Assembly (NCBI RefSeq): GCF_004365705.1
Contig: NZ_SOBN01000001.1
Span: 434,001 to 498,000 of the forward strand
Direction: 5' to 3'
DNA from: Streptomyces sp. 846.5
GTDB lineage: Bacteria > Actinomycetota > Actinomycetes > Streptomycetales > Streptomycetaceae
DNA length: 64,000 bases
Shown here: positions 1-64,000 of the stretch, piece after piece
Layout of the letters: each line of letters opens with the position of its first letter
Position numbering within the stretch: position 1 is the stretch's first letter
Program-made: the position numbers and the translations under genes
The notes under the pieces: model-generated
The model's input: the letters and a program-made list of their open reading frames with translations, nothing else
The model's database searches: none
What the model was told of the DNA's origin: nothing

Positions 1-319
1 CCGTCGTGAGCGCGACCGCCTTCGCCAGCCCGGTGGTGGACCCGCCGCCGACGCACACGATCGCGTCGACGTCATGGGCGGCGGCCACGGCCCTGGCCCG
101 CTCGGCCACCTCGACCGGTACGTGCATGACCACCTCGTCGTGGCGCACGGCCACCGGCAGTCCGGCCGTGACGGACCCGGCGAGCTCGCGCTCGCCCTTG
201 CCGGCGATGACCATCACCCGCCGGGCGCCGAGGAGTTCGGTCTCCGCGGCGACCGCCTGCGCGGCCTCCCCCGAGCCGAACAGCACCCGCTGGGCCAGTC
301 CCTCGTGCTCGAAGCGCAT
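1..319 (-). CDS. Maleylacetate reductase, N-terminal part (cut by window edge)
   Basis: Reads 106 codons from an ATG at 319 down to the left edge with no stop, so the gene continues outside the window. The family reduces maleylacetate to 3-oxoadipate with NAD(P)H, the last committed step of chlorocatechol, hydroxyquinol and resorcinol breakdown. Visible support: N-terminal MRFEHEGLAQRVLFGSG, a mid-domain LGARRVMVIAG strand and the diagnostic GGGSTTGLAKA near residue 95, which marks this branch of the iron-alcohol-dehydrogenase superfamily. The ATG lies 3 bp after the stop of the upstream phenol hydroxylase, so the two are almost certainly one operon and probably translationally coupled. Confidence 0.85.
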   Translation of the reverse strand, partial: MRFEHEGLAQRVLFGSGEAAQAVAAETELLGARRVMVIAGKGERELAGSVTAGLPVAVRHDEVVMHVPVEVAERARAVAAAHDVDAIVCVGGGSTTGLAKAVALTT

Positions 320-322
320 CCC

Positions 323-2119
323 TCAGACCCCGTTCCGGCCCAGCACGGACGCCAGCGCGTCGTGCAGTGCCCGCGCCGGGTCGGCCGGCAAGGAGCCGCT
401 CCGCCAGGCGATGTGCTTGTCAGGTCGGACCAGCAGGGCTCCCGCCTCCTCCACCTCGCGCACCTTGGCCCAGTCGTAGTAGAGGTCGGTGACCTCGCGG
501 CCCGGGCCGATGACGACCGTCGACAACGGTACGCCGAGTTCCTGTGCCACCTTGTCGGCCGCCGCCGCCCAGGCCTCGCCGGCGATGCCGGTGATCAGGG
601 TGAAGCGGTCGTAGGGCGCCAGGTCCATCATCGCGAACCTGCGCCGGTTGTCGCCCACCCACGCGTGCGGCAGGTGCGAGCCCGGCACGGTCGACGCCTG
701 GTAGTAGAGATCCGGGTCGCGGGTCGGCACGGGTGGCGGGGAGCCGTCGGAGACGATCGCGGACGACCGGTAGAACTGGCCGAGCTCGACGCCGTGGGCG
801 TTGAACTCGTAGTTCTTCAGCTCCATCGCGGCGACCAGAGCGGCGCGCTTGGCTGCGCCCTCGGGGGTGTTGGCCTTGCGCTCCTCGATCTGCTCGACCA
901 TCTCGGCCTCGTTCTTCGCCTCGGTGACGCCCAGCGCCACGAAGATGTCGACGAACTCACGGCTCGACTTGTTGGCCCGCTTGACGATCCGTTCGGCGAC
1001 CGGCGCGCGCTCGGCCGAGTAGGTGTCCAGCAGCGAGGGCGCGGCCTGGCCGCGGAGCACCGCGGCCAGCTTCCAGGCCAGGTTGTACGAGTCCTGGATC
1101 GAGGTGTTGGAGCCCAGGCCGTTGCTCGGCGGATGCCGGTGGATCGCGTCACCGGCGCAGAACACCCGCCCCTGCTGCAGGTGCGTCGCGTACATCTCGT
1201 TGTTGCCCCACAGCGAGGTCCCGGTGATCTCGACCTCCAGCTCCGGCATGCCGAGCAGGTTGCGGACGATCTGCCGCGCGGCGGCCTCGTCGACGGTCGG
1301 CGGCTCGTCGTCGATGTCGTAGCCCCACACGATGAGCCACTCGTTCCACGGTCGCACCATCCGCACCAGCCCGGCCCCGATGCCGCCCACGTTCGAGCCC
1401 GGCTGGACGACCCAGTAGAGCACCGAGGGGCGATGGCCCACGTACGGCGCGATGTCGGCCTTGAAGGTGATGTTCATGGACCCGGCGATGTCCATCCGCC
1501 CCTGGTACGGCAGCCCGATGTCGGCGGCCACCTTGGAGCGGGCGCCGTCGGCGCCGATGAGGTACCGGGCGCGGATCGTGTACTCGCTGCCGGTGAGCCG
1601 GTCCAGCACCCGCACGTCCACGCCGTCGGCGTCCTGGGTGTGCGAGAGGTACTCGGTGGAGAACCTTGCCTGGGTCCCGCGCACCGTCGCGTTCCTGACC
1701 AGGATCGGTTCCAGGTAGGTCTGCGGGATGTCCACGGTCAGGCACGGCGAGGCCAGCTGGTAGTCGGCCTCCCGGGCCGGGCTGGTGCCCCAGGTGCGGA
1801 TCCGGCCGATCTCCTCACCGGCGATCGAGGTGCAGAAGACCGTGTCGCCCACCAGCGCGTGGTCGGTGGCGTCGGCGAGCACCTGGTCCTCGATGCCCAT
1901 GTCCCGGAAGATCTCCATCGCGCGCTGGTTGGTGATGTGCGCGCGTGGGGTGTTCGCCGTCCACCGGTACTTCGTGATCATGATGTTCGGGATCCCGAGC
2001 TCCGCCAGGAACAGCGCCGCGGCGGAACCGGCCGGGCCGGACCCCACGACCAGCACGTCGGTCTCGACCACCCCCACCGGAACCTCGGTCTCGGTCTGGC
2101 CGTCGTCGAACACGGGCAT
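323..2119 (-). CDS. FAD-dependent phenol hydroxylase, TfdB-like (2,4-dichlorophenol 6-monooxygenase family)
   Basis: 598 residues from the ATG at 2119, preceded by GGCGGAAGG. The frame stays open to 2350, but the upstream residues are not family-like. Seen: Rossmann FAD motif VLVVGSGPAGSAAA near residue 22, RYLIGADGARS in the middle, GDAIHRHPPSNGLGSNTSIQD near residue 322, and a thioredoxin-like C-terminal domain typical of class A phenol hydroxylases. The family hydroxylates phenols ortho to the hydroxyl using NADPH and O2. Together with the adjacent maleylacetate reductase this suggests a phenol, chlorophenol or resorcinol route. The exact substrate cannot be told from sequence. A 124-bp promoter region separates it from the AraC gene. 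Confidence 0.85.
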   Translation of the reverse strand: MPVFDDGQTETEVPVGVVETDVLVVGSGPAGSAAALFLAELGIPNIMITKYRWTANTPRAHITNQRAMEIFRDMGIEDQVLADATDHALVGDTVFCTSIAGEEIGRIRTWGTSPAREADYQLASPCLTVDIPQTYLEPILVRNATVRGTQARFSTEYLSHTQDADGVDVRVLDRLTGSEYTIRARYLIGADGARSKVAADIGLPYQGRMDIAGSMNITFKADIAPYVGHRPSVLYWVVQPGSNVGGIGAGLVRMVRPWNEWLIVWGYDIDDEPPTVDEAAARQIVRNLLGMPELEVEITGTSLWGNNEMYATHLQQGRVFCAGDAIHRHPPSNGLGSNTSIQDSYNLAWKLAAVLRGQAAPSLLDTYSAERAPVAERIVKRANKSSREFVDIFVALGVTEAKNEAEMVEQIEERKANTPEGAAKRAALVAAMELKNYEFNAHGVELGQFYRSSAIVSDGSPPPVPTRDPDLYYQASTVPGSHLPHAWVGDNRRRFAMMDLAPYDRFTLITGIAGEAWAAAADKVAQELGVPLSTVVIGPGREVTDLYYDWAKVREVEEAGALLVRPDKHIAWRSGSLPADPARALHDALASVLGRNGV

Positions 2120-2140
2120 CGCTGCGCCGCCTTCCGCCGT

Positions 2141-2160
2141 GACCGGCCGCTCTGCCGGTC
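2141..2160. promoter_or_regulatory. Inverted repeat upstream of phenol hydroxylase
   Basis: GACCGGC, 6-bp spacer, GCCGGTC: perfect 7-bp arms 22 bp upstream of the hydroxylase start. A second short palindrome CCGCCACGGCGG lies at 2180-2191. Either could be the AraC-type regulator's site or a leader hairpin. No functional evidence. Confidence 0.3.
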
Positions 2161-2243
2161 TGTGACTGACACTGTCGTGCCGCCACGGCGGAATGCCGAA
2201 GCCGGAACTCCGTAGTCGGCGAATAACGACAGAACTGGCGTTT

Positions 2244-3230
2244 CTAGTCAGTCTGCACGGCTCGCGCCGCCACCGCCCGGCGTCGCACATCGGTGGCCCG
2301 CTCGCCGAAGCGGGCGCCGAAAGCCCGTGAGAAGTGGTCCGCCGAGACAAAGCCGCAGGCGTGCGCCACCTCGGCGATCGTCATCGACACGGCCCCGGGC
2401 TTGCGCAGCATGGCGCGCGCGGTCGCCAGCCGCCGCTCCAGGACGTACTTGGGCAGCGTGGTGCCCTCCTCGGCGAAGACCCGGGACAGCTGCCGCGTGC
2501 TGATGCCGACGCCCGCGGCCACCTGCGCCGCGCAGAGCCCCGGGTCGGCCAGCCGGCTCCCGATGAAGGCGCGCGCGGCGGCGAGATGCGCCGGCGACAG
2601 CCGGTCGCGGCCGCCGGTGGCCAGCGCCGCCACCAGTTCGAGCACCGTGTGCTCGTCGGCGGCCACCGGATCGACGGCCCGCGCCGCGCGGCCCACCTGG
2701 CGGGCGAGCGCTGCGGCATAGGCGCTCTCGCCCTCGCCGAAGTCGACGACGACCGGACCGGACAGCCGCCCGACACCCGTCACCTCGGCGAACACCTCAC
2801 GGGGAACCTTGACGACCAGCTCCTCCAGCCCGCGCGAGAAACCGCGCACGAACGGCCGATCGGCGTCGCACATCAGCAGCTGGCCCGGACGCACCACCCG
2901 GACGCCGTCCCGGTGGTAGAAGAACGCCTCGCCCGCCAGGCTGAAGTACAGGGCGATCGCCTCGGCCGGCCGCCGCCGGATCACCTCGACGTCCCGCTCC
3001 ACCACATGGGACGTCCCGCGCACCCGGGCCAGCTGGACCCGGTCGAGCTGGACGTTGATCTCGGTGGCCTCGAACGCGGTGGCGTCGATCGTCCGGCAGC
3101 GCAGACCGATCAGCGCCTCGGCGTTGTGGCCCTCCCACAACTCGATACGCCGCTGGTCGGGCAGCCCGACCGTGCTGAACTCGACCGGCCCCGGCCCGGG
3201 CGCCTCGGCGGTGAGGTGCGTCATAGCCAC
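2244..3230 (-). CDS. AraC-family transcriptional regulator
   Basis: 328 residues. The N-terminal two thirds resemble the AraC-binding-like cupin domain (VVRPGQLLMCDADRPFVRGFS near residue 110). The C-terminal about 100 residues are a double HTH of the AraC/XylS type (RQLSRVFAEEGTTLPKYVLERRLA, then TIAEVAHACGFVSADHFSRAFGARFG). Same strand and directly upstream of the phenol hydroxylase, so a role as activator of the aromatic operon is likely by position. MAMT and the next Met two codons later are equally good starts. Confidence 0.85.
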   Translation of the reverse strand: MAMTHLTAEAPGPGPVEFSTVGLPDQRRIELWEGHNAEALIGLRCRTIDATAFEATEINVQLDRVQLARVRGTSHVVERDVEVIRRRPAEAIALYFSLAGEAFFYHRDGVRVVRPGQLLMCDADRPFVRGFSRGLEELVVKVPREVFAEVTGVGRLSGPVVVDFGEGESAYAAALARQVGRAARAVDPVAADEHTVLELVAALATGGRDRLSPAHLAAARAFIGSRLADPGLCAAQVAAGVGISTRQLSRVFAEEGTTLPKYVLERRLATARAMLRKPGAVSMTIAEVAHACGFVSADHFSRAFGARFGERATDVRRRAVAARAVQTD

Positions 3231-3272
3231 ACCGTACCGTCGCTTCGTTCGGTACGGGATTCCCCCGGCCGG

Positions 3273-4304
3273 TCAGTCGGCCGGGTCCAGCGAGCGCGAG
3301 CGCTGCTGGACACCGGGTACGCCGTACGGGTAGTCGGACACGATCGGCGCGCTGGCCTCGTCCAGCTGCGCCGTCTCCTTCTCCGACAGGTGCAGGTCGG
3401 CGGCGGCCAGGTTGTCGTCGAGCTGTTCGAGCGTGCGCGCGCCGAGGATCACCGAGGTGACGGCGGGCCGGTCCGCGACCCAGGCCAGGGCCACCTGCGA
3501 GAGCGACACTCCGCGTCCCTCGGCGACCTGCCGCAGCGTGTCGATGACCTGCCAGGTGCGCTCCTGCGCATTGCGCGGGGCGTAGGCCTCCATGCCGCGC
3601 CGCGGGTCCTCACCCAGCCGGGTCGCACCGGTCGGGCTCTGGTCGCGCCGGTACTTCCCGGTGAGCCAGCCGCCGGCCAGCGGCGACCACGGCAGGATCC
3701 CGATGTTCTCGTTGCGGCAGACGTCCACCAGCTCGAACTCGATGTCCCGGATGAGCAGGTTGTACTGGGGCTGCAGCGTCACGATCGGCGCGCGCCGGTG
3801 GAACTGCGCCAGCAGCGACGCCTTCTGCAGTTGCCAGCCGAGGAAGTTGCTGACGCCCGCGTACCGGATCTTTCCGGCGCGCACCGCGTCGTCGAAGAAG
3901 CCGAGCGTCTCCTCGATCGGGGTCAGCGGATCCCAGGCGTGCGCCTGGTAGAGGTCGACGGACTCGACCCCGAGCCGCCGCAGACTCGCGTCCAGGGCCC
4001 GGGACAGGTGAGTGCGCGTCAGGCCGGCGTCGTTGGGCCGCTCCCCCATCGGGAAGCGTCCCTTCGTCGCGATCACCACCTGGTCCCGCGTCCCCCGCCG
4101 GGCCGCCAGCCAGCGGCCGATGATCTCCTCCGACACCCCGCGGGAGTACACGTCGGCGGTGTCGATGAAGTTCCCCCCGCGCTCGACGAACCGGTCGAGC
4201 TGAGCGTGGGACACCTCCTCGCTGCTCTCCTTGCCGAACGTCATCGTGCCCAGACACTGCGCGGACACCACCGTGCCGGTGCTGCCCAAAGTGCGGTACT
4301 CCAT
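3273..4304 (-). CDS. Aldo/keto reductase
   Basis: 343 residues from the ATG at 4304, preceded by GAGAGGTGG. The frame extends upstream to 4673 but that part is non-homologous and overlaps a neighbour. NADP(H)-dependent oxidoreductase of the AKR TIM-barrel fold. Seen: MEYRTLGSTGTVVSAQCLGTM opening, GGNFIDTADVYSRGVSEE with catalytic Asp and Tyr, the VVIATKGRFPM lysine strand, HAWDPLTPIEETL with the catalytic His, and VILGARTLEQLDDNLAA at the cofactor phosphate site. Substrate unknown. A paralogue sits at 11445-12464. Confidence 0.85.
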   Translation of the reverse strand: MEYRTLGSTGTVVSAQCLGTMTFGKESSEEVSHAQLDRFVERGGNFIDTADVYSRGVSEEIIGRWLAARRGTRDQVVIATKGRFPMGERPNDAGLTRTHLSRALDASLRRLGVESVDLYQAHAWDPLTPIEETLGFFDDAVRAGKIRYAGVSNFLGWQLQKASLLAQFHRRAPIVTLQPQYNLLIRDIEFELVDVCRNENIGILPWSPLAGGWLTGKYRRDQSPTGATRLGEDPRRGMEAYAPRNAQERTWQVIDTLRQVAEGRGVSLSQVALAWVADRPAVTSVILGARTLEQLDDNLAAADLHLSEKETAQLDEASAPIVSDYPYGVPGVQQRSRSLDPAD

Positions 4305-4357
4305 CGGTCCACCTCTCGTGTCAGGATCCGATGTCGAGTCTGCCGGTCCAGAATTAA

Positions 4358-4370
4358 GCTGTCCAACAGC
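4358..4370. promoter_or_regulatory. Palindrome upstream of aldo/keto reductase
   Basis: GCTGT-CCA-ACAGC, perfect 5-bp arms, 54 bp upstream of the reductase start inside an unusually AT-rich patch (4350-4400) for this genome. Plausible operator or promoter element; binding protein unknown. Confidence 0.3.
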
Positions 4371-4425
4371 AAAATCTGATGACTTTGAGCAGTAGAAGTG
4401 ATGAACTGTGCGCCACCGGCGCCTC

Positions 4426-5292
4426 CTACCGGGCGCCGACCTCGTCGCGCCAGCTGTGGGCCGGGCGGTAGCCCAGGACCCGCCGGGCCTTGTCGATGGA
4501 GAGCAGCGTCTCGTGCGGGCCGACCTCGCGCCGCAGCGGGACGTCCGGGTAGACGGCCTTGAGCAGTTCGTCGTTGGGCCGCGACATGACCGTGTCGGGG
4601 CTGGCGATGATGAAGACGTCGGCCCCGGCGGCCTGGTGGTCCAGGGCCAGGCGCACGGCCTGGGCCCCGTCACGGGCGTCGATGTAGCCCCACAGGTTCC
4701 AGCTGCGCAGGGCCGGATCGGCGTCGTAGGAGGGGAACTCGGCGTAGTCCGCGACGTCCATCACATTGGAGAAGCGCAGCCCGACCATCTTCAGTTCCGG
4801 GTCCCAGCGGCAGAACTGAGCGGCCATCTGCTCCTCCAGGTGCTTGCCCAGGGAGTAGGTGCTCTCCGGGCTCGGCGGGTACTCCTCGTCGGCCGGCACA
4901 TACGGCGGCGGGGTGTCGAAGGGCAGGCCGAGCACGGTCTCGCTGGAGGCCCAGACGATATTGCGGATCCCGGCGACCCGCGCGGCGGCGAACACGTTGT
5001 ACGAGGCCGGCACGTTGTTGGCGAAGGTCGCCGCGTTGGGACGAAGCCCGGGCGCGGGGATGGCAGCGAGGTGCACCACCGCGTCCACCCGCGGGTAGCG
5101 GTCGTCGACCCCGGTGAGAGCGCCCACGACCTGTCCGAAGTCGGTGAGATCGACCTTGACGAAGGGACAGATCTGCTCAGCCGGCGCAGCCGTGTCGACA
5201 TTGACGACCTGTCGGCCGTGTGCGGTCAGGTCCGCGATCACGGCTCGGCCGAGCTTCCCACTGCCCCCGGTGACGACGACGCGTCCACTCAT
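4426..5292 (-). CDS. NAD-dependent epimerase/dehydratase (extended SDR)
   Basis: 288 residues from the ATG at 5292 with AAGGAG 7 nt upstream. The open frame running to 6282 is spurious in its upstream half. Seen: N-terminal VVVTGGSGKLGRAV nucleotide-binding glycine motif, VDAVVHLAAIPAPG, and active-site Ser/Tyr-Lys context ASSETVLG followed by STYSLGKHLEEQ (YxxxK). Length and motifs fit NAD-sugar epimerase-like or related short extended SDRs. The substrate is not evident and no sugar biosynthesis genes are adjacent. Confidence 0.85.
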   Translation of the reverse strand: MSGRVVVTGGSGKLGRAVIADLTAHGRQVVNVDTAAPAEQICPFVKVDLTDFGQVVGALTGVDDRYPRVDAVVHLAAIPAPGLRPNAATFANNVPASYNVFAAARVAGIRNIVWASSETVLGLPFDTPPPYVPADEEYPPSPESTYSLGKHLEEQMAAQFCRWDPELKMVGLRFSNVMDVADYAEFPSYDADPALRSWNLWGYIDARDGAQAVRLALDHQAAGADVFIIASPDTVMSRPNDELLKAVYPDVPLRREVGPHETLLSIDKARRVLGYRPAHSWRDEVGAR

Positions 5293-5357
5293 GCGCTGCT
5301 CCTTCATCCGTTCCACCCGTTCCATCCGGTCGGTGCCGCTCCGATTGTCGCGCGTCG

Positions 5358-5933
5358 TCAGCTCCGGACCAGGACGGTCGCCAGGTCGGACAGGGCGGCG
5401 TTGGTCCCGGCCAGGTCGAAGGCGGCCGGGTCGAACTCGGTGGCGGTGTCGAAGCCGAGCCACTCCAGGCGTTCGTCGTGGTCCTCGTGCCGGGGGTCGC
5501 CGAGGATCGCGATGAGTTCCTGGTAGCCCCCGATGCCGCCGCAGTCCTCGGGCGGGCCGGCCCGGCGGCCGGTGAGACAGCGGGGGTAGGCGGTCCCCGG
5601 CTCGGCCGGGGAGATGGACTCGACCAGCAGGTCGTGCTCCCAGTTGTCGCCGAAGTCGTAGGTGTAGCGCAGCTTCGCGCCGACCCGCGGGGCCACCTGG
5701 TCGAGGCGCTGGGCGGCGGCGCTGCGGATGTCGAGGTCGCGGTCCGCGACGCCGAAACGGCCCTGCGGGGTTTCGAAGTCCCACAGGTGGTAGTCCTGCC
5801 AGCCGAACGCCCGCTGAATCACCTGGTGCAGCTGAGCCAGCGTGCCCCGCGAGGGCACCTCCAGGCGGCGCCAGATCGGCGGGCTGGAATCCCGCAGCGT
5901 GACCTTGACGGTATGGACGGAGTCTCCCCGCAT
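5358..5933 (-). CDS. Plasmid pRiA4b ORF-3-like protein
   Basis: 191 residues with the ATG at 5933, chosen because GAAGGA sits about 8 nt upstream; the ATG at 5942 would place it directly on the start codon. Recognised by VKVTLRDSSPPIWRRLEVP, HQVIQRAFGWQDYHLWDF, LRYTYDFGDNWEHDLLVE and CGGIGGYQELI, the conserved blocks of the pRiA4b ORF-3 (IS1096 TnpR-like passenger) family. Biochemical function of the family is not established. No transposase is nearby, so this is a chromosomal stand-alone copy. Confidence 0.8.
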   Translation of the reverse strand: MRGDSVHTVKVTLRDSSPPIWRRLEVPSRGTLAQLHQVIQRAFGWQDYHLWDFETPQGRFGVADRDLDIRSAAAQRLDQVAPRVGAKLRYTYDFGDNWEHDLLVESISPAEPGTAYPRCLTGRRAGPPEDCGGIGGYQELIAILGDPRHEDHDERLEWLGFDTATEFDPAAFDLAGTNAALSDLATVLVRS

Positions 5934-5960
5934 GCACGTCATCCTTCGTCGAGTCCACGA

Positions 5961-5983
5961 TCGGATCCCGTAACTGGATCCGA
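5961..5983. promoter_or_regulatory. Inverted repeat in divergent promoter region
   Basis: TCGGATCC, 7-bp spacer, GGATCCGA: perfect 8-bp arms in the 71-bp gap between the pRiA4b-like gene and the secreted protein gene. Operator-like placement for either gene; regulator unknown. Confidence 0.35.
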
Positions 5984-6001
5984 CCGCATCGCGTTGAGTA
6001 G

Positions 6002-6445
<444 letters not shown>

Positions 6446-6457
6446 ACCAGCGGAACG

Positions 6458-6485
6458 CCCCGGGGAGCCTATCGGCTCCCCGGGG
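6458..6485 (+). terminator. Intrinsic terminator-type hairpin
   Basis: CCCCGGGGAGCC, TATC loop, GGCTCCCCGGGG: perfect 12-bp stem 12 bp after the secreted-protein stop. No T-run follows, which is usual for Streptomyces terminators. Confidence 0.8.
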
Positions 6486-6542
6486 ACGCGGCTGCGGCGC
6501 AACCGGTCAGGAATGGAGAAGCACCCGTTCCGGGGCCGCAAC

Positions 6543-6548
6543 TAGCGT
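6543..6548 (+). promoter_or_regulatory. -10 element of probable leaderless transcript (VOC gene)
   Basis: TAGCGT ends 7 nt before the ATG at 6556 and no Shine-Dalgarno is visible, the arrangement expected for leaderless mRNA in actinomycetes. It also argues for the ATG over the upstream in-frame GTG at 6547. Confidence 0.45.
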
Positions 6549-6555
6549 GAATCCC

Positions 6556-7170
6556 ATGAACTCCATCGAATCAGTCACCCTCGACGTGGCCGACCCCAAG
6601 GCCGCCGACCACTTCTACCACGAGGCCTTCGGTCTGGGCTCCCGGGTACTCCTGCGGGCCTCGGAGGCACCGACGACCGGCTTCCGCGGGTTCACGATGT
6701 CGCTCATCGTGTCCCAGCCGTCCACCGTCAACACCCTCATCGGCGCGGCCCTCGACGCCGGCGCCACGACGCTGAAGGCTCCCGCGAAGTCCCTCTGGGG
6801 CTACGGCGGCGTCGTGCAGGCGCCGGACGGCACCATCTGGAAGGTCGCGACCTCAGCGAAGAAGGACAAGGGCCCGGCCACCCGGGAGATCGACGAGATC
6901 GCCCTCCTGCTGGGAGTCGAGGACATGGCCGCGAGCAAGCGGTTCTACGTCGACCGCGGCCTCACCGTGGCGAAGAGCTTCGGCAGCAAGTACGTCGAGT
7001 TCGCCACGCCCTCCAGCCCCGTCAAGCTGGCGCTGTACGGGCGCAAGGCGCTGGCCAAGGACGTCGGCGTCGCCCCGGACGGCAGCGGATCGCACCGGGT
7101 CGCGATCGGCGTCGACTCCGAGCCGTTCACCGACCCGGACGGGTTCGCCTGGGAGGTCGCCTCGAAGTGA
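6556..7170 (+). CDS. VOC (glyoxalase/dioxygenase-like) domain protein
   Basis: 204 residues with two tandem VOC modules. The first spans residues about 1-95 (SIESVTLDVADPKAADHFYHEAFGL to APDGTIWKVATS), the second about 108-200 (IDEIALLLGVEDMAASKRFYVDRGL to DPDGFAWEVASK). Both end in the DPDG/APDG-type hairpin typical of the fold. Metal ligands are not clearly conserved, so a binding or unknown enzymatic role is as likely as lyase activity. Probably leaderless. It converges on the TetR gene across a shared hairpin. Confidence 0.8.
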   Translation: MNSIESVTLDVADPKAADHFYHEAFGLGSRVLLRASEAPTTGFRGFTMSLIVSQPSTVNTLIGAALDAGATTLKAPAKSLWGYGGVVQAPDGTIWKVATSAKKDKGPATREIDEIALLLGVEDMAASKRFYVDRGLTVAKSFGSKYVEFATPSSPVKLALYGRKALAKDVGVAPDGSGSHRVAIGVDSEPFTDPDGFAWEVASK

Positions 7171-7183
7171 ACCGGGGGAACCA

Positions 7184-7211
7184 GGGGCGCCGGCCATCTG
7201 GCCGGCGCCCC
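7184..7211. terminator. Bidirectional terminator hairpin
   Basis: GGGGCGCCGGCC, ATCT loop, GGCCGGCGCCCC: perfect 12-bp stem between the converging VOC and TetR genes. Confidence 0.8.
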
Positions 7212-7221
7212 ACGGCCTGCC

Positions 7222-7863
7222 CTACCCAACGAATCCGTCGAGCTGAGCGTGGAGCATGGACTTGAGCGCGTCGAGCAGCTCGTCCGCGCCGTCGGGTTCA
7301 CCCCGGAACGCCTCCTGGATCACGGCGTCGGCGGAGAGGAACGCGACGTAGCAAGCCGTCGCGGCAGCCGGGCTGTCGGGGAGCAGCCGCCGTGCGACGA
7401 GGAACCGGTGCACCCCGGCCGCCATGTCGCGTTTGTGGCGGCGGTCGGCCTCACTGGTCCACTCGGTGAGGTGGCGGCCGAACCACAGGGCCCGGAATCC
7501 GGGCTCGGAGCGGTAGTGCTGGGCGAAGGCGTCCACCAGCACGTCCACCGGGTCGGACGGGTCCTCGGGCCGCGCCGTGGCCACGAACGAGTCCATCAGC
7601 GCCTCCAGCCGACCGAGGTGCTGGTCGGCCAGGGCCTCGACGATCGCGTCCCGGTCCGGCAGGTACTGGTAGAGCGCGCCGACCGAGACACCGGCCTCGG
7701 CGGCGACCCGGGTGATGGTCAGCGCGTTGATGCCCTCTTCCGCGAGCAGCCGGTCGGCCGCCACCAGCGCCCGGGCCACCTTGTCCTTGGCCCGTGCCTG
7801 GCGCGGGGTCCGACGCAACCGCGGTGCGGTGGAGTCGGCCTCGATCGGTTCCAGCTCGACCAT
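7222..7863 (-). CDS. TetR-family regulator of the aldolase/kinase/oxidase operon
   Basis: 213 residues. N-terminal TetR HTH at about 28-72 (ARALVAADRLLAEEGINALTITRVAAEAGVSVGALYQYLPDRDAIVEALA, read in parts) and an all-helical ligand domain behind it. Diverges from the aldolase operon with only 53 bp between start codons. That gap holds an imperfect palindrome over the operon promoter, so local repression of both genes is the simple model. The ligand is unknown and is probably a metabolite of the operon's pathway. Confidence 0.85.
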   Translation of the reverse strand: MVELEPIEADSTAPRLRRTPRQARAKDKVARALVAADRLLAEEGINALTITRVAAEAGVSVGALYQYLPDRDAIVEALADQHLGRLEALMDSFVATARPEDPSDPVDVLVDAFAQHYRSEPGFRALWFGRHLTEWTSEADRRHKRDMAAGVHRFLVARRLLPDSPAAATACYVAFLSADAVIQEAFRGEPDGADELLDALKSMLHAQLDGFVG

Positions 7864-7873
7864 GTGCCCCTCA

Positions 7874-7893
7874 AATCAAACGTGACTTTGGTT
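7874..7893. promoter_or_regulatory. Probable TetR operator
   Basis: AATCAAA, 6-bp spacer, TTTGGTT: 6 of 7 arm positions match. It lies between the divergent TetR and aldolase starts, over the expected -35 region of the aldolase promoter. Confidence 0.5.
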
Positions 7894-7904
7894 CAGGTTT
7901 AGGA

Positions 7905-7910
7905 TAGCTT
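7905..7910 (+). promoter_or_regulatory. -10 element, probable leaderless aldolase operon
   Basis: TAGCTT followed by 6 nt and the ATG at 7917; no ribosome binding site precedes the start. An alternative -10, TAGGAT, at 7900-7905 would give a 5-nt leader. Confidence 0.4.
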
Positions 7911-7916
7911 CTCGCC

Positions 7917-8600
7917 ATGGTAGAGGCGAATCACCTCCGGGAGGAGCGGCGTGCCGTCGCCGCGACCTGCCGTGAACTGGCCGCGCGCGGGTTGCTGATC
8001 GGCACCGCCGGCAATGTCAGCGTGCGAGCGGGCGACCAGGTCGCGGTGACCGCGACCGGTCTCGTGCTCGGCGAGGCCACCCCGGACCAGGTGACCGTGG
8101 TCGGACCGGACGGCCGTCCGGTCGCCGGGGGCCTGGGCCTGGAGCCCACCTCCGAGCTCGAACTGCACCTGGGGATCTACCGGCGGTACGGGGCGGGCGC
8201 GGTGGTGCACACGCACGCTCCGCTGGCCACGTCGCTGTCCCTGGTCCTCGACGAACTGCCGTGCGTGCACTACCAGCAGCTGCTGCTCGGCGGCTCGGTA
8301 CGGGTCGCACCGTTCGCCGTGTTCGGCAGCGGGGAGCTGGCAGAGCACGTGCTCACCGCGCTGGACGGCAGGCAGGCCGCGCTGATGGCCAATCACGGCG
8401 CCGTCGTCCACGGCCCGACACTGGCCGCGGCGGTGGAGAACGCGCTGCTGCTGGAGTGGGTCTGCGGCGTCTACCTGCGTGCCGCCGGGATCGGCACACC
8501 ACGGGCCCTGGACGAGGGCCAGCAGGCAGCAGTCGTCGCCGCGGCTCTGCGCCGCGGCTACGGGACCACCCACCCGATGGAAGAGGAGAGCTCCCCATGA
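7917..8600 (+). CDS. Class II aldolase (L-fuculose-1-phosphate aldolase family)
   Basis: 227 residues. Zinc-dependent aldolase/epimerase fold: GTAGNVSVR phosphate loop near residue 30, SELELH with the catalytic-type Glu at about 80, VVHTHAP with zinc ligands H98 and H100, and ANHGAVVHG with third ligand H160. Family members split a ketose or deoxyketose 1-phosphate into DHAP and an aldehyde. First gene of a tight operon: its stop overlaps the kinase ATG by 4 nt (ATGA). The sugar is not known. The kinase partner suggests that the aldolase substrate is made in situ. Confidence 0.85.
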   Translation: MVEANHLREERRAVAATCRELAARGLLIGTAGNVSVRAGDQVAVTATGLVLGEATPDQVTVVGPDGRPVAGGLGLEPTSELELHLGIYRRYGAGAVVHTHAPLATSLSLVLDELPCVHYQQLLLGGSVRVAPFAVFGSGELAEHVLTALDGRQAALMANHGAVVHGPTLAAAVENALLLEWVCGVYLRAAGIGTPRALDEGQQAAVVAAALRRGYGTTHPMEEESSP

Positions 8601-9538
8601 CCCAGACGATCATCGCGCTCGGCGCACACATATTCGATGTCCAGGTACTCCCGGTGGAAGCCATCCCTCCGGGCCAGGACGCCGTGCTGGTCGACCAGAT
8701 CCGGTTCAGTCCCGCCGGAACGGCCGCCGGGACGGCGATCACCCTGGCCAAGCTCGGCGCCGAGGTCCGCACCGCCGGGGCCGTGGGCACCGATCCGATC
8801 GGCGACCTGCTGCTGGCCCTGCTCGCCACGCACGGGGTCGACACCTCCCTGGTGCTCCGCCGCGCCGAGGTCCAGACCTCCGCCTCGGTGTTGCCGATCC
8901 GCCCGGACGGCAGCAGGCCGGCCTTCCATGTGCTCGGCGCCAACCTCGCCTACGGCCCCGACGACGCCCCCGCCGCCGAGATCGCGCACTCCACCCACCT
9001 GCACCTGGGTGCGCCCGAACTCATGGGCGGCGACGCCGCCGCCCAAATCCTCGCCCCCGCCCGGGCGGCCGGGGTGACCACCTCGGCCGACCTGCTCGCC
9101 GCCGGCGAACCCGGCCTGTTCGAGTGGATCGCCCCCGCGCTGCCGCACCTGGACTACCTGCTCCCCAACGAGGACCAGGTGGTCGGACTCACCGGCGCCG
9201 CCACCCTTGAGGAGGGCGTACGGATCCTGCTCGACAAGGGCGCCGGCTGCGTCGCGGTCACCCGGGGCGCGCGAGGAGCACTGGTGATGACCGCGGACAC
9301 GACGATGGCCGTGCCCGCGTTCGCCGTGGACGTGGTCGACACCACCGGTTGCGGCGACGCGTTCTCCGCGGGATTCCTGCGCGGCATCGGCCTGGGCCGA
9401 CCGCTGCGGGAGGCGGCCGTGCTGGGCTGCGCGGCGGCGGCTCTGGTGGCCCAGGGGCTCGGCAGCGACCACGGCACGTTCGACCTCGCCGTCGCGGACG
9501 GCTTCGCCGCGTCCACCCCCACTCTGGAGGTCAACTGA
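8597..9538 (+). CDS. PfkB-family carbohydrate kinase
   Basis: 313 residues. Ribokinase fold with the N-terminal glycine region FSPAGTAAGTAITLAKLGA, VGTDPIGDLLLALLATHGVDTS, and the C-terminal signature DTTGCGDAFSAGFLRGI carrying the catalytic Asp in GCGD. ATP-dependent phosphorylation of a sugar or nucleoside hydroxyl. ATGA overlap with the aldolase upstream and TGATG overlap with the oxidase downstream indicate coupled translation. Substrate unassigned. Confidence 0.85.
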   Translation: MTQTIIALGAHIFDVQVLPVEAIPPGQDAVLVDQIRFSPAGTAAGTAITLAKLGAEVRTAGAVGTDPIGDLLLALLATHGVDTSLVLRRAEVQTSASVLPIRPDGSRPAFHVLGANLAYGPDDAPAAEIAHSTHLHLGAPELMGGDAAAQILAPARAAGVTTSADLLAAGEPGLFEWIAPALPHLDYLLPNEDQVVGLTGAATLEEGVRILLDKGAGCVAVTRGARGALVMTADTTMAVPAFAVDVVDTTGCGDAFSAGFLRGIGLGRPLREAAVLGCAAAALVAQGLGSDHGTFDLAVADGFAASTPTLEVN

Positions 9539-10902
9539 TGCGCCGCACCGACATCGTGGTCGTCGGAGCCGGCCTGGCCGGTCTCACCGCCGCACGCGAA
9601 CTGGTGGCCGAGGGCCATGACGTGGTCGTCCTGGAGGCGCGCGACCGGGTCGGCGGGCGGACGCTCAACCACGACCTGGGCCGCGGCAGGGTGGTGGAGG
9701 CCGGCGGCCAGTTCGTCGGACCGACCCAGGACCACATCCTCGCGCTGGCCAAGCAGGTCGGGGTCGACACCTACCCCGCCGCCGTCGAGGGGTCGGCCGT
9801 CTACGTCCACGGAGGCCGGGCCCAGCGCTACAGCGGCGACATCCCACCGGACCTGCTGTCGCTGCCCGACCTCGGCGTCGCACAGCTGCGGATCAACCAA
9901 CTCGCCAAGAAGGTTCCCCTGGACGCGCCCTGGCGGGCCGCCAAAGCCCGACAGTGGGACAGCATGACCTTCGAGAGCTGGATCAGGAGCACCACGGTCG
10001 GCACCGGGGCACTGGACCTGGTCAACGCGTTCCTCGGATCGGCCTTCGGCGGCGCGGCATCGGAGGCCTCACTGCTGTTCAGCCTCTGGTACATCGCGGG
10101 CTTCGGCAACGAGACCACGCCGGGCACCCTGGAGCGCGGCATCGGCGTCAGCGGTGGCGCGCAGGAGTCCCGGTTCCTCGGCGGCTCCCAGCTGATCTCC
10201 CAGCGCATCGCCGAGCAGTTGGACGGGCGCGTGCTGCTCAACGCGCCGGTGCGCGCGATCGAGCAGGACGGCGACACCGTGACCGTGGCCACCGACGACG
10301 AGACCTGGCAGGCCGGGCAGGTCGTGGTGGCCGTCCCGCCGCTGCTGGCGGCCCGGATCAGCTGGCGCCCGCTGCTGCCGGCGCAGCAGGACGCGCTGTT
10401 CACCCGCATGGCCTTCGGCTCGCTGATGAAGTGCGAGGCCGTCTACCCCGAACCGTTCTGGCGCGCCGACGGGCTGAACGGCCAGGGCGTGTTCCGGCAG
10501 GCCTCGCCGATCTGCAGCATGTGGGACAACACGCCGCCCGAGGGCGGCCCGGGCGTCCTGATGGGATTCCTCGGCGGTCCGCAGTGGCGCGCCTGGGCGC
10601 ACCGGCCGCCCCGGGAGCGGCGCGGCGCGGTGCTGCGCGCGTTCGCCTCGGTGGTCGGCAAGGACGCGCTGCAGCCCGTCGACTACTTCGAACAGGACTG
10701 GACCCAGGAGGAGTGGACCCGCGGCGGACCCACTTCGGTGCTCGCCCCCGGCACGCTCACCGGCCTGGGCTCATGGCGGGACCGGCCGTTCGGCCGCGTG
10801 CACTGGGCCGGCGCCGAACACTCCGACCACTGGAACGGCTACATGGACGGCGCCGTGCGGTCCGGCGAGGCCGCCGCGCACGCCGTCCTCGCCCACGGTT
10901 GA
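9538..10902 (+). CDS. Flavin amine oxidase (monoamine/putrescine oxidase-like)
   Basis: 454 residues. N-terminal dinucleotide motif DIVVVGAGLAGLTAARELVAEG, the GG doublet DRVGGRT and EAGGQFVGPTQDHIL, substrate domain in the middle, and C-terminal flavin motif HWAGAEHSDHWNGYMDGAV. Oxidative deamination of a primary or secondary amine giving aldehyde, ammonia and H2O2 is the family reaction. Start codon overlaps the kinase stop (TGATG). An amine oxidase directly coupled to a sugar kinase and aldolase is unusual and hints at an amino-sugar or amino-alcohol substrate. Confidence 0.85.
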   Translation: MRRTDIVVVGAGLAGLTAARELVAEGHDVVVLEARDRVGGRTLNHDLGRGRVVEAGGQFVGPTQDHILALAKQVGVDTYPAAVEGSAVYVHGGRAQRYSGDIPPDLLSLPDLGVAQLRINQLAKKVPLDAPWRAAKARQWDSMTFESWIRSTTVGTGALDLVNAFLGSAFGGAASEASLLFSLWYIAGFGNETTPGTLERGIGVSGGAQESRFLGGSQLISQRIAEQLDGRVLLNAPVRAIEQDGDTVTVATDDETWQAGQVVVAVPPLLAARISWRPLLPAQQDALFTRMAFGSLMKCEAVYPEPFWRADGLNGQGVFRQASPICSMWDNTPPEGGPGVLMGFLGGPQWRAWAHRPPRERRGAVLRAFASVVGKDALQPVDYFEQDWTQEEWTRGGPTSVLAPGTLTGLGSWRDRPFGRVHWAGAEHSDHWNGYMDGAVRSGEAAAHAVLAHG

Positions 10903-10927
10903 TCCCACGACTGAGAGGAACACCCCG

Positions 10928-11410
10928 ATGGCAGTCGACTACGAGGTCTCCGAGAACGCGGTCATCCCCGCGCCGGTGTCGCGGGTGTGGGAGGTGATCT
11001 CCGCGACCGACCGGTACGCCGAGTGGGTCCCCACCGTCCTGGAGGTGACCGACCATCACGGCACCGCCGAGGTGGGGCGCACCTACAGCGAGCGCAACAA
11101 GTCGCTCGGCCCGCTCACCACCCGCTCCACCTGGACCGTCCGGGAGGTCCGCCCGGGCAGGCGCCGGGTCGACACCGGTACGGGCTTCGCCCCGCTGCAG
11201 GACGTGACCAATGTCTTCGCGTTCGAACCCGTCGTCCTCCCCGACGGCGGCGAAGGCACGGCGATGACATACCTCGTCCGCTACCGCATCGGCCTCGGCC
11301 CGGTCGGCGCGCTCGTGCACCGCGTCGTCGCGCCCGGTCTCCGTGCCGACATGCGCAGCTCCATGGTGAACCTTTCTGATCTCATCCTCGCCGAGGGCCC
11401 CGGCCAGTGA
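10928..11410 (+). CDS. SRPBCC (START/PYR-like) family protein
   Basis: 160 residues, ATG preceded by GAGAGGAA. MAVDYEVSENAVIPAPVSRVWEVISATDRYAEWVP is the standard opening of polyketide-cyclase/dehydrase SRPBCC proteins, with a long C-terminal helix closing the hydrophobic pocket. Such proteins bind or act on hydrophobic small molecules. Last gene of the aldolase operon (25-bp gap). Its ligand is unknown. Confidence 0.8.
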   Translation: MAVDYEVSENAVIPAPVSRVWEVISATDRYAEWVPTVLEVTDHHGTAEVGRTYSERNKSLGPLTTRSTWTVREVRPGRRRVDTGTGFAPLQDVTNVFAFEPVVLPDGGEGTAMTYLVRYRIGLGPVGALVHRVVAPGLRADMRSSMVNLSDLILAEGPGQ

Positions 11411-11444
11411 ATGCCGGGCACGAGGCTGCGCGCCGCATCAGCAG

Positions 11445-12464
11445 TCAGCGGCGCCGCAGTGACGGGTCGAGCAGCGCGGGCGGGGTGTCGAACTTCTCGT
11501 CCGCGGCGAGGTCGGTACCGGGGGCGACGATCTCGTCGATCGCGTCGAGGGTGTCGGCGGAGAGCACGGTGTCGGCGGCGGCGAGCTGCGCGTGCAGATG
11601 GTCCAGCGTGCGGGGACCGACGATCGCGCTGGTGACGGCGGGGTGCGCGGTCACAAAACCGAGCGCCAGCTGAATCATCGTCAGACCGGCCTGGTCCGCC
11701 ACCTTGGCCAGCTGCTCGACCGCGTCGAGCCGCGCCCGGTTGGACGGGATGGCGAGGTCGAACCGCTGCGGCACGAGCGCCGAACGGTGGGTGGCGACCT
11801 CCCGGCCCGCGCGGACCGCACCCGAGAGCCAGCCCGAGGCCAGCGGGCTCCACGCCAGCACGCCGAGCCCGTACTCCTCGGTCACCGGCAGGACGTGGGT
11901 CTCGATGCCGCGCTGCAGGATCGAGTAGCTGGGCTGTTCGGTGACGTACCGGCTCAGGCGGTGCTCCCGAGCGGCCCACTGGCCCTGCACAATGCGGTAC
12001 GCGGGGAAGGTCGAAGAGCCGAAGTAGCGGATCTTTCCGGCGCGCTGCAGGTCCGTCAGAGCGGACAGGGTCTCCTCGTCACTGGTGGTCGGGTCCCACC
12101 GGTGGATCTGGTACAGGTCGACATGGTCGATGCCGAGGCGGCGCAGGCTGTTGTCCAGCTCGGTGACCAGCCAGCGGCGCGAGCTGCCCCGGTGGTTGCG
12201 CTCCTCGCCCATCGGCATGGTCGCCTTGGTGGCCAGCACGATGTCCTCGCGACGGCCGGCAATGGCCTTGCCGACCATCTCCTCCGACTCGCCACTGCCG
12301 TACATGTCGGCGGTGTCGATGAGGTTGATCCCGCCCTCGAGGGCGGCGTCGACGATGGCGGTGGCCTCGTCCTGGGTGGTGCGTCCGATCTGGCCGAAGT
12401 TCATCGCGCCGAGCGCGAGCGAGCTGACCTGGACACCGGTGCGGCCCAACGTGCGGTACTGCAT
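11445..12464 (-). CDS. Aldo/keto reductase under TetR control
   Basis: 339 residues. AKR fold: MQYRTLGRTGVQVSSLALGAMNFG, GINLIDTADMYGSGESEEMVGKA (catalytic Asp and Tyr), DIVLATKATMPMG (Lys), QIHRWDPTTSDEETLSAL (His), and SAIVGPRTLDHLHAQLAA at the NADP phosphate site. Divergent from a TetR gene with two operator-like repeats between them, so probably an inducible detoxification or carbonyl-reduction enzyme. Clearly paralogous to the reductase at 3273-4304. Confidence 0.87.
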   Translation of the reverse strand: MQYRTLGRTGVQVSSLALGAMNFGQIGRTTQDEATAIVDAALEGGINLIDTADMYGSGESEEMVGKAIAGRREDIVLATKATMPMGEERNHRGSSRRWLVTELDNSLRRLGIDHVDLYQIHRWDPTTSDEETLSALTDLQRAGKIRYFGSSTFPAYRIVQGQWAAREHRLSRYVTEQPSYSILQRGIETHVLPVTEEYGLGVLAWSPLASGWLSGAVRAGREVATHRSALVPQRFDLAIPSNRARLDAVEQLAKVADQAGLTMIQLALGFVTAHPAVTSAIVGPRTLDHLHAQLAAADTVLSADTLDAIDEIVAPGTDLAADEKFDTPPALLDPSLRRR

Positions 12465-12499
12465 GAGCGGGTCTCCTGGACTCTGCGATAATCGAGCAA

Positions 12500-12540
12500 A
12501 CGGAACCTTGCTCCGTTAACGATACGGAACACTGTTCCGC
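12500..12540. promoter_or_regulatory. Two TetR operator copies in divergent promoter
   Basis: Box 1 at 12500-12516 is ACGGAAC-CTT-GCTCCGT (one mismatch between arms). Box 2 at 12524-12540 is ACGGAAC-ACT-GTTCCGC (six matched pairs). Same half-site, same 3-bp spacer, centres 24 bp apart. They sit between the aldo/keto reductase and TetR starts. Confidence 0.65.
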
Positions 12541-12574
12541 TTTGCAAGCCCAGCAGTGGAGGAGGACGAGCACG

Positions 12575-13165
12575 GTGAATCACGGCGACGAGCAGACCGG
12601 GCAGGCGGCCCGGCCCAAGCGGGCGGACGCCCAACGCAACAAGCAGACCCTGCTCGACGCGGCCGCCGCGATCTTCCTGACCTCGGGCGTGGAAGCACCG
12701 GTACGCGATATCGCAGCCAAGGCCGGCGTCGGAACGGGCACCATCTACCGCCACTTCCCGACCCGGGCGGACCTCATCATCGCCGTCTACCGGCACCAGG
12801 TCGAAGCCTGCGCCGAGGCCGGCCCGGCCCTGCTGGCCAGCAGCGCGACCCCGTACGCCGCGCTGGGCCAGTGGATCGACCTCTTCGTCGACTTCCTGGT
12901 CACCAAGCACGGACTGGCCGGCGCGCTGCGCTCGGACGAAGCCGGTTTCGATGCGCTGCACGCCTACTTCCTCGACCGGCTGGTACCCGTGTGCACCCAG
13001 CTGCTCGAAGCCGCCGCCGCCAACGGCGAGATCCGCTCCGACCTGGACGCCCTCGAACTCATGCACGGCGTCGGCAATCTCTGCATCGGCGCGGACACCG
13101 ATCCCCACTACGACGCCCGTCGACTGGTCGGACTCCTGATCGCAGGACTGCGCCTGCCGCAGTAG
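12575..13165 (+). CDS. TetR-family regulator of the adjacent aldo/keto reductase
   Basis: 196 residues from the GTG at 12575, which has GGAGGAGG about 10 nt upstream; a TTG at 12542 in the same frame would overlap operator box 2. HTH at about 17-62 (NKQTLLDAAAAIFLTSGVEAPVRDIAAKAGVGTGTIYRHFPTRADLI, read in parts). C-terminal domain of the TetR_C type found in many actinomycete repressors of oxidoreductases. Most likely represses itself and the divergent reductase. Confidence 0.85.
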   Translation: MNHGDEQTGQAARPKRADAQRNKQTLLDAAAAIFLTSGVEAPVRDIAAKAGVGTGTIYRHFPTRADLIIAVYRHQVEACAEAGPALLASSATPYAALGQWIDLFVDFLVTKHGLAGALRSDEAGFDALHAYFLDRLVPVCTQLLEAAAANGEIRSDLDALELMHGVGNLCIGADTDPHYDARRLVGLLIAGLRLPQ

Positions 13166-13213
13166 CGAAGGAGGAAACCCACTCCTCGCCACTTCCAAGC
13201 TATAGCGTACGGG

Positions 13214-13232
13214 GGGGCTTGCGGCAAGGCCC
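13214..13232 (+). promoter_or_regulatory. Rifamycin-associated element (RAE)
   Basis: GGGGCTTGCGGCAAGGCCC, an imperfect palindrome that matches, as I recall it, the full 19-bp RAE described upstream of rifamycin-inactivation and helR genes in actinomycetes. It lies 44 bp before the helR start in the only gap between the TetR gene and helR. Confidence 0.85.
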
Positions 13233-13276
13233 TGGTCATGCCGCAGAATCGTCGGCCTGGGCCGTGATCTGCGGAA

Positions 13277-15652
13277 ATGTTCCGCCAGGTCCTTGTGCTG
13301 CGAACAGACTCCATGGAGCTTGCCTTGGTCCCTTCGTCATCGTCCCCGTCCTCGTCCCCGTCCGAAAACGACTGGAGGACCAGAGAGCTGCGAGCGGAGA
13401 ACGAGTACGTCAGCAGGCTGTACGACCGCCTCGACGCCCAGCGCGAGCTCGCGGCGCATCGGCTGCGGGAGATCCATCTCCGGGAAAGGGGCGGAACATT
13501 CCAGTCGCGTCTGGAGCGCGACGCGCTGGAGGTCCACCACACCCGGCGGATCTCGGAACTGCACGCGGCCGAGTACGGGCTCTGCTTCGGCCGGATCGAG
13601 AGCGCCGACGGCGAGCGGCAGTACATCGGCCGGATCGCCCTGGCGGACGAGGACCACGAGCCGCTCCTCACCGACTGGCGCGCGTCGGCCGCGGAGCCGT
13701 TCTACCGGGCGACGCCCGCCGCGCCCGGCGGTGTGGCGGGGCGACGGCACCTGCGCAGCAAGGGCCGGACCGTCGTCGACTTCGACGACGACGCCTTCGG
13801 CATGGGCGCGCTGGAGGGCCGGGACAGCTCCGAGCTCAGCGGGGAGACCGCCCTGCTCGCCTCGCTGACGGCGGCCCGGACCGGGCGGATGGGCGACATC
13901 GTCTCCACCATCCAGGCCGAGCAGGACCGGGTCATCCGCTCCGAGCTCGGCGGCGTGCTGGTCGTGCAGGGCGGTCCGGGGACCGGCAAGACCGTGGTCG
14001 CCCTGCACCGCGCCGCGTACCTGCTGTACACCCACCGCGACCGGCTGGCCAAGCGCGGCGTGCTGGTCATCGGTCCGAACCGGACGTTCCTGCGCTACAT
14101 CGACCAGGTGCTCCCCGCGCTCGGCGAGAGCGAGGTCGTGCTCAGCAGCATCGGCACGCTCTACCCGGGTGTGACCGGGACCGACACGGAGACGCCGGCC
14201 GCGGCCGCGGTCAAGGGCGACGCACGGATGGCGCGGGTGCTCGCCGCCGCGCTGGACGGCCTCCGGTGGCTGCCGGAGGAGCCGCTGACCATCACCGTGG
14301 GCAGAAGGTCGGCTCACCAGGAGGAGCTCCAGATCGACCGGGCCCTCTGCGAGCGTGCCCACGCCGCCGCGCACCGGTCCCACGAACCCCACAACGTGGC
14401 CCACTTCGACCTGGTCGAGCGGCTCTCCTCGGAGCTGGCCCTGCGGATCGCCAAGAGCCGGGCCGCCGCGGACCAGGGCGCGGCCATGGATCTGGACGCG
14501 GTGGCCGACCTCGCCGACACGCTCGTCGACGAGCCCGACTTCCGGGCCCTGACCGAGAAGCTGTGGCCGCTGCTGGGCCCGGAGCAGTTGCTCACCGCCC
14601 TGTTCGGCTCCCCGGACCTGCTGGCGCAGGCCATGCCGGACTTCTCCGAGGCCGAACGCGTCGCGCTGCTGCGGCAACACCCGGGCCCGGACCCGGAGGC
14701 CGCCGCCTGGACCACAGCCGACGTCCCGCTGCTCGACGAGGCCGCGGAACTGCTCGGCCCGCTTCCCGGCAGCAAGGAGTCCCGCCGGGCCGATGCCGCC
14801 ACCGAGGCCCGGGAACTGGAGTTCGCGAGCATCGTCCTGGACGACTTCGGCGTGGGGCTGGCCGAGATGGACGCGGAAATGCTGGCACGCCAGTACCGCG
14901 GCGAGGAGGCGCTCATCCCCCTGGCCGAGCGCGCGGCCGAGGACCGGACCTGGGGCTTCGGGCACGTGATCGTGGACGAGGCGCAGGAACTCTCCCCCAT
15001 GGACTGGCGGTTGCTGACCCGCCGCTGTCCCGGCCGCTCCATGACGATCGTCGGCGACCTGGCGCAGACCGGTGCGCCGGCCGGGCTGAGCTCCTGGGGC
15101 GAGGCGCTCGACGAGTACACGGCGGGACGCTGGCGCACGGTCGAACTCACCGTCAACTACCGGACCCCGGCCGAGATCATGCGGGTCACCGAGGGCGTCC
15201 TGCGGGCGGTCGACCCGGCGCTCACCGGCCCCAGCGCGGTGCGCAGCGGTGGGATCCGCCCGTGGAGCCTCCGGATCCCCGCGGAGGGGCGGGGGCCGGC
15301 GCTGCGCGCCGCCGTCGAGAAGGAGATCGCGGCGCTGGACGGCCGCCGGATGGCGATCGTCCACGCTCCCGGGTGGCCGGCCGAACTGATCGACGCACTC
15401 ACCGAGTTGGACGGCGTCACCGCAACTGACGACCCATCGGCACTGGACTCCCCCGTCGTCCTGCTGACGGCCGCCCAGGCCAAGGGACTTGAGTTCGACG
15501 TGGTCCTCGTCGTGGAGCCCGCGGAGATTCTCGCGGCGCACACCCGCGGCGTGAACGACCTCTATGTCGCGCTCACCCGCGCGACGAAGAGCCTCGGGGT
15601 CATCCACAGCCAGGAGCTGCCGGACATGCTGGAGGGTCTGGACCCCCGCTGA
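13277..15652 (+). CDS. helR: HelR, RNA-polymerase-associated HelD-like ATPase (rifamycin protection)
   Basis: 791 residues from ATG 13277. A second ATG at 13313 would start just before the low-complexity SSSSPSSSPS stretch; neither has a strong ribosome site. N-terminal coiled arm of about 90 residues (LRAENEYVSRLYDRLDAQRELAAHRLREI in parts), 1A domain with QGGPGTGKT Walker A near 232, large inserted clutch domain, then HVIVDEAQELSPMDWRLL (motif II), VGDLAQTG (motif III), LTVNYRTPAEI (motif IV), LTAAQAKGLEFDVV (motif V) and YVALTRATKSLGV (motif VI). The family displaces stalled or drug-bound RNA polymerase. The upstream RAE identifies this as the rifamycin-inducible HelR type. Confidence 0.88.
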   Translation: MFRQVLVLRTDSMELALVPSSSSPSSSPSENDWRTRELRAENEYVSRLYDRLDAQRELAAHRLREIHLRERGGTFQSRLERDALEVHHTRRISELHAAEYGLCFGRIESADGERQYIGRIALADEDHEPLLTDWRASAAEPFYRATPAAPGGVAGRRHLRSKGRTVVDFDDDAFGMGALEGRDSSELSGETALLASLTAARTGRMGDIVSTIQAEQDRVIRSELGGVLVVQGGPGTGKTVVALHRAAYLLYTHRDRLAKRGVLVIGPNRTFLRYIDQVLPALGESEVVLSSIGTLYPGVTGTDTETPAAAAVKGDARMARVLAAALDGLRWLPEEPLTITVGRRSAHQEELQIDRALCERAHAAAHRSHEPHNVAHFDLVERLSSELALRIAKSRAAADQGAAMDLDAVADLADTLVDEPDFRALTEKLWPLLGPEQLLTALFGSPDLLAQAMPDFSEAERVALLRQHPGPDPEAAAWTTADVPLLDEAAELLGPLPGSKESRRADAATEARELEFASIVLDDFGVGLAEMDAEMLARQYRGEEALIPLAERAAEDRTWGFGHVIVDEAQELSPMDWRLLTRRCPGRSMTIVGDLAQTGAPAGLSSWGEALDEYTAGRWRTVELTVNYRTPAEIMRVTEGVLRAVDPALTGPSAVRSGGIRPWSLRIPAEGRGPALRAAVEKEIAALDGRRMAIVHAPGWPAELIDALTELDGVTATDDPSALDSPVVLLTAAQAKGLEFDVVLVVEPAEILAAHTRGVNDLYVALTRATKSLGVIHSQELPDMLEGLDPR

Positions 15653-15679
15653 CCTTCGGGCGCTGACCTTCGGGCGGTC

Positions 15680-15991
15680 TCAGGACCCGGGCGGGGATCT
15701 GCGCAGATGCAGGAGCACGCTCCGGGCCAGGAACAGGGCCGTCACCGCCCACAGCGCCACGCAGACCGGCGCCAGGGCGGCGAGGCCGGTCCGGGCCGCG
15801 GCCAGGCTCAGCGCGGTCGCGGCGACGCAGGCGGCCGCGAGCACCACGTCGACCAGGACCGCCCGGTACCAGAGCCCGCGCAGTCCGAGACCGCCGGCGC
15901 GCAGGCGCCGGTCCAGGCCGTGGTCGACCGCCAGGTTGCGTTCGATATCCGCCAGGATCCGCCGCTCCCGTTCGGTAAGGGTCTCGTCCAT
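15680..15991 (-). CDS. DUF3040 membrane protein
   Basis: 103 residues from the ATG at 15991, with GGAGGTGG about 7 nt upstream. MDETLTERERRILADIERNL is the DUF3040 opening, followed by two transmembrane helices at about 42-60 and 66-92 and a short basic cytoplasmic tail. Widespread small actinobacterial membrane protein of unknown function. Converges on helR with a 27-bp gap. Confidence 0.75.
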   Translation of the reverse strand: MDETLTERERRILADIERNLAVDHGLDRRLRAGGLGLRGLWYRAVLVDVVLAAACVAATALSLAAARTGLAALAPVCVALWAVTALFLARSVLLHLRRSPPGS

Positions 15992-16115
15992 GACCGGCCA
16001 CCTCCGGCCTGCCGCACCTCGCCGCACTCTTCTGCTTGTATCCAGTGTCCGCGCTGCGGCCCCGTCCGGCACGGCGGACCGCACCAAATGTAAGGGGTCA
16101 GCAGCCCTGCGTTCG

Positions 16116-16493
16116 TTACGGCAGCTCGGAGATGCTGTCGACCCGGTCCGGGTAGAAGGCGACATGGTCCTTGATCTCGGCGACGGCCGGGTACGGGGAC
16201 TCGTAGACCCACACGGCGTCCACCGAGCGCTCGCCGCCGACCGGGATGCTGTAGTAGCCGGCCTCGCCCTTGAAGGGGCAGTAGCTGGCGGTGTCACTGG
16301 GCTCCAGCAGCGCGAGATCCACGTCGGCGCGCGGGATGTACTGCACCGCGGGGTACTTCCCCTCGCGCAGGGTCAACGCATTGCGGGTGTCGGCGACCGT
16401 ACGGCCGGCCACCGTGACGACGACCCGGGCCGGGTTGGCCACAACGGTGATCGGATGGCTGGGGCTGGGCTGCAGAACAGGACGGTCGGTCAT
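16116..16493 (-). CDS. DUF427 domain protein
   Basis: 125 residues. Recognised by the duplicated small beta fold with RVVVTVAGRTVADTRNALTLREGKYPAVQYIPRADV and SYCPFKGEAGYYSI, followed by AVWVYESPYPAVAEIKDHVAFYPDRVD. The family is widespread in Actinobacteria and Proteobacteria and its biochemical role is not established. Divergent from the PPOX gene (90-bp gap). Confidence 0.85.
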   Translation of the reverse strand: MTDRPVLQPSPSHPITVVANPARVVVTVAGRTVADTRNALTLREGKYPAVQYIPRADVDLALLEPSDTASYCPFKGEAGYYSIPVGGERSVDAVWVYESPYPAVAEIKDHVAFYPDRVDSISELP

Positions 16494-16529
16494 GGCGGAG
16501 GCTTCTCTCTCGGCAGGGGATCCTGTTGA

Positions 16530-17030
<501 letters not shown>

Positions 17031-17066
17031 AGCGCCGCGACGCACGCGGCGGGCCCGGCGGCCGGT

Positions 17067-17807
17067 TCAGGACACGTCGCGTCGCATGCTGGTGGTGACG
17101 GCCAGGCCCGCGAACAGGAGTGTGTAGACCGCCAGGACGATTCCGCCGCCCCAGCGGGGCAGCAGGTGCCCGGTCGTCATCGCCCTGGCCCCGGCGCCGA
17201 GGGCCTGGCCGGCGTTGAACGGCAGCCAGCGGGCGAGGCCGCCGATCAGCTGGCCGACGATGCCCTCGACCAGGGCGATCCAGGCCAGCGCGACGGCGAT
17301 CGCGCCGACCAGGCTGCGGACGAGCGCGCCCAGGCCGACGCCGATCGCGGCGAACGCCGCGTTCCAGGCGATCCCGCCGCCGATCGTGGTCCACATCGCC
17401 GAGTCGCCCCAGGCGAAGGAGACGCCCTTGTCGGACCACCAGGCCGCCGCCACCCCGAGGCCCACCAGGCTGCTCAGCAGGCCGGACAGCACCCCGAAGA
17501 CCGCGTGGACCAGGAGTTTCGCACCGATGACCCGTCCTCGCGAGGGCGTGGTCAGGTAGGTGTCGGTGATGGTCCGGTGCCGGTACTCCCCTGCGACCGC
17601 GAGGATCCCGAAGACCATCGTGAAGATCGAGGTCAGGCCGACGTGGGCGAGCGCCCCGCTCTGCGCGGCCAGGTCGGGCGGCTTGCCGCTCGACAGCACC
17701 AGGCCGCTGATGCCCGCGGTGACCAGCAGCGGCGCAGCGGCCAGCAGCAACCACAGGCTTCGGACGGTGCGAAGTTTCAGGACCTCGGTCCTGATGAGGC
17801 TGTTCAT
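17067..17807 (-). CDS. ABC-2 type transporter permease
   Basis: 246 residues from the ATG at 17807. Six hydrophobic segments starting with LWLLLAAAPLLVTAGISGLVL at about 20-40. EYRHRTITDTYLTTPSRGRVIGAK is the conserved cytoplasmic loop of ABC-2 permeases. Encoded 11 bp behind the ATPase, so the pair forms one exporter (two ATPase and two permease subunits expected). The divergent two-component system may control it, as is typical for antibiotic-sensing Bce/Drr-like modules. The export substrate is unknown. Confidence 0.85.
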   Translation of the reverse strand: MNSLIRTEVLKLRTVRSLWLLLAAAPLLVTAGISGLVLSSGKPPDLAAQSGALAHVGLTSIFTMVFGILAVAGEYRHRTITDTYLTTPSRGRVIGAKLLVHAVFGVLSGLLSSLVGLGVAAAWWSDKGVSFAWGDSAMWTTIGGGIAWNAAFAAIGVGLGALVRSLVGAIAVALAWIALVEGIVGQLIGGLARWLPFNAGQALGAGARAMTTGHLLPRWGGGIVLAVYTLLFAGLAVTTSMRRDVS

Positions 17808-17818
17808 GTCTCTCGCTC

Positions 17819-18592
17819 TCAACCGCGTGCGGACGCCGTGCCGGCGCCGGCCGCAGGATCGGTGTCGGGGTCGGGGACGGGGACGGGATCGGACGTCAGC
17901 CGGAGGAACGCGGCTTCGAGCGTCTCCCCGTTGGCGCCGGTCAGCTCGGTCAGCGGACCCGCGAACCTCAGCCTGCCTCCGGCGACGATGACCACCCGGT
18001 CCACGGTCTGAGCCACCTCGCTGAGCACATGGCTGGACATCAGCACCGTGCGGCCCTCCGTGGCCAGGCCGCGAAGCAGGTCCCGCAGGTCGGCCATACC
18101 GGCCGGGTCCAGACCGTTCGCGGGCTCGTCCAGGACGAGCACCCGCGGGTCGCCGAGCAGCGCGGCGGCCAGGCCCAACCGCTGGCGCATGCCGAGTGAG
18201 TAGCCGCCGACACGCCGGTCCGCGGCGTCGGTCAGACCGACGCGGTCGAGTGCCTCCGCCACCCGGGTCCCCGGAAGACCGGCGGCCTCGGCGAGGATGC
18301 GCAGGTGGTCACGCCCGCGTCGGCCGGGGTGGAAGCCGGTCGCCTCCAGCACCGCGCCGACGACATGTCTCGGCCGGTCCAGGTCGGCATAGTGCCGGCC
18401 GTCGATCAGGGCCCGGCCCGCCGTCGGCGTCACCAACCCGAGGAGCATGCGGAGCGTCGTGGTCTTCCCCGCCCCGTTGGGGCCGAGGAAACCGGTCACC
18501 ACTCCGGGCTCGACCTCGAAGCTCAACCGGTCGACGGCGGTCACGGAACCATAACGCTTCGTCAGGCCGTCCATCGTGATGCCGCCGGTCAT
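17819..18592 (-). CDS. ABC transporter ATP-binding protein
   Basis: 257 residues from the ATG at 18592 (Met 18574 is an alternative). Walker A GPNGAGKTTT near 36-45, signature YSLGMRQRLGLA, Walker B VLVLDEPANGLDP, H-loop SSHVLSEV. Single NBD of the DrrA/CcmA export type with a 40-residue tail rich in Asp and Pro (DPVPVPDPDTDPAAGAG) that is not part of the fold. Operon with the permease. Confidence 0.88.
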   Translation of the reverse strand: MTGGITMDGLTKRYGSVTAVDRLSFEVEPGVVTGFLGPNGAGKTTTLRMLLGLVTPTAGRALIDGRHYADLDRPRHVVGAVLEATGFHPGRRGRDHLRILAEAAGLPGTRVAEALDRVGLTDAADRRVGGYSLGMRQRLGLAAALLGDPRVLVLDEPANGLDPAGMADLRDLLRGLATEGRTVLMSSHVLSEVAQTVDRVVIVAGGRLRFAGPLTELTGANGETLEAAFLRLTSDPVPVPDPDTDPAAGAGTASARG

Positions 18593-18670
18593 GACGGCCT
18601 CCGTCGCGGACACAGCGGAAGATACGGGTACATCGGGGTCCTCCCCAGCACGGGCGTTGACGGCTCGATC

Positions 18671-18701
18671 GCCACGCCCGGTGCCTCGCCCCGGGCGTGG
18701 C
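18671..18701. promoter_or_regulatory. Long inverted repeat in ABC/two-component intergenic region
   Basis: GCCACGCCCGG, 9-bp spacer, CCGGGCGTGGC: perfect 11-bp arms in the 270-bp gap between the divergent ABC transporter and histidine kinase genes. Could be a response-regulator site or a transcript hairpin. Confidence 0.45.
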
Positions 18702-18754
18702 CACCACCGTCCTGGACCGACCGCCGGGCCGTCGTCGCCCGCGCACGGCAACCG

Positions 18755-18801
18755 CGGCTACCGCGTCCGCGTCAGCCGGCCCGGCGGCTACCGCATCCGC
18801 G
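18755..18801. repeat. Imperfect 17-bp direct repeat
   Basis: CGGCTACCGCGTCCGCG at 18755-18771 recurs with one change at 18785-18801, start to start 30 bp. It lies upstream of the histidine kinase, in phase on the helix (about three turns), which would suit a dimeric response regulator. Confidence 0.4.
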
Positions 18802-18862
18802 GTATCGGCGGGTTCCACCCGCGGCGGACGGCAGCACGAGTCCGCGCGCCTATCGTGAGGTC

Positions 18863-20095
18863 ATGGACACCATCCGCCATCTACGTCTCGCCGCCCGACG
18901 GCATGCGCATCTGGCGGATGCGACGATCGCCCTGACGGTCTTCGGCGCCACTGGAGTGACGACCTTCGTCGGGCACCCCGCCGCGACGGCGGGCAACCGC
19001 ACCGCGGCGCTCGTCTCCGCCGCGATCGCCTGCGCCGCGCTGGCCGCGCGGCGACGCCGGCCGCTGGTCACCCTGGCCGTGAGCGCGTTGGCCGCGGAGG
19101 TGTTCCTGCACCAGACCGGCGGTACCCGGGGCGAACTGCTGCTGCTCGCCCCGTCGATAGCCCTCTACACCGTCGCCGACCTCGTCGAGCGCCGACGCGG
19201 CCTGCTTCTGGGGGGTCTCGCGCTGATCGCGCTCGCCGCCTGGCACATGATCACCCACCCGGCCCTCGCGGTACTCGGCCCCGAGAACCTGGCCTTCACC
19301 GCCCTCGGCGGCCTGGCCATCGCCGCCGGGGACTCCTCGCGCAACCGCCGTGCCTACCTCGCCGAAGTCGAACAACGCGCACAGCGCGCCGAGGTCGAGC
19401 GCGAACGGGACGCCCAGCGGCGGGTCGGCGAGGAACGGCTGCGGATCGCCCGCGACCTGCACGACGCCGTGGGCCACCAGCTCGCGCTCATCAGCGTGCA
19501 GTCCAACGTCGCCGGGCAGGCCGTCGACACCGACGCCGCCGCGGCCCGCGAGGCGATCGCCCATGTGAAGGGGGCCAGCCGCAGGGCACTGGGCGAACTG
19601 CGCGACACCATCAGCCTGCTCCGCCAGCCAGGAGACCCCGTCGCCCCCACTGCCACTCCCGCCCCGGGCCTGGACGCGCTCACGGATCTGCTTGCCTCGC
19701 TGCGCGCCTCCGGCCTGGAGATCGACTGCCGAGTGCAGGGCCATGCGGTCCCGCTGGCGCCCTCGTCCGACCTCACCGCGTACCGCGTCGTCCAGGAGGC
19801 GCTCACCAATGTCTACAAGCACTCACGTCGGCGGCGGGCGCAGCTGACCCTCGCCTACGACGCGCAGGAGCTTCGCATCACCGTCGAGGACCTGGGGAAC
19901 GGGGGCACGACCGCCGGACCGAAGGCCGCCGCCGACCCGCCCACCGCCGGACGACACGGAATCCTCGGCATGCGCGAACGGATCCTCGCCCTCGGCGGTC
20001 AGTTCACGGCCGGTCCGCGCCCGGACGGCGCGTTCCAGGTGGCCGCGGTTCTGCCGTGCCAACCCCTCGACCTCGCCCAGGAGCTCGCCCCGTGA
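18863..20095 (+). CDS. Two-component sensor histidine kinase (NarL-type partner, HisKA_3)
   Basis: 410 residues. Four to five hydrophobic segments between about 15 and 155 form the membrane sensor. A coiled segment (YLAEVEQRAQRAEVERERDAQRR) leads to the HisKA_3 box RIARDLHDAVGHQLALISVQ with the phospho-accepting His. HATPase domain: YRVVQEALTNVYKHS (N box), VEDLGNGG and GILGMRERILALGGQFTAGP (G boxes). GTGA overlap with its response regulator. Divergent from the ABC exporter, which is the probable output. Confidence 0.87.
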   Translation: MDTIRHLRLAARRHAHLADATIALTVFGATGVTTFVGHPAATAGNRTAALVSAAIACAALAARRRRPLVTLAVSALAAEVFLHQTGGTRGELLLLAPSIALYTVADLVERRRGLLLGGLALIALAAWHMITHPALAVLGPENLAFTALGGLAIAAGDSSRNRRAYLAEVEQRAQRAEVERERDAQRRVGEERLRIARDLHDAVGHQLALISVQSNVAGQAVDTDAAAAREAIAHVKGASRRALGELRDTISLLRQPGDPVAPTATPAPGLDALTDLLASLRASGLEIDCRVQGHAVPLAPSSDLTAYRVVQEALTNVYKHSRRRRAQLTLAYDAQELRITVEDLGNGGTTAGPKAAADPPTAGRHGILGMRERILALGGQFTAGPRPDGAFQVAAVLPCQPLDLAQELAP

Positions 20096-20811
20096 CCATC
20101 CGCGTAGTCATCGCCGACGACCAACCGCTGGTCCGCACCGGCTTCAAGGCGCTGATCACCCCCGCACCGGACCTGGACGTGGTCGGCGAAGCGGGTGACG
20201 GCCGCGAGGCCGTGCGTCTCGCCAGGACCGCCCAGGCCGACCTGGTCCTCATGGACATCCGCATGCCGATCCTCGACGGCCTCGCCGCGACCCGCCTGAT
20301 CACCGGCGACGACGATCTCGCCGGGGTGAAAGTGCTGATCCTCACCACCTTCGAGATCGACGAGTACGTCTTCGAGGCACTGCGCGCCGGCGCCAGCGGC
20401 TTCCTCGGCAAGAGCGCCGACGCCGAGGAACTCCTGCACGCGATCCGCACGGTCAGCCGGGGCGACGCACTGCTCTCCCCCGCTGCGACGAGAACCCTCA
20501 TCAGCCGATTCCTCGCCGCCCCTGCTCCCGCACGGCCCCAGGACGAAGCGGTGCGCCGAGGGCTGGAGGCGCTCACCGACCGCGAACGCCAGCTCACCGC
20601 GCTCGTGGCGACCGGACTGTCCAACGATGAGATCGCCAGGGACCTCGTCCTCAGCCCTGCGACCGTCAAGACCCACGTCAACCGTGCCATGGTCAAGGTC
20701 GGCGCCCGCGACCGGGCCCAACTCGTCGTCTTCGCCCACCGCAGCGGCCTCGCCGATTTCGGAACGGGTGTCGGACGGGAAGCGGAAAGGGGTCTTCCGG
20801 ACAGGAGTTGA
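20092..20811 (+). CDS. NarL/FixJ response regulator
   Basis: 239 residues from the GTG at 20092, which overlaps the kinase stop. Receiver domain with VVIADDQPLVRTGF, phospho-acceptor Asp in LVLMDIRMPILDG, and a Lys in GFLGKSADAEELLHAI. LuxR-type HTH at about 165-215: LTDRERQLTALVATGLSNDEIARDLVLSPATVKTHVNRAM. Carries a short extra C-terminal tail (GTGVGREAERGLPDRS). Cognate of the upstream kinase. Confidence 0.9.
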   Translation: MTIRVVIADDQPLVRTGFKALITPAPDLDVVGEAGDGREAVRLARTAQADLVLMDIRMPILDGLAATRLITGDDDLAGVKVLILTTFEIDEYVFEALRAGASGFLGKSADAEELLHAIRTVSRGDALLSPAATRTLISRFLAAPAPARPQDEAVRRGLEALTDRERQLTALVATGLSNDEIARDLVLSPATVKTHVNRAMVKVGARDRAQLVVFAHRSGLADFGTGVGREAERGLPDRS

Positions 20812-20966
20812 GTGAATATCGTCCCAGGGTCGGGTATGTGCGCGTGCGAGCTACTAAAGTGCTCGACTGTTGCAGGCCAAGGGACGGGCTTCACAGAAGG
20901 GGGGTGGGGAGAGTTCTCTGATCCGGCGTCACTCCGCCCTTCACTCAGACAAGGCTTGTCTTCCAC

Positions 20967-22250
20967 ATGCATCCTGAGCTGCCTTCTCCCCCGCGCCCGC
21001 CGCACCGAGTCTCCCACCGCCAGCGCCCGGGAACAGGGTTGGGTCCGCGCAGGCGGGCCGCGCCGGTCGGCGTCGGCGCGCTGCTGGCCCTGGTGTTCCT
21101 GGGCGGTTCCCAGGCTCTCGGGGCCGTGGTGCCCGTTTCGCCGAGCCCGCAGCAGACACCGCCGTTGACGGCCACCGGCGACAGCGCTCCGCTGAACCTC
21201 GCGCCGCCCCCGGCCGTTTCAGGAACGGCGCAGTTCACCGTGTCCACCCCGGTCGGCACCGCCACCACTGCGGCAGGATCGTCAGCCTCCCCCGTCCGGG
21301 CGACCGGGGCCGGTTCGGTCGGTATCCCCGCGGTCGTACTGGCGGCATACCGTCGTGCCGAGGCGAGCGTCGCCGTCACCACCCCCGGCTGCCACCTCGG
21401 TTGGACGCTGCTCGCGGCGATCGGACAGGTCGAGTCCGGGCAGGCCGAGGGCGGTGACGTGAGCGCGAACGGGACCACCCTGCACCCGATCCTCGGACCA
21501 CTCCTGGACGGCAGCAGCGGTACCGCAGCGATCCGTGACGCAAGCGGGAGCTGGGCCAGGGCGCAGGGGCCGATGCAGTTCCTCCCCTCCACCTGGGCCG
21601 CGTGGGGCGCGGACGGAAACGGCGACGGCGTCGCCGACCCGAACAACGTCTTCGACGCCGCGCTGGCGGCCGGACACTACCTGTGCGCCGGGTCCCGCGA
21701 CCTGAACCAGTCGGCCGATCTTCGCCGGGCGATCCTCAGCTACAACCATTCCGACACCTATGTGAACACCGTGCTGGCGTGGATGAGCTACTACCAGCAC
21801 AGCGTCGTCACCGGCGTCGCACCGGCCACCCCGTCCGCCACGCCGACGGCGACCGCGACGGCTGCCGCAACGACCGCACCGCCCTCGTCAGCCGGCGCCT
21901 CGGCCACACCGTCCGCGACCGCCTCGCCCACGCCGCGTCCCAGCGCTTCGGCCAGTAGCGGTCGGCCGTCGGCTTCACCGAGTCCTGACCCCAGCGCGAG
22001 CACCAGCCCGAGCGCCAGCGGGACTCCGACGCCCACCGGGACGCCCACACCGTCGGCCACGCCCACCTCCCCGACCGGTTGCCCCACCACCGCCACGCCG
22101 ACAACCGGGACTCCGACTCCCACGCCGACCCCCTCCACCTCCACGACGTCGACCCCGCCCGCCACAGCGTGCCCTTCGCCCACCCCCACCCCCACGGCGA
22201 GCCCCAGCACAGCCGTCCCCACAGCCTCCAGCACCCCGGCGGTGCAGTAG
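20967..22250 (+). CDS. Secreted lytic transglycosylase with Ser/Thr/Pro-rich tail
   Basis: 427 residues. Basic N terminus and hydrophobic segment VGVGALLALVFLGGSQALGAVV serve as signal or anchor. The lysozyme-like SLT domain at about 125-275 has catalytic Glu156 in AAIGQVESGQ, then GPMQFLPSTWAAWGADGNGDGVADPNNVFDAALAAGHYLC and AILSYNHSDTYVNTVLAW. Residues from about 283 to the end are a low-complexity Ser/Thr/Pro/Ala tail, typical of a wall-spanning linker. Cleaves peptidoglycan glycan strands. The 155-bp leader shows no riboswitch that I can recognise. Confidence 0.87.
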   Translation: MHPELPSPPRPPHRVSHRQRPGTGLGPRRRAAPVGVGALLALVFLGGSQALGAVVPVSPSPQQTPPLTATGDSAPLNLAPPPAVSGTAQFTVSTPVGTATTAAGSSASPVRATGAGSVGIPAVVLAAYRRAEASVAVTTPGCHLGWTLLAAIGQVESGQAEGGDVSANGTTLHPILGPLLDGSSGTAAIRDASGSWARAQGPMQFLPSTWAAWGADGNGDGVADPNNVFDAALAAGHYLCAGSRDLNQSADLRRAILSYNHSDTYVNTVLAWMSYYQHSVVTGVAPATPSATPTATATAAATTAPPSSAGASATPSATASPTPRPSASASSGRPSASPSPDPSASTSPSASGTPTPTGTPTPSATPTSPTGCPTTATPTTGTPTPTPTPSTSTTSTPPATACPSPTPTPTASPSTAVPTASSTPAVQ

Positions 22251-22317
22251 ACCGATCGGGGCCATTCGGGCCAGTGCCCGCTTGGCCGCGTTCCTGACTG
22301 GTGATCCTGCTCAGCAG

Positions 22318-22347
22318 GCCCGAGGCGCCGAATCCAGGGCCTCGGGC
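22318..22347 (+). terminator. Hairpin between transglycosylase and secreted protein genes
   Basis: GCCCGAGGC, 12-nt loop, GCCTCGGGC: perfect 9-bp stem 68 bp after the transglycosylase stop and 24 bp before the next ATG. Terminator for the former or leader structure of the latter. Confidence 0.5.
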
Positions 22348-22370
22348 GGCAGGCTTCAGCAGAAGACGTC

Positions 22371-23270
22371 ATGCACAACCACATGCTCAGACGCACCACC
22401 AGGGCGGCCGCGGTCGCCGCCCTCGCCTTCGCCACCGCCGTCGGCACCGGCGGCGCGGCGGTCGCGGACCGCTCCGGGGAGGGGCCGGTCGACGTCTTCC
22501 TCAACGCATCGGGCATCCAGGCCCCGGACACCCACGCCAGCGGCCTGGTCAGCTTCCGGGTGCGGACCGACGCCCCCGACGGCCGCCAGCTCCAGGTGCT
22601 CCGGCCGCACCAGGGCGTGTCGATCGACCAGGTGCTGCACGACCTGGCCGGCGCGATCAGCCAGACACCGGCCACCGCGGCCGCCGCGATCAAGACGGTC
22701 AACGCCGAGACCGAGGCGCTCGGCGGGGCGTTCGTCTCCCCCACGGTGCGCGAGGAGTTCACCGAGGAGATCTCCGACGGACCGGTCTACCTGCTCGACT
22801 TCACCGCCTTCCTCGCCGACCCCACCAAGCCCGTGGTGAAGACCCTGGACCTGTGCGGCGACAGCGGACGGCACCTGCCCAAGTCACCCCACGCCCTGGT
22901 GATCACAGCTGAGACCGCAGCCGGACCGCGCTTCCAGGCCAAGGGCCTGGACAGCGTCAAGGACGCCATCCTGGTGCACAACGCCGCGCCGGAGCTGCAC
23001 GAGATGGAGCTCCAGCCCGTGGCTCCGGGCACCACCGACGCCCAGGCCCAGGCGTTCTTCGACGCGATCGCCCAGGGCAAACAGCCCCCGCCGCCGCCGT
23101 TCACCGGTCCCGCCGCGGGCCTGGGCGCGCTGTCGCCCGGCCACACCGTCCTGCTGCGGACCCACGGCCTGAAGCCCGGCACCTATGTGCTGCTCTGCTT
23201 CATCCCCGACGACCAACTCGGCGTCCCGCACGCCTTCCTGGGCATGCACAAGGTCGTGCACCTGCACTGA
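22371..23270 (+). CDS. Secreted protein with cupredoxin-like C terminus, function unknown
   Basis: 299 residues. Signal peptide RRTTRAAAVAALAFATAVGTGGAAVA, cleavage near 33. The mature protein has an N-terminal beta region (DVFLNASGIQAPDTHASGLVSFRV) and a C-terminal block GHTVLLRTHGLKPGTYVLLCFIPDDQLGVPHAFLGM (read in two parts). The latter resembles the Cys-His-Met ligand loop of type 1 copper proteins, although with a longer Cys-to-His gap (10 residues) than plastocyanin or azurin. FTAFLADPTKP in the middle is not recognised. No firm family assignment. Confidence 0.7.
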   Translation: MHNHMLRRTTRAAAVAALAFATAVGTGGAAVADRSGEGPVDVFLNASGIQAPDTHASGLVSFRVRTDAPDGRQLQVLRPHQGVSIDQVLHDLAGAISQTPATAAAAIKTVNAETEALGGAFVSPTVREEFTEEISDGPVYLLDFTAFLADPTKPVVKTLDLCGDSGRHLPKSPHALVITAETAAGPRFQAKGLDSVKDAILVHNAAPELHEMELQPVAPGTTDAQAQAFFDAIAQGKQPPPPPFTGPAAGLGALSPGHTVLLRTHGLKPGTYVLLCFIPDDQLGVPHAFLGMHKVVHLH

Positions 23271-23422
23271 CCGCCGCCACCGTGGCGCGGGCCCGTCCCC
23301 GGACTGCACCCCGGGGCGGCCCCGCGACCCGCTGCCGCCCCGCGCGCCGCTCGCGGCCCGGGTCACCTGAGGCGACGATGGAAGAAGGACAGCCGGACGA
23401 CGCATGGCAGGAGGCGGGCACC

Positions 23423-23629
23423 GTGAAGGTATCCGAGGGCGACAGGTTGCGATTTCCCGGGCGGCGGGTAGGCATGCCCGACCGCGTGGGCCAGGTGCTG
23501 GAGGTGCTGGGAGCCGACGGCGAGCCCCCGTATCTGGTCCAGTTCGAGGACGGTCACCGGGGCGAGGTCTTCCCCGGATCGGACTGCCGGGTCGAGACCC
23601 GTGCGTCCCGAGAGCCCGAGCACGCGTAA
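23423..23629 (+). CDS. DUF1918 small protein
   Basis: 68 residues from the GTG at 23423 with GGAGG 9 nt upstream; the ATG at 23378 in frame would add 15 non-conserved residues. VKVSEGDRLRFPGRRVGMPDRVGQVLEVLGADGEPPYLVQFEDGHRGEVFPG (read in parts) is the complete DUF1918 SH3-like beta barrel, usually 60 to 70 residues long. Function not established; common in Actinobacteria. Confidence 0.8.
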   Translation: MKVSEGDRLRFPGRRVGMPDRVGQVLEVLGADGEPPYLVQFEDGHRGEVFPGSDCRVETRASREPEHA

Positions 23630-23673
23630 CCGCAGTCGCGTTAACACGACCGTTGCAGGGTTACCTATTGAAG

Positions 23674-23688
23674 GATCGTTGAACAATC
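23674..23688. promoter_or_regulatory. GntR operator, promoter of 5-oxoproline operon
   Basis: GATCGTTGAACAATC: a 15-bp palindrome of form GAT-Y-GTT-N-AAC-R-ATC with only one mismatched pair, 53 bp before the MFS start. The same core appears, inverted, ahead of the GntR gene at 28168-28182. Confidence 0.65.
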
Positions 23689-23740
23689 CCTACCTTATGG
23701 GGAAGACGCAGGACCCGCTCCCTTCCCCATGAGGTGCGCT

Positions 23741-25018
23741 ATGACCGCAGTCTCCGCCAGACCTCCTGTGACCACCGCTGCCGAGGAAGCCGAGGGCCCG
23801 TTCGCCTGGTTCCGCACCCTGGGATCCCAGGGCCGCCGCGCCTTCGTGGGCGCGTTCGGCGGCTACGCGCTGGACTCCTACGACTTCCAGGTGCTGCCCC
23901 TGGGCATGGTCGCCATCGCGGCGTACTTCCACATCTCCAAGGGGCAGGCGGGGCTGCTGACCACGGTCACCCTGGTGGTCTCCGCACTCGGCGGCGTCTT
24001 CTCCGGAATGCTGATCGACCGCGTGGGCCGGGTCCGCACCCTCATGATCACGGTGGCCACGTACGCGGTGTTCACGGTGCTGTGCGGCTTCGCCGTCAAC
24101 TACCCGATGCTGCTGACGTTCCGCGCGCTGCAAGGGCTGGGCTTCGGCGGCGAGTGGGCCGCCGGCGCGATCCTGGTGGCCGAGTACGCGTCGACCCGCT
24201 ACCGCGGGCGCACCGTCGCCTTCGTCCAGTCCGCCTGGGCGGTCGGCTGGGGACTGGCCGTGATCGTCGCCACCGTGGTGCTCGACCATGTCAGCGGCGG
24301 GCTGGCCTGGCGCATCCTGTTCTGGACCGGCGCGCTGCCCGGCCTGTTCCTGCTCTACCTGCGCCGCGGCGTCGCCGACGCGCCGCTGACCGAGGAGCAG
24401 CGGCAGGCCAGGACCCGGACCCCGGTGTCCGCGGTGTTCCGCGGCGGGCTGCTGCGCACAACGCTCTTCGCCTCGCTGCTCGCCACCGGCGTACAGGGCG
24501 GGTACTACACGATCGCCACCTGGCTGCCGACCTACCTCAAGACCGTTCGGCACCTCAGCGTGGTGGGCACCGGCTCGTACCTCTTCCTGCTCATCACCGG
24601 AGCCTTCGTCGGCTATGTGACCGGCGGCTACGCCACCGACTGGCTCGGGCGGCGCAGGGCGATCGCGTTGTTCGCCGTGCTCAGCGCCGCGATCATCATC
24701 GCCTACACGCACATCCCGGCCGGTCAGAACAGTCTGCTGCTCGTCCTGGGCTTCCCGCTCGGGTTCTGTTCCTCCGCCATCTTCAGCGGCTTCGGCTCGT
24801 ACCTGGCCGAGCTGTATCCGGGCGCGGTGCGCGGCACCGGGCAGGGCTTCACCTACAACGTGGGCCGGGCCGTGGGAGCGTTCTTCCCCACCGCGGTCGG
24901 GTTCCAGGCCGGCGGCCACGGCCTGGGCGGTGCGCTGACCTACGGCGCCGTCGGCTACGGCGTCGCCGTCGTGGCCCTGCTCGGCCTGCCCGAGACCCTC
25001 GGCAGCGAACTCAGCTGA
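23741..25018 (+). CDS. MFS transporter, aromatic acid/sialate:H+ symporter type
   Basis: 425 residues from the ATG at 23741, chosen over 23729 for GAGGTG 6 nt upstream. Twelve hydrophobic segments. [17 protein letters not shown] in helix 1, the loop motif [36 protein letters not shown] in helix 4-5, and [15 protein letters not shown] in the repeat of the loop motif. Family members import carboxylates with protons. Operon position ahead of 5-oxoprolinase genes suggests import of 5-oxoproline or a related cyclic amide acid. Confidence 0.85.
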
Positions 25019-25053
25019 CACCTCGCCAGTTCCCGTCCTCCAGAAGGAGTCCG

Positions 25054-25860
25054 ATGACCGCGACCACCGGTGTCCCGGACCTGAGCGGCTGCACACCCGC
25101 CGAGGCCAGAGCCGCCTTCCGCTCCGGAACCGCCGCCGTACCGACCTCGGGCGTCGCGCCCGGGTTCGCCCAGGCCAACCTGATCTCGGTACCGCGGGAC
25201 TACGCCTACGACGTGCTGCTGTTCGCCCAGCGCAACCCCAAGCCGTGCCCGGTGCTGGAGGTGACCGAGACGGGTTCGTGGCACTCGCGGCTGGCACCCG
25301 GCGCGGACCTGCGCACCGACATCCCGCGCTACCACGTCTGGCAGGACGGGAAAGTCCAGGACACTGTCCCGGATGTCACGCACGCCTGGCGGGACGATCT
25401 GGTGACCTTCCTGATCGGGTGCAGCTTCAGCTTCGAGACCCTGCTGCGCGACGCGCGGGTACCGCTGCGCCACCTCGAACAGGGCGTCAACGTTCCCATG
25501 TACGTCACCGACCGGCCGTGCGTGCCGGGCGGGCGGCTGCACGGGCCGCTGGTGGTGTCGATGCGGCCGGTGCCGGCGCACCTGGTCGCCAGGGCCGTGC
25601 AGATCACCGCCATGATGCCCGCCGTCCACGGGGCCCCGGTCCACGTCGGACAGCCCGGGGCGCTCGGCATCCACGACCTCTCGGCCCCCGACTTCGGCGA
25701 CCCGGTGACCCTCCAGGACGGCGACGTGCCGGTCTTCTGGGCCTGCGGCGTCACCTCCCAGGCGGCGGTCATGCAGGCAAAACCCCCGTTCGCGATCACC
25801 CACGCGCCCGGCTACATGTTCGTCACGGACGCCCGGGACGTCGACTACCGCATCGCCTGA
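25054..25860 (+). CDS. Putative hydro-lyase, DUF1445/YcsI family
   Basis: 268 residues, GAAGGAG before the ATG. Diagnostic blocks: [72 protein letters not shown] and [34 protein letters not shown], all read in parts. The family is annotated as putative hydro-lyase and sits with PxpABC in Bacillus (ycsI). It may open or interconvert glutamate-derived lactams; the reaction of this member is inferred only from context. Confidence 0.87.
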
Positions 25861-25906
25861 CCCGCCCGCACCGAAGAGCATCGAAAAGCAAGGACGTCAG
25901 CCCACC

Positions 25907-26701
25907 ATGAAGCATCCGCCTCCGGTCATCGATCTCAACTGCGACCTCGGTGAGGGATACGGCCGTTGGACGCTGGGCGACGACGCTGCCCTGCTGTCCG
26001 TCGTGACCAGCGCGAACATCGCCTGCGGCTTTCACGCGGGGGACCCGAACACCATGCGGCGCAGCTGCCGGACGGCCGCCGAGAACGGCGTCGCCATCGG
26101 CGCCCACGTCGGCTACCGCGATCTCGTCGGCTTCGGCCGCCGACGGATGGTCCTCGATCCGGAGGACCTCATCAACGACGTGATCTACCAGATCGCCGCG
26201 CTGGACGGGTTCGCCCGCCTCGCGGGGAGCCGGGTCGGCTACGTCAAACCGCACGGCGCGCTGTACAACACGGTGGTCGCCGACCCGGTGCAGGCGACGG
26301 CCCTGGCCGAGGCCGTGCACCGGTACGACCCCGGGCTGGTCCTGCTCGGACTGGCCGGATCCCCAGGACTGTCCCGAGCGCGGGCCAGGGGGCTCCAGAG
26401 TGTGGAGGAGGCGTTCGCCGACCGCGCTTACGACCGTCAGGGGCACTTGGTGCCGCGCGGCCTGCCGGGTGCGGTCATCCACGACGTCGACGCGATCGTG
26501 CAGCGCTGCCTCTCCCTGGCGCTCCACGGCGAGGTCACCGCGATCGACGGCAGCGTCGTAGAGCTGCGGCCACGCTCGCTGTGCGTCCACGGCGACACTC
26601 CCGGGGCGGTGGCCATCGCGCGGGCGGTGCGGGCCGCGCTCCTGGACGCCGGGGTCCTGCTGGCCGCGTTCGCCCCCGAGGCGGCACGATGCGCTTCCTG
26701 A
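25907..26701 (+). CDS. pxpA: 5-oxoprolinase subunit PxpA (LamB/YcsF family)
   Basis: 264 residues. IDLNCDLGEGYGRWTLGDDAALLSVVTSANIACGFHAGDPNTM, read in parts, is the LamB/YcsF signature, followed by GAHVGYRDLVGFGRR and VKPHGALYNTV with conserved His residues of the deacetylase-like TIM barrel. PxpA cleaves the phosphorylated 5-oxoproline produced by PxpBC to glutamate, with ATP hydrolysis. Its last 13 bp overlap pxpB. Confidence 0.92.
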   Translation: MKHPPPVIDLNCDLGEGYGRWTLGDDAALLSVVTSANIACGFHAGDPNTMRRSCRTAAENGVAIGAHVGYRDLVGFGRRRMVLDPEDLINDVIYQIAALDGFARLAGSRVGYVKPHGALYNTVVADPVQATALAEAVHRYDPGLVLLGLAGSPGLSRARARGLQSVEEAFADRAYDRQGHLVPRGLPGAVIHDVDAIVQRCLSLALHGEVTAIDGSVVELRPRSLCVHGDTPGAVAIARAVRAALLDAGVLLAAFAPEAARCAS

Positions 26702-27303
26702 GCGCCGGCAGTCGCGCCGTCCTGGTCGAGCTCGACGGGCTGGAGGAGGTCGGCGGACTGCACGCGAGCCTCCGCGACGACCCCCCGCCCGGGGCCGTGG
26801 AGTTCGTCCCCGCCGCACGCACCCTGCTGGTCGCCTTCGACCCCGCCGTCACCACGCGCGAGAGCCTCTCGGCCGCGATCGCCGGTCACCGGATATCCAC
26901 TGCCGAACCCTCAGACCAAGGGCTGGTGGAGATCCCGGTCGTGTACGACGGGGCCGACCTCGCCGAGGTCGCCCGCGCCACCCGACTGAGCAGTCGCGAG
27001 GTCGTCCAGCGGCACGCGGCCGGTCGGTACACGGTCGCCTTCGGCGGATTCGCCCCGGGATTCGCCTACCTCTCCGGTCTCGACCCGCTCCTGCTGCTCC
27101 CGCGCCGACCCGTCCCCCGGACCCGGGTGGCACCCGGATCGGTCGCCATCGCGGATCGGTTCACCAGCGTCTACCCCCGCGAGTCCCCCGGCGGCTGGCA
27201 CCTGCTGGGCCGTACCGGGACCGCCATGTGGGACCTGCACCGGGACCCGCCCGCCTTCCTGGCACCCGGTCGCCGGGTGCGCTTCGTCGAGGTGCGGCCT
27301 TGA
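26689..27303 (+). CDS. pxpB: 5-oxoprolinase subunit PxpB (allophanate hydrolase subunit 1 / KipI family)
   Basis: 204 residues; the ATG lies inside pxpA (13-bp overlap). Typical sequence: MRFLSAGSRAVLVEL, IPVVYDGADLAEVARATRLSSREVVQRHAAGRYTVAFGGFAPGFAYLSGLD and PRTRVAPGSVAIADRFTSVYPRESPGGWHLLGRT, all read in parts. Forms the kinase-like PxpBC complex. The TTG start of pxpC overlaps its stop (TTGA), so the three subunits are translated in a coupled way. Confidence 0.9.
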   Translation: MRFLSAGSRAVLVELDGLEEVGGLHASLRDDPPPGAVEFVPAARTLLVAFDPAVTTRESLSAAIAGHRISTAEPSDQGLVEIPVVYDGADLAEVARATRLSSREVVQRHAAGRYTVAFGGFAPGFAYLSGLDPLLLLPRRPVPRTRVAPGSVAIADRFTSVYPRESPGGWHLLGRTGTAMWDLHRDPPAFLAPGRRVRFVEVRP

Positions 27304-28235
27304 TCGAAATCCTCCGCCCCGGACTCCTCACCACCGTCCAGGACCTCGGCCGCCCCGGCCACGCCGCCCTCGGCGTCGGCGCCTCCGGCGCAGCCGACCG
27401 CGGCAGCCTGCGCCTGGCCAACCGGCTGGTCGCCAACGCCGAATCCGCAGCCGCCCTCGAACTCACCTACGGTTCGCTGACCGTCCGCTTCCACGCCCCG
27501 GCAACCGTCGCGCTGACCGGAGCTCCGTGCCCGGCCGCCCTGGACGGGCGCATGGTGGGGATGAACGCACCTGTCCATGTGCGCACCGGACAGACGCTTG
27601 AGGTCGGCATGCCGGACGCGGGGCTGCGGACCTACCTGGCCGTGCGCGGCGGCATCGACGTGCCGCCCGTCCTGGGATCCCGTGCCACCGACACCCTCTC
27701 CGGCATCGGCCCGCCCCGAGCGGCCGCCGGCACCCGCCTGCCGATCGGCCGGGCCGTGGACGGGTATCCCGTCGTCGATCTCGCACCGGTGCGCAGCTAC
27801 CCGGACGAGGCGGTGCTGCGCGTCATTCCCGGCCCCCGCGACGACTGGTTCGGTCCCACTGCGCTGACCACCCTGTGCTCCGCCCGCTACCAGGTCACCG
27901 CCGACAGCAACCGGGTCGGCGCCCGCCTGAACGGCCCGCCGCTGCAGCGCGCGATCCACCGCGAGCTGCCCTCCGAAGGCATGGTGGCGGGCGCCCTGCA
28001 GGTCCCGCCCAACGGGCAGCCCGTCCTCTTCCTGGCGGACCACCCCGTCACCGGCGGCTACCCCGTCATCGCCGTGCTCACCGATCAGGACATCGACCGG
28101 GCCGCCCAGCTCCGTCCCGGCCAGTCCGTCCGATTCCGTCCGGCCAACGCCGCTTGGGGTAGTGCTTTTGTTCAACGATCCCATGAGAGACTCGGAGGTG
28201 AAGCAGTCGGCGGAGCCTCGCGGGCGGGGCGGTGA
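27300..28235 (+). CDS. pxpC: 5-oxoprolinase subunit PxpC (biotin-dependent carboxyltransferase / KipA family)
   Basis: 311 residues from a TTG at 27300 overlapping the pxpB stop; no better start exists because homology begins at once with IEILRPGLLTTVQDLGRPGHAALGVGASGAAD. Later blocks ALTGAPCPAALDG, YLAVRGGIDVPPVLGSRATDTLSGIG and SNRVGARLNGPPL fit the family. The C-terminal 30 residues or so are not conserved and overlap the GntR operator at 28168, a frequent outcome when a promoter sits inside an upstream gene's tail. Confidence 0.9.
   Translation: MIEILRPGLLTTVQDLGRPGHAALGVGASGAADRGSLRLANRLVANAESAAALELTYGSLTVRFHAPATVALTGAPCPAALDGRMVGMNAPVHVRTGQTLEVGMPDAGLRTYLAVRGGIDVPPVLGSRATDTLSGIGPPRAAAGTRLPIGRAVDGYPVVDLAPVRSYPDEAVLRVIPGPRDDWFGPTALTTLCSARYQVTADSNRVGARLNGPPLQRAIHRELPSEGMVAGALQVPPNGQPVLFLADHPVTGGYPVIAVLTDQDIDRAAQLRPGQSVRFRPANAAWGSAFVQRSHERLGGEAVGGASRAGR
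28168..28182. promoter_or_regulatory. GntR operator within pxpC tail
   Basis: TTGTTCAACGATCCC. Its reverse complement shares GGATCGTTGAACAA (14 bp) exactly with the operator in front of the MFS gene. It lies 63 bp before the GntR GTG start and probably gives autoregulation from an internal promoter. Confidence 0.6.
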
Positions 28236-28245
28236 AGGGACACAA

Positions 28246-28959
28246 GTGAGCACAGGCGCTCTCGGGACGTGGGTCTCCGGCCTCGAGAAGGACAAGGAAC
28301 TGATCGGGCGGAGCAGCACCGCCGAACGCGTGGCCGGCATCCTCCGGGACCGGGTCACCGAGGGGTTCATCCCGCCCGGCACCCGGATGTCGGAGGAGGC
28401 CATCGGCGAGGCCCTGGGCGTCTCCCGCAACACCCTGCGCGAAGCCTTCCGGCTGCTGACCCACGAACGCCTGCTCGTGCACGAGCTGAACCGCGGCGTC
28501 TTCGTGCGCACCCTCAGCAAGGACGACGTGGTCGAGCTGTACCGGCTGCGCCAGCTCGTGGAGGGTGCCGCCGTCCGTGAGCTGGCCGGCGCCCCCGACC
28601 AGGTGATCGCGGCGATCCGCACCGCCGTCGAGGACGGCGAGCGCGCCTCGTCCGAAGGCCGCTGGCCGGACGTCGGAACGGCCAACCTGCGGTTCCACCA
28701 GGGGATCGTGCACCTGGCCGGATCCCCGCGGCTGGAGGAGTTCATGCTCCGCGTCCACGCCGAACTCCGCCTGGTCTTCCACGTCATGGACAACCCGCGC
28801 CGCTTCCACGAGCCCTATCTGGCACGCAACCGCGAACTCCTGGCCGCCCTGGAGTCCCGGAACACCCAGCAGGCTGAACTGCTCCTCTCCGTCTACCTCG
28901 CGGACGCGGAGCGACAGCTGGTCCGCGCCTTCGCCGACGCCGAGCCCCCCGGGCGGTGA
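28246..28959 (+). CDS. GntR-family (FCD) repressor of the 5-oxoproline operon
   Basis: 237 residues from the GTG at 28246 with AAGGGA 7 nt upstream; in-frame starts further up (ATG 28183, GTG 28162) would add residues unlike the family. Winged HTH at about 24-85 (ERVAGILRDRVTEGFIPPGTRMSEEAIGEALGVSRNTLREAFRLLTHERLLV, read in parts), then an FCD helical effector domain with metal-binding His candidates in LRFHQGIVHLAGSP. Encoded directly behind pxpC; two copies of its likely operator flank the operon. Confidence 0.88.
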   Translation: MSTGALGTWVSGLEKDKELIGRSSTAERVAGILRDRVTEGFIPPGTRMSEEAIGEALGVSRNTLREAFRLLTHERLLVHELNRGVFVRTLSKDDVVELYRLRQLVEGAAVRELAGAPDQVIAAIRTAVEDGERASSEGRWPDVGTANLRFHQGIVHLAGSPRLEEFMLRVHAELRLVFHVMDNPRRFHEPYLARNRELLAALESRNTQQAELLLSVYLADAERQLVRAFADAEPPGR

Positions 28960-29026
28960 TTGTCAGTGCCGACCAATACGGTTCTGGTCATCTCAGCAGA
29001 ATGATCAGTGCCGGGGAGGCGCAGCC

Positions 29027-29314
29027 ATGGGGTGGGTGTCAGCGGGCGAGTACGAGGTCGCCCTTGATGACGGCAGGGTGGTGTGTCGCAACGCGGCCGG
29101 GCGGCGGTTGCGGGCGGTGCCTGCGAAGCTGAAGGACGATCCGGCGGTGCTGGAGCTGCGCGCCCTAGCCGAATGGCTGGATCGGCATGCCCGTGAGTGC
29201 CTGGCGGAGGTGGAGAGCTGGATGATCCGCTCCGAGCCGGTGCCGGCCGCACTGCTGGCCGCGGTCTGGGTGGACCCCGTGTGGCGCGGCGTGCTCCGTG
29301 ACCTCGTCGTATGA
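29027..29314 (+). CDS. 95-residue protein like the N terminus of DUF4132 proteins (possible remnant)
   Basis: ATG with GGGGAGG upstream, so translation is likely. GWVSAGEYEVALDDGRVVCRNAAGRRLRAVPAKLKDDPAVLELRALAEWL, SWMIRSEPVPAALLAAVW and WRGVLRDLVV (read in parts) match what I recall of the opening of large actinobacterial DUF4132 proteins of about 1100 residues, but the frame stops at residue 96. Downstream, in another frame, comes a SWIM-domain protein overlapping by 17 bp. Either a degraded DUF4132 gene or a genuine small partner of the SWIM protein. DUF4132 assignment is from memory. Confidence 0.6.
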   Translation: MGWVSAGEYEVALDDGRVVCRNAAGRRLRAVPAKLKDDPAVLELRALAEWLDRHARECLAEVESWMIRSEPVPAALLAAVWVDPVWRGVLRDLVV

Positions 29315-30944
29315 GCTGGCCTCCCGCCCGGCCGTCTGGACGGACGGGGTTGTGCGGATCGCCGTGGCCGAGGACGCCGAGGTGACGCTGCGCACCGTCG
29401 ACGGCGTGGTCACCGGCGCGGGCGACGTCAGCTGCAGCTGCCTGCTCGCTCCGGCCTGCCTGCACCGCGCCGCCGTCGTGAGCGCCGCTCCCCTGGCATC
29501 CGCCACTGACGACCGCGAGCTGCCGACCTCTCCCCAGCAGGACGAACCCCTGCCGGAACAGACCAGCACGGACCTCACCCCCGCAGAACTCAGGGCCGCC
29601 GCAGACCTCTGGCGTGCAGGCGGTGCCGTCCTGGCCGCCGGAATGACCGGAAGCGGCGCCGTCGTCCAGGCGGAACTCCTGCGCGCCGCGCACAGCGCCA
29701 GGCTCGCGGGTCTCCATCGGCCCGCCGCCGCAGGTGTGGGCCTCGTCTCGCTGCTTCGCGCCGCCCGGGCCGAGGACCCCGGCTACCGGCTCGGGGATCT
29801 GGTCGGCGCACTGCGCGAACTGCTCGGCACCACCCATCGCCTGACGGCCCGCGGCGACCGGGACGCCCGTGGCACGGCCCGTCAGGACTTCACCGCCGCA
29901 GGCTCGCTGCGGCTGTACGGACTGTTGAGCGAACCCGTCCTGACGGCCACTCATATCGGCGCGGTGACCTACCTTCTGGATCCCGACGGCACTGTCGCCA
30001 GCGTCGCCGACATACTCCCGCACCAGGGCGAACCCGGTGCACGCGCGGCCCGCGCGGCAGCCGGACGCGCTGTACGGCTCGGCGACGTCCGACTCAACCA
30101 CACCGAGCTGTCCCGATCAGGAGTGCTCGTCTCCGGGGCGACCCGGTCCGCCACGGGGCGGCTCGGCTCGGGAGCCTCGGTACGGGCGGTGGGCACCACC
30201 GGAGCGGCCTGGTCCGAGCCACCTCTGAGCAGTCCGTGGCAACAGCCGCTCGGCGCGCAGATCCGGCGCGCCCTCGATGCAAGCACCCGGTCCGGAGCCC
30301 AACGCCCTGCCGGTGCGGACCTCCTGTTCCTCGATCTCGTTCTGCTCGGCCCCAGCGGCGGCCGACTCCTGGCCCGCGTCGAAGGCACCGACACCACCGC
30401 CGCCTTGCTCCCCGCGCATCCGCACCCCGATCTGCCCTACCGACGCAACCTCGCCCTTCTTGCCTCGCGTCCGGGGCTCGGCGTGCGCGCCATCGGGCGC
30501 CTCGTCCGCGCCGCCGACGCCCACGTGCACCTGCTCGCGGTGGAAATCGACGGCCGGCGCTACAACCTCGGCCTGGAGGAACTCCCCACGCTGCCTGCCA
30601 CTCAGCCCGCGGCCAGGGTCGATGAACAGATCCCCGACGCCGACGCCGCGCCCACCCAACCACTCCTTCGACGCCTGGAGCGCACCGCTGTGTCCGGCCG
30701 TCGCGCCCTCGCACGCGATTCGGCCATTCCCACGGACTCCGCTCGCCTCCAGCGCAATGCCCTCCCCACCGCCGCGCTGCTCCTCAACGACCTGCACGCC
30801 GCCGCTCGCGACACCACCCGCGACACCTTCGGCCGGGTCACCGCCATCGACACCGACCGCTTCACCCGCTCCTGGCTGACGGCCGCCTGCTACCTGGATG
30901 CCTTCCCCGAAGCCCGGTGCTCGGCCGCATGGCTGCCCTCCTGA
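29298..30944 (+). CDS. SWIM zinc-finger domain protein
   Basis: 548 residues from a GTG at 29298 inside the preceding ORF. SWIM motif CxC-x5-CxH at C46, C48, C54 and H56 (SCSCLLAPACLHRAAV), preceded by a small beta unit (AVWTDGVVRIAVAEDAEVTLR). The remaining 450 residues are Ala/Arg/Leu-rich with no domain I can name. Related SWIM proteins in actinomycetes lie near DUF4132 and MoxR/VWA genes, which are absent here. Function unknown; possibly nucleic-acid or protein binding through the zinc site. Confidence 0.7.
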   Translation: MTSSYELASRPAVWTDGVVRIAVAEDAEVTLRTVDGVVTGAGDVSCSCLLAPACLHRAAVVSAAPLASATDDRELPTSPQQDEPLPEQTSTDLTPAELRAAADLWRAGGAVLAAGMTGSGAVVQAELLRAAHSARLAGLHRPAAAGVGLVSLLRAARAEDPGYRLGDLVGALRELLGTTHRLTARGDRDARGTARQDFTAAGSLRLYGLLSEPVLTATHIGAVTYLLDPDGTVASVADILPHQGEPGARAARAAAGRAVRLGDVRLNHTELSRSGVLVSGATRSATGRLGSGASVRAVGTTGAAWSEPPLSSPWQQPLGAQIRRALDASTRSGAQRPAGADLLFLDLVLLGPSGGRLLARVEGTDTTAALLPAHPHPDLPYRRNLALLASRPGLGVRAIGRLVRAADAHVHLLAVEIDGRRYNLGLEELPTLPATQPAARVDEQIPDADAAPTQPLLRRLERTAVSGRRALARDSAIPTDSARLQRNALPTAALLLNDLHAAARDTTRDTFGRVTAIDTDRFTRSWLTAACYLDAFPEARCSAAWLPS

Positions 30945-30964
30945 CCGTCGGCGAACCAGGGAAG

Positions 30965-31726
30965 TCAGCGGAGTACGGTGCCCCCGTCGACGTTGACGAC
31001 CTGTCCGTTGATCCAGGACCCCTCGTCGGAGAGCAGGTAGGCGACCATGCCGGCGATGTCGCCGGCCTGGCCGTGGCGGGTGCTGCGGGTCCGGGCGAGC
31101 ATGGCCTGCAGCATCTCCGGGGGCGCGCCCGTCTCGATCTCGGAGGTCATGATCAGTCCGGGGGTGACGGCGTTGGCGCGGATGCCCTCCTTGCCCCAGC
31201 GCGAGGCCACATGGCGGGCGAGGGCGTTGATGCCCGCCTTGGTCACGGCATAGGCGGGACGCTGGGGCTCGCCGGTGAAGGAGGCGATGGAGGAGGTGTA
31301 GACGATCGCCCCGCCGCCGCGTGCGAGGAGTTCGGGGATGGCGTGGCGGCTGACCAGCATGTGGCCGCGCAGGTTGACGGCGACGGTGCGGTCCCACACC
31401 GCGAGGTCGATGTCGACGACATTGGTGTCCTTGCGCACCGAGCCCATGTCACCGGCGTTGATGTGCACCGCGTCCAGTCCCCCGTACGTCCGCACGGTCG
31501 CGGCGACCAGTTCCCGGACGGAGTCGTCGTCCGCGATGTCGAACTGCACCGCGACCGCCTCGGCGCCGGCGTCGCCGATCACACCGGCGGTCTGCTCGGC
31601 TCCGGCCAGGTTCAGATCACCGACCACCACCCGGGCGCCTTCCTGGGCCAGCCGCTGCGCCGAGGCTGCGCCAAGCCCGGTGGCGGCGCCGGCGACCAGG
31701 ACGACCTTGTCCTTCAAGCCCTGCAT
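30965..31726 (-). CDS. Short-chain dehydrogenase/reductase
   Basis: 253 residues. Classical SDR: VVLVAGAATGLGAASAQRLA cofactor motif, an INAG in place of the usual NNAG, VYTSSIASFTGEPQRPAYAVTKAGINAL with catalytic Ser, Tyr and Lys, and NAVTPGLIMTSEI. DLN after the second strand suggests NAD(H) preference. Substrate unknown. Converges on the SWIM gene and has a palindromic operator upstream at 31778-31792. Confidence 0.87.
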   Translation of the reverse strand: MQGLKDKVVLVAGAATGLGAASAQRLAQEGARVVVGDLNLAGAEQTAGVIGDAGAEAVAVQFDIADDDSVRELVAATVRTYGGLDAVHINAGDMGSVRKDTNVVDIDLAVWDRTVAVNLRGHMLVSRHAIPELLARGGGAIVYTSSIASFTGEPQRPAYAVTKAGINALARHVASRWGKEGIRANAVTPGLIMTSEIETGAPPEMLQAMLARTRSTRHGQAGDIAGMVAYLLSDEGSWINGQVVNVDGGTVLR

Positions 31727-31777
31727 GGCACTCTCCCCTGCTTCCGACCCGATGGCGGAATAGTGTTCGCACTCATC

Positions 31778-31792
31778 GAGAATGATATTCTC
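31778..31792. promoter_or_regulatory. Perfect palindrome upstream of SDR gene
   Basis: GAGAAT-GAT-ATTCTC, 6-bp arms, 52 bp before the SDR start in an AT-rich patch. Repressor-type operator; no regulator gene adjoins it, so the regulator would act in trans. Confidence 0.5.
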
Positions 31793-31829
31793 ACAGGAGG
31801 CAAGTCCACCAGGCCAGGGGCTGCCCAGG

Positions 31830-32873
31830 TCACGTCAGGACGGCGCACCCGCGCTGTTCGAGTCCCGGCAACCAGTCCGGCCAGGGATCGATGAGGTTCC
31901 AGCGCAGGTCGAGCTTCTCCAGGGACGGGAGGCCGGCCAGGCCGACGGGCAGGGTGTCGAGGCGGTTGTTCCGCAGGTCCAGGTGGGTCACTGCGGTCAG
32001 GCCGGCGACGGACTCGGGCAGTGCGTGCAGCCGGTTGTTGCGCAGGTCCAGTCGGCTGAGGCGGCGGAGATTGCCGACGGACGGCGGAAGCGCGGTCAAC
32101 TGGTTGTCCATCAGCCGGAGTTCGCGCAGGTCGGCGAGGTTGCCGATGGAGTCGGGCAGGCGGGTGAGCGCGTTGTCCATGAGATGGGCCTCGCGCAACT
32201 CGGCCAGGGCGCCGACCGACTCGGGGAGGGAGGCCAACCGGTTGTTGTAGAGGCGCAGTTCCCGCAGGCCGACGAGGTCACCGAAGCGGGCCGGGAGGCT
32301 GCTGAGCCGGTTGTCGGTGACGTTGAGGTAGCGCAGCCGGGTGAGCCGACACAATGAGGCCGGTAGTGAGGTGAGTTGATTGTTGCTCAGGTAGAGGTAC
32401 CGGCTGAGACCCGCGAGCCCGCCGATGCTGTCGGGCAGCGACTCGATCCGGTTGTGTCCCAGATCGAGGGTGTGCAGCCTGCTGAGCCGGCCGATGGCCT
32501 CGGGGATCTCCCGGAGCTGATTGTCCGCCAGATTCAAGGTGTGCAGCCCGCGCAGACCGCCGAGGGACGCCGGCGCGGAGGTCAGCCGGTTGCGGTAGAG
32601 GCTGAGCAGTTCGAGCTGCGACAGCTCCAGCACGACGTCCGGGATCGCGGTGAGTCCATTGCCGTCGAGGCGCAGTTCGGCGAGCGACGGCGCGGACGCG
32701 AGCTCGGCGGGGAGATCGGAGATCGCGTTGAAGGACAGGTCGACGCTGCGGAGACTGCCGAGCTCTCCCGGCTCCAGCACCGGAGACACGGCCAGGCCCT
32801 GCCCTCTGGCGGACAGCCGGGTGGTGACCCCTCGTTCGTTCCGGCTGATTCGCGCCCAGCCCGCTGAGGTCAT
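31830..32873 (-). CDS. Leucine-rich-repeat protein
   Basis: 347 residues made almost wholly of about twelve 23-residue LRR units between about 40 and 335 (pattern LxxLxLxxNxLxxLPxxLxxL, for example LHTLNLADNQLREIPEAIGRL). No signal peptide or transmembrane segment, so cytoplasmic. The consensus matches bacterial LRRs of the PidL/plant-like short type. No enzymatic or ROC/COR domain follows. A protein-interaction scaffold is likely; the partner is unknown. LRR proteins are uncommon in Streptomyces chromosomes. Confidence 0.85.
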   Translation of the reverse strand: MTSAGWARISRNERGVTTRLSARGQGLAVSPVLEPGELGSLRSVDLSFNAISDLPAELASAPSLAELRLDGNGLTAIPDVVLELSQLELLSLYRNRLTSAPASLGGLRGLHTLNLADNQLREIPEAIGRLSRLHTLDLGHNRIESLPDSIGGLAGLSRYLYLSNNQLTSLPASLCRLTRLRYLNVTDNRLSSLPARFGDLVGLRELRLYNNRLASLPESVGALAELREAHLMDNALTRLPDSIGNLADLRELRLMDNQLTALPPSVGNLRRLSRLDLRNNRLHALPESVAGLTAVTHLDLRNNRLDTLPVGLAGLPSLEKLDLRWNLIDPWPDWLPGLEQRGCAVLT

Positions 32874-33018
32874 GTCGATCAGCTTAAGGGGGCGGCCGGA
32901 GTAGGTGTTTGCCTACCCGGGAAGTAGGCCCCGGTCCATGGCGCCTGCCGGGCCCCACGCAGCAGCATGATCTCCAGGCCGCAGCGCGCGGCCCTGGATG
33001 AAGAGATGGGGGTCGGCC

Positions 33019-34647
33019 ATGTGGCCGTTTTCGATGCCCGTGGAGTCCTGGCCGCAGGGCGTGATCCTGGGGTTGCCCGCGGTCTGCGCGGTGCTTGCCG
33101 TCAGGGCGGAGCGGGCGCCGGGCCGTCCGGCTCGCGCGTCGGGTCCGTTGAGGTGGCTCGGCTGGCCGGTCGTCGCCGGGCTGTTGGGTGCGGCGGCGTA
33201 CGGATGTGTCTCGCTGCTCCTGCTCGACCTGCACATTCCCGGAGGGGTTGGCGGCTCGGTCATCCTGAGCGTGCCGGACCTGGCGCCCCTCGGGCTGCTC
33301 CCGGTGACGCTGCTGCTGTCCGGCCTGCTGGCTGCCGTGCTGCTCCCCCGAGTGCCCGCGCCCGGGCGGTGGGCGCTGTCGGCGATCGCGGTGGTGACCG
33401 GCGAACTGACGGTGTGGATCAACCAGGTCGCGCATGGGCGGACGTCACAGCTGAACGTCCTGCCGGCGGCCGCGGGCGTCCTGGTACTGGTCGCGTTCGC
33501 CGGGATGGTCCTGCCTCGGCCGACGATCGGAGCACTGACACGTCCGGCCGGACCGAACGCGGCGAGGTCCACGCGGTGGGCGTTGCTGCTGCCCGCCGTC
33601 ATGGTGATGTTCGGTGGTCTGCTCGGCGTCGATCCCTGGGTGGTCGGGCCGCCGGGTACCGGTACCGGGCCTGCGGTGGCGATATACCTGCTGGGCCTGG
33701 CTCTCCTGGTGGCCGCCATGGTCGCAGCGGTGCGCCGACCGCGGGCGTCGGCGGACCTGGTGGCCCTGGGACTGGTCGCGATCGGCGCCTACGGCTGCCT
33801 CCAGGGCGTGTTCGGAGGATCCCTGGTGGTGGTGAAGACCTTCGGCAACGCACGTTGGCCGCTGCCGGGCGTCTCCGCTGACGCGGGCAACCACATGGCC
33901 GTGCTCGGCGGGATCCAGGGGGTGCTGCTGCTGACCCTGGGCCTGTGGCTGCTGCCGCTGACGGTGCTGCCGGATGCCCGGCGACTGCTCGGACGGCAGC
34001 CGGATCCGGTACTGGCCCGGCGGGTACGGGAGTTGACCGAGACCCGGGCCGAGGCAGTCACCTCGGCGGCCGCGGAGCTGCGCCGGATCGAGCGCGATCT
34101 GCACGACGGCGCGCAGGGCCGGCTGGTGGCGATCGGGATGAATCTGCGGTCCGCCGAGGAGTTGTTCCTCAGCAGTCCAGAGGAGGCCGCCGCGCTGGTC
34201 ACCGAGGCCCGGGTCGCGTCGGCGGCCGCATTGGAGGAACTGCGCGGCCTGGTGAAGGGGATCTGCCCGCCGGTGCTGGCGGACCGGGGTCTGGGAGAGG
34301 CGGTCCGGGCGCTGGCGCTGGACCTGCCGCTGCCCTGCGAGACCGAGATCGATCTGCCCGGACGGCTCGAGACCCCGGTGGAGTCGGCCTGCTACTTCGC
34401 CGTCGCCGAGGTGGTGACCAACGCCGTCAGGCATGCCTCGGCGAGCGGCCTACGGATCCGGATGGCCCGCACCGGCGGGCTGCTGCGGATCGAGGTGGTC
34501 GACGACGGGCTCGGCGGTGCGGACGCCACCCGGGGCAGCGGGCTGGCCGGGGTGGAGCGACGACTGGCGGCCTTCGATGGCATCCTGGCGATCAGCAGCC
34601 CGCCCGGGGGGCCGACGATCGTGGTCATGGAGGTACCGTGCGCATAG
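33019..34647 (+). CDS. Two-component sensor histidine kinase with large membrane domain
   Basis: 542 residues from the ATG at 33019 (ATG 32998 is an alternative). About nine hydrophobic segments between 10 and 320 form the input domain. HisKA_3 box RRIERDLHDGAQGRLVAIGMNL with the phospho-His, then LRGLVKGICPPVLADRGLGEAVRALA, N box FAVAEVVTNAVRHASA, and G boxes EVVDDGLGGAD and GSGLAGVERRLAAFDG. The response regulator start overlaps its stop by 10 bp. Signal unknown. Confidence 0.87.
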   Translation: MWPFSMPVESWPQGVILGLPAVCAVLAVRAERAPGRPARASGPLRWLGWPVVAGLLGAAAYGCVSLLLLDLHIPGGVGGSVILSVPDLAPLGLLPVTLLLSGLLAAVLLPRVPAPGRWALSAIAVVTGELTVWINQVAHGRTSQLNVLPAAAGVLVLVAFAGMVLPRPTIGALTRPAGPNAARSTRWALLLPAVMVMFGGLLGVDPWVVGPPGTGTGPAVAIYLLGLALLVAAMVAAVRRPRASADLVALGLVAIGAYGCLQGVFGGSLVVVKTFGNARWPLPGVSADAGNHMAVLGGIQGVLLLTLGLWLLPLTVLPDARRLLGRQPDPVLARRVRELTETRAEAVTSAAAELRRIERDLHDGAQGRLVAIGMNLRSAEELFLSSPEEAAALVTEARVASAAALEELRGLVKGICPPVLADRGLGEAVRALALDLPLPCETEIDLPGRLETPVESACYFAVAEVVTNAVRHASASGLRIRMARTGGLLRIEVVDDGLGGADATRGSGLAGVERRLAAFDGILAISSPPGGPTIVVMEVPCA

Positions 34648-35294
34648 TCGTCGCGGAGGATCTCTTCCTGCTGCGGGAGGGGCTGGTCAGGCTCCTCAAG
34701 GCGCACGGGTTCGAGATCGCGGCGGCCGCCGACAGTGCGCCGGGCCTGCTCGGCGCACTGCTGGAGTTCCGGCCGGACCTGGCGATCGTGGACATCAGGC
34801 TGCCGCCCACCCACACCGACGACGGGCTCCGCGCGGCACTGTCCGCCCGGAAGCGGATCCCCGGGCTGCCTATCCTGCTGCTCTCGCAGTACGTCGAGCA
34901 GATCTACGCCCAGGAGCTGCTCGCCGACCAGGCGGGAGGGGTCGGCTACCTGCTCAAGGACCGGGTGTTCAGCGACGGCCAGTTCGTCGACGTGATCCGT
35001 ACGGTCGCCGGCGGCGGCACCGTCATGGACCCCGAGGTGGTCACCAAGCTGCTGGGCCGCCGCAACCGCAGCGAACCCCTCTCCCGGCTCTCGGACCGGG
35101 AACGCCAGGTGCTCGAACTCATGGCCGAGGGGCGCACCAACAGCGCCATCGCGCACCGGCTCTTCATCAGCGACAAGGCCGTGTCCAAGCACAGCACCAG
35201 CATCTTCACCAAGCTGGAGCTCGCGCCCTCGGACGACGACAACCGCCGCGTCCTGGCGGTGCTCGCCTACCTGATGTCCGCGACGAGGCGCTGA
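34638..35294 (+). CDS. NarL/FixJ response regulator
   Basis: 218 residues from GTG 34638. Receiver domain: RIVVAEDLFLLREGLVRLL, phospho-Asp in LAIVDIRLPPTHTDDG, Lys in GYLLKDRVFSDGQF. LuxR HTH: LSDRERQVLELMAEGRTNSAIAHRLFISDKAVSKHSTSIFTKL, read in parts. DIRLPPTHTDDGL is the variant common to the LuxR regulators paired with this kinase class. Target genes not evident locally. Confidence 0.88.
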   Translation: MRIVVAEDLFLLREGLVRLLKAHGFEIAAAADSAPGLLGALLEFRPDLAIVDIRLPPTHTDDGLRAALSARKRIPGLPILLLSQYVEQIYAQELLADQAGGVGYLLKDRVFSDGQFVDVIRTVAGGGTVMDPEVVTKLLGRRNRSEPLSRLSDRERQVLELMAEGRTNSAIAHRLFISDKAVSKHSTSIFTKLELAPSDDDNRRVLAVLAYLMSATRR

Positions 35295-35316
35295 GCGGCA
35301 GGCCAGCGGCCCGAAT

Positions 35317-35787
35317 TCATGATTCTGCGGACACGTTGGCGGTCAGCAGCCGCAGAATCCTGCGCACCTCGTCGAAGTCGTGCGGGTTCAGGCCCATCGC
35401 GTCGCCGATGGCAGCAGGGACCTGCAGGGCGCGTTCGCGCAGCTCGTGCCCCTGCTCGGTCAGGCTGACCTGGACCGTGCGCTCGTCCTCCGGCAACCGC
35501 TCGCGACGCACCAGGCCGCTCGCCTCCAGGCGCTTGATCAGCGGGGTGAGCGTCCCGTAGTCGAGCTGCAGGGCGGCGCCGATGTCCTTGATCGGCACGG
35601 TTCCGTGCTCCCACAGGACCAGCAGGGCCAGGTACTGGGGGTAGGTCAGCCCCAGGCTCTCCAGCAGCGGCCGGTAGCGGTGGGTGACCGCCCTGGACGC
35701 CGCATAGAGCGCGAAGCAGAGCTGATCGTCCAGCAGCAGGGAGAAGCCGTCCTCGGCCTCGCGAGGTGCGTCGGCAGCCTTCATCAT
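35317..35787 (-). CDS. MarR-family regulator, OhrR-like
   Basis: 156 residues from the ATG at 35787 with AAAGGG 9 nt upstream; the frame stays open to 35832 without homology. The DDQLCFALYAASRA block with Cys24 corresponds to the peroxide-sensing cysteine of OhrR. Winged HTH: YPQYLALLVLWEHGTVPIKDIGAALQLDYGTLTPLIKRLEASGLVRRERLPEDERTVQVSLTEQG, read in parts. Divergent from an alpha/beta hydrolase with a long palindrome between, so probably a redox-responsive repressor of that gene. Confidence 0.87.
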   Translation of the reverse strand: MMKAADAPREAEDGFSLLLDDQLCFALYAASRAVTHRYRPLLESLGLTYPQYLALLVLWEHGTVPIKDIGAALQLDYGTLTPLIKRLEASGLVRRERLPEDERTVQVSLTEQGHELRERALQVPAAIGDAMGLNPHDFDEVRRILRLLTANVSAES

Positions 35788-35850
35788 GGATAACGGCCCT
35801 TTCCGATCGACGGCCATCCCACAGTGTCCCATGAGGCGATTACAACTTCA

Positions 35851-35893
35851 GCGATTACCTTGTGCACACTGTACTTGTGCACGAGGTAATCGC
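35851..35893. promoter_or_regulatory. Long inverted repeat, probable MarR/OhrR operator
   Basis: GCGATTACCTTGTGCAC, 9-bp spacer, GTGCACGAGGTAATCGC: 16 of 17 arm positions pair. A further GCGATTAC copy lies at 35836-35843. It sits 58 bp before the hydrolase start and 64 bp from the MarR start. Confidence 0.7.
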
Positions 35894-35950
35894 GTACTAG
35901 GTTACCTCTCAGGCGGAGCCCATCGGGCTCTCACCCCAAAGGAGTCGGAC

Positions 35951-36919
35951 ATGACCGATTACACGCCCGTCGCACCTGTACTGGAGCAGGCCGCGGCCGA
36001 GTTCGCCGCAGCGACCGCCAACCCGCCCTACCTGTTCGACCTCGGACCCGTCGAGGGCCGCAAGGCCGTCGACGAGGCCCAGTCCGCCGTGATCCCCGAG
36101 CCTGCCGCGGACGAGGAGTGGATCACCGTCGCCGGTGGGCCCACCGGCTCCGTCCGGGCCCGGATCGTCAAGCCCGCCGGCGCCTCCGGCACCCTGCCGG
36201 TGATCCTCTACATCCACGGCGCGGGCTGGGTGTTCGGCAACGCCCACACCCACGACCGTCTGGTGCGCGAACTCGCCGTCGGCGCGGGGGCCGCGGTGGT
36301 GTTCCCCGAGTACGACCTCTCCCCCGAGGCCCGCTACCCGGTCGCCATCGAGCAGAACTACGCCGTCGCCCGCTGGATCGTCACCGACGGCGCCGCCAAG
36401 GGCCTGGACAGCGCCCGGATCGCGGTCGCGGGCGACAGCGTCGGCGGCAACATGGCCGCCGCACTGACCCTGATGGCCAAGGAGCGCGGCGACGTTCCCC
36501 TGGTCCAGCAGGTGCTGTTCTACCCGGTCACCGACGCCGCCTTCGACACCGGCTCCTACCACCAGTTCGCCGAGGGCTACTTCCTGCGCCGCGACGGCAT
36601 GCAGTGGTTCTGGGACCAGTACACGACCGACCCCGCCCAGCGCGCCGAGATCACCGCCAGCCCGCTGCGCGCCACCACCGAGCAGCTCGCCGGACTGCCC
36701 GCGGCGCTGGTCGTCACCGGCGAGGCCGACGTGCTGCGCGACGAGGGCGAGGCCTACGCCAACAAGCTCCGCCAGGCCGGCGTCCCGGTCACCGCCGTCC
36801 GCTACCAGGGCATCATCCACGACTTCGTCATGCTCAACGCCCTGCGCGGCACCCACGCCGCCGAGGCCGCGATCACCTTGGCCGTCATCACCTTGCGCGG
36901 CGCCTTCGGGACGCGCTGA
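35951..36919 (+). CDS. Alpha/beta hydrolase (HSL-type esterase)
   Basis: 322 residues, AAAGGAG upstream. Hormone-sensitive-lipase type: YIHGAGWVFGN is the HGGGW oxyanion block with an Ala in place of one Gly, then FPEYDLSPEARYPVAIEQ, nucleophile elbow GDSVGGNMAA, acid Asp in VVTGEADVLRDEGEAYA, and catalytic His in YQGIIHDFVMLNAL. Hydrolyses esters of unknown acids. Likely controlled by the divergent MarR, giving an oxidant- or aromatic-inducible esterase. Confidence 0.87.
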   Translation: MTDYTPVAPVLEQAAAEFAAATANPPYLFDLGPVEGRKAVDEAQSAVIPEPAADEEWITVAGGPTGSVRARIVKPAGASGTLPVILYIHGAGWVFGNAHTHDRLVRELAVGAGAAVVFPEYDLSPEARYPVAIEQNYAVARWIVTDGAAKGLDSARIAVAGDSVGGNMAAALTLMAKERGDVPLVQQVLFYPVTDAAFDTGSYHQFAEGYFLRRDGMQWFWDQYTTDPAQRAEITASPLRATTEQLAGLPAALVVTGEADVLRDEGEAYANKLRQAGVPVTAVRYQGIIHDFVMLNALRGTHAAEAAITLAVITLRGAFGTR

Positions 36920-36958
36920 TCCCGCGACGGCCGGAGGGCCTCGCGCGTTCGGGCAGGG

Positions 36959-37801
36959 TCAGCGGGCGGTGAGTGCCTGGGCGCCCAGGACCGCCAGCAG
37001 GGCGAGCTTGTCGTGGCTCTCGCTGCCGGGGGTGGCGGTGAGCACCAGGAGGGAGTGGGTCCGGTCCGGGTCGAGCAGGATCTGGCAGTGCAGGTCGATG
37101 CGGCCGACCTCGGGGTGGATGAACCGCTTCTGTTCGGTGAACCGAAGTCCGACCTGGCGGCCGTTCCAGAGTTCGGCGAACTCCTCGCTCAGTCCGGTCA
37201 GGGTGCGGGCCAGCTCCGCGGCCGGTGACTGCGGACCCTGCTGGGCCGCTGCGGTTCGCAGTTGGGCGACCTGGACCCGGCTGTGGTGGGGGTGGTCCTC
37301 GACGGGGTAGAGGCGACGGGCGCCAGGGTCGGTGAACCAGCGGTGCACCGCGCTGCGGGCGAGGCCGGTGTGCCGGGTCTCGTCGCCGAACAGCGCGACG
37401 GCGGGACCGGTCTGGGCGAGGGTCTCCCCCATCGCGCCCATGATCTGGGCCGGGGTGTCCTGCAGCCTGTCCAGTACCCGCATCAGTCCTGGGCTGACGT
37501 GCTGGGCGCGCAGGGCCCGGCGCGGGGTGCCGTGGCCGGCGAGCAGGAACAGGTGGTCGCGTTCGTCCAGGGACAGTCTCAGGCCGCGGGCGAGGGCGGC
37601 CGTCATCTGCTCGGAGGGCTGCGGACCGGATCCGCGTTCGAGCCGGGCGTAGTAGTCCGCCGACATGCCGGACAGCTCGGCGACGTCCTCACGGCGCAGG
37701 CCGGCGGTGCGCCGGCGGGAGCGGCTGGGCAGGCCGACGTCCTCGGGCTGCAGGGCTTCGCGCCGAGTGCGCAGAAAGCGCCCGAGCTCGTCCGTGTCCA
37801 T
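36959..37801 (-). CDS. XRE-family regulator with MmyB-like ligand domain
   Basis: 280 residues. N-terminal HTH: ELGRFLRTRREALQPEDVGLP, TAGLRREDVAELSGMSADYYARLERG. Then the MmyB-like PAS-type domain of about 180 residues (VLDRLQDTPAQIMGAMGETLAQTGPAVALFGD through FIHPEVGRIDLHCQILL), which in relatives binds fatty-acid-like ligands. Divergent from an SDR gene in the arrangement repeated many times in Streptomyces, where the regulator controls the adjacent dehydrogenase. Confidence 0.87.
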   Translation of the reverse strand: MDTDELGRFLRTRREALQPEDVGLPSRSRRRTAGLRREDVAELSGMSADYYARLERGSGPQPSEQMTAALARGLRLSLDERDHLFLLAGHGTPRRALRAQHVSPGLMRVLDRLQDTPAQIMGAMGETLAQTGPAVALFGDETRHTGLARSAVHRWFTDPGARRLYPVEDHPHHSRVQVAQLRTAAAQQGPQSPAAELARTLTGLSEEFAELWNGRQVGLRFTEQKRFIHPEVGRIDLHCQILLDPDRTHSLLVLTATPGSESHDKLALLAVLGAQALTAR

Positions 37802-37861
37802 GTCCGCTCCCGTTCGTGTGGCGCCGCTGGATCCACTATCGGTGGGCGTCCGGTCCGTTAA

Positions 37862-37882
37862 CCACTGTCCGGCATTCAGTGG
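37862..37882. promoter_or_regulatory. Inverted repeat between MmyB-type regulator and SDR
   Basis: CCACTG, 9-bp spacer, CAGTGG: perfect 6-bp arms 61 bp from the regulator start. A related CCAC-TATCG-GTGG lies just upstream (about 37833-37845). Candidate binding sites for the XRE regulator. Confidence 0.4.
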
Positions 37883-37969
37883 CTCGGCGGTTCCTGGTTG
37901 CCTCCTCGCGCGCGGCGTCTACTCGGGTCCACCGCCAGTGCGGCGGACGAGCGGATCAAGGAGAACCTC

Positions 37970-38827
37970 ATGGCGAAGTGGACCGCGGCCGATCTTCCCG
38001 ACCTGTCGGGCCGTACGGTGGTCGTCACCGGCGCGTCCGGCGGGATCGGCCTGATCACCGCGCGGGAGCTGGCGCGGGTCGGGGCCCGGGTGGTGCTCGC
38101 GGTGCGCGACGTCGCCAAGGGCAAGGCCGCGCTGGCCGGGATCGCCGGCCATGCGGAGGTACGGCGCCTGGACGTGTCGAGCCTGGACTCGGTGCGCTCC
38201 TTCGCCGACGGCTGGACCGGGGAGCTGGACGTGCTGGTCAACAATGCGGGCGTGATGGACATCCCGCTGAGCCGAACGCCGGACGGGCTGGACCTGCAGA
38301 CCGCGACCAACTACGTCGGGCCGTACGCGCTGACGCGGCTGCTGCTGCCGCACATCACCGACCGGGTCGTGCACATCGCCTCCCAGCTGCACCGGATGGG
38401 CCACGCCCGGCCGGACGACCTGAACTGGGAGCGGCGGCCCTACCGGCAGCTGGACGCCTACAACGACTCCAAGCTCGACCTGATGCTGTTCTCGCTGGAG
38501 CTGCAGCGGCGGCTGACGGCCGCCGGCAGCCCGGTGCGGTCTCTGGTCGCGCATCCCGGGATCGCCACCACGAACCTGGCGAGCCATTCCGGTTCCAACC
38601 GGATCAACCGGCTGCGCTTCCTCCTCAACGACGCCGAGCACGGCGCACTGCCGACGCTGTTCGCCGCGACGCGGGACCTGCCGGGCAACTCCTACGTCGG
38701 CCCGGACGGCCCGGGCGGCGTCAAGGGCCACCCGAAGCTCGGCAGGCCCTCCCGCGCCGCCCGCGACAGCGGGACGGCGGCCGAGCTCTGGCGCGCCACC
38801 GAGGCACTGACGGGCTTGCGGGACTGA
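37970..38827 (+). CDS. Short-chain dehydrogenase/reductase (retinol dehydrogenase-like)
   Basis: 285 residues from the ATG at 37970 with AAGGAG 7 nt upstream. TVVVTGASGGIGLITARELARVGARVVLAVRD gives an NADP-type cofactor site (Arg after the second strand), NNAGVMDIPLS, VHIASQLHR with the Ser, and YRQLDAYNDSKLDLMLFS with YxxxK. Longer C terminus than classical SDRs, as in the WWOX/RDH-like group. Target of the divergent MmyB-type regulator by position. Confidence 0.87.
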   Translation: MAKWTAADLPDLSGRTVVVTGASGGIGLITARELARVGARVVLAVRDVAKGKAALAGIAGHAEVRRLDVSSLDSVRSFADGWTGELDVLVNNAGVMDIPLSRTPDGLDLQTATNYVGPYALTRLLLPHITDRVVHIASQLHRMGHARPDDLNWERRPYRQLDAYNDSKLDLMLFSLELQRRLTAAGSPVRSLVAHPGIATTNLASHSGSNRINRLRFLLNDAEHGALPTLFAATRDLPGNSYVGPDGPGGVKGHPKLGRPSRAARDSGTAAELWRATEALTGLRD

Positions 38828-38837
38828 CGCGGGGCGC

Positions 38838-39050
38838 TCAGGGGACCTGGCGCAGATAGAGCGCTCCGCAGGTGTGGCAGAACTTCTCCCTGGTGTGGCC
38901 CCAGGCCTCGTCCGAGATCTTCTCCGCGGCGGGGTCGAGCCGGACCCCGCACAGGGCGGTGGTGCCGTTGTCCCGGATCATGTGCCACTGGACGATCGGT
39001 CCCGCGGTCCCCCCGCCCGCGTACTCGGCCATCATTTCGTAGATGCCCAT
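38838..39050 (-). CDS. Small conserved protein with zinc-ribbon-like cysteines
   Basis: 70 residues from the ATG at 39050 with GGAG 10 nt upstream; the open frame to 39110 adds non-conserved residues. MGIYEMMAEYAGG, WHMIRDNGTTALCGVRLDP, and FCHTCGALYLRQVP. Cys in ALCG plus the CHTC pair and the two nearby His could form a metal site. Common as an unannotated small gene in Streptomyces, function unknown. Confidence 0.7.
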   Translation of the reverse strand: MGIYEMMAEYAGGGTAGPIVQWHMIRDNGTTALCGVRLDPAAEKISDEAWGHTREKFCHTCGALYLRQVP

Positions 39051-39136
39051 GACGTTCTTCTCCTCGACAGCTGATACCTCTCTGATACCCCGGTGCCCCG
39101 CGAACACCACCCATTGACCGCCGTCAGCTGGGATAT

Positions 39137-39742
39137 CTAGGGACGCAGACCCACCTGCTTCAGGCCGACCCGGCAGAGGTCGTCGATCGCGGCCGCGTCA
39201 CCGCGTCGCCAGGCGTCCGCGAGGCCCCCGGCCGGGATCTCGACCGCGGCCAGGTCGCGCAGCGGGCCGGTGAGCGCCCTGAGCGCGAACAGGTCGGCGC
39301 CGCCGGGGCCGTCGAGGAGCCGGCGCGCCTTGACCGTTCCCCGCACCCAGCGCAGCCTCGGCGGCAGCCACAGCAGCAGCACCATCAGGACCGGCACCAC
39401 GATCAGGACAAGCGCCACCAGGAACGCCAGGTGCCCGACCGAGTGCTGCACCGACTCCCCGGCGTTCGCCAATCCGCTGCCGGCCCCGGCCGCCGACAGC
39501 AGCGGCCGCTTCAGGGTGTCCCCGACCAGCGGCACCCTGGCCGCCGCGTTGCCCGCGTCGGTGAGGCCCCCGGCGAGCTGGTCGCCCGCGCTCTGGGCGG
39601 CCCGCCCCGGGCCGGCCAGCAGCATGATCGCGTCATGGACCAGCAGGGCGAACCAGACCGACACCGCGATCACGGCCAGGGCCAGGAGGTCGGCCACCAC
39701 CTGTCGGGTCCTGCGTGCAGGGAGCTGTGCATAGATTCTCAT
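39137..39742 (-). CDS. Membrane protein with two transmembrane helices
   Basis: 201 residues. Helices at about 18-42 (DLLALAVIAVSVWFALLVHDAIMLL) and 104-128 (LAFLVALVLIVVPVLMVLLLWL). Between them is a 60-residue extracytoplasmic Ala/Gly loop and after them a cytoplasmic helical domain (ADLFALRALTGPLRDLAAVEIP, DAWRRGDAAAIDDLCRVGLKQVGLRP). Conserved hypothetical in Streptomycetaceae; function unknown. Confidence 0.75.
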   Translation of the reverse strand: MRIYAQLPARRTRQVVADLLALAVIAVSVWFALLVHDAIMLLAGPGRAAQSAGDQLAGGLTDAGNAAARVPLVGDTLKRPLLSAAGAGSGLANAGESVQHSVGHLAFLVALVLIVVPVLMVLLLWLPPRLRWVRGTVKARRLLDGPGGADLFALRALTGPLRDLAAVEIPAGGLADAWRRGDAAAIDDLCRVGLKQVGLRP

Positions 39743-39866
39743 GGTGTGTTCCCGTTCCGCCCAAGGATGTCAACGGTCACTGCTACGCCTACTCTGACGC
39801 CGACCCGCCATCGCCGGGCCGCGAAACGCCAGCCGCTCCTGAAGCTCGATCAGATGCCGTTCCGTC

Positions 39867-40499
39867 CTAGCCTGCCGCCCAGAAGACCATGCCCGCGACC
39901 ACCGAGCCGAGTACGGCGCCTGCCAGGCACTGGGCGCGGGTGTGGTCGCGCAGGACCACGCGTGACCACGCCACCACCGCCACGACGGCGTAGCCGAGCA
40001 GCGCCCACGCGCCGAAGGCCACCGTCAGCATGGCGACGGCGCCGCCGCCGGCGCTGGTGTGGAGGGAGATCTTCCACCGGGTGGTGATGACGGTCACCGG
40101 GATCATCGTCGCGAACTGGCCCAGGATCATCGCCGTCAGCGGACGCGGAGCGCCGCCGAGGTACATCAGGGCGAGCCCGACGCCCACCGACAGCATGATC
40201 AATGGCAGGATGACCACCCGCCTGGCCCGGTCGCGGACGTACCGGTCGGTCACCCGGCCGCGGCGCATCCCGGCAGTGATGCCCAGTTGCGGAAGCACCC
40301 CGGAGAACAGCGCGCCGACCAGTCCCCAGGCGGCGCCTGACAGGCCGTAACGAATCGCGCCGAAGCCCACCATGACCACGAGAATGATGTTCGTGGGGTC
40401 CACGGCCCGGGTCACGAACCGGGCCCAGGCCGGGGCGTCCGGCCTCGGGCCGGTCGGCGCGGATGCGCTCGCCGTGTCGGTGAGCGGGGTCTGCGTCAT
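39867..40499 (-). CDS. Membrane phosphatase-like protein (PAP2-related)
   Basis: 210 residues from the ATG at 40499 with GAGGAG upstream. Six hydrophobic segments. KISLHTSAGGGAV followed by WSRVVLRDHTRAQCLAG resembles the two C-terminal motifs of PAP2 phosphatases (SxH and HxxxQ/D), in the order and spacing of actinobacterial PA-phosphatase-like proteins. The first (K-x6-RP) motif is not clear, so activity is uncertain. May act on lipid phosphates at the membrane. Confidence 0.65.
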   Translation of the reverse strand: MTQTPLTDTASASAPTGPRPDAPAWARFVTRAVDPTNIILVVMVGFGAIRYGLSGAAWGLVGALFSGVLPQLGITAGMRRGRVTDRYVRDRARRVVILPLIMLSVGVGLALMYLGGAPRPLTAMILGQFATMIPVTVITTRWKISLHTSAGGGAVAMLTVAFGAWALLGYAVVAVVAWSRVVLRDHTRAQCLAGAVLGSVVAGMVFWAAG

Positions 40500-40526
40500 C
40501 AGCTCGGGCTCCTCGTAACCAGGGGT

Positions 40527-40538
40527 GTGCCCGGGCAC
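40527..40538. promoter_or_regulatory. Perfect 12-bp palindrome
   Basis: GTGCCCGGGCAC, 28 bp upstream of the PAP2-related start in the 220-bp divergent gap to the small hydrophobic protein gene. A partial copy (GTGCCCGGGG) is at 40604-40613. Confidence 0.3.
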
Positions 40539-40591
40539 GCTAGCGCATCCGCGGCCGGACCGTGGTGTCGCACGGCGCCGGAAACCGGCCT

Positions 40592-40616
40592 GGTTGACCC
40601 GGCGTGCCCGGGGTAG
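40592..40616 (+). promoter_or_regulatory. Possible stress-sigma (SigB/SigH-type) promoter
   Basis: GGTT, 15 bp, GGGTAG resembles the Streptomyces general-stress consensus GTTT-N14-16-GGGTAT. It is about 100 bp ahead of the hydrophobic protein gene, a family often stress-induced. Confidence 0.35.
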
Positions 40617-40719
40617 TCGAGTCACCAGTACGGCGTAGGGCTTTGACGCCCCGTTCCGTTTCGCCCGGACCCCGCGGAATGCAAGCACATGATGCTGCAA
40701 CCGTCTGAGAGGCCGGGTC

Positions 40720-40905
40720 ATGATTGTCTGGGTTGTTCTGCTTCTGCTGGTCCTGGTGCTGTTCGGGGTCGGCTTCTCCGTCCACCTGCTCTGGATCGCG
40801 GCGATCGTGCTGTTGATCGCCTGGCTGCTGGGCTTCATGCGCCATGGCCGCAGCGGCGGCGGGCGCCGGTCCGGGGGCCGCAGGTCCGGCTGGCGCCGCG
40901 GGTAG
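40720..40905 (+). CDS. Small hydrophobic membrane protein
   Basis: 61 residues, start with GAGAGG 9 nt upstream. Two near-continuous helices (MIVWVVLLLLVLVLFGVGFSV, LLWIAAIVLLIAWLLGFM) and a cationic Gly/Arg tail GRRSGGRRSGWRRG. Matches the small hydrophobic proteins (lmo0937/DUF5670-like) abundant in actinomycetes and linked to osmotic or general stress. Followed by a strong hairpin. Confidence 0.7.
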   Translation: MIVWVVLLLLVLVLFGVGFSVHLLWIAAIVLLIAWLLGFMRHGRSGGGRRSGGRRSGWRRG

Positions 40906-40964
40906 CGATCACGCGCGGCCGACCGCCACAAGCTGGGTGGGGGTCTCCTCCCCGTCACCCAAGT

Positions 40965-40998
40965 GACCCACCCCGCGTCCGAGGCGACGGGGTGGGTC
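40965..40998. terminator. Bidirectional terminator hairpin
   Basis: GACCCACCCCG, 12-nt loop, CGGGGTGGGTC: perfect 11-bp stem between the small hydrophobic protein gene and the converging PPOX gene. Confidence 0.78.
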
Positions 40999-41014
40999 CG
41001 GGCAAGCGCGCCGG

Positions 41015-41902
41015 CTACCGGGGTGTCGGCGACGGGTTGGCGGGCGAGTACTGCGGCTCGCTCCAGCGCAGGGGCAGTGCACCGGGCAGTTCGACCACCG
41101 CCGTCAGCTCGAAGGTGACCGACCGCTCCTGCCAGTCGGTCCGGGCCTCCCCGGTGAGCAGCAGGAGATCGCCCGTCTTCCAGTCGGGGAGGACGAGCCC
41201 GGCACGCGGGTTCAGTTCCAGGTTGCCCAGCGTCATATAGGCGCCGTTGCCCGGGTACTCACGCCAGCGCAGCGCCGTCGGCGAGAGGGTCTCGACGAAG
41301 CCGGGGTTGCCGCCCCGGTGCGAGGCGTCGGCCCGCCCATCGCGGTCCGCGGTGGCGAGGAAGAAGGTGTCGGCGGTGCCGACGACAATCTGCTGCCTGG
41401 TCGTCAGCTCGGTGCCACGGTGTGCCGGTCCGGGCCGGGGAGCCGGGGTGTCCCGGACCGGGTGACGCTTCTGGATGTACTTGGGGCAGTTGGAGAAGAC
41501 CTGCTCGGCATGGAGGACAAACCCCAGGTCACCTCCGCGCGCGGTGCCGTTGACGCGCATCCTCCGCCGTGTGGCCGGTTCGAGTGCGATCGTGCCCACC
41601 CGCACGTCCGGCCCGCCCAGCGCCTCGCGCAGCGGATCGTCCGGGTGCGGCACGGCGGCGACGCTCACCGTCCGCTCGTCGGGGACGGAGAGGAACCCCG
41701 GCTCGCCGGCGAGCACCGTCGCCCACATCCGTCCGGCTCCGTCGGCCGCGCCGACGACCAGCAGCTGGCGCTGCGCCAGGAAGCTCGCGGCCACCACCGG
41801 AACCGTGTCGCGAAAGCTGCGCTCCAGGTGATCGGCCCGTTCCGTCTCGCCGGCGAGCGCCTGGGCGGCGCGCTCGCCGCTGTGGTAGCCCACGGCAGCC
41901 AC
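41015..41902 (-). CDS. Pyridoxamine 5-phosphate oxidase-like flavoprotein
   Basis: 295 residues. Two split-barrel units: FLAQRQLLVVGAADGAGRMWATVLAGEPGFL (about 42-72), then QQIVVGTADTFFLATADRDGRADASHRGGNPGFVETL (about 168-205), YMTLGNLELNPRAGLVLPDWKTGDLLLLTGEA. VLHAEQVFSNCPKYIQKR carries the CPKYIQKR motif of this PNPOx-like subfamily. Probably FMN-binding; physiological substrate unknown. Starts 3 bp after the VOC stop, hence one operon with it. Confidence 0.83.
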   Translation of the reverse strand: MAAVGYHSGERAAQALAGETERADHLERSFRDTVPVVAASFLAQRQLLVVGAADGAGRMWATVLAGEPGFLSVPDERTVSVAAVPHPDDPLREALGGPDVRVGTIALEPATRRRMRVNGTARGGDLGFVLHAEQVFSNCPKYIQKRHPVRDTPAPRPGPAHRGTELTTRQQIVVGTADTFFLATADRDGRADASHRGGNPGFVETLSPTALRWREYPGNGAYMTLGNLELNPRAGLVLPDWKTGDLLLLTGEARTDWQERSVTFELTAVVELPGALPLRWSEPQYSPANPSPTPR

Positions 41903-41905
41903 GGT

Positions 41906-42367
41906 CTAGAAGAAACCGCAGGTGGGAGCATCGGCGAAGGGGGCCTTGCCCTCGTCCGCGACGCCGCTGCTGGTGAAGACCTCCAGCCGGGTGCCGTCCG
42001 GGTCGCTGAAGAAGACACCGCCGGAGTCGCGGCCCTCCCCGTGCGGGACCACGCCGTCGTACTGGAAGGTCGCGCCGCGCTCCTTCAACGCCCACTCCGC
42101 CTCGCGCACCTCCGCCACGGTGTCGACCTCGAACGCGAGGTGGTGCAGCCCGGCCCGGTCGCGCTCGTGCGCCCCGGCGGCCTGCTGCCAGATGGTGAGC
42201 AGCAGCGTCCCTTCCTTGCCGAGCTGGGCAACGCGACGCTCGGGCGCGGTGCCCGGGGCCGAGCCGCCGAGAACCTGCAGGCCGAGGACGTCGCGGTAGA
42301 ACGCGACCGAGCGGTCCAGATCGGTGACGTTGATGCCGACGTGTCCGGTGCGGAGGGAGGCGGGCAT
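41906..42367 (-). CDS. VOC family protein (dioxygenase/glyoxalase-like)
   Basis: 153 residues from the ATG at 42367, AGGAG upstream. GHVGINVTDLDRSVAFYRDVLGLQVL, HHLAFEVDTVAEVREAEWALKERGA and GGVFFSDPDGTRLEVFTSSG give two paired beta-alpha units with His (HVGI, HHLAF) and Glu (RLEVF) at metal-ligand positions, so a metal-dependent dioxygenase or lyase is plausible. First gene of a two-gene operon divergent from a CGNR regulator. Confidence 0.83.
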   Translation of the reverse strand: MPASLRTGHVGINVTDLDRSVAFYRDVLGLQVLGGSAPGTAPERRVAQLGKEGTLLLTIWQQAAGAHERDRAGLHHLAFEVDTVAEVREAEWALKERGATFQYDGVVPHGEGRDSGGVFFSDPDGTRLEVFTSSGVADEGKAPFADAPTCGFF

Positions 42368-42396
42368 GGCAGGGCTCCTGTTCCGAAGGCGATGTT

Positions 42397-42468
42397 CTAA
42401 CCGTTCAGTGTGACCATAACGGTTAGCCATCGCTCCATGCAACCGTTCCAAGGAACCTGAACAGTTAG
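42397..42468. promoter_or_regulatory. Tandem long-spaced operators in VOC/CGNR divergent promoter
   Basis: Copy 1 at 42397-42426: CTAACCGTT, 12 bp, AACGGTTAG, perfect 9-bp arms. Copy 2 at 42439-42468: GCAACCGTT, 12 bp, AACAGTTAG, same spacer, starts 42 bp apart (four helical turns). Copy 2 overlaps TAGACT (42466-42471), a -10 that stands 6 nt before the CGNR ATG and implies leaderless translation. Copy 1 covers the VOC promoter. Confidence 0.7.
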
Positions 42469-42477
42469 ACTGGGCGC

Positions 42478-43002
42478 ATGGACGCCCTCGTCGACCCCCG
42501 GCCACTGCGCGGCGAACCGCTGTCGCTGGACCTGCTGAACACCCGCTGGCACGACGACCAGCTGTTCCATCGGCCCGACGGCCTCGCCGTCTGGCTCGCC
42601 TCCAACGGCCTGACCGGCCGCGCCCCCGCCGGCCGGGCGACGCTGACCGCGCTTCTGGAGGCCCGCGACGCCCTGCTCGCGCTCCGCGCGGACCCCCGCG
42701 ACGTCACCGCGCTGAACGCCGTGCTGGCCCACGGCCGGGTCCGGCGCACCCTGGGCGCCGACGGCCTGCCGCACCACGAACCCGAGGTCGCCGACCCGTC
42801 CTGGCTGCCGGCCTGGCTGGCCGCCGACGACTACCTGGACCTGCTTGCGCGCGGGCCGCAGCGGATCCGCGAATGCGCGCACGAGCGCTGCATCCTGACC
42901 TTCTTCGACACCTCGCAGAACGGCCGCCGCCGCTGGTGCTCCATGTCCGACTGTGGCAACCGGGCCAAGGCGGCCCGCCACTACGCCCAGCAGAAGAGCT
43001 GA
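42478..43002 (+). CDS. CGNR zinc-finger (ABATE) regulator
   Basis: 174 residues. N-terminal ABATE helical domain (GEPLSLDLLNTRWHDDQLFHRPDGLAVWLA) and C-terminal CGNR treble-clef zinc finger: RECAHERCILTFFD, RRRWCSMSDCGNRAKAARHY, with four Cys for zinc and the CGNR signature. These are transcription regulators that sense stress through the ABATE domain. Probably binds the tandem operators and controls itself and the VOC/PPOX operon. No Shine-Dalgarno; likely leaderless. Confidence 0.88.
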   Translation: MDALVDPRPLRGEPLSLDLLNTRWHDDQLFHRPDGLAVWLASNGLTGRAPAGRATLTALLEARDALLALRADPRDVTALNAVLAHGRVRRTLGADGLPHHEPEVADPSWLPAWLAADDYLDLLARGPQRIRECAHERCILTFFDTSQNGRRRWCSMSDCGNRAKAARHYAQQKS

Positions 43003-43013
43003 GGGTCCGCCGC

Positions 43014-44045
43014 CTACCCGGACGCCGGCGGACGGGCCGTGGTGCCCCGGACGACCAACTGGGGCCGCAGCAGCACCTCGCGGTCGGCCACCGGCTCGCC
43101 GTCGAGTCGGGCGATGGCCCGCTGCACCGCCAACGCCGCCAGTGTGCCGGTGTCCTGACTGACCGTCGTCAGCCGCAGGTAGGGCAGGCGGGCGATCTGG
43201 CTGTCGTCGTAACCGACGACGGACAGCGTGTCGGGGACCGCGATCCCCCGGCGGGCGAAGACGTCCAACAGCCCTACCGCGCTGCGGTCGTTGTAGCTGA
43301 TGACCGCGTCCGGCAGGCCCTGGTCGGCCAGTTGGTCCGCCGCTGCGGCGCCGTCCTCCTCGCGCTCGCCGGCGGCGACCGTCCGGGCCTGGTCGCCGAG
43401 CCCGCGGGACTTCATCGCCGCGCGGTACCCGTTGCGCCGGACCGCCGCGCCGGGGGCCCGGCCGCCGTCCACATGCACGATGCGGCGGTGCCCGAGTTCG
43501 GCCAGATGGTCGACCGCGATCCGCATCCCGTGGGCGTCCGCCGCCCGGACGACGTCGACGGCCGGATGGGTGGACGGCTGGCCGACCACGACCACCGTCA
43601 GCTGCTCGGCCAGTGCTCCGAGCGCGGCCCGCGGCACCAGTGCGCCGACCAGGATCACCGCCTCGCAGCGGTACGACAGCAGCGCGTCCACGGCCTGCCG
43701 CGGCGAGCGCGTGCCGGTGATCGCGCTCAGCACCACCTGGTAGCCGTGCGGCTCCGCCGCCGCGTAGACGCCCTCGGCGACGTCTGCGTGGAACGGGTTG
43801 TTGAGCGCCAGGGTGACGCCCAGCAGCCGGGTCCTGCGACCCGCGAGCAGGCGGGCGCGCCCGTCCGGCCGGTAACCCATCTCCTCGGCGGCGGCGAGGA
43901 CCCGCTCCCGCGTCGCCTGGCTGGCGCCGGCCACGTCGCGCATCACGATGGAGACCAGCGCCCGGGACACCCCCACCCGGGCCGCCACGTCCTCCAGCGT
44001 CGGCGCTCGCCCGGCCCGGGGCGGCCGGGTCGGTTCCTGCGGCAT
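43014..44045 (-). CDS. LacI-family repressor next to iolE-like gene
   Basis: 343 residues from the ATG at 44045; the frame extends to 44075 without homology. HTH TLEDVAARVGVSRALVSIVMRDVAGASQATRERVLAAAEEMGYRPD with the hinge helix ARLLAGRRTRLLGV, then a periplasmic-binding-like effector domain (LGVTLALNNPFHADVAEGVYAAAEPHGYQVVLS, NDRSAVGLLDVFARRGIAVPDTLSVVGYDDS), all read in parts. Divergent from the iolE-like gene; its cognate palindrome CTAGAGCGCTCTAG lies between. Effector likely inositol or a breakdown product. Confidence 0.88.
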   Translation of the reverse strand: MPQEPTRPPRAGRAPTLEDVAARVGVSRALVSIVMRDVAGASQATRERVLAAAEEMGYRPDGRARLLAGRRTRLLGVTLALNNPFHADVAEGVYAAAEPHGYQVVLSAITGTRSPRQAVDALLSYRCEAVILVGALVPRAALGALAEQLTVVVVGQPSTHPAVDVVRAADAHGMRIAVDHLAELGHRRIVHVDGGRAPGAAVRRNGYRAAMKSRGLGDQARTVAAGEREEDGAAAADQLADQGLPDAVISYNDRSAVGLLDVFARRGIAVPDTLSVVGYDDSQIARLPYLRLTTVSQDTGTLAALAVQRAIARLDGEPVADREVLLRPQLVVRGTTARPPASG

Positions 44046-44074
44046 CTGACGCCTTCCCACTGCTTCCCAAAGCA

Positions 44075-44103
44075 TTGACTGCGGCGGCCGAGTCTACGAT
44101 AGT
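44075..44103 (+). promoter_or_regulatory. Promoter of iolE-like gene
   Basis: TTGACT, 17-bp spacer, GATAGT. A LacI-type operator begins 8 bp after the -10, at the expected start of transcription. Confidence 0.5.
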
Positions 44104-44111
44104 TGCCGAAT

Positions 44112-44125
44112 CTAGAGCGCTCTAG
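44112..44125. promoter_or_regulatory. LacI-type operator
   Basis: CTAGAGCGCTCTAG, a perfect 14-bp palindrome with the central CG step bound by the LacI hinge helix. 20 bp upstream of the iolE-like ATG. Confidence 0.75.
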
Positions 44126-44144
44126 TCGAGTCCGAGGAGCCCGT

Positions 44145-45023
44145 ATGAACACCACGCCGATCCGCGACCGGATCGCCGGCGCCCCCATCTCCTGGGGGGT
44201 CTGCGAAGCCCCGGACTGGGGCCACGAGATCGCCCCCGCGCGGGTGCTGGGCGAGATGCGCGAGCTCGGGCTCCGCGTCACCGAGCTCGGCCCGACCGGC
44301 TACCTCGGCGCGCGCCCGCAGGACGTGCGCGAGCAACTGGCCCGCCACGACCTGCGGCTGATCGGCGGCTTCCTGCCGGTTCCGCTGCACATCGACCCGG
44401 CGCTGGACCTCACCGAGGCCGTCGACGCGATCACCACCCTCGCCGAGGCCGGCTCCGAGGTGGTCGTCCTCGCCGCACGGTCCGCGGACGGCAGTTACGA
44501 CCGCAAGGTGCCCCTGTCCGATCAGGAGTGGCCGGTGCTGCTCGGAAACATCGAGCGGCTGCAGGCGGTCATCCGGGACCACGGCATGACCCCGACGCTG
44601 CACCCGCACGTCGGCACGGCGATCGAGGACCGCGCCTCGGTGCTGCGCCTGCTCGACGAGAGCGACATCGCCCTCTGCCTGGACACCGGCCACCTGCTCA
44701 TCGGCGGGACGGACCCGCTGGAGCTGCTGGAGCGGGCCGCCGACCGCGTCGCGCACGTGCACCTCAAGGACGTCGACACCGCCGTGGCGAAGACGGTCTC
44801 GGCCGGGGACAGCGACTACATGGGAGCGGTCCGCGAGGGCCTCTACACCCCGCTCGGCTGCGGCGACCTGGACATCCCCGCGATCGTCAGCGCGCTGGAG
44901 AGCGCCGGCTACCAGGGCTGGTACGTGCTGGAACAGGACTGCGCCCTGCACGGCGAGCCCGAGCCCGGCGCGGGTCCGGTCCTCGATGTCCGGCGCAGCA
45001 TCGAATTCCTCAACGGCCTGTGA
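44145..45023 (+). CDS. iolE: Inosose dehydratase-like TIM-barrel protein
   Basis: 292 residues, GAGGAG upstream. GAPISWGVCEAPDWG, LGLRVTELGPTGYLGARPQDVREQL, RLIGGFLPVPLHIDP, LHPHVGTAIEDRASVLRLLDESDIALCLDTGHLLIGGTDP and VAHVHLKDVD (read in parts) follow the IolE pattern with metal ligands Glu, Asp, His, Glu around the barrel. IolE dehydrates scyllo-inosose to the trihydroxycyclohexanedione consumed by IolD. Separate from the main iol operon and under a LacI repressor. Confidence 0.78.
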   Translation: MNTTPIRDRIAGAPISWGVCEAPDWGHEIAPARVLGEMRELGLRVTELGPTGYLGARPQDVREQLARHDLRLIGGFLPVPLHIDPALDLTEAVDAITTLAEAGSEVVVLAARSADGSYDRKVPLSDQEWPVLLGNIERLQAVIRDHGMTPTLHPHVGTAIEDRASVLRLLDESDIALCLDTGHLLIGGTDPLELLERAADRVAHVHLKDVDTAVAKTVSAGDSDYMGAVREGLYTPLGCGDLDIPAIVSALESAGYQGWYVLEQDCALHGEPEPGAGPVLDVRRSIEFLNGL

Positions 45024-45170
45024 CGGACCGGGATGTGTCCGTGAACTCCACCGCAATCCGCGCAGCTGTGGAGGATCGCCGCCATACGGTCGTAACGGAG
45101 CTTCTGTGAGAATTTCTTACGGAATCCCGTAGCCAGGGCTTCCGGAACCGTACGAGAGAGGCCCGCGCGG

Positions 45171-46331
45171 GTGAAGATCGACATATTCAGCGAGATCCAG
45201 GACCCGAAGCCGTAGCGGGAGGGCCACGAGCACGAGCGCATCATGCAGACCGTCGAACAGGCCGGGCTCGCCGACGAGTTGGGTTACGGCTGCTGGTGGC
45301 AGGTGGAACACCACGGAGCGGAGGAGTTCAGCCTGTCCTCGGCGCCCGAGCTGCTGCTCGCGGCCTTCTCGCAGCGCACCGAGCGGATCCGGCTCGGACA
45401 TGCGGCCGTGCTCGCGCCAGGCGCGATCAACCATCCCATCCGGGTGGCCGAACGGACCGCGACGCTCGACCACCTCAGCGGCGGCCGGGTGGAGGTCGGC
45501 CTGACCCGGTCCACGGCGCCGGAGTGGCGGCTCTTCGGTGTCGACGCGGCCACCGTACGGGCCCAGGTGCAGGACGCCTTCGAGCAGGTACCGAAGCTGT
45601 GGAGCGACGAGAACCGGGTCAACGGCACCGTCCCCGTCCTGCCGAAGCCGTACCAGCGGCCGCATCCCCCGCTGTGGCAGCCCGCGTCCACACCGGCGTC
45701 GTTCGAGGAGGCAGGCAGGCGAGGCGTCGGGGTTCTCGGCACCACGCTCTGGGAACCGCTGGACCGGGTCGCCCGACTGGTCGAGCTGTACCGTGCCGCG
45801 ATCGCGCGCTGTGAGCAGCCGGTCGGGTCCTTCGTCAACAACCAGGTCGGCTTCTTCACCTTCGTGCACTGCGCCGAGACCGACGAGGAGGCGATGCGCG
45901 GCGGAGCCGCCGCGGCGGCCGCCTGGTACACGGCACGGGCGCTCAGCTTCTTCGAGGCAGCCGATGCGTTCATGGAGAACCTGACGTTCCAGCAGAAGCT
46001 CATGGACGACCCCTCCGGCGGCGGCCTCGCCGGTCAGTTCCTGCGCGAGGATGCCGCTGCGGCGGACGGTCCCAACCGCGCCCAGATCGCCGTCGGCCGT
46101 ATCCTGCAGGGCGAACAGATTCCCGATGAGGAGCTGTTCGAGGCCCTGAACGAGCAGGACTCGTTGATCGTGGGCAGCCCGGAGACCTGCCGCAAGAAGC
46201 TGCGCGCCTACGCCGACATCGGCATCGACCGGCTGATGTGCTTCCACCGGGTCGGCGGCATTCCGCACGACCGCGTCATGCGGAACATCAGCCTGATCGG
46301 CGACCTCATCAGCGAGTTCGACCAGGACTGA
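45171..46331 (+). pseudogene. LLM-class flavin oxidoreductase interrupted by in-frame TAG
   Basis: From the GTG at 45171 (GAGAGG upstream) the frame reads VKIDIFSEIQDPKP, then TAG at 45213-45215, then REGHEHERIMQTVEQAGLADELGYGCWWQVEHH and on without break to 46331 (386 sense codons plus the TAG). Homologues have Trp (TGG) after KP, so one G-to-A change explains it. The rest is intact luciferase-like fold (HAAVLAPGAINHPIRVAERTATLDHLSGGRVEVGLTRS in parts). An ATG at 45243 could give a 362-residue product missing the first beta strand. Either a recent pseudogene, a sequencing error or suppressed amber. Confidence 0.75.
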
Positions 46332-46337
46332 GGTGCG

Positions 46338-46370
46338 ATGTGCTCTCCGTCCCAAGGGCGGAGAGCACAT
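46338..46370. terminator. Bidirectional terminator hairpin
   Basis: ATGTGCTCTCCG, short loop, CGGAGAGCACAT: perfect 12-bp stem with an inner CCC/GGG pairing, between the LLM reading frame and the converging iolD. Confidence 0.85.
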
Positions 46371-46384
46371 CACCGACCCGACTG

Positions 46385-48286
46385 TCAGCGGGTCCAGCGC
46401 AGTTGGCGCTGCTTGCCCTCCTCGTACCCGGCGTGCCCGCCGAGCGACCCGGGCACGCCGACCTCCCACCAGGCCCCGGACTCGGTCCAGGCCGTCGGCG
46501 AGGTACGGCAGACCAGCACGGCGGGCCGCCGCTGCTCCCGCGCCAGACCGCGCGCCCGCGCGTAGGCGTCGCGCAGTTCGCCGACCCCCGCACCCGCCGG
46601 CAGGTCGACGACCGCGCACCCCAACGACGCGGCGTGTGCGGCGAAGTCCACCCGCACCCCGTCAGGCCCGGCGCCGGGGCCCGTGCAGTCGGCGAGCAGG
46701 TTGTTGAACCCTTCTGCGCCCTGGTTGGTCTGCAGCCGGTGGATCACCGCGTACCCGCCGTTGTCGCAGACCACCGCGACGTACGGATGCCCGGCGAAGG
46801 TGGCCGAGTACAGCTCGGAGTTGAGCATCAGGTAGGAGCCGTCCCCGAGCAGGGCGGTGACCAAACCGTCCGGGTGCGTCCGGGCCCGGGCGAGGGCCGC
46901 GCCCCAGGGGCCGGCGATCTCGTAGCCCATGCAGGAGAAGCCGTACTCCAGGTCCATCGTGGCGCCCGCAACCGCTCCCTCGACCGCCGGGCCGGTCCGC
47001 CAACCGCCGTTCAGCTCACCGGGGATGCCGCCGGAGGAGCCGAGCACATAGTCGTCGGGACCGCTGGCGTCGTTCACCACCCCGACGACCTGGGCGTAGC
47101 TGAGCGCCCCGTCGGGTGCAGCGCCGGCGCGCAGGCTGTCGATGTGCGCGTCCCAGCCGGCCCGCTCCTCGGCGGCCCGGCTGGTCCAGTCCGGGTCCGC
47201 CGCCCAGCCGTTGAGCGATCCGTCCAGTTCGGCGAGGACCTCCCTGGCGTCGCCGGCGACCGCCTGCCCTGCGTGCTTCACCGCGTCGAAGCGCGCGGCG
47301 TTCACCGCCACCAGGCGAACTCCCGGGCTGAACAGGCTCCATGAGGACGTGGTGAAGTCCTGCAGCCGGGTGCCGACCGCGAGCACGACGTCGGCGTCGG
47401 CAGCTAGCGCGTTGGCCGAGGACGATCCGATCGTGCCCAGCGGACCGGCGTTGAGCGGATGCGGATCGGGCACCATGGTGCGCCCGGCAGCCGTCTCGGC
47501 CACCGGCACGCCGTGCGCGACAGCGAAGTCGAGCAGGGCGGCCGCCGCACCGGAGTAGCGGACGCCGCCTCCGGCCACGATCAGCGGACGCCGCGAGGTC
47601 CGCAGGATCGCTGCCGCCGCGGCGAGTTCACGGGTGTCCGCGCGGGGCCGGGGCACCCGGTGCAGCCGGTCGCGGAACATCGCCACCGGGAAGTCGAACT
47701 CCTCCACCTGGACGTCCTGCGGCAGCGCCAGCACCACCGGGCCGCAGTCGGCCGGATCGGTGAGCACTCGGGCCACCTGCGGCAGCGACGCCAGCAGTTG
47801 CTCGGGCCGGGTGATCCGGTCGAAGTAGCGCGACACCGGCCGGAACGCGTCGTTGACGCTCACCGTCGCGTCGCCGAACTGCTCGACCTGCTGCAGCACC
47901 GGGTCGGGCGCCCTGCCGCTGAAGGTGTCACCGGGCAGCAGCAGCAAGGGCAGCCGGTTGGCGTGGGCCAGTCCGGCCGCGGTGACCATGTTGAGCGCTC
48001 CGGGCCCCACCGAGGAGGTCGCCACCATCACCTGGCGGCGGTCCATGGCCTTGGCGAACCCGGCGGCGGCCAGCGCCATGCCCTCCTCGGTCTGCCCGCG
48101 CCAGGTCGGCAGCCGGTCGCGCACCTCGTGGAGAGCGGTGCCGAGGCCGAGTACGTTGCCGTGCCCGAAGATGCCGAACACCCCTGGGAACAGCGGCACT
48201 TCGGTGCCGTCGAGCAGCTCGGAACGCTGTGCGACGAGCCAGCGGACCAGCGCCTGCCCCGTCGTCAGTCGGACGGTCTCGGTCAT
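46385..48286 (-). CDS. iolD: 3D-(3,5/4)-trihydroxycyclohexane-1,2-dione acylhydrolase
   Basis: 633 residues, AAAGGAG before the ATG. Thiamine-diphosphate enzyme: LFPGVFGIFGHGNVLGLGTAL, RGQTEEGMALAAAGFAKA with the cofactor-activating Glu, VATSSVGPGALNMVTAAGLAHANRLPLLLLPGD, and TPP motif LLGDGSYLMLNSELYSATFAG, read in parts. IolD hydrolytically opens the C-C bond of the dione made by IolE. Last gene of the iolG-C-x-B-D operon; its ATG overlaps the iolB stop. Confidence 0.92.
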   Translation of the reverse strand: MTETVRLTTGQALVRWLVAQRSELLDGTEVPLFPGVFGIFGHGNVLGLGTALHEVRDRLPTWRGQTEEGMALAAAGFAKAMDRRQVMVATSSVGPGALNMVTAAGLAHANRLPLLLLPGDTFSGRAPDPVLQQVEQFGDATVSVNDAFRPVSRYFDRITRPEQLLASLPQVARVLTDPADCGPVVLALPQDVQVEEFDFPVAMFRDRLHRVPRPRADTRELAAAAAILRTSRRPLIVAGGGVRYSGAAAALLDFAVAHGVPVAETAAGRTMVPDPHPLNAGPLGTIGSSSANALAADADVVLAVGTRLQDFTTSSWSLFSPGVRLVAVNAARFDAVKHAGQAVAGDAREVLAELDGSLNGWAADPDWTSRAAEERAGWDAHIDSLRAGAAPDGALSYAQVVGVVNDASGPDDYVLGSSGGIPGELNGGWRTGPAVEGAVAGATMDLEYGFSCMGYEIAGPWGAALARARTHPDGLVTALLGDGSYLMLNSELYSATFAGHPYVAVVCDNGGYAVIHRLQTNQGAEGFNNLLADCTGPGAGPDGVRVDFAAHAASLGCAVVDLPAGAGVGELRDAYARARGLAREQRRPAVLVCRTSPTAWTESGAWWEVGVPGSLGGHAGYEEGKQRQLRWTR

Positions 48287-49215
48287 CTCCTGCTCCTTTC
48301 GCCGGCCGCCCGGCCGGTGGCGGAGGTGACCGGGCAGCGCGGGTCGGTCGCCGCGTCCGGCCAGGTGTCGCGGACCCCCGCGTGCGCGGGGTCGTCGCAG
48401 AACGCCATGGATCGCGAATCGCCCGGTCCCGCGAGGACGTTGAGGTAGTACATCGGGTATCCGGGCGCGGCCACGCACGGCCCGTGGTAGCCGTACGGCA
48501 CCAGTACCACGTCGCCGTCGCGGACTTCGATCGTCTCGTCCAGCTCGGGCAGGCCCGCCTCGCCGTGTTCGGGGCCGGTGTAGGTGCGGTGCGTCCCGAA
48601 GCCCACCCGGCCCGGGGTGACCTGGTCCAGACCGGCGATCCGGTAGTAGTAGATCTCCTCGTTGACCACCGTGCACGGCTCGGTGCTGTCGTGTTTGTGC
48701 GGCGGGTAGCTGGACCGGTTGCCGGGCGGGGTGATCAGCTCGCAGCAGATCAGTCGCTCCGCGTGGTCCCAGGCGCCGGGCGTGCCGAAGTTGGTCACCT
48801 GTCTGGTGGCCGTTCCGGCGCCGCGCACCTCGACCGGCACGTTCTCGGCCGGACCGTAGGCGGCCGGCCTGCGGGTGGAGCACCGGGCGGACGGGACGGC
48901 GACCTCGGCGCGGGCGGTGGCGGTGAGCGTCACCAGGCTGTCCCGCCCCGCATAGGCGAAGTCGGTCACCCTGCTGAACACCGACTCGCGCCCGACCAGG
49001 TCGAATTCGGCCTCGAGCGCGCCGTCGGCCGCGGCCACCCGCACCGTCACGGCTCCGCCGGAGAGCGGCAGCAGGAAGACCTCCGCGTCGCCGGTCTGCA
49101 CGGTCTGGGGGAGGCCCGGCGCCAGTTGGAGCACCCGGAGGCCCGCCCAGTGCCAGCCCGCGTCCTCGGGTGTGATCGTGGTGGCGAGACCCGAGGCGGG
49201 GATGTACCGGGTCAC
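48283..49215 (-). CDS. iolB: 5-deoxy-glucuronate isomerase
   Basis: 310 residues from the GTG at 49215, which overlaps the upstream stop by 4 nt. KduI/IolB bicupin: PPHKHD with metal His, EEIYYYRIAGLDQVTPGRVGFGTHRTYTG, DGDVVLVPYGYHGPCVAAPGYPMYYLNVLAG. Converts 5-deoxyglucuronate to 5-dehydro-2-deoxygluconate. Carries a C-terminal extension of about 35 residues rich in Pro, Asp and Arg (AGVRDTWPDAATDPRCPVTS) beyond the cupin. Confidence 0.9.
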   Translation of the reverse strand: MTRYIPASGLATTITPEDAGWHWAGLRVLQLAPGLPQTVQTGDAEVFLLPLSGGAVTVRVAAADGALEAEFDLVGRESVFSRVTDFAYAGRDSLVTLTATARAEVAVPSARCSTRRPAAYGPAENVPVEVRGAGTATRQVTNFGTPGAWDHAERLICCELITPPGNRSSYPPHKHDSTEPCTVVNEEIYYYRIAGLDQVTPGRVGFGTHRTYTGPEHGEAGLPELDETIEVRDGDVVLVPYGYHGPCVAAPGYPMYYLNVLAGPGDSRSMAFCDDPAHAGVRDTWPDAATDPRCPVTSATGRAAGERSRR

Positions 49216-50126
49216 GCGTCCGCCCGCTCGGTCGCGGCGCGCAGTACCTTGGCCGCGGCGGCCACGGTGCCGGCGACGTCGCCGTCGTCCGGGTAGAGCA
49301 CGGTCCGTCCGACCACCAGACCGCGGACGGTGGGCTGACGCAGCGTCGGGCCCCAGGAGGCGACCTGCTCGGCGAGGTCCGGTCCGGGCACGCCACCGAG
49401 GACGACGCACGGCAGCGTCGTCGCCCCGTAGACCACGTCGGGGTCGTCGCAGGCCGGGGTCTTCAGCCAGGTGTAGGCGCTGGTGGTGCCGAGCGCCGAG
49501 GCGATGGCGACGGCCCGGGCCAGGGACGGCGCGTCCTGACGGAGCACCAGCCTGCCATCGGCGTCGCGCCGGTACGGCAAAGGTTCGACCATGGCCACCA
49601 GCCGGTGCCGGGCCAGTTCGGTGACGGCCTGCGCGCACGCCTGCAGCGTGGGCACGGTGCCGGCGTCCTGGTCGTCGATGCGCAGCAGCATCTTGCCGCC
49701 TTCGAGCCGGCAGGCTGCGATGCTCGCCGCGTCGTAGCCGGTGAACCGGTCGTCCATGGTCCAGGCTGCGCCGTCGAGGCCGCCGCGGTTCATCGAGCCG
49801 ATGACGACCTTGCCCTCCAGGGCGCCGAGCAGCAGCAGTTCCTCGACAATGTCGGGGGTGCCGAGGACGCCGTCGACATCGGGGTGCTCCAGGGCGGTGA
49901 CCAGGCGCTCCAGCAGTCCGCGGCGGTCGGCCATGGCCATCGGGTCCTGGCCGGAGCGCAGCGCGCCGCGGGCCGGGTGGTCGGCGGCGACCAGGAACAG
50001 GGTGCCCCGCTCGTTGACGAAGGCCTCGGGCCGCCGTCGTCGTGCGTAGGCCTCGGCGACCGCCTCGGGGTGGAGGGTCCTGGTGTCCAGCAGTCTCTGC
50101 CAGCGCTCGTCGCTGATGCGGGTCAT
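49212..50126 (-). CDS. Cgl0159-family (beta/alpha)8 aldolase-like protein
   Basis: 304 residues; ATGA overlaps at both ends. FLVAADHPARGALRSGQDPMAMADRRGLLERLVTALEHPDVDGVLGTPDIVEELLLLGAL, GSMNRGGLDGAAW, DDRFTGYDA, MLLRIDD and MVEPLPYRRDADGRLVL follow the family named after a C. glutamicum inositol-cluster protein, related to DeoC/LacD-type class I aldolases. As no iolJ aldolase is present, it is a good candidate for cleaving the phosphorylated dehydro-deoxygluconate made by IolC. That role is inference. Confidence 0.82.
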   Translation of the reverse strand: MTRISDERWQRLLDTRTLHPEAVAEAYARRRRPEAFVNERGTLFLVAADHPARGALRSGQDPMAMADRRGLLERLVTALEHPDVDGVLGTPDIVEELLLLGALEGKVVIGSMNRGGLDGAAWTMDDRFTGYDAASIAACRLEGGKMLLRIDDQDAGTVPTLQACAQAVTELARHRLVAMVEPLPYRRDADGRLVLRQDAPSLARAVAIASALGTTSAYTWLKTPACDDPDVVYGATTLPCVVLGGVPGPDLAEQVASWGPTLRQPTVRGLVVGRTVLYPDDGDVAGTVAAAAKVLRAATERADA

Positions 50127-51106
50127 GATGCGGATCCTTCGTGGGCGTGGTGGCCGGACAGCATCGTCTCGATCTCGGCCAGGGTGGGCATGGCGTCGGC
50201 GCAGGCGAGGCGCGACGCGACGATCGCGCCGGCCGCGTTGGCGTAGTGGGCGCAGCGCTCGGGCTCCCAGCCGGAGAGCAGCCCGTGGATGAGCGCGCCG
50301 CCGAAGGCGTCGCCCGCGCCCAGGCCGCAGACCACCTCGACGCGCTGCGGCGCGACGGTGGTCATGCCGTCCGGTGTGGCGACCAGGACGCCCTCGGCGC
50401 CCATCTTCACCAGGGCGAGTTCGACACCCCGGTCGAGCAGTCGGCGGGCGGCCTCGACCGGGTCGGCGGTGCCGACGGCCACCTCCACCTCGGCCCGGTT
50501 GCCGACCACGACGGTGACCTGTTCGAGCATCCGCTGGTACTCGCGGCGGGCGTCCTCCGGGGAGGGCCAGAACATCGGGCGCCAGTCCAGGTCGAGCACC
50601 GTCCAGCGGCCCTCGGCCGAGTCCGGGCGGCCCCGGTGGGCGAGCAGCTGCAGCTGGGTCTGCCGGGCCGGCTCGACCGAGACTCCGGTGCCGGTGACCC
50701 AGAGCAGCGGAACCTCCGCGACCAGGTCCCAGGGCACGTCGGCCCAGGTGAGCGTCAAGTCCGGGGCGGTGGGCAGCCGGTAGAACAGCAGCGGCGGGTC
50801 CTCCGGAGGGTTCAGCTCGCAGAACACGACGGGGGTCAGCAGGTCCGCGGCCGTTCCGACATGGCGGGCGTCGACGCCGAAGGCGGTGAGGGCGTCGCGC
50901 ACATAGTCGCCGAAGGCGTCGGGGCCGACCTTGGTGAGCACCGCCGTCGCGTGGCCGAGCCTGGCGGCGCCGACCGCGACATTGGTGGCGGTGCCGCCGA
51001 GGGATCTGGCGAAGGTCGTGACCTGCGCCAGCGGCACGCCCGCCTGCTGCGGGTACAGGTCCACACCGACCCGGCCGACGGTCAGCGCCTGCACATCGGA
51101 GGTCAT
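50123..51106 (-). CDS. iolC: 5-dehydro-2-deoxygluconokinase
   Basis: 327 residues. PfkB fold: LTVGRVGVDLYPQQAGVPLAQVTTFARSLGGTATNVAVGAARLG (in parts), the inositol-type segment VLDLDWRPMFWPSPEDAR shared by IolC proteins, and the C-terminal CGLGAGDAFGGALIHGLL with the catalytic Asp. Phosphorylates 5-dehydro-2-deoxygluconate. Stop and start overlaps of 4 nt with iolG upstream and the aldolase-like gene downstream. Confidence 0.9.
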   Translation of the reverse strand: MTSDVQALTVGRVGVDLYPQQAGVPLAQVTTFARSLGGTATNVAVGAARLGHATAVLTKVGPDAFGDYVRDALTAFGVDARHVGTAADLLTPVVFCELNPPEDPPLLFYRLPTAPDLTLTWADVPWDLVAEVPLLWVTGTGVSVEPARQTQLQLLAHRGRPDSAEGRWTVLDLDWRPMFWPSPEDARREYQRMLEQVTVVVGNRAEVEVAVGTADPVEAARRLLDRGVELALVKMGAEGVLVATPDGMTTVAPQRVEVVCGLGAGDAFGGALIHGLLSGWEPERCAHYANAAGAIVASRLACADAMPTLAEIETMLSGHHAHEGSAS

Positions 51107-52104
51107 CGGTACAGCTCCGGCCGGTCGCGCAGGGACACGGTCTGCGGCAGGCCGCTGTCCAGCGCCCGGACGCCCGCCGCGGCGACCGCGGTGGCGGCGT
51201 AGCCGTCCCAGGCCGACGCTCCGCGCGCCGGGGCGCCGGCGGCGACGCCGTCGATCCAGTCCTGCAACTCGCGGCGGTAGGCCTCGGCGAACCGGGGGCG
51301 CCAGTCAGCGGGAACGCCCCGGGAGACCTGGCCGGCGCTTCGGCGTACCGTCGGCGCGGGCGAGTCCAGCAGTACTGTGCCCTCCTCGGCGACCAGTTCG
51401 CAGCGCACCTCGTAGCCGTAGCCGGCGGTGACGAAGACCTCCACGTCGATGAGCACGCCCTCGGCCGAGGAGAACACCAGGAACAGCGGATCCTGGGTGC
51501 CGCCGGATCGGGCCGAGGCGCGCGGGCGGTGCACCGTGACGGTGTCGATCTCGTCCCGCAGCAGCCAGCGGGCGATGTCGATCTCATGCACCGCCGAGCC
51601 CGTGATCAGCATGGCGGTGGGTGTGCCGCCGGGACCGGCGTTGCGGTGGACGCAGTGCATCGCCAGCGGCCGGCCGATGTCTCCGCCGTCCACCGCGGCC
51701 TTGATGTCCAGGTAGCCGGGGTCGTAGCGGCGCATGAAGCCGACCGTGACCAGCCTGCGGCCCACATCCTGCTCGGCGTCGAGAATGCGCAGGCAGCCGT
51801 CCAGGTCGGCCGCGAGGGGCTTCTCGCAGAGGACGGGCTTTCCCGCGGCGAGGCAGGCCAGCACGAACTGCTCATGGGTCGGGTCGGAGGAGGCGATCAG
51901 CACGGCGTCCACCCGGTCGTCCGCGATCAGCTGCAGCGGGTCGTCGAAGACCCGGGCCCCGTAAGCCTTGGCGACCGTGCGGGCCTGTTCGGGGTCGTAG
52001 TCGGCGACCGCGGTGACCTCGCTCCCCGAGACGACCCGGCTCAGCAGCCGGGCATGCTCGGCGCCCATCACCCCGACGCCGATCACGCCGATCCGGACTG
52101 GCAT
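51103..52104 (-). CDS. iolG: Inositol 2-dehydrogenase-type Gfo/Idh/MocA oxidoreductase
   Basis: 333 residues, GAGGAG before the ATG. RIGVIGVGVMGAEHARLLSRVVSGSEVTAVADYD cofactor motif, CEKPLAADLDG with the catalytic Lys, VGFMRRYDPGYLDIKAAVDGGDIGRPLAMHCVHRN and VHEIDIARWLLRDEI with the His-x3-D pair, as in myo-inositol 2-dehydrogenases. First gene of the operon; oxidises inositol to inosose with NAD. Promoter lies in the 183-bp gap to the GntR-SBP regulator. Confidence 0.87.
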   Translation of the reverse strand: MPVRIGVIGVGVMGAEHARLLSRVVSGSEVTAVADYDPEQARTVAKAYGARVFDDPLQLIADDRVDAVLIASSDPTHEQFVLACLAAGKPVLCEKPLAADLDGCLRILDAEQDVGRRLVTVGFMRRYDPGYLDIKAAVDGGDIGRPLAMHCVHRNAGPGGTPTAMLITGSAVHEIDIARWLLRDEIDTVTVHRPRASARSGGTQDPLFLVFSSAEGVLIDVEVFVTAGYGYEVRCELVAEEGTVLLDSPAPTVRRSAGQVSRGVPADWRPRFAEAYRRELQDWIDGVAAGAPARGASAWDGYAATAVAAAGVRALDSGLPQTVSLRDRPELYR

Positions 52105-52174
52105 TGCTACTCCTCGCTGATCCTCTGGACGGTCTTCCGGGCGTTGGCCCTCGACAGCGGTTCGAGTGACAATA

Positions 52175-52183
52175 ATGGCAAAT
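52175..52183. promoter_or_regulatory. ATGGCAAAT half-site between iolG and GntR-SBP gene
   Basis: The 9-mer ATGGCAAAT is identical to one arm of the perfect palindrome before the alpha-mannosidase (53754-53779). It lies in an AT-rich patch 71 bp upstream of iolG, where a -10 region would be expected. Confidence 0.45.
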
Positions 52184-52287
52184 AAGTGCCCGCGGAAGTG
52201 CCGTCCCACAGCCGCCCCCTGCATCCGCCCGCCCGCCTGTCCTACGCTGCCACCTGGCGAGCCCCGCCCCAGCGACCGAGGAGACCG

Positions 52288-53718
52288 ATGCCGCCGCTCC
52301 AACCGACAGCGCTGTTCCACCAGCTCAAGGCACGCCTGCTGGAGGACATCCGCAACGGGCGGTACGGCCCCGACGGCCGGCTCCCCACCGAGCACGAGCT
52401 CTGCGAGCTCTACGGGCTCAGCCGCACTCCGGTGACCCGGGCCCTGTCCGAGCTGGCCCAGGAGGGGGTGGTGCTGCGGCACCGGCGGCGCGGGACCTTC
52501 GTCAATCCGCAGTGGCTGGCGGGCAGCGGTGAGACCCCCCGGCTGCGTGTGCTCGCCACCGGCACCACCGGCCCCGACCAGCTCAGACGCGCGGCGGGCG
52601 ACTGGGCCCGGCTCGACCTGGAGACGGTGGAGCTCCCCGAGCTGCACGACGCGTTCCTGCGCGCCGTCGCCGAGGGCCGCGGCCCCGACCTGGCGGTGCT
52701 CGACTCGGTCTGGGTGCCCGAGTTCGCCCGCGCCGGGTTCCTCACCCCGCTGACCGACCTCGACCCGGACTGGATCAAGGACGAGCACGACACCGACTTC
52801 CTCCAGCCCTTCCGCGACGCCTACCGCTTCGACGGCGCACTGGTCGCCGTCCAGGCCCCGTCCGACGTCACCGGCCTGTGGTACCGCCGGGACTCCCTGG
52901 CGCGCCTGGGCACCGAACCGCCCAGGACCTGGCGCGAGCTGCACGCCCTCGGCCGGCGCCTGGCCGAGGACTGCACCGGCGACGCCCATGCGCTGGCCCT
53001 GCCCGGGGGCCGCGCCGCCGCCGAGACCACGACCTACGCCCTGCTGGCGCTGCTGGCCGCCAACGGCGCCGGCGCCGTGCTGCGTGACGACGCCGTGGTG
53101 CTGGACAGCCCGGCGGCCGTGGAGACCATGCGCTTCCTGCGCCGCCTGGTGGACGAGGGCGTGGTCTCCCCCGAGGTCGTCGGCCACGCCAAGGACCAGG
53201 CTGTCCGGCTGCTGGCGCAGGGCCGGGCCGACCTGTGCGTCGGCGCCAGCTACCAGGCCGGCGACCTCGCCGAGGAGTCCGGGCTGCCGCTGGCCCGGGT
53301 GCACGAGCGCTTCGGCTTCGCGCCGATGCCGCGCGGACCGCACGGACGCTCGTCGGCGCTGTGCGGGGGGATGGCCTACCTGGTGCCGCGTCAGGCGAGG
53401 TATCCGCAGCAGGCGATGCGCTTGCTGCGGGCCGCGGTCGAACCGGACGCCCTGGTCCGGACCTGCCTGCTGACCGGGCAGCTGCCGCCGCGCCGCTCGG
53501 CCCTGGACGCCGTCTCGGCGGTCTCGCCCTTCCACGCCGAGACCGCGCCACTGCTGGCCGGAGCGGTGCTGCGCCCGTCGACCCCGGTGTATGCGCTGGT
53601 GTCGACACGGCTGCAGTCGCTCGCCGAGGACGTGATCACCCGCCGGCTCGGCCCGGCACCGGCGGTGGCCCGGGCCGGGGACACCATCAGCGTGATCACG
53701 GGGCTGCCCGAGCGCTGA
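52288..53718 (+). CDS. GntR-type DNA-binding domain fused to ABC solute-binding domain
   Basis: 476 residues, GAGGAG upstream. Residues about 8-75 are a GntR winged HTH: LFHQLKARLLEDIRNGRYGPDGRLPTEHELCELYGLSRTPVTRALSELAQEGVVLRHRRRGTFV, read in parts. Residues 85-476 are a bacterial extracellular solute-binding (SBP type 1) fold with LTDLDPDWIKDEHDTDFL, VAVQAPSDVTGLWYRRDSLARLG, PRTWRELHALGRRL and CGGMAYLVPRQARYPQQA. No signal peptide or lipobox, so it is cytoplasmic: a one-component regulator using a sugar-binding protein as sensor. The UTRA or FCD domain of ordinary GntR proteins is absent. Probably controls iolG operon and mannosidase. Confidence 0.85.
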   Translation: MPPLQPTALFHQLKARLLEDIRNGRYGPDGRLPTEHELCELYGLSRTPVTRALSELAQEGVVLRHRRRGTFVNPQWLAGSGETPRLRVLATGTTGPDQLRRAAGDWARLDLETVELPELHDAFLRAVAEGRGPDLAVLDSVWVPEFARAGFLTPLTDLDPDWIKDEHDTDFLQPFRDAYRFDGALVAVQAPSDVTGLWYRRDSLARLGTEPPRTWRELHALGRRLAEDCTGDAHALALPGGRAAAETTTYALLALLAANGAGAVLRDDAVVLDSPAAVETMRFLRRLVDEGVVSPEVVGHAKDQAVRLLAQGRADLCVGASYQAGDLAEESGLPLARVHERFGFAPMPRGPHGRSSALCGGMAYLVPRQARYPQQAMRLLRAAVEPDALVRTCLLTGQLPPRRSALDAVSAVSPFHAETAPLLAGAVLRPSTPVYALVSTRLQSLAEDVITRRLGPAPAVARAGDTISVITGLPER

Positions 53719-53727
53719 GAACAGATC

Positions 53728-53779
53728 TTGACATGCGGGCGGATCTCCCTGCACATTTGCCATCTCTGAATGGCAAATG
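53728..53779 (+). promoter_or_regulatory. Promoter and operator of alpha-mannosidase gene
   Basis: TTGACA at 53728-53733, with CACATT about 18 bp downstream as a possible -10. Overlapping and following it is CATTTGCCAT (53754-53763), 6 bp, ATGGCAAATG (53770-53779), perfect 10-bp arms. This is a classical repressor-over-promoter layout 14 bp ahead of the ATG. Confidence 0.7.
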
Positions 53780-53793
53780 CTGAGAGGCCGCCC

Positions 53794-56700
53794 ATGCGCA
53801 TCCGCACCGTCGACTCCACCGATCTGTTCCTCGGCCCCGCGCAGGCGCCGCGGCAGGTGGTACGGGTCACCCTCGTGGCCGGAGACCGAGGGGTGGCCGG
53901 ACCGGTACGGGTGCGCGTCGAGGGTCCGACCGTCACCACCCCGGTCGTCGAGACGGTGACCGGACTCGCCCCCGGCGAGGAGCGGGTGGTGGAGGTCGGG
54001 GTGCGGATCGCCGCCCCGCACAGCGAGGGCTCGGTGCACCGGGTGACCGCCGTGGCCGAGTCCGGCCAACCGCACGCCGCCGAACTGCACTCGACCGGCC
54101 TGCGGGCCACCGCGGAAGCGCGGATCGAGGCGGCCGCCACCGGCTGGACCATGTGGATGGTCTCCCACTTCCACTACGACCCGGTCTGGTGGAACACCCA
54201 GGCGGGCTTCACCGACCAGTGGCACCGGCTGCCCGATCTCCCCTGGGTGGCCGAGATGCGACTTCCCCATGTGCGGACCGCGTTCGACCTGGTCCGGGCC
54301 CATCTGGAGGCCGCCCGGCACGACCCCGACTACCGCTTCGTGCTGGCCGAGGCGGACTACCTCAAGCCGCACTGGGACGTCTTCCCCCGCGACCGCGCCG
54401 ACCTGCGCCGCTTCCTCAGGGAGGACCGGGTGGAGCTGGTCGGCGGCAACTACAACGAGCCCAACACCAACCTCACCCACCCCGAGTCCACGGTCCGCAA
54501 CGCGATCCACGGCATCGGCCTGCAGCGCGACGTGGTCGGCGGCGACCCGCGCTCGGCCTGGATGGTCGACGTCTTCGGCCACGACCCCTCGTACCCCGGA
54601 CTGATGGCCGACGCCGGACTCGACTCCTCCGCCTGGGCGCGGGGCCCGTTCCACATGCACGGGCCCCGCACGCACACCGGGGACATGACCCGGATGCAGT
54701 TCCCCAGCGAGTTCGAGTGGATCTCCCCCACCGGGCGGGGCGTGCTGACCCACTACATGGCCGGGCACTACACCGCCGGCTGGGCCCTGGAGCGCGTCTC
54801 CTCCGCCGAGGAGTCGATGGCGCGGGCCTACGAGCAGTTCAGCCGGCTCAAGCAGGTCGCCGCCACCCGCAATGTGATGCTCCCGGTCGGCCACGACCAC
54901 AACGTCCCCTCCCGCTGGTGCACCGTCGTGCACCGGGAGTGGGCCAAGCGCTACGTCTGGCCGCGTTTCGCCGTCGGCCTGCCCCGGGAGTTCTTCGGCG
55001 CCGTCCGGCAGGAGCTGGCCGAACGGGGCACCTCGCTCAGCCCGCAGACCCGCGACATGAACCCGGTCTACACCGGCAAGGACGTCTCCTACATCGACAC
55101 CAAGCAGGCCCAGCGGGCCGGCGAGGTGGCGGTGCTGGACGCCGAGCGGCTGGCCACCCTGGCGTCCCTGGTGGGCACCGACGCCGCGCCACGCCCCCGC
55201 TTCCCCGTCGAGGCGCTGGACAAGGCCTGGCGCCAACTGCTGTACGGGGCCCACCACGACGCCATCACCGGCACCGAGTCCGACCAGGTGTACCTGGACC
55301 TGCTGGGCGGCTGGCGGGAGGCCTTCGAGCTGGGCTCGGCGGTGCGCGACGCGGCCGTCGACCACCTGGCCGCCTGCGTGGACACCCGCGGCGGCGGACG
55401 GGCCGTGCTGGTCGTCAACCCGCTGTCGTGGACCCGCGACGCCATCGCCAGAGTCCGCCTGACGTACCCTCAGCCGGGCACCCCTGGGGTCGCGATCCAC
55501 GACACCGGCGGCTCCCCGGTCACCGCGCTGGCCGAGGGCGTACGGCGCCACCCGGACGGCACCCTGGCCGAGGTCACCCTCAGTTTCCTCGCCCGCGACC
55601 TCCCCTCGGTTGGCCACCGCCTGTACCGGGTGCTCGACAGCGCCGAAATCCCGGCCGGCTGGACTGCACGAACCGGACTGCGGCACGCGGAGAACGCCGC
55701 CTTCCGGATCGAGGCCGACCCGGCCCGGGGCGGAGCCCTGGACCGCATCCTCGACCGCCGAACCGGCCGGGAGCTGCTGCGCCCCGGCGCCCTCGGCGCC
55801 GAACTGCTGGTCCAGGACGAGCACCAGGACCACCCGCAGTGGAAGGAGGGCCCCTGGCACCTCCTGCCCAAGGGCCCCGGCCGCGCGGCGGGCGCACGGC
55901 CGGCCGAGGTACGCGTGGACGAGGGCCCGCTGGGTCAGCGCCTCGTCTCCACCGTCCGGATCGGCGAGGTGACGCTCACTCAGGAGGCCTACCTCTGGCA
56001 CGGTGTGGACCGCATCGACTTCCGCACCCAGGTCGACGGCTCGCTCGACAAGGAGCGCCTGCTGCGGGTCCGCTTCGGCCTGGACCTGCCCGGCGCGCTG
56101 CCGGTGGCCGAAGTGGGCTACGCCGTCGTCGGACGGTCCTTCGGCTTCCCGCAGTCCGACGCCTCCCCGCACCTGTGGGCGCTGGACAGCCCCGCGCACA
56201 CCTGGGCCGGGCTGAGCGCCACCGCCAGGATCGCCCTGCACGGTCCGAACGGCTCCCGGCAGGACCACGCCATCGGCATCGCCGAGGTGGTGGCACCCGA
56301 GGGCGGCGCGCACGCCGGAGAGGTCCGGGCGCTCCTGGTCCGGCTGGCCGGTCAGGGAGTGACCGCCACCTGCACCACGCCGGGCGGCCACCGCTACGGC
56401 TCGCTGGAGGTCGACTCCAACCTCCCGGACGTGCGGATCGTGCTCGGCGCGGACAACGCCTTCGCCGAAGCGGTCCTGAACGCGGTCGAGCCCGCCCAGC
56501 GCTGGGCCTACTGCGGCGAACTGGCCCGCGCCGGGCGGGTCTTCGTCCCGGCCGCCACCGCGCGCCGGGAGGCCTGGGTGCCCGACGCGGACCTGTGCGG
56601 GCCGCGCGACCTGCCAGTGCTGATCGTCTCCGGGCCCGAGGGTGAACTCGCTGACGCGATCGGCGCTTTGGCCGCCGACCTCGCCGACGGCGTCATCGAC

Positions 56701-58152
56701 GTGTCGCTGACCGCTGAACTGCCCGGCACCGCCGAGCCGTTCGAGGACTACTCGGCGGCCCTGCTCAACCGCGGCACCCCCGGCTTCGTTGCGGAGACCG
56801 ACGGCACGCTCTACCTCAACCTGATGCGGGCGCACACCGGTTGGCCCAGCGGCGTCTGGCTGGACGGCCCGAGGAGCACCGTCCCTGACGGCAGCAGCTT
56901 CTCCCAGCAGCACTGGACCCACACCTTCGACTACAGCCTGGTGGCCAGCCCCGGTGACTGGCGGCAGGCCGGATTCGTCCGCGCCGGGCAGGAGTTCAAC
57001 CACTCCCCCATCGCCCGCGAGACGGAAGAGCACGACGGAATCCTGCCGCCACGGGCGAGCCTGCTCTCAGTGGAACCCGCACAGGTCGTGCTGGCCGCCC
57101 TCAAGCCGCGCGGCAACCCGCGCGCCCCCGGCCTGCCGGACGCCTGCGACCCCGCGGACGGCGTGACGCTCCGACTGTACGAGTCCTCCGGGCAGCCTGC
57201 GGCGGCGCGGGTGCGCCTGCACGGCGGGCTGGTCGACCCGGCCCGCACCGACCTGCTGGAGGAGCGGGCAGTGCACGGCGCGCCGACCGAGCTCGACGGT
57301 GAGGTCACCCTCGGCCTGGCTCCCGCAGACGTGGCCACCCTGACCGGCCTCCCGGTCCTCGCGTCCCTGCTTGACCCCGAGACCCGCAGCGAGCCGTGGC
57401 GCGAGCCCGTCGAGCCGGTCTTCACCCGGTACTGGATGCACAACAAGGGACCCGCGCCGAGCGGCAACCTGCCGGTCACCGTGCATATCTCGCCGACCGC
57501 ACTGCGGCTGAACGCCGAGGCCGACAGTGCAGCACTGCAGATCACGGTCAGCTGCTCGGTACTGCCCGCGTCGGGAACGGTTACCCTGGACGTCCCCGAC
57601 GGCCTCGCCGTCGAACCGCATGACAGCCTCGACTACGACCTGGCCCCGGGCGGCTTCGCCGAGTTCGAGGTCTCCGTCCGAGCGGACGGCGGAGACCCCG
57701 GCACCTACTACCTGGGGGCCCGGATCCCGGACCATCTGGGCCAGTTGCTGGAGGACACAGTCGCCGTCGAGCTCGGGGCCACAGAGACGGACACCGACCA
57801 GGACTTCGTCCCCGTGCTCGGCGAACTCGGCCCACAAGGCCTGGCGCTGCCGCCCGGCGGCGAGGGCGACCTGCTGCTCCGGCTGACCGGCACGACACTC
57901 GGCGAGGTCCACGGCGAGGCCCAGCTGATCAGCCCGTACGGCACCTGGGGAGACGCCGCCGACCTCACCGTCACACCGTGGACCCAGCTCTTCACCGTCC
58001 CGGCGGGCAGCACGGCCGAGCTGCGCTTCCCCGTCCGTCTCGCCACGACTGCCCGTCCGGGCAACCGCAGTTGGGCCCTGGTGAAGCTGGCCTGCCACGG
58101 CACCGTCCGCTACACCCGAGCCGTACCGGTCGAGGTGGTCGACCGGCCTTGA
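53794..58152 (+). CDS. GH38 alpha-mannosidase, large form
   Basis: 1452 residues from the ATG at 53794 (GAGAGG upstream); the in-frame ATG at 53770 falls inside the operator. An N-terminal beta domain (1-110) precedes the GH38 core: VSHFHYDPVWW with zinc ligands H127 and D129, WMVDVFGHDPSYPGLM with nucleophile D259, and GAHHDAITGTESDQVY with ligand H488. Then the mannosidase middle and beta domains, and a C-terminal NEW3-like Ig domain (GTYYLGARIPDHLGQLLEDTVAVEL). No signal peptide, so cytoplasmic. Releases alpha-linked mannose from imported oligosaccharides. Longer than the usual 850 to 1050 residues. Confidence 0.9.
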   Translation: MRIRTVDSTDLFLGPAQAPRQVVRVTLVAGDRGVAGPVRVRVEGPTVTTPVVETVTGLAPGEERVVEVGVRIAAPHSEGSVHRVTAVAESGQPHAAELHSTGLRATAEARIEAAATGWTMWMVSHFHYDPVWWNTQAGFTDQWHRLPDLPWVAEMRLPHVRTAFDLVRAHLEAARHDPDYRFVLAEADYLKPHWDVFPRDRADLRRFLREDRVELVGGNYNEPNTNLTHPESTVRNAIHGIGLQRDVVGGDPRSAWMVDVFGHDPSYPGLMADAGLDSSAWARGPFHMHGPRTHTGDMTRMQFPSEFEWISPTGRGVLTHYMAGHYTAGWALERVSSAEESMARAYEQFSRLKQVAATRNVMLPVGHDHNVPSRWCTVVHREWAKRYVWPRFAVGLPREFFGAVRQELAERGTSLSPQTRDMNPVYTGKDVSYIDTKQAQRAGEVAVLDAERLATLASLVGTDAAPRPRFPVEALDKAWRQLLYGAHHDAITGTESDQVYLDLLGGWREAFELGSAVRDAAVDHLAACVDTRGGGRAVLVVNPLSWTRDAIARVRLTYPQPGTPGVAIHDTGGSPVTALAEGVRRHPDGTLAEVTLSFLARDLPSVGHRLYRVLDSAEIPAGWTARTGLRHAENAAFRIEADPARGGALDRILDRRTGRELLRPGALGAELLVQDEHQDHPQWKEGPWHLLPKGPGRAAGARPAEVRVDEGPLGQRLVSTVRIGEVTLTQEAYLWHGVDRIDFRTQVDGSLDKERLLRVRFGLDLPGALPVAEVGYAVVGRSFGFPQSDASPHLWALDSPAHTWAGLSATARIALHGPNGSRQDHAIGIAEVVAPEGGAHAGEVRALLVRLAGQGVTATCTTPGGHRYGSLEVDSNLPDVRIVLGADNAFAEAVLNAVEPAQRWAYCGELARAGRVFVPAATARREAWVPDADLCGPRDLPVLIVSGPEGELADAIGALAADLADGVIDVSLTAELPGTAEPFEDYSAALLNRGTPGFVAETDGTLYLNLMRAHTGWPSGVWLDGPRSTVPDGSSFSQQHWTHTFDYSLVASPGDWRQAGFVRAGQEFNHSPIARETEEHDGILPPRASLLSVEPAQVVLAALKPRGNPRAPGLPDACDPADGVTLRLYESSGQPAAARVRLHGGLVDPARTDLLEERAVHGAPTELDGEVTLGLAPADVATLTGLPVLASLLDPETRSEPWREPVEPVFTRYWMHNKGPAPSGNLPVTVHISPTALRLNAEADSAALQITVSCSVLPASGTVTLDVPDGLAVEPHDSLDYDLAPGGFAEFEVSVRADGGDPGTYYLGARIPDHLGQLLEDTVAVELGATETDTDQDFVPVLGELGPQGLALPPGGEGDLLLRLTGTTLGEVHGEAQLISPYGTWGDAADLTVTPWTQLFTVPAGSTAELRFPVRLATTARPGNRSWALVKLACHGTVRYTRAVPVEVVDRP

Positions 58153-58162
58153 CCATCGGGGC

Positions 58163-58954
58163 TCAACGGCCGTCGCTCACCAGGACCTGGTAGCGGCGGC
58201 CCACCGTCTGCCCCGGAGCGATCGCCAGCGGCCGCTCGAAGGCGAGAGCCGCGCCGACGCCGGGGTACTCGGCGATGCGGACGAACCAGCGGTCGTCGTC
58301 CTGCAGACCGCTGAAGGTCAGGGTGTAGGCGGCGTCCCCGGCACCGGCGGACACGGTCAGCGATGGCTGCGCCGATCCGTTGACCGCGTCCTCGGTGCGC
58401 AGCGGTCCGGCTGTGATCTGCGCGTCGGCGGACGGCGGGAGGCGCCAGAAGAACCCGCCGTAACCCGCGCCCTCCCCACGGCCGTTGGCGGCAGGGCTGC
58501 GCAGTTCGACGGGTGCGGCACCGGGGTTGGTCAGGGCGGTGGCCACGGTGAGCAGCCAACTTCGGCCGTCACCGATGTCCTCCGCGCGCAGGGTGCGCCG
58601 TTCCAGCAGCAGCGTCGCCCCGGTGCGGTCCGTCCAGCGCAGCTCCTCGTCCACCGCGTCGGCTGCCCGGCTGCGCCATCCGGTGTGCTCGATCCGGCCG
58701 TGGTCGTCCAACGGGACGTACCCCTGCCCGTGAACGTAGCTGCGGCCGCCCCAGAGGTTGGTCCCGGCCACGTCGGGCATGGCCAGGGACGCGCCCAGGT
58801 GCCAGCGGTGGTCCTCGGGCAGCAGGTCCGTCACGACAGTGCCGGCGAGGGTTCGCACCGGGTGCAGGTAGGGGCGGGGGACCAGGTCGGCCGCGAGGTC
58901 GGGGGCGATCACATAGTCGGCGACGGCATGCCGCCCCGCGTACAGGGTGATCAC
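58163..58954 (-). CDS. DUF6807 / PmoA-like protein
   Basis: 263 residues from the GTG at 58954, overlapping the upstream stop (GTGA). RPYLHPVRTLAGTVVTDLLPEDHRWHLGASLAMPDVAGTNLWGGRSYVHGQGYVPL (in parts) with several conserved His matches the family annotated DUF6807 or methane-oxygenase-PmoA-like. The name is historical and unrelated to methane oxidation. Members sit in sugar catabolic clusters with Gfo/Idh enzymes. Reaction unknown; a galactose-mutarotase-like beta sandwich is likely. Only 10 bp separate it from the converging mannosidase. Confidence 0.78.
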   Translation of the reverse strand: MITLYAGRHAVADYVIAPDLAADLVPRPYLHPVRTLAGTVVTDLLPEDHRWHLGASLAMPDVAGTNLWGGRSYVHGQGYVPLDDHGRIEHTGWRSRAADAVDEELRWTDRTGATLLLERRTLRAEDIGDGRSWLLTVATALTNPGAAPVELRSPAANGRGEGAGYGGFFWRLPPSADAQITAGPLRTEDAVNGSAQPSLTVSAGAGDAAYTLTFSGLQDDDRWFVRIAEYPGVGAALAFERPLAIAPGQTVGRRYQVLVSDGR

Positions 58955-60972
58955 TTCGCGGGCCCCCTCTCCGCAACGGTGAGCTGCAGCACGGGTTCGC
59001 CACGTTCGTCTCCGGCAGGATGGCCGATCAGCGCGGTGAAGTGGGGAGTGCGTACCAGCACACCCTGCTCCACCGACTCGGCCGTCACCCGGAACGGGCC
59101 GCCCTCCGCATCCTCGGCGGGACCGTAGCTCAGCGCGAACACGGCGAGGCCGGGCGGCGCTTCCGAGCCGAGCGGGTGGACGAGCACCTGGTTGGTCTGC
59201 GTGACGCGCCGCCAGCCGCTGTCCGGGTTGCCGTATCCGCGCGGGTCGTCGGCGAGCGCGAACGCCACCTGCTCCTGGGTCAGCCCGATCGTCTCCGGGC
59301 TGTTGAAGTGCGTCCGTCCCGCCGGCGGGTTGACCACCTGCAGACCAGCCGCAGCGGTGACGGCCATACCCCCCGCCAGCAGCGACCCCGCGCCCACCTC
59401 CAGGACCGCGCCCGGCCGTCCCAGGTCGAACGACGCGCCGCCCGGCTCGGACACGGCCACGATCTTGCGCTGCCGCTCGCCCTCGGCCTCGGCCTCGACG
59501 TAGGGCAGACCGGCGAGGAAGGCGAGTTCGGCGTCAGCGGGCAGGGGCGCACGGTCGAGTACCGCGACGACATGGATCCGCTCACCGTCGGAGACGTACA
59601 ACTGCTGCACTGCCAGCAGCACCTGATCGCGCGTCACCACCGCCTTGGTCACCAGCTTCGCGGCGAGCCCGGCAACGGACGCGTCGCGACTGCGCATCGG
59701 GCCGAGCGGGCGGGTGAGCAGCAGTGAGCGGCCGTCGGCATAGCGCACGACCGGCCCGATCCCGTGCTGGTGATCGGTGATCGACTCGATCACCACCGTT
59801 CCGCCCGCATCGATCTGATAGGGCGTCAATTCCTCGGTGAGTGAGACCGACGCCTTCCCGTGCCGCAGTGAGTACGGCGTGTGGTGCGGCACGTCGGCGC
59901 CCCGGTACCACTCGCCGTCGTCCTGCCAGAGCCACACGCTGGCGAAGGCGAAGTGCCCGCTGGGCGCCCCGGTCGCGGCGAGGGGGTAGTAGGAGACCCG
60001 CCGGTCGCCGAGGTAGCGGCCGAGGTCGGCGCGGATGTGCCGGCTGAAGAAGCGCAGGCCGAGCATGCCTTCGGAGCCGCAGTGCTGCTCGCTGTAGCGC
60101 GGGCCGCCGAAGTCGAACCCGCGGGCGGAGAGCCGGCATTCCAGGTGCCGTGCGATCTGCTCGCCGTCGTCGAGGAAGCACTGCTCTCTGCTGACGCGGT
60201 GGGCCTGCGCCAGGAAGGTCAGCGAGATCGGCACGTAGTTCTGGTCGTGTCCGGCACCGTGTTCCAGCGGCAGCAGAAAGCCCCGGTCGGGTACCCGGGC
60301 CGGCCGGATCACCTCGCTGTAGAGCGCCATGGCCTCCCCGGCGATCCGCTCCCCCTCCTTCTCCCGGTGCACGCCGCGCAGATGCCGTCCCAGCATCAGA
60401 CCGCCGGCCACCGCGCCGATCGCCTGGTTGGCGGTCTGCTGCGGGTTGAACAGGCTGACCTGGGTCAGCCAGCGCCAGTAGCCGACGGCGGTCTCGGTCA
60501 GTTCGGCGTACTGGCCCTCGGTCAGCAGTCCGCTGCCCAGCTCCAGCACATTGACCGCATGCAGCATGGCCCAGACCGTGCTCGGCCAGTCGCCGAAGGG
60601 GTGCTCGCCCGTCGCGGGCACATAGCGGGCGTAGGCTTCGCCGCTGTTGCGGATCCGGAGGAACGCCTCGCCGGGGTTGTCCGTCCGGAACACCCGGTGG
60701 GCCAGGAAGTAGTCCATGCTCCGCCGGACCGCGTCCACGAGCTCGGCGTCCCTGCGGTGGCCCCGGTGCCAGGCCAGACACAGCAAAGACGTCACGCCCA
60801 ACGACATGTCACCGATGTCGTCGTCGGCCGCCGGGTCCTCGAAGTTGCCGTCCGGCTGCTGGTGCAGCATCGCGGCGGCGACCGCGCCGTCCAGCACGGT
60901 CCTGAGACGGTCCGCGTCGACGGGCAGGTCGTGCACGGCAGCGTGCTGGCTCGGCAGGTACACCGGGTTCAT
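58951..60972 (-). CDS. 673-residue protein, probable carbohydrate-active enzyme of unknown family
   Basis: ATG at 60972 with GAGAGGGA upstream; the longer frame to 61131 overlaps the dehydrogenase. The N-terminal 330 residues look like an (alpha/alpha) toroid: MLHQQPDGNFEDPAADDDIGDMSLGVTSLLCLAWHRGHR, FGDWPSTVWAMLHAVNVLELG, HGAGHDQNYVPISLTFLAQAHR (in parts). The rest is beta-rich with YLGDRRVSYYPLAATGAPSGHFAFASVWLWQDDGEWYRGADVPHH. That arrangement resembles heparinase II/III-type lyases and GH88/105-like hydrolases, but I cannot assign a family. No signal peptide. Genuinely unassigned component of the sugar cassette. Confidence 0.7.
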   Translation of the reverse strand: MNPVYLPSQHAAVHDLPVDADRLRTVLDGAVAAAMLHQQPDGNFEDPAADDDIGDMSLGVTSLLCLAWHRGHRRDAELVDAVRRSMDYFLAHRVFRTDNPGEAFLRIRNSGEAYARYVPATGEHPFGDWPSTVWAMLHAVNVLELGSGLLTEGQYAELTETAVGYWRWLTQVSLFNPQQTANQAIGAVAGGLMLGRHLRGVHREKEGERIAGEAMALYSEVIRPARVPDRGFLLPLEHGAGHDQNYVPISLTFLAQAHRVSREQCFLDDGEQIARHLECRLSARGFDFGGPRYSEQHCGSEGMLGLRFFSRHIRADLGRYLGDRRVSYYPLAATGAPSGHFAFASVWLWQDDGEWYRGADVPHHTPYSLRHGKASVSLTEELTPYQIDAGGTVVIESITDHQHGIGPVVRYADGRSLLLTRPLGPMRSRDASVAGLAAKLVTKAVVTRDQVLLAVQQLYVSDGERIHVVAVLDRAPLPADAELAFLAGLPYVEAEAEGERQRKIVAVSEPGGASFDLGRPGAVLEVGAGSLLAGGMAVTAAAGLQVVNPPAGRTHFNSPETIGLTQEQVAFALADDPRGYGNPDSGWRRVTQTNQVLVHPLGSEAPPGLAVFALSYGPAEDAEGGPFRVTAESVEQGVLVRTPHFTALIGHPAGDERGEPVLQLTVAERGPAK

Positions 60973-61000
60973 GGGTCCGGTCCCTCTCAGGTCGTCGAGA

Positions 61001-62161
61001 TCAGGTCGTCGGGAAGTCCGGCCCGGTCCATTCCAGGTCCAGTCGGGAGAACAGCAGACCGCGCGCACCGGCTTGGACCACCGCGTCCTCGATACCCACG
61101 ATGGTCCGGCCCTCCGGCGAGGCGCGCACAAACGGCTCGGGGACGGACCGTGCCGCAGGCCCGCGCTGGATCGCCTCCAGCACCTCGGTGAAGGTACGGG
61201 TGGCGCGCAGCGGGCTGCACAGCACGTCCTCGGCCGGGTCGTCGTCCAGGTGCGCGATCAGGTCGTCGAGCAGGTCGATCCGCCCGCCGGTGGTGTCCAC
61301 CGGTCCGGCCCCGGTGTGCAGCCGCAGCCGGTCCTGGGTGTAGTGCAGGGTGGCCCGGCCGCCGGTGCCGAAGACCTCGACGTAGGGCTCGAACTCCTGC
61401 CGCGCGCACAGGGTCACCGCGGCGGTCACCGGAACTCCGCCGCTCGTCTCGATCCGCGCGCTGATCGTGTCGTCGGTCTCGATGGGGTGGGCGTGGTAGG
61501 GCTCGACCGCGACCGTGCTGACCGGCCCGCCGTCACCGGCCGCAGCCAGACGCAGTGCGAGCGCCAGCCCGTGCGCGAACGGATTGGTCAGTGCGCCGTC
61601 CGCCACCACGACGTCGCCGAGCCTGCGATGGCCGGCCCAGGCCGAGCGGGCGTAGTAGTCCGCGTCCCGTCGCCAGGCGCCGACGACGCTGATCCGCTCA
61701 ATCCGGCCGAGTTCACCGGCTTGTACCCGGTCGAGCAGGTCCCGGGCCACGAAGGAGCCGAACGCCTGGAAGCCCACCTGGCAGTGCCGCCGCTCGGAGT
61801 CGGCCACCGAGACCAGCCGGTCGTGCTCGGCCACCGCGGTCACCGGCGGCTTCTCCAGCAGCACATGTGCTCCGAGCCGCATGGCCCGCTCGGCGAGCGC
61901 GGCGTGCGTGTGGATGGGCGTGGCGATGACGGCGATGTCCGGACGCAGCGCGTCCAGCAGTCGTTCTGCATCCGTGTCGAAGACCCGGCCCTCAGCGGTC
62001 CCGCTCTCCGGGCCGCTCGGTTCGCGTCGGTCGGCCAGACCGCACAGCGCGAGCCGGCCGGCCTGCTCGCGGGAGAGCAGGCCCTCCAGATGCACCCGGC
62101 CGTGGCCGTGGATCCCGATCAGCACCACGCGGGGCACGTCCGCTCGGGAAGCGCCGCCCAT
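61001..62161 (-). CDS. Gfo/Idh/MocA-family oxidoreductase
   Basis: 386 residues. RVVLIGIHGHGRVHLEGLL (GxHGxG variant of the Rossmann motif), VIATPIHTHAALAERAMRLGAHVLLEKPPVTAVAEH with catalytic Lys in EKPP, VGFQAFGSFVARDLLDRVQAGELGRIERISVVGAWRRDADYYARSAWAGHRRLGDVVVADGALTNPFAHGLALAL (in parts) with the terminal His, and the C-terminal domain. NAD(P)-dependent oxidation of a sugar or cyclitol. TGATG overlap with the kinase upstream. Confidence 0.85.
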   Translation of the reverse strand: MGGASRADVPRVVLIGIHGHGRVHLEGLLSREQAGRLALCGLADRREPSGPESGTAEGRVFDTDAERLLDALRPDIAVIATPIHTHAALAERAMRLGAHVLLEKPPVTAVAEHDRLVSVADSERRHCQVGFQAFGSFVARDLLDRVQAGELGRIERISVVGAWRRDADYYARSAWAGHRRLGDVVVADGALTNPFAHGLALALRLAAAGDGGPVSTVAVEPYHAHPIETDDTISARIETSGGVPVTAAVTLCARQEFEPYVEVFGTGGRATLHYTQDRLRLHTGAGPVDTTGGRIDLLDDLIAHLDDDPAEDVLCSPLRATRTFTEVLEAIQRGPAARSVPEPFVRASPEGRTIVGIEDAVVQAGARGLLFSRLDLEWTGPDFPTT

Positions 62162-63066
62162 CAGGTCACCGCCAGTCGCTCGGTGAGCCGCAGCGCACCG
62201 TGCACCGGGGCGGTGTCCAGGGGGTGGACCAGCGTGTCCGGCAGGGCGGCGCCCAACTGCCGGACGAAGGAGTCGAAGAGCGGGGGCTGGTTGAGGATGA
62301 CCCCGCCGGCCACGACCACGTCGTCGACCGCCACGTCACGGGCGGCCATCCGGACCACGAGTTGGGCCAGCGCGCCCGCCGCGTCCTCCACGACCACCTC
62401 GGCGAGAGCGGAACCCTGTTCGAGCGCGTCGAACACCAGCGGGGCGCGCCGGCCCCAGACGCTGGCGCCGGAGTCGGCCGCCATCGCCTCGGGCAGGTCG
62501 GTGACCTCCGCCACCTCGAAGGAGCGCAGCAGCAGGTCGGTCAGCAGGTCCTGCGGTTCGCCGCGGTCGCGGGCGCCGAGGCTGGCCCGCACCGCCTCGC
62601 GCAGCAGCCCGGGGGCGCTGCCCTCGTCACCGAAAAGCCAGCCCCAGCCTCCTATGTACACGGGTTCGCCGGAGCGGTTCCGGCCGACGGCGACCGAGCC
62701 GGTTCCGGCCACCAGGCCGACACCGGCGGACAGGCCGACCGCAGGGATGAGTAGTTCGGCGTCATTGAGCACCAGGCACGGGACGGGCAGCAGTCGCTCC
62801 AGTTCGGCCCGCACACCCGCGCAGTCACGTTCGCTGTCGCAGCCGTGCGCGCCGACGGCGACCGCCGAGACGGTCGTCGCCGGAGGCAGCGTCTGCCCGA
62901 TCAGATCTGCCAGGAAGGCCGCGGCCCGGCGGAAGTCGCCGGGGTGCCAGCCCTCGCTGGAGTACACCCGGTCGGCGATGACCGTCGACCCGAGCGCAGC
63001 GCGGATGTGCGTCTTGGTGCCGCCGACGTCGATCCCGACTCGGACGTCGGAGATCAGGTCCGGCAC
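62161..63066 (-). CDS. BadF/BadG/BcrA/BcrD-type ATPase, GlcNAc kinase-like
   Basis: 301 residues from the GTG at 63066, AGAGGA upstream. DVRVGIDVGGTKTHIRAALG phosphate 1 motif, VAVGAHGCDSE, LNDAELLIPAVGLSAGVGLVAGTGSVAVGRN (phosphate 2 with catalytic Asp), GGWGWLFGDEGSAPGLLREAVRASL and the adenosine motif VVVAGGVILNQPPLFDSFV. This is the eukaryote-like N-acetylglucosamine kinase group, so an amino sugar is the probable substrate. First gene of the four-gene cassette, divergent from the ROK regulator. Confidence 0.85.
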   Translation of the reverse strand: MPDLISDVRVGIDVGGTKTHIRAALGSTVIADRVYSSEGWHPGDFRRAAAFLADLIGQTLPPATTVSAVAVGAHGCDSERDCAGVRAELERLLPVPCLVLNDAELLIPAVGLSAGVGLVAGTGSVAVGRNRSGEPVYIGGWGWLFGDEGSAPGLLREAVRASLGARDRGEPQDLLTDLLLRSFEVAEVTDLPEAMAADSGASVWGRRAPLVFDALEQGSALAEVVVEDAAGALAQLVVRMAARDVAVDDVVVAGGVILNQPPLFDSFVRQLGAALPDTLVHPLDTAPVHGALRLTERLAVT

Positions 63067-63106
63067 AGCGTTCCTCTATCTGTCCGGCACGCCGCTGTCG
63101 GGCATG

Positions 63107-63121
63107 CCGTCATGTTGACGG
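63107..63121. promoter_or_regulatory. Palindrome in kinase/ROK divergent promoter
   Basis: CCGTCA-TGT-TGACGG, perfect 6-bp arms, 41 bp upstream of the kinase start. Candidate operator for the kinase operon. Confidence 0.4.
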
Positions 63122-63166
63122 AAGGTGAAGTCACAGAGCGGCTGGGACCCGCCCTGTTCGTTAAGC

Positions 63167-63178
63167 AGTAAACTTACT
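63167..63178. promoter_or_regulatory. ROK-type operator
   Basis: AGTAA-AC-TTACT, perfect arms inside an AT-rich patch, typical of Streptomyces ROK/NagC-like sites. It overlaps TACTAT (63175-63180), a good -10 for the ROK gene, which suggests autoregulation. Confidence 0.55.
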
Positions 63179-63245
63179 ATCCCCGGAGGTTGTCAAGAGA
63201 CGCCGTGCGATCATCATCCGCGGATCAACGAAAGCGGAGGTAGGC

Positions 63246-64000
63246 ATGGTCGACACAGGCCTCAGCGACAGCGCCCGGGAGGTCTTCACCGCGCTCGCGG
63301 GGCACGGCAGGGCCACCCGGCCGCAGCTCGCCGCCTCCTGCGGGCTGTCCAAGCCCACGGTCTCGGCCGCGGTCGCCGAGCTGGAGGGGGGAGGGCTGGT
63401 CGAGCGCAGCGGCACCTCGCACGGGGCCACCGGGCGTTCCGCCGCCGTCTACCGGCTGGGCCCGGCCGCCGGGTACGCCCTCGCCGTCGACCGGGGTTCC
63501 ACCCAGGTCGCCTTCCGCGCCGTGAGCCTGGACGGACAGGTGCTCGACGAGGGCCACACCGACGATCCGGCCTCGGCGGACATCATGATCCGCACCGCCC
63601 TGCACCGCCGGGACGGCAGCGGCCCACTGCGGGCCGTCGTCGCCGCCGTGTCCGACGTGGTCTCCCCCGACGGCGCCGGCGATCCCGAGACCGCGGACCG
63701 TGTGCGTGCCTCCACCGCCTCGCTCGGGCTGCCGCCCGGCACCACCGTGTTCACCGAGAACAACGTCAACTGCGGTGCCATCGCCGAGCTGCACGAAGGG
63801 TCGAGCGACTCCCGCGACACCTTCGTCTACCTGCAGGTCGGCTTCGGCATCGGCGCGGGCGTGGTGGTCGGCGGCCGGCTGCTGCGCGGTGCGAACGGGG
63901 CCGCCGGTGAGGTCGCCCGGCTCGCCTATCCCTGGGCCGACGACCTGCCCGCGGGCCGGGAGGCGCTGGAGGCCCGGCTCGGCTCGCCGGGCCTGCTGCG
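63246..64000 (+). CDS. ROK-family transcriptional regulator (runs off right edge)
   Basis: 251 codons present, no stop before 64000. GGAGG 8 nt before the ATG. N-terminal winged HTH: REVFTALAGHGRATRPQLAASCGLSKPTVSAAVAELEGGGLVERSG, then the ROK sugar-kinase-like domain: RLGPAAGYALAVDRGSTQVAFRAV, FTENNVNCGAIAELHEG and YLQVGFGIGAGVVVGGRLLRGANGAAGEVARL, all read in parts. The ENNVNCGAIAE segment corresponds to the END/ENDVN motif of ROK regulators. Likely represses the divergent kinase cassette in response to its sugar. Confidence 0.88.
   Translation, partial: MVDTGLSDSAREVFTALAGHGRATRPQLAASCGLSKPTVSAAVAELEGGGLVERSGTSHGATGRSAAVYRLGPAAGYALAVDRGSTQVAFRAVSLDGQVLDEGHTDDPASADIMIRTALHRRDGSGPLRAVVAAVSDVVSPDGAGDPETADRVRASTASLGLPPGTTVFTENNVNCGAIAELHEGSSDSRDTFVYLQVGFGIGAGVVVGGRLLRGANGAAGEVARLAYPWADDLPAGREALEARLGSPGLL

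Follow-up and report, generated by a model that had tools for sequence, protein, structure and literature searches.

Which signal does a GntR-type regulator sense when its effector domain resembles the sugar-binding subunit of an ABC importer, and which promoter does it control when its gene lies between an iolG-like gene and the gene of a GH38 alpha-mannosidase-like enzyme? The question is raised by a 476-aa protein encoded in the window, i.e. the whole 64-kb stretch of DNA analyzed here. A preliminary description had proposed that this protein binds a mannoside or an inositol compound in the cytoplasm and controls both the mannosidase and the iol operon. The relevant features of the window are:

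51103–52104, minus strand: iolG-like inositol dehydrogenase, first gene of the iol operon and divergent neighbor of the regulator (NF052679, 347 bits, below the cut-off of 540)
52166–52183, no strand assigned: half-site ATGGCAAAT, an exact 9-mer preceded by the degenerate direct repeat GTGACAATA, located between iolG and the regulator gene
52288–53718, plus strand: GntR–SBP one-component regulator, 476 aa, ATG start, intact ORF
52321–52503, plus strand: codons of the GntR winged HTH (residues 12–72; Pfam PF00392)
52534–53709, plus strand: codons of the CUT1-type solute-binding effector domain (residues ~83–474; structural match)
53729–53758, plus strand: probable GH38 promoter with TTGACA (-35), 18 bp and CACATT (-10), read from the sequence
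53754–53779, no strand assigned: putative operator palindrome CATTTGCCAT-CTCTGA-ATGGCAAATG, a perfect inverted repeat with 10-bp arms
53794–58152, plus strand: GH38 alpha-mannosidase-like enzyme without evident signal peptide, the likely target (Glyco_hydro_38N/C, Alpha-mann_mid)

The computed domain make-up confirms that a GntR HTH is joined to a signal-less SBP domain. The Pfam model PF00392 covers residues 12–72 with 72.8 bits (cut-off 27) and places the protein in the GntR family, and the search against SBP families that had been recommended returned SBP_bac_1 (PF01547, residues 114–388, 91.2 bits, cut-off 26) as well as SBP_bac_8 (77.6 bits). The NCBIfam matches, all below the curated cut-offs, are HutC-like first for the HTH part and MalE-like for the sugar-binding part, and the HTH of NagR/YvoA is the PDB match for the DNA-binding domain. 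The FCD, UTRA, SgrR-type HTH and SBP_bac_5 models of Pfam do not match the regulator at an E value of 0.01, and neither Peripla_BP nor aminotransferase-like Pfam models were found in it. An AlphaFold2 model based on a 12-sequence alignment reached a mean pLDDT of 89.4 and a pTM of 0.78; its residues 83–472 superimpose on alpha-glycoside-binding proteins with a Z of ~44 (6j9w, 6jaq, 1eu8) and form a full-length bilobed SBP fold. “SBP type 1” is the Pfam label, and judged by the modeled fold the effector domain is of the CUT1 alpha-glycoside-binding type. Neither a signal peptide nor a lipobox was seen on reading the sequence. The solute-binding domain should be cytoplasmic, because the protein starts directly with its HTH. 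The absence of an export signal and the neighborhood of iolG and GH38 instead of permeases distinguish the protein from an ABC importer component, and the Pfam domains, the model and the fold match support a cytoplasmic one-component GntR–SBP regulator.

Full-length relatives with 39–53% identity are rare and occur in ~1% of the sampled genomes. Among the genomes sampled, 2 of 200 from the family, 5 of 396 from the phylum and 3 of 395 from the class gave a match, and each of these counts includes the genome of the window itself; a species-level genome set contributed five relatives, of which one is from Chloroflexota. This is the single Chloroflexota record, and the remaining relatives belong to Actinomycetota. 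A wide E-value gap separates the full-length relatives from ordinary importer SBPs. A looser scan of the phylum for distant fusions returned, at E values of 1e-21 to 1e-119, only SBP-region matches without HTH, and the plasmids and viral contigs yielded ordinary importer SBPs or nothing. The 12 fused domains cluster together in the SBP-domain tree (support 96/93; the group is recovered in 97% of 200 bootstrap trees), and a single fusion event is therefore the simplest history of the sampled sequences. The locus L003 and the match in genome G460 (L020) are each located on a 9679-base contig and are probably one locus; L020 was accordingly left out of the 11 ortholog loci. The contig G087:C1 harbors an ortholog locus twice (L009, L010), on opposite strands and each ~125 kb from the contig end, as expected for a long terminal inverted repeat.

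The perfect palindrome just downstream of the regulator, already recognized in the preliminary description, is the sole perfect copy in the 9.03-Mb genome, whose next best match differs at three positions. It stops 14 bp upstream of the GH38 start codon and represents the only match in the window with up to three mismatches, compared with none in 100 shuffles. The -10 hexamer of the probable GH38 promoter overlaps its left arm. A strict sigma-70 scan called no promoter in the window because this hexamer matches the consensus at only 3 of 6 positions. The suggested scan of the whole genome recovered the palindrome, with 38 matches at up to three mismatches versus 26 for the reversed motif, and it is uninformative beyond the GH38 promoter with respect to a wider regulon. 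The genome contains no other full operator with at most one mismatch, and the regulon would therefore essentially consist of one promoter.

The orthologs provide the evidence that this palindrome belongs to the regulator. An 18-letter pattern, ATTTGYCAY-N6-RTGRCAAAT, was drawn from the site in the window and the one in Arthrobacter pascens (L006; ATTTGTCAC-TACGCA-GTGACAAAT) and is the best match in most ortholog loci. The same geometry is found in 9 of the 11 ortholog loci in promoter regions of the regulator’s neighborhood, mostly ahead of genes for CUT1 importers or glycosidases and in many cases across the -10 region. A symmetric weight matrix was applied in leave-one-out scans. All ten loci with a site in a promoter region (window, L003–L007, L026–L029) had this site in first place, at 18–31 bits and with p values from 3e-3 to 5e-7; these p values are somewhat optimistic because the sites had been picked for their high scores. 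Apart from the window and L006, the loci of this set, eight in number, had contributed nothing to the initial pattern, and one site in L027 had been seen beforehand. The motif obtained from the orthologs placed the palindrome of the window first in 20 kb, with 28.4 bits versus 7.0 for the next site. The conserved sites and these scans thus support the palindrome as the predicted operator of the GntR–SBP regulator.

Most ortholog sites fit TTTGTCAY-N6-RTGACAAA, corresponding to GT-N12-AC, and the site in the window has GC...GC at these positions. The left arm is preceded at ~19–23 bp by a TTGACA or TTGACG in the window, L004, L006, L007, L027 and L028 and therefore falls on or beside the -10 hexamer; the operator of L026 is positioned still further downstream. 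The leave-one-out scans revealed no recognizable operator near the related orthologs L030 and L031. In place of a CUT1 operon, these two regulators have as neighbors a quinone-oxidoreductase-like gene and an ABC system whose SBP is large; both signal and site may have changed. Two tandem operator-like sites, 25 bp apart, are present in a single divergent promoter region of L003 (5702–5750). The recognition-helix position equivalent to residue 50 of the regulator in the window is occupied by Asn or His in proteins with TTTGTC sites and by Thr or Gly in the window, L003 and L005, whose sites include TTTGCC or TTGCC half-sites; this correlation is based on few cases and is only a hint.

The palindrome follows the regulator and not the mannosidase. 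It is absent at GH38 orthologs with 58–61% identity, four such control loci without regulator were negative in the leave-one-out scans, and no ortholog of the regulator was found beside these GH38 genes. The expected conservation upstream of orthologous mannosidases was accordingly not observed, but this comparison was misdirected because no regulator ortholog adjoins those genes, and it leaves the operator unrefuted. The palindrome might instead belong to another regulator, e.g. a ROK or LacI protein, with the GntR–SBP gene merely adjacent. A ROK-like regulator is indeed present in the GH38 clusters of two related genomes (L080, L081), but the motif tracks the GntR–SBP gene in nine ortholog loci from two phyla, ahead of different enzymes, and is missing at GH38 loci without regulator, which makes such an ownership highly improbable. 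The region downstream of GH38 in the window (58163–63066) harbors minus-strand genes for a DUF6807 protein, a 709-aa protein matched by neither Pfam nor NCBIfam, a Gfo/Idh/MocA oxidoreductase and a BadF/NagK-like kinase. Of these, the 709-aa protein and the kinase are also encoded in L080 and L081, together with GH38, an ABC importer and the ROK-like regulator.

Because the putative operator tracks the orthologs and is absent at GH38 loci lacking the regulator, the GntR–SBP protein is a likely repressor of the GH38 promoter. We propose that it is a cytoplasmic one-component repressor whose GntR winged helix would bind as a dimer to the 24–26 bp palindrome; there, across the -10/start region of the GH38 promoter, the bound protein would block transcription. 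The C-terminal CUT1-type domain is predicted to close around an alpha-glycoside taken up by the cell (in the likeliest case an alpha-mannoside such as mannosylglycerate, or a small glycoside related to it) and thereby to shift the HTHs and release the operator. The intracellular GH38 enzyme would then be made only when its substrate is present. We assign a probability of about 0.7 to this explanation as a whole. The placement of an operator arm on or beside the -10 hexamer argues for repression. Activation, or a dual role, by a protein that is active when ligand-bound has a precedent in SgrR, an HTH–SBP_bac_5 protein that activates sgrS (PMC4021124), but the overlap of the operator with the -10/start region of the target promoters and the still more downstream site of L026 render it improbable. 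The proposed control of the mannosidase is accordingly likely at the GH38 promoter of the window, but it does not reflect a conserved partnership, as none of the orthologs adjoins a GH38 gene.

The second proposed target is the iol operon. The iolG gene is divergently oriented across a gap of 183 bp, and the recurrence of the 9-mer in this gap was verified: the exact ATGGCAAAT occurs three times in the 64 kb, namely in the two arms of the palindrome and at 52175–52183. The probability of a third copy at this place by chance is ~1e-4 to 4e-4, as calculated from the base composition. The sequence of the half-site region on the other strand is ATTTGCCATTATTGTCAC. The exact half-site with its degenerate direct repeat and the divergent iolG would be compatible with a regulator that governs the iol operon together with GH38 and senses inositol or mannosyl-inositol. 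However, the iolG side contains a half-site only and no palindrome, the iol operon adjoins none of the orthologs, the half-site may serve autoregulation instead, and a LacI-type regulator at the far end of the iol cluster (43014–44075) could serve these genes. Joint control of both targets in response to inositol is thus unlikely and the link of the regulator to the iol genes appears weak. Neither the regulation of the iol operon nor an inositol or mannosyl-inositol ligand, both part of the preliminary description, is supported by the comparison; the neighbors of the orthologs point instead to alpha-glycosides of the mannosyl- or glucosylglycerate type.

The gene content of the ortholog loci offers an indication of the ligand. 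No ABC importer adjoins the regulator in the window, unlike in most orthologs. The gene order SBP–permease–permease–C-N hydrolase is common to L004, L005, L006 and L026, and the SBPs of these importers cluster in the tree. Their C-N hydrolase belongs to the nitrilase superfamily, and its substrate is perhaps an amide such as a glycosylglyceramide. A GH63 enzyme resembling glucosylglycerate hydrolase is encoded in L003, L006 and L027, with 675 bits in L006 compared with an equivalog cut-off of 550 and lower scores in the other two. In L006, the operator precedes the importer with the C-N hydrolase and not the one with the glucosylglycerate hydrolase. Further neighbors are a glycerate kinase in L027, a sucrose-phosphorylase-like GH13 in L005, a GH125 alpha-mannosidase in L026 and a glycosyltransferase weakly similar to mannosylglucosylglycerate synthase in L029. 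Neither an iol operon nor GH38 was found in the ortholog loci, and L005 contains only distant Gfo/Idh/MocA oxidoreductases. Uptake and cleavage of small alpha-glycosides appears to be the common theme of these loci, with glycosylglycerates as the best single guess. The mannosylglycerate hydrolase of E. coli belongs to GH38; the enzyme in the window is a partial match to the corresponding model NF007331, far below its cut-off, and no glucosylglycerate hydrolase above the cut-off was detected in the host genome. The identity of the ligand in the host organism is the most speculative part of our proposal.

ABC solute-binding proteins recognize a very wide range of sugars, and many of their structures have been solved. 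A profile alignment to TMBP and MalE3 places the sugar-contact Asp/Arg positions of these proteins at D139, D193 and R402 of the regulator. D139 and R402 are invariant among the relatives and D193 is nearly so, whereas the pocket Trp in the GGW motif of trehalose/maltose binders is replaced by an invariant Met (GGM). Reading the ligand off the pocket residues alone was rejected: known binders have other residues at the aromatic positions, so that structures of trehalose/maltose binders do not reveal it. The conserved Asp/Arg positions make a glycoside the likely ligand, and the exchange of Trp for Met indicates that it is probably not maltose or trehalose. The replacement of several aromatic residues might also be taken as a sign that the domain has ceased to bind ligands and serves dimerization only. 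This is very unlikely given that relatives from two phyla, at 39–53% identity, all retain the acidic and Arg pocket positions as well as many glycines, and that the domain is complete and confidently modeled.

GntR regulators are classified by their C-terminal domain as FadR, HutC, MocR, YtrA, AraR and PlmA (PMC4494728), and the effector domain of the GntR–SBP protein fits none of the five subfamilies checked (FadR, HutC, MocR, YtrA and AraR). It lacks the FCD domain of FadR, it has an SBP domain in place of the aminotransferase-like domain of MocR, and its C-terminal part of ~390 aa differs from the short one of YtrA (~50 aa). PlmA is a cyanobacterial subfamily near YtrA and MocR, and the relatives of our regulator are all from Actinomycetota or Chloroflexota. 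The HTH is closest to the HutC type (NagR/YvoA, TreR, HutC), which comprises sugar operon repressors, but the UTRA domain of HutC is missing, and HutC sites mostly read GT-N4-AC (PMC4494728) compared with GT-N12-AC at the orthologs. A search of the accessible literature for a regulator combining GntR with SBP_bac_1 found no description, an absence that is not in itself proof.

We tentatively envisage, at somewhat less than even odds, that a CUT1 alpha-glycoside-binding protein was captured once, long ago, and founded a further effector class of GntR regulators. Its members would be cytoplasmic inducer sensors for compatible-solute glycosides (mannosyl- or glucosylglycerate or their amides), the wide GT-N12-AC operator would be set by the dimer geometry of the new domain, and the regulator of the window would have been retargeted from importer operons to GH38. 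If the ligand is mannosyl- or glucosylglycerate, the protein would represent a regulator for the actinobacterial use of these compatible solutes. The predicted operator comes with the regulator and makes DNA binding and ligand response directly testable.

The nearest known systems in concept are AraR and SgrR. AraR of Bacillus subtilis, which controls sugar uptake and use as a one-component regulator, likewise combines a GntR winged HTH with a bilobed sugar-binding domain (PMC4494728), but its effector domain is of the GalR/LacI type and not a CUT1 ABC-importer SBP domain (SBP_bac_1/8). SgrR and DsvR from enterobacteria and Vibrio share the N-terminal HTH and the cytoplasmic ABC-type solute-binding domain (PMC13060122); they differ in that this domain is SBP_bac_5 and that SgrR activates sgrS, whereas the GntR–SBP protein combines SBP_bac_1 with a GntR HTH, and its site is predicted to be that of a repressor. 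The CUT1 alpha-glycoside-binding proteins (6j9w, TMBP of T. litoralis 1eu8, MalE3 6dtq) correspond to the effector domain in their full fold (Z 43–44 over ~375 residues) and in the acidic and Arg pocket positions tested, but they are exported importer parts, and the regulator is predicted to be cytoplasmic, is fused to an HTH and has other aromatic pocket residues. The same design, a periplasmic binding protein linked to a DNA-binding domain, has been engineered in artificial chimeras (PMC6079105). The GntR–SBP proteins are natural and form one clade, and their wiring of a solute-binding protein to a DNA-binding domain represents evolution’s answer to the problem behind these chimeras.
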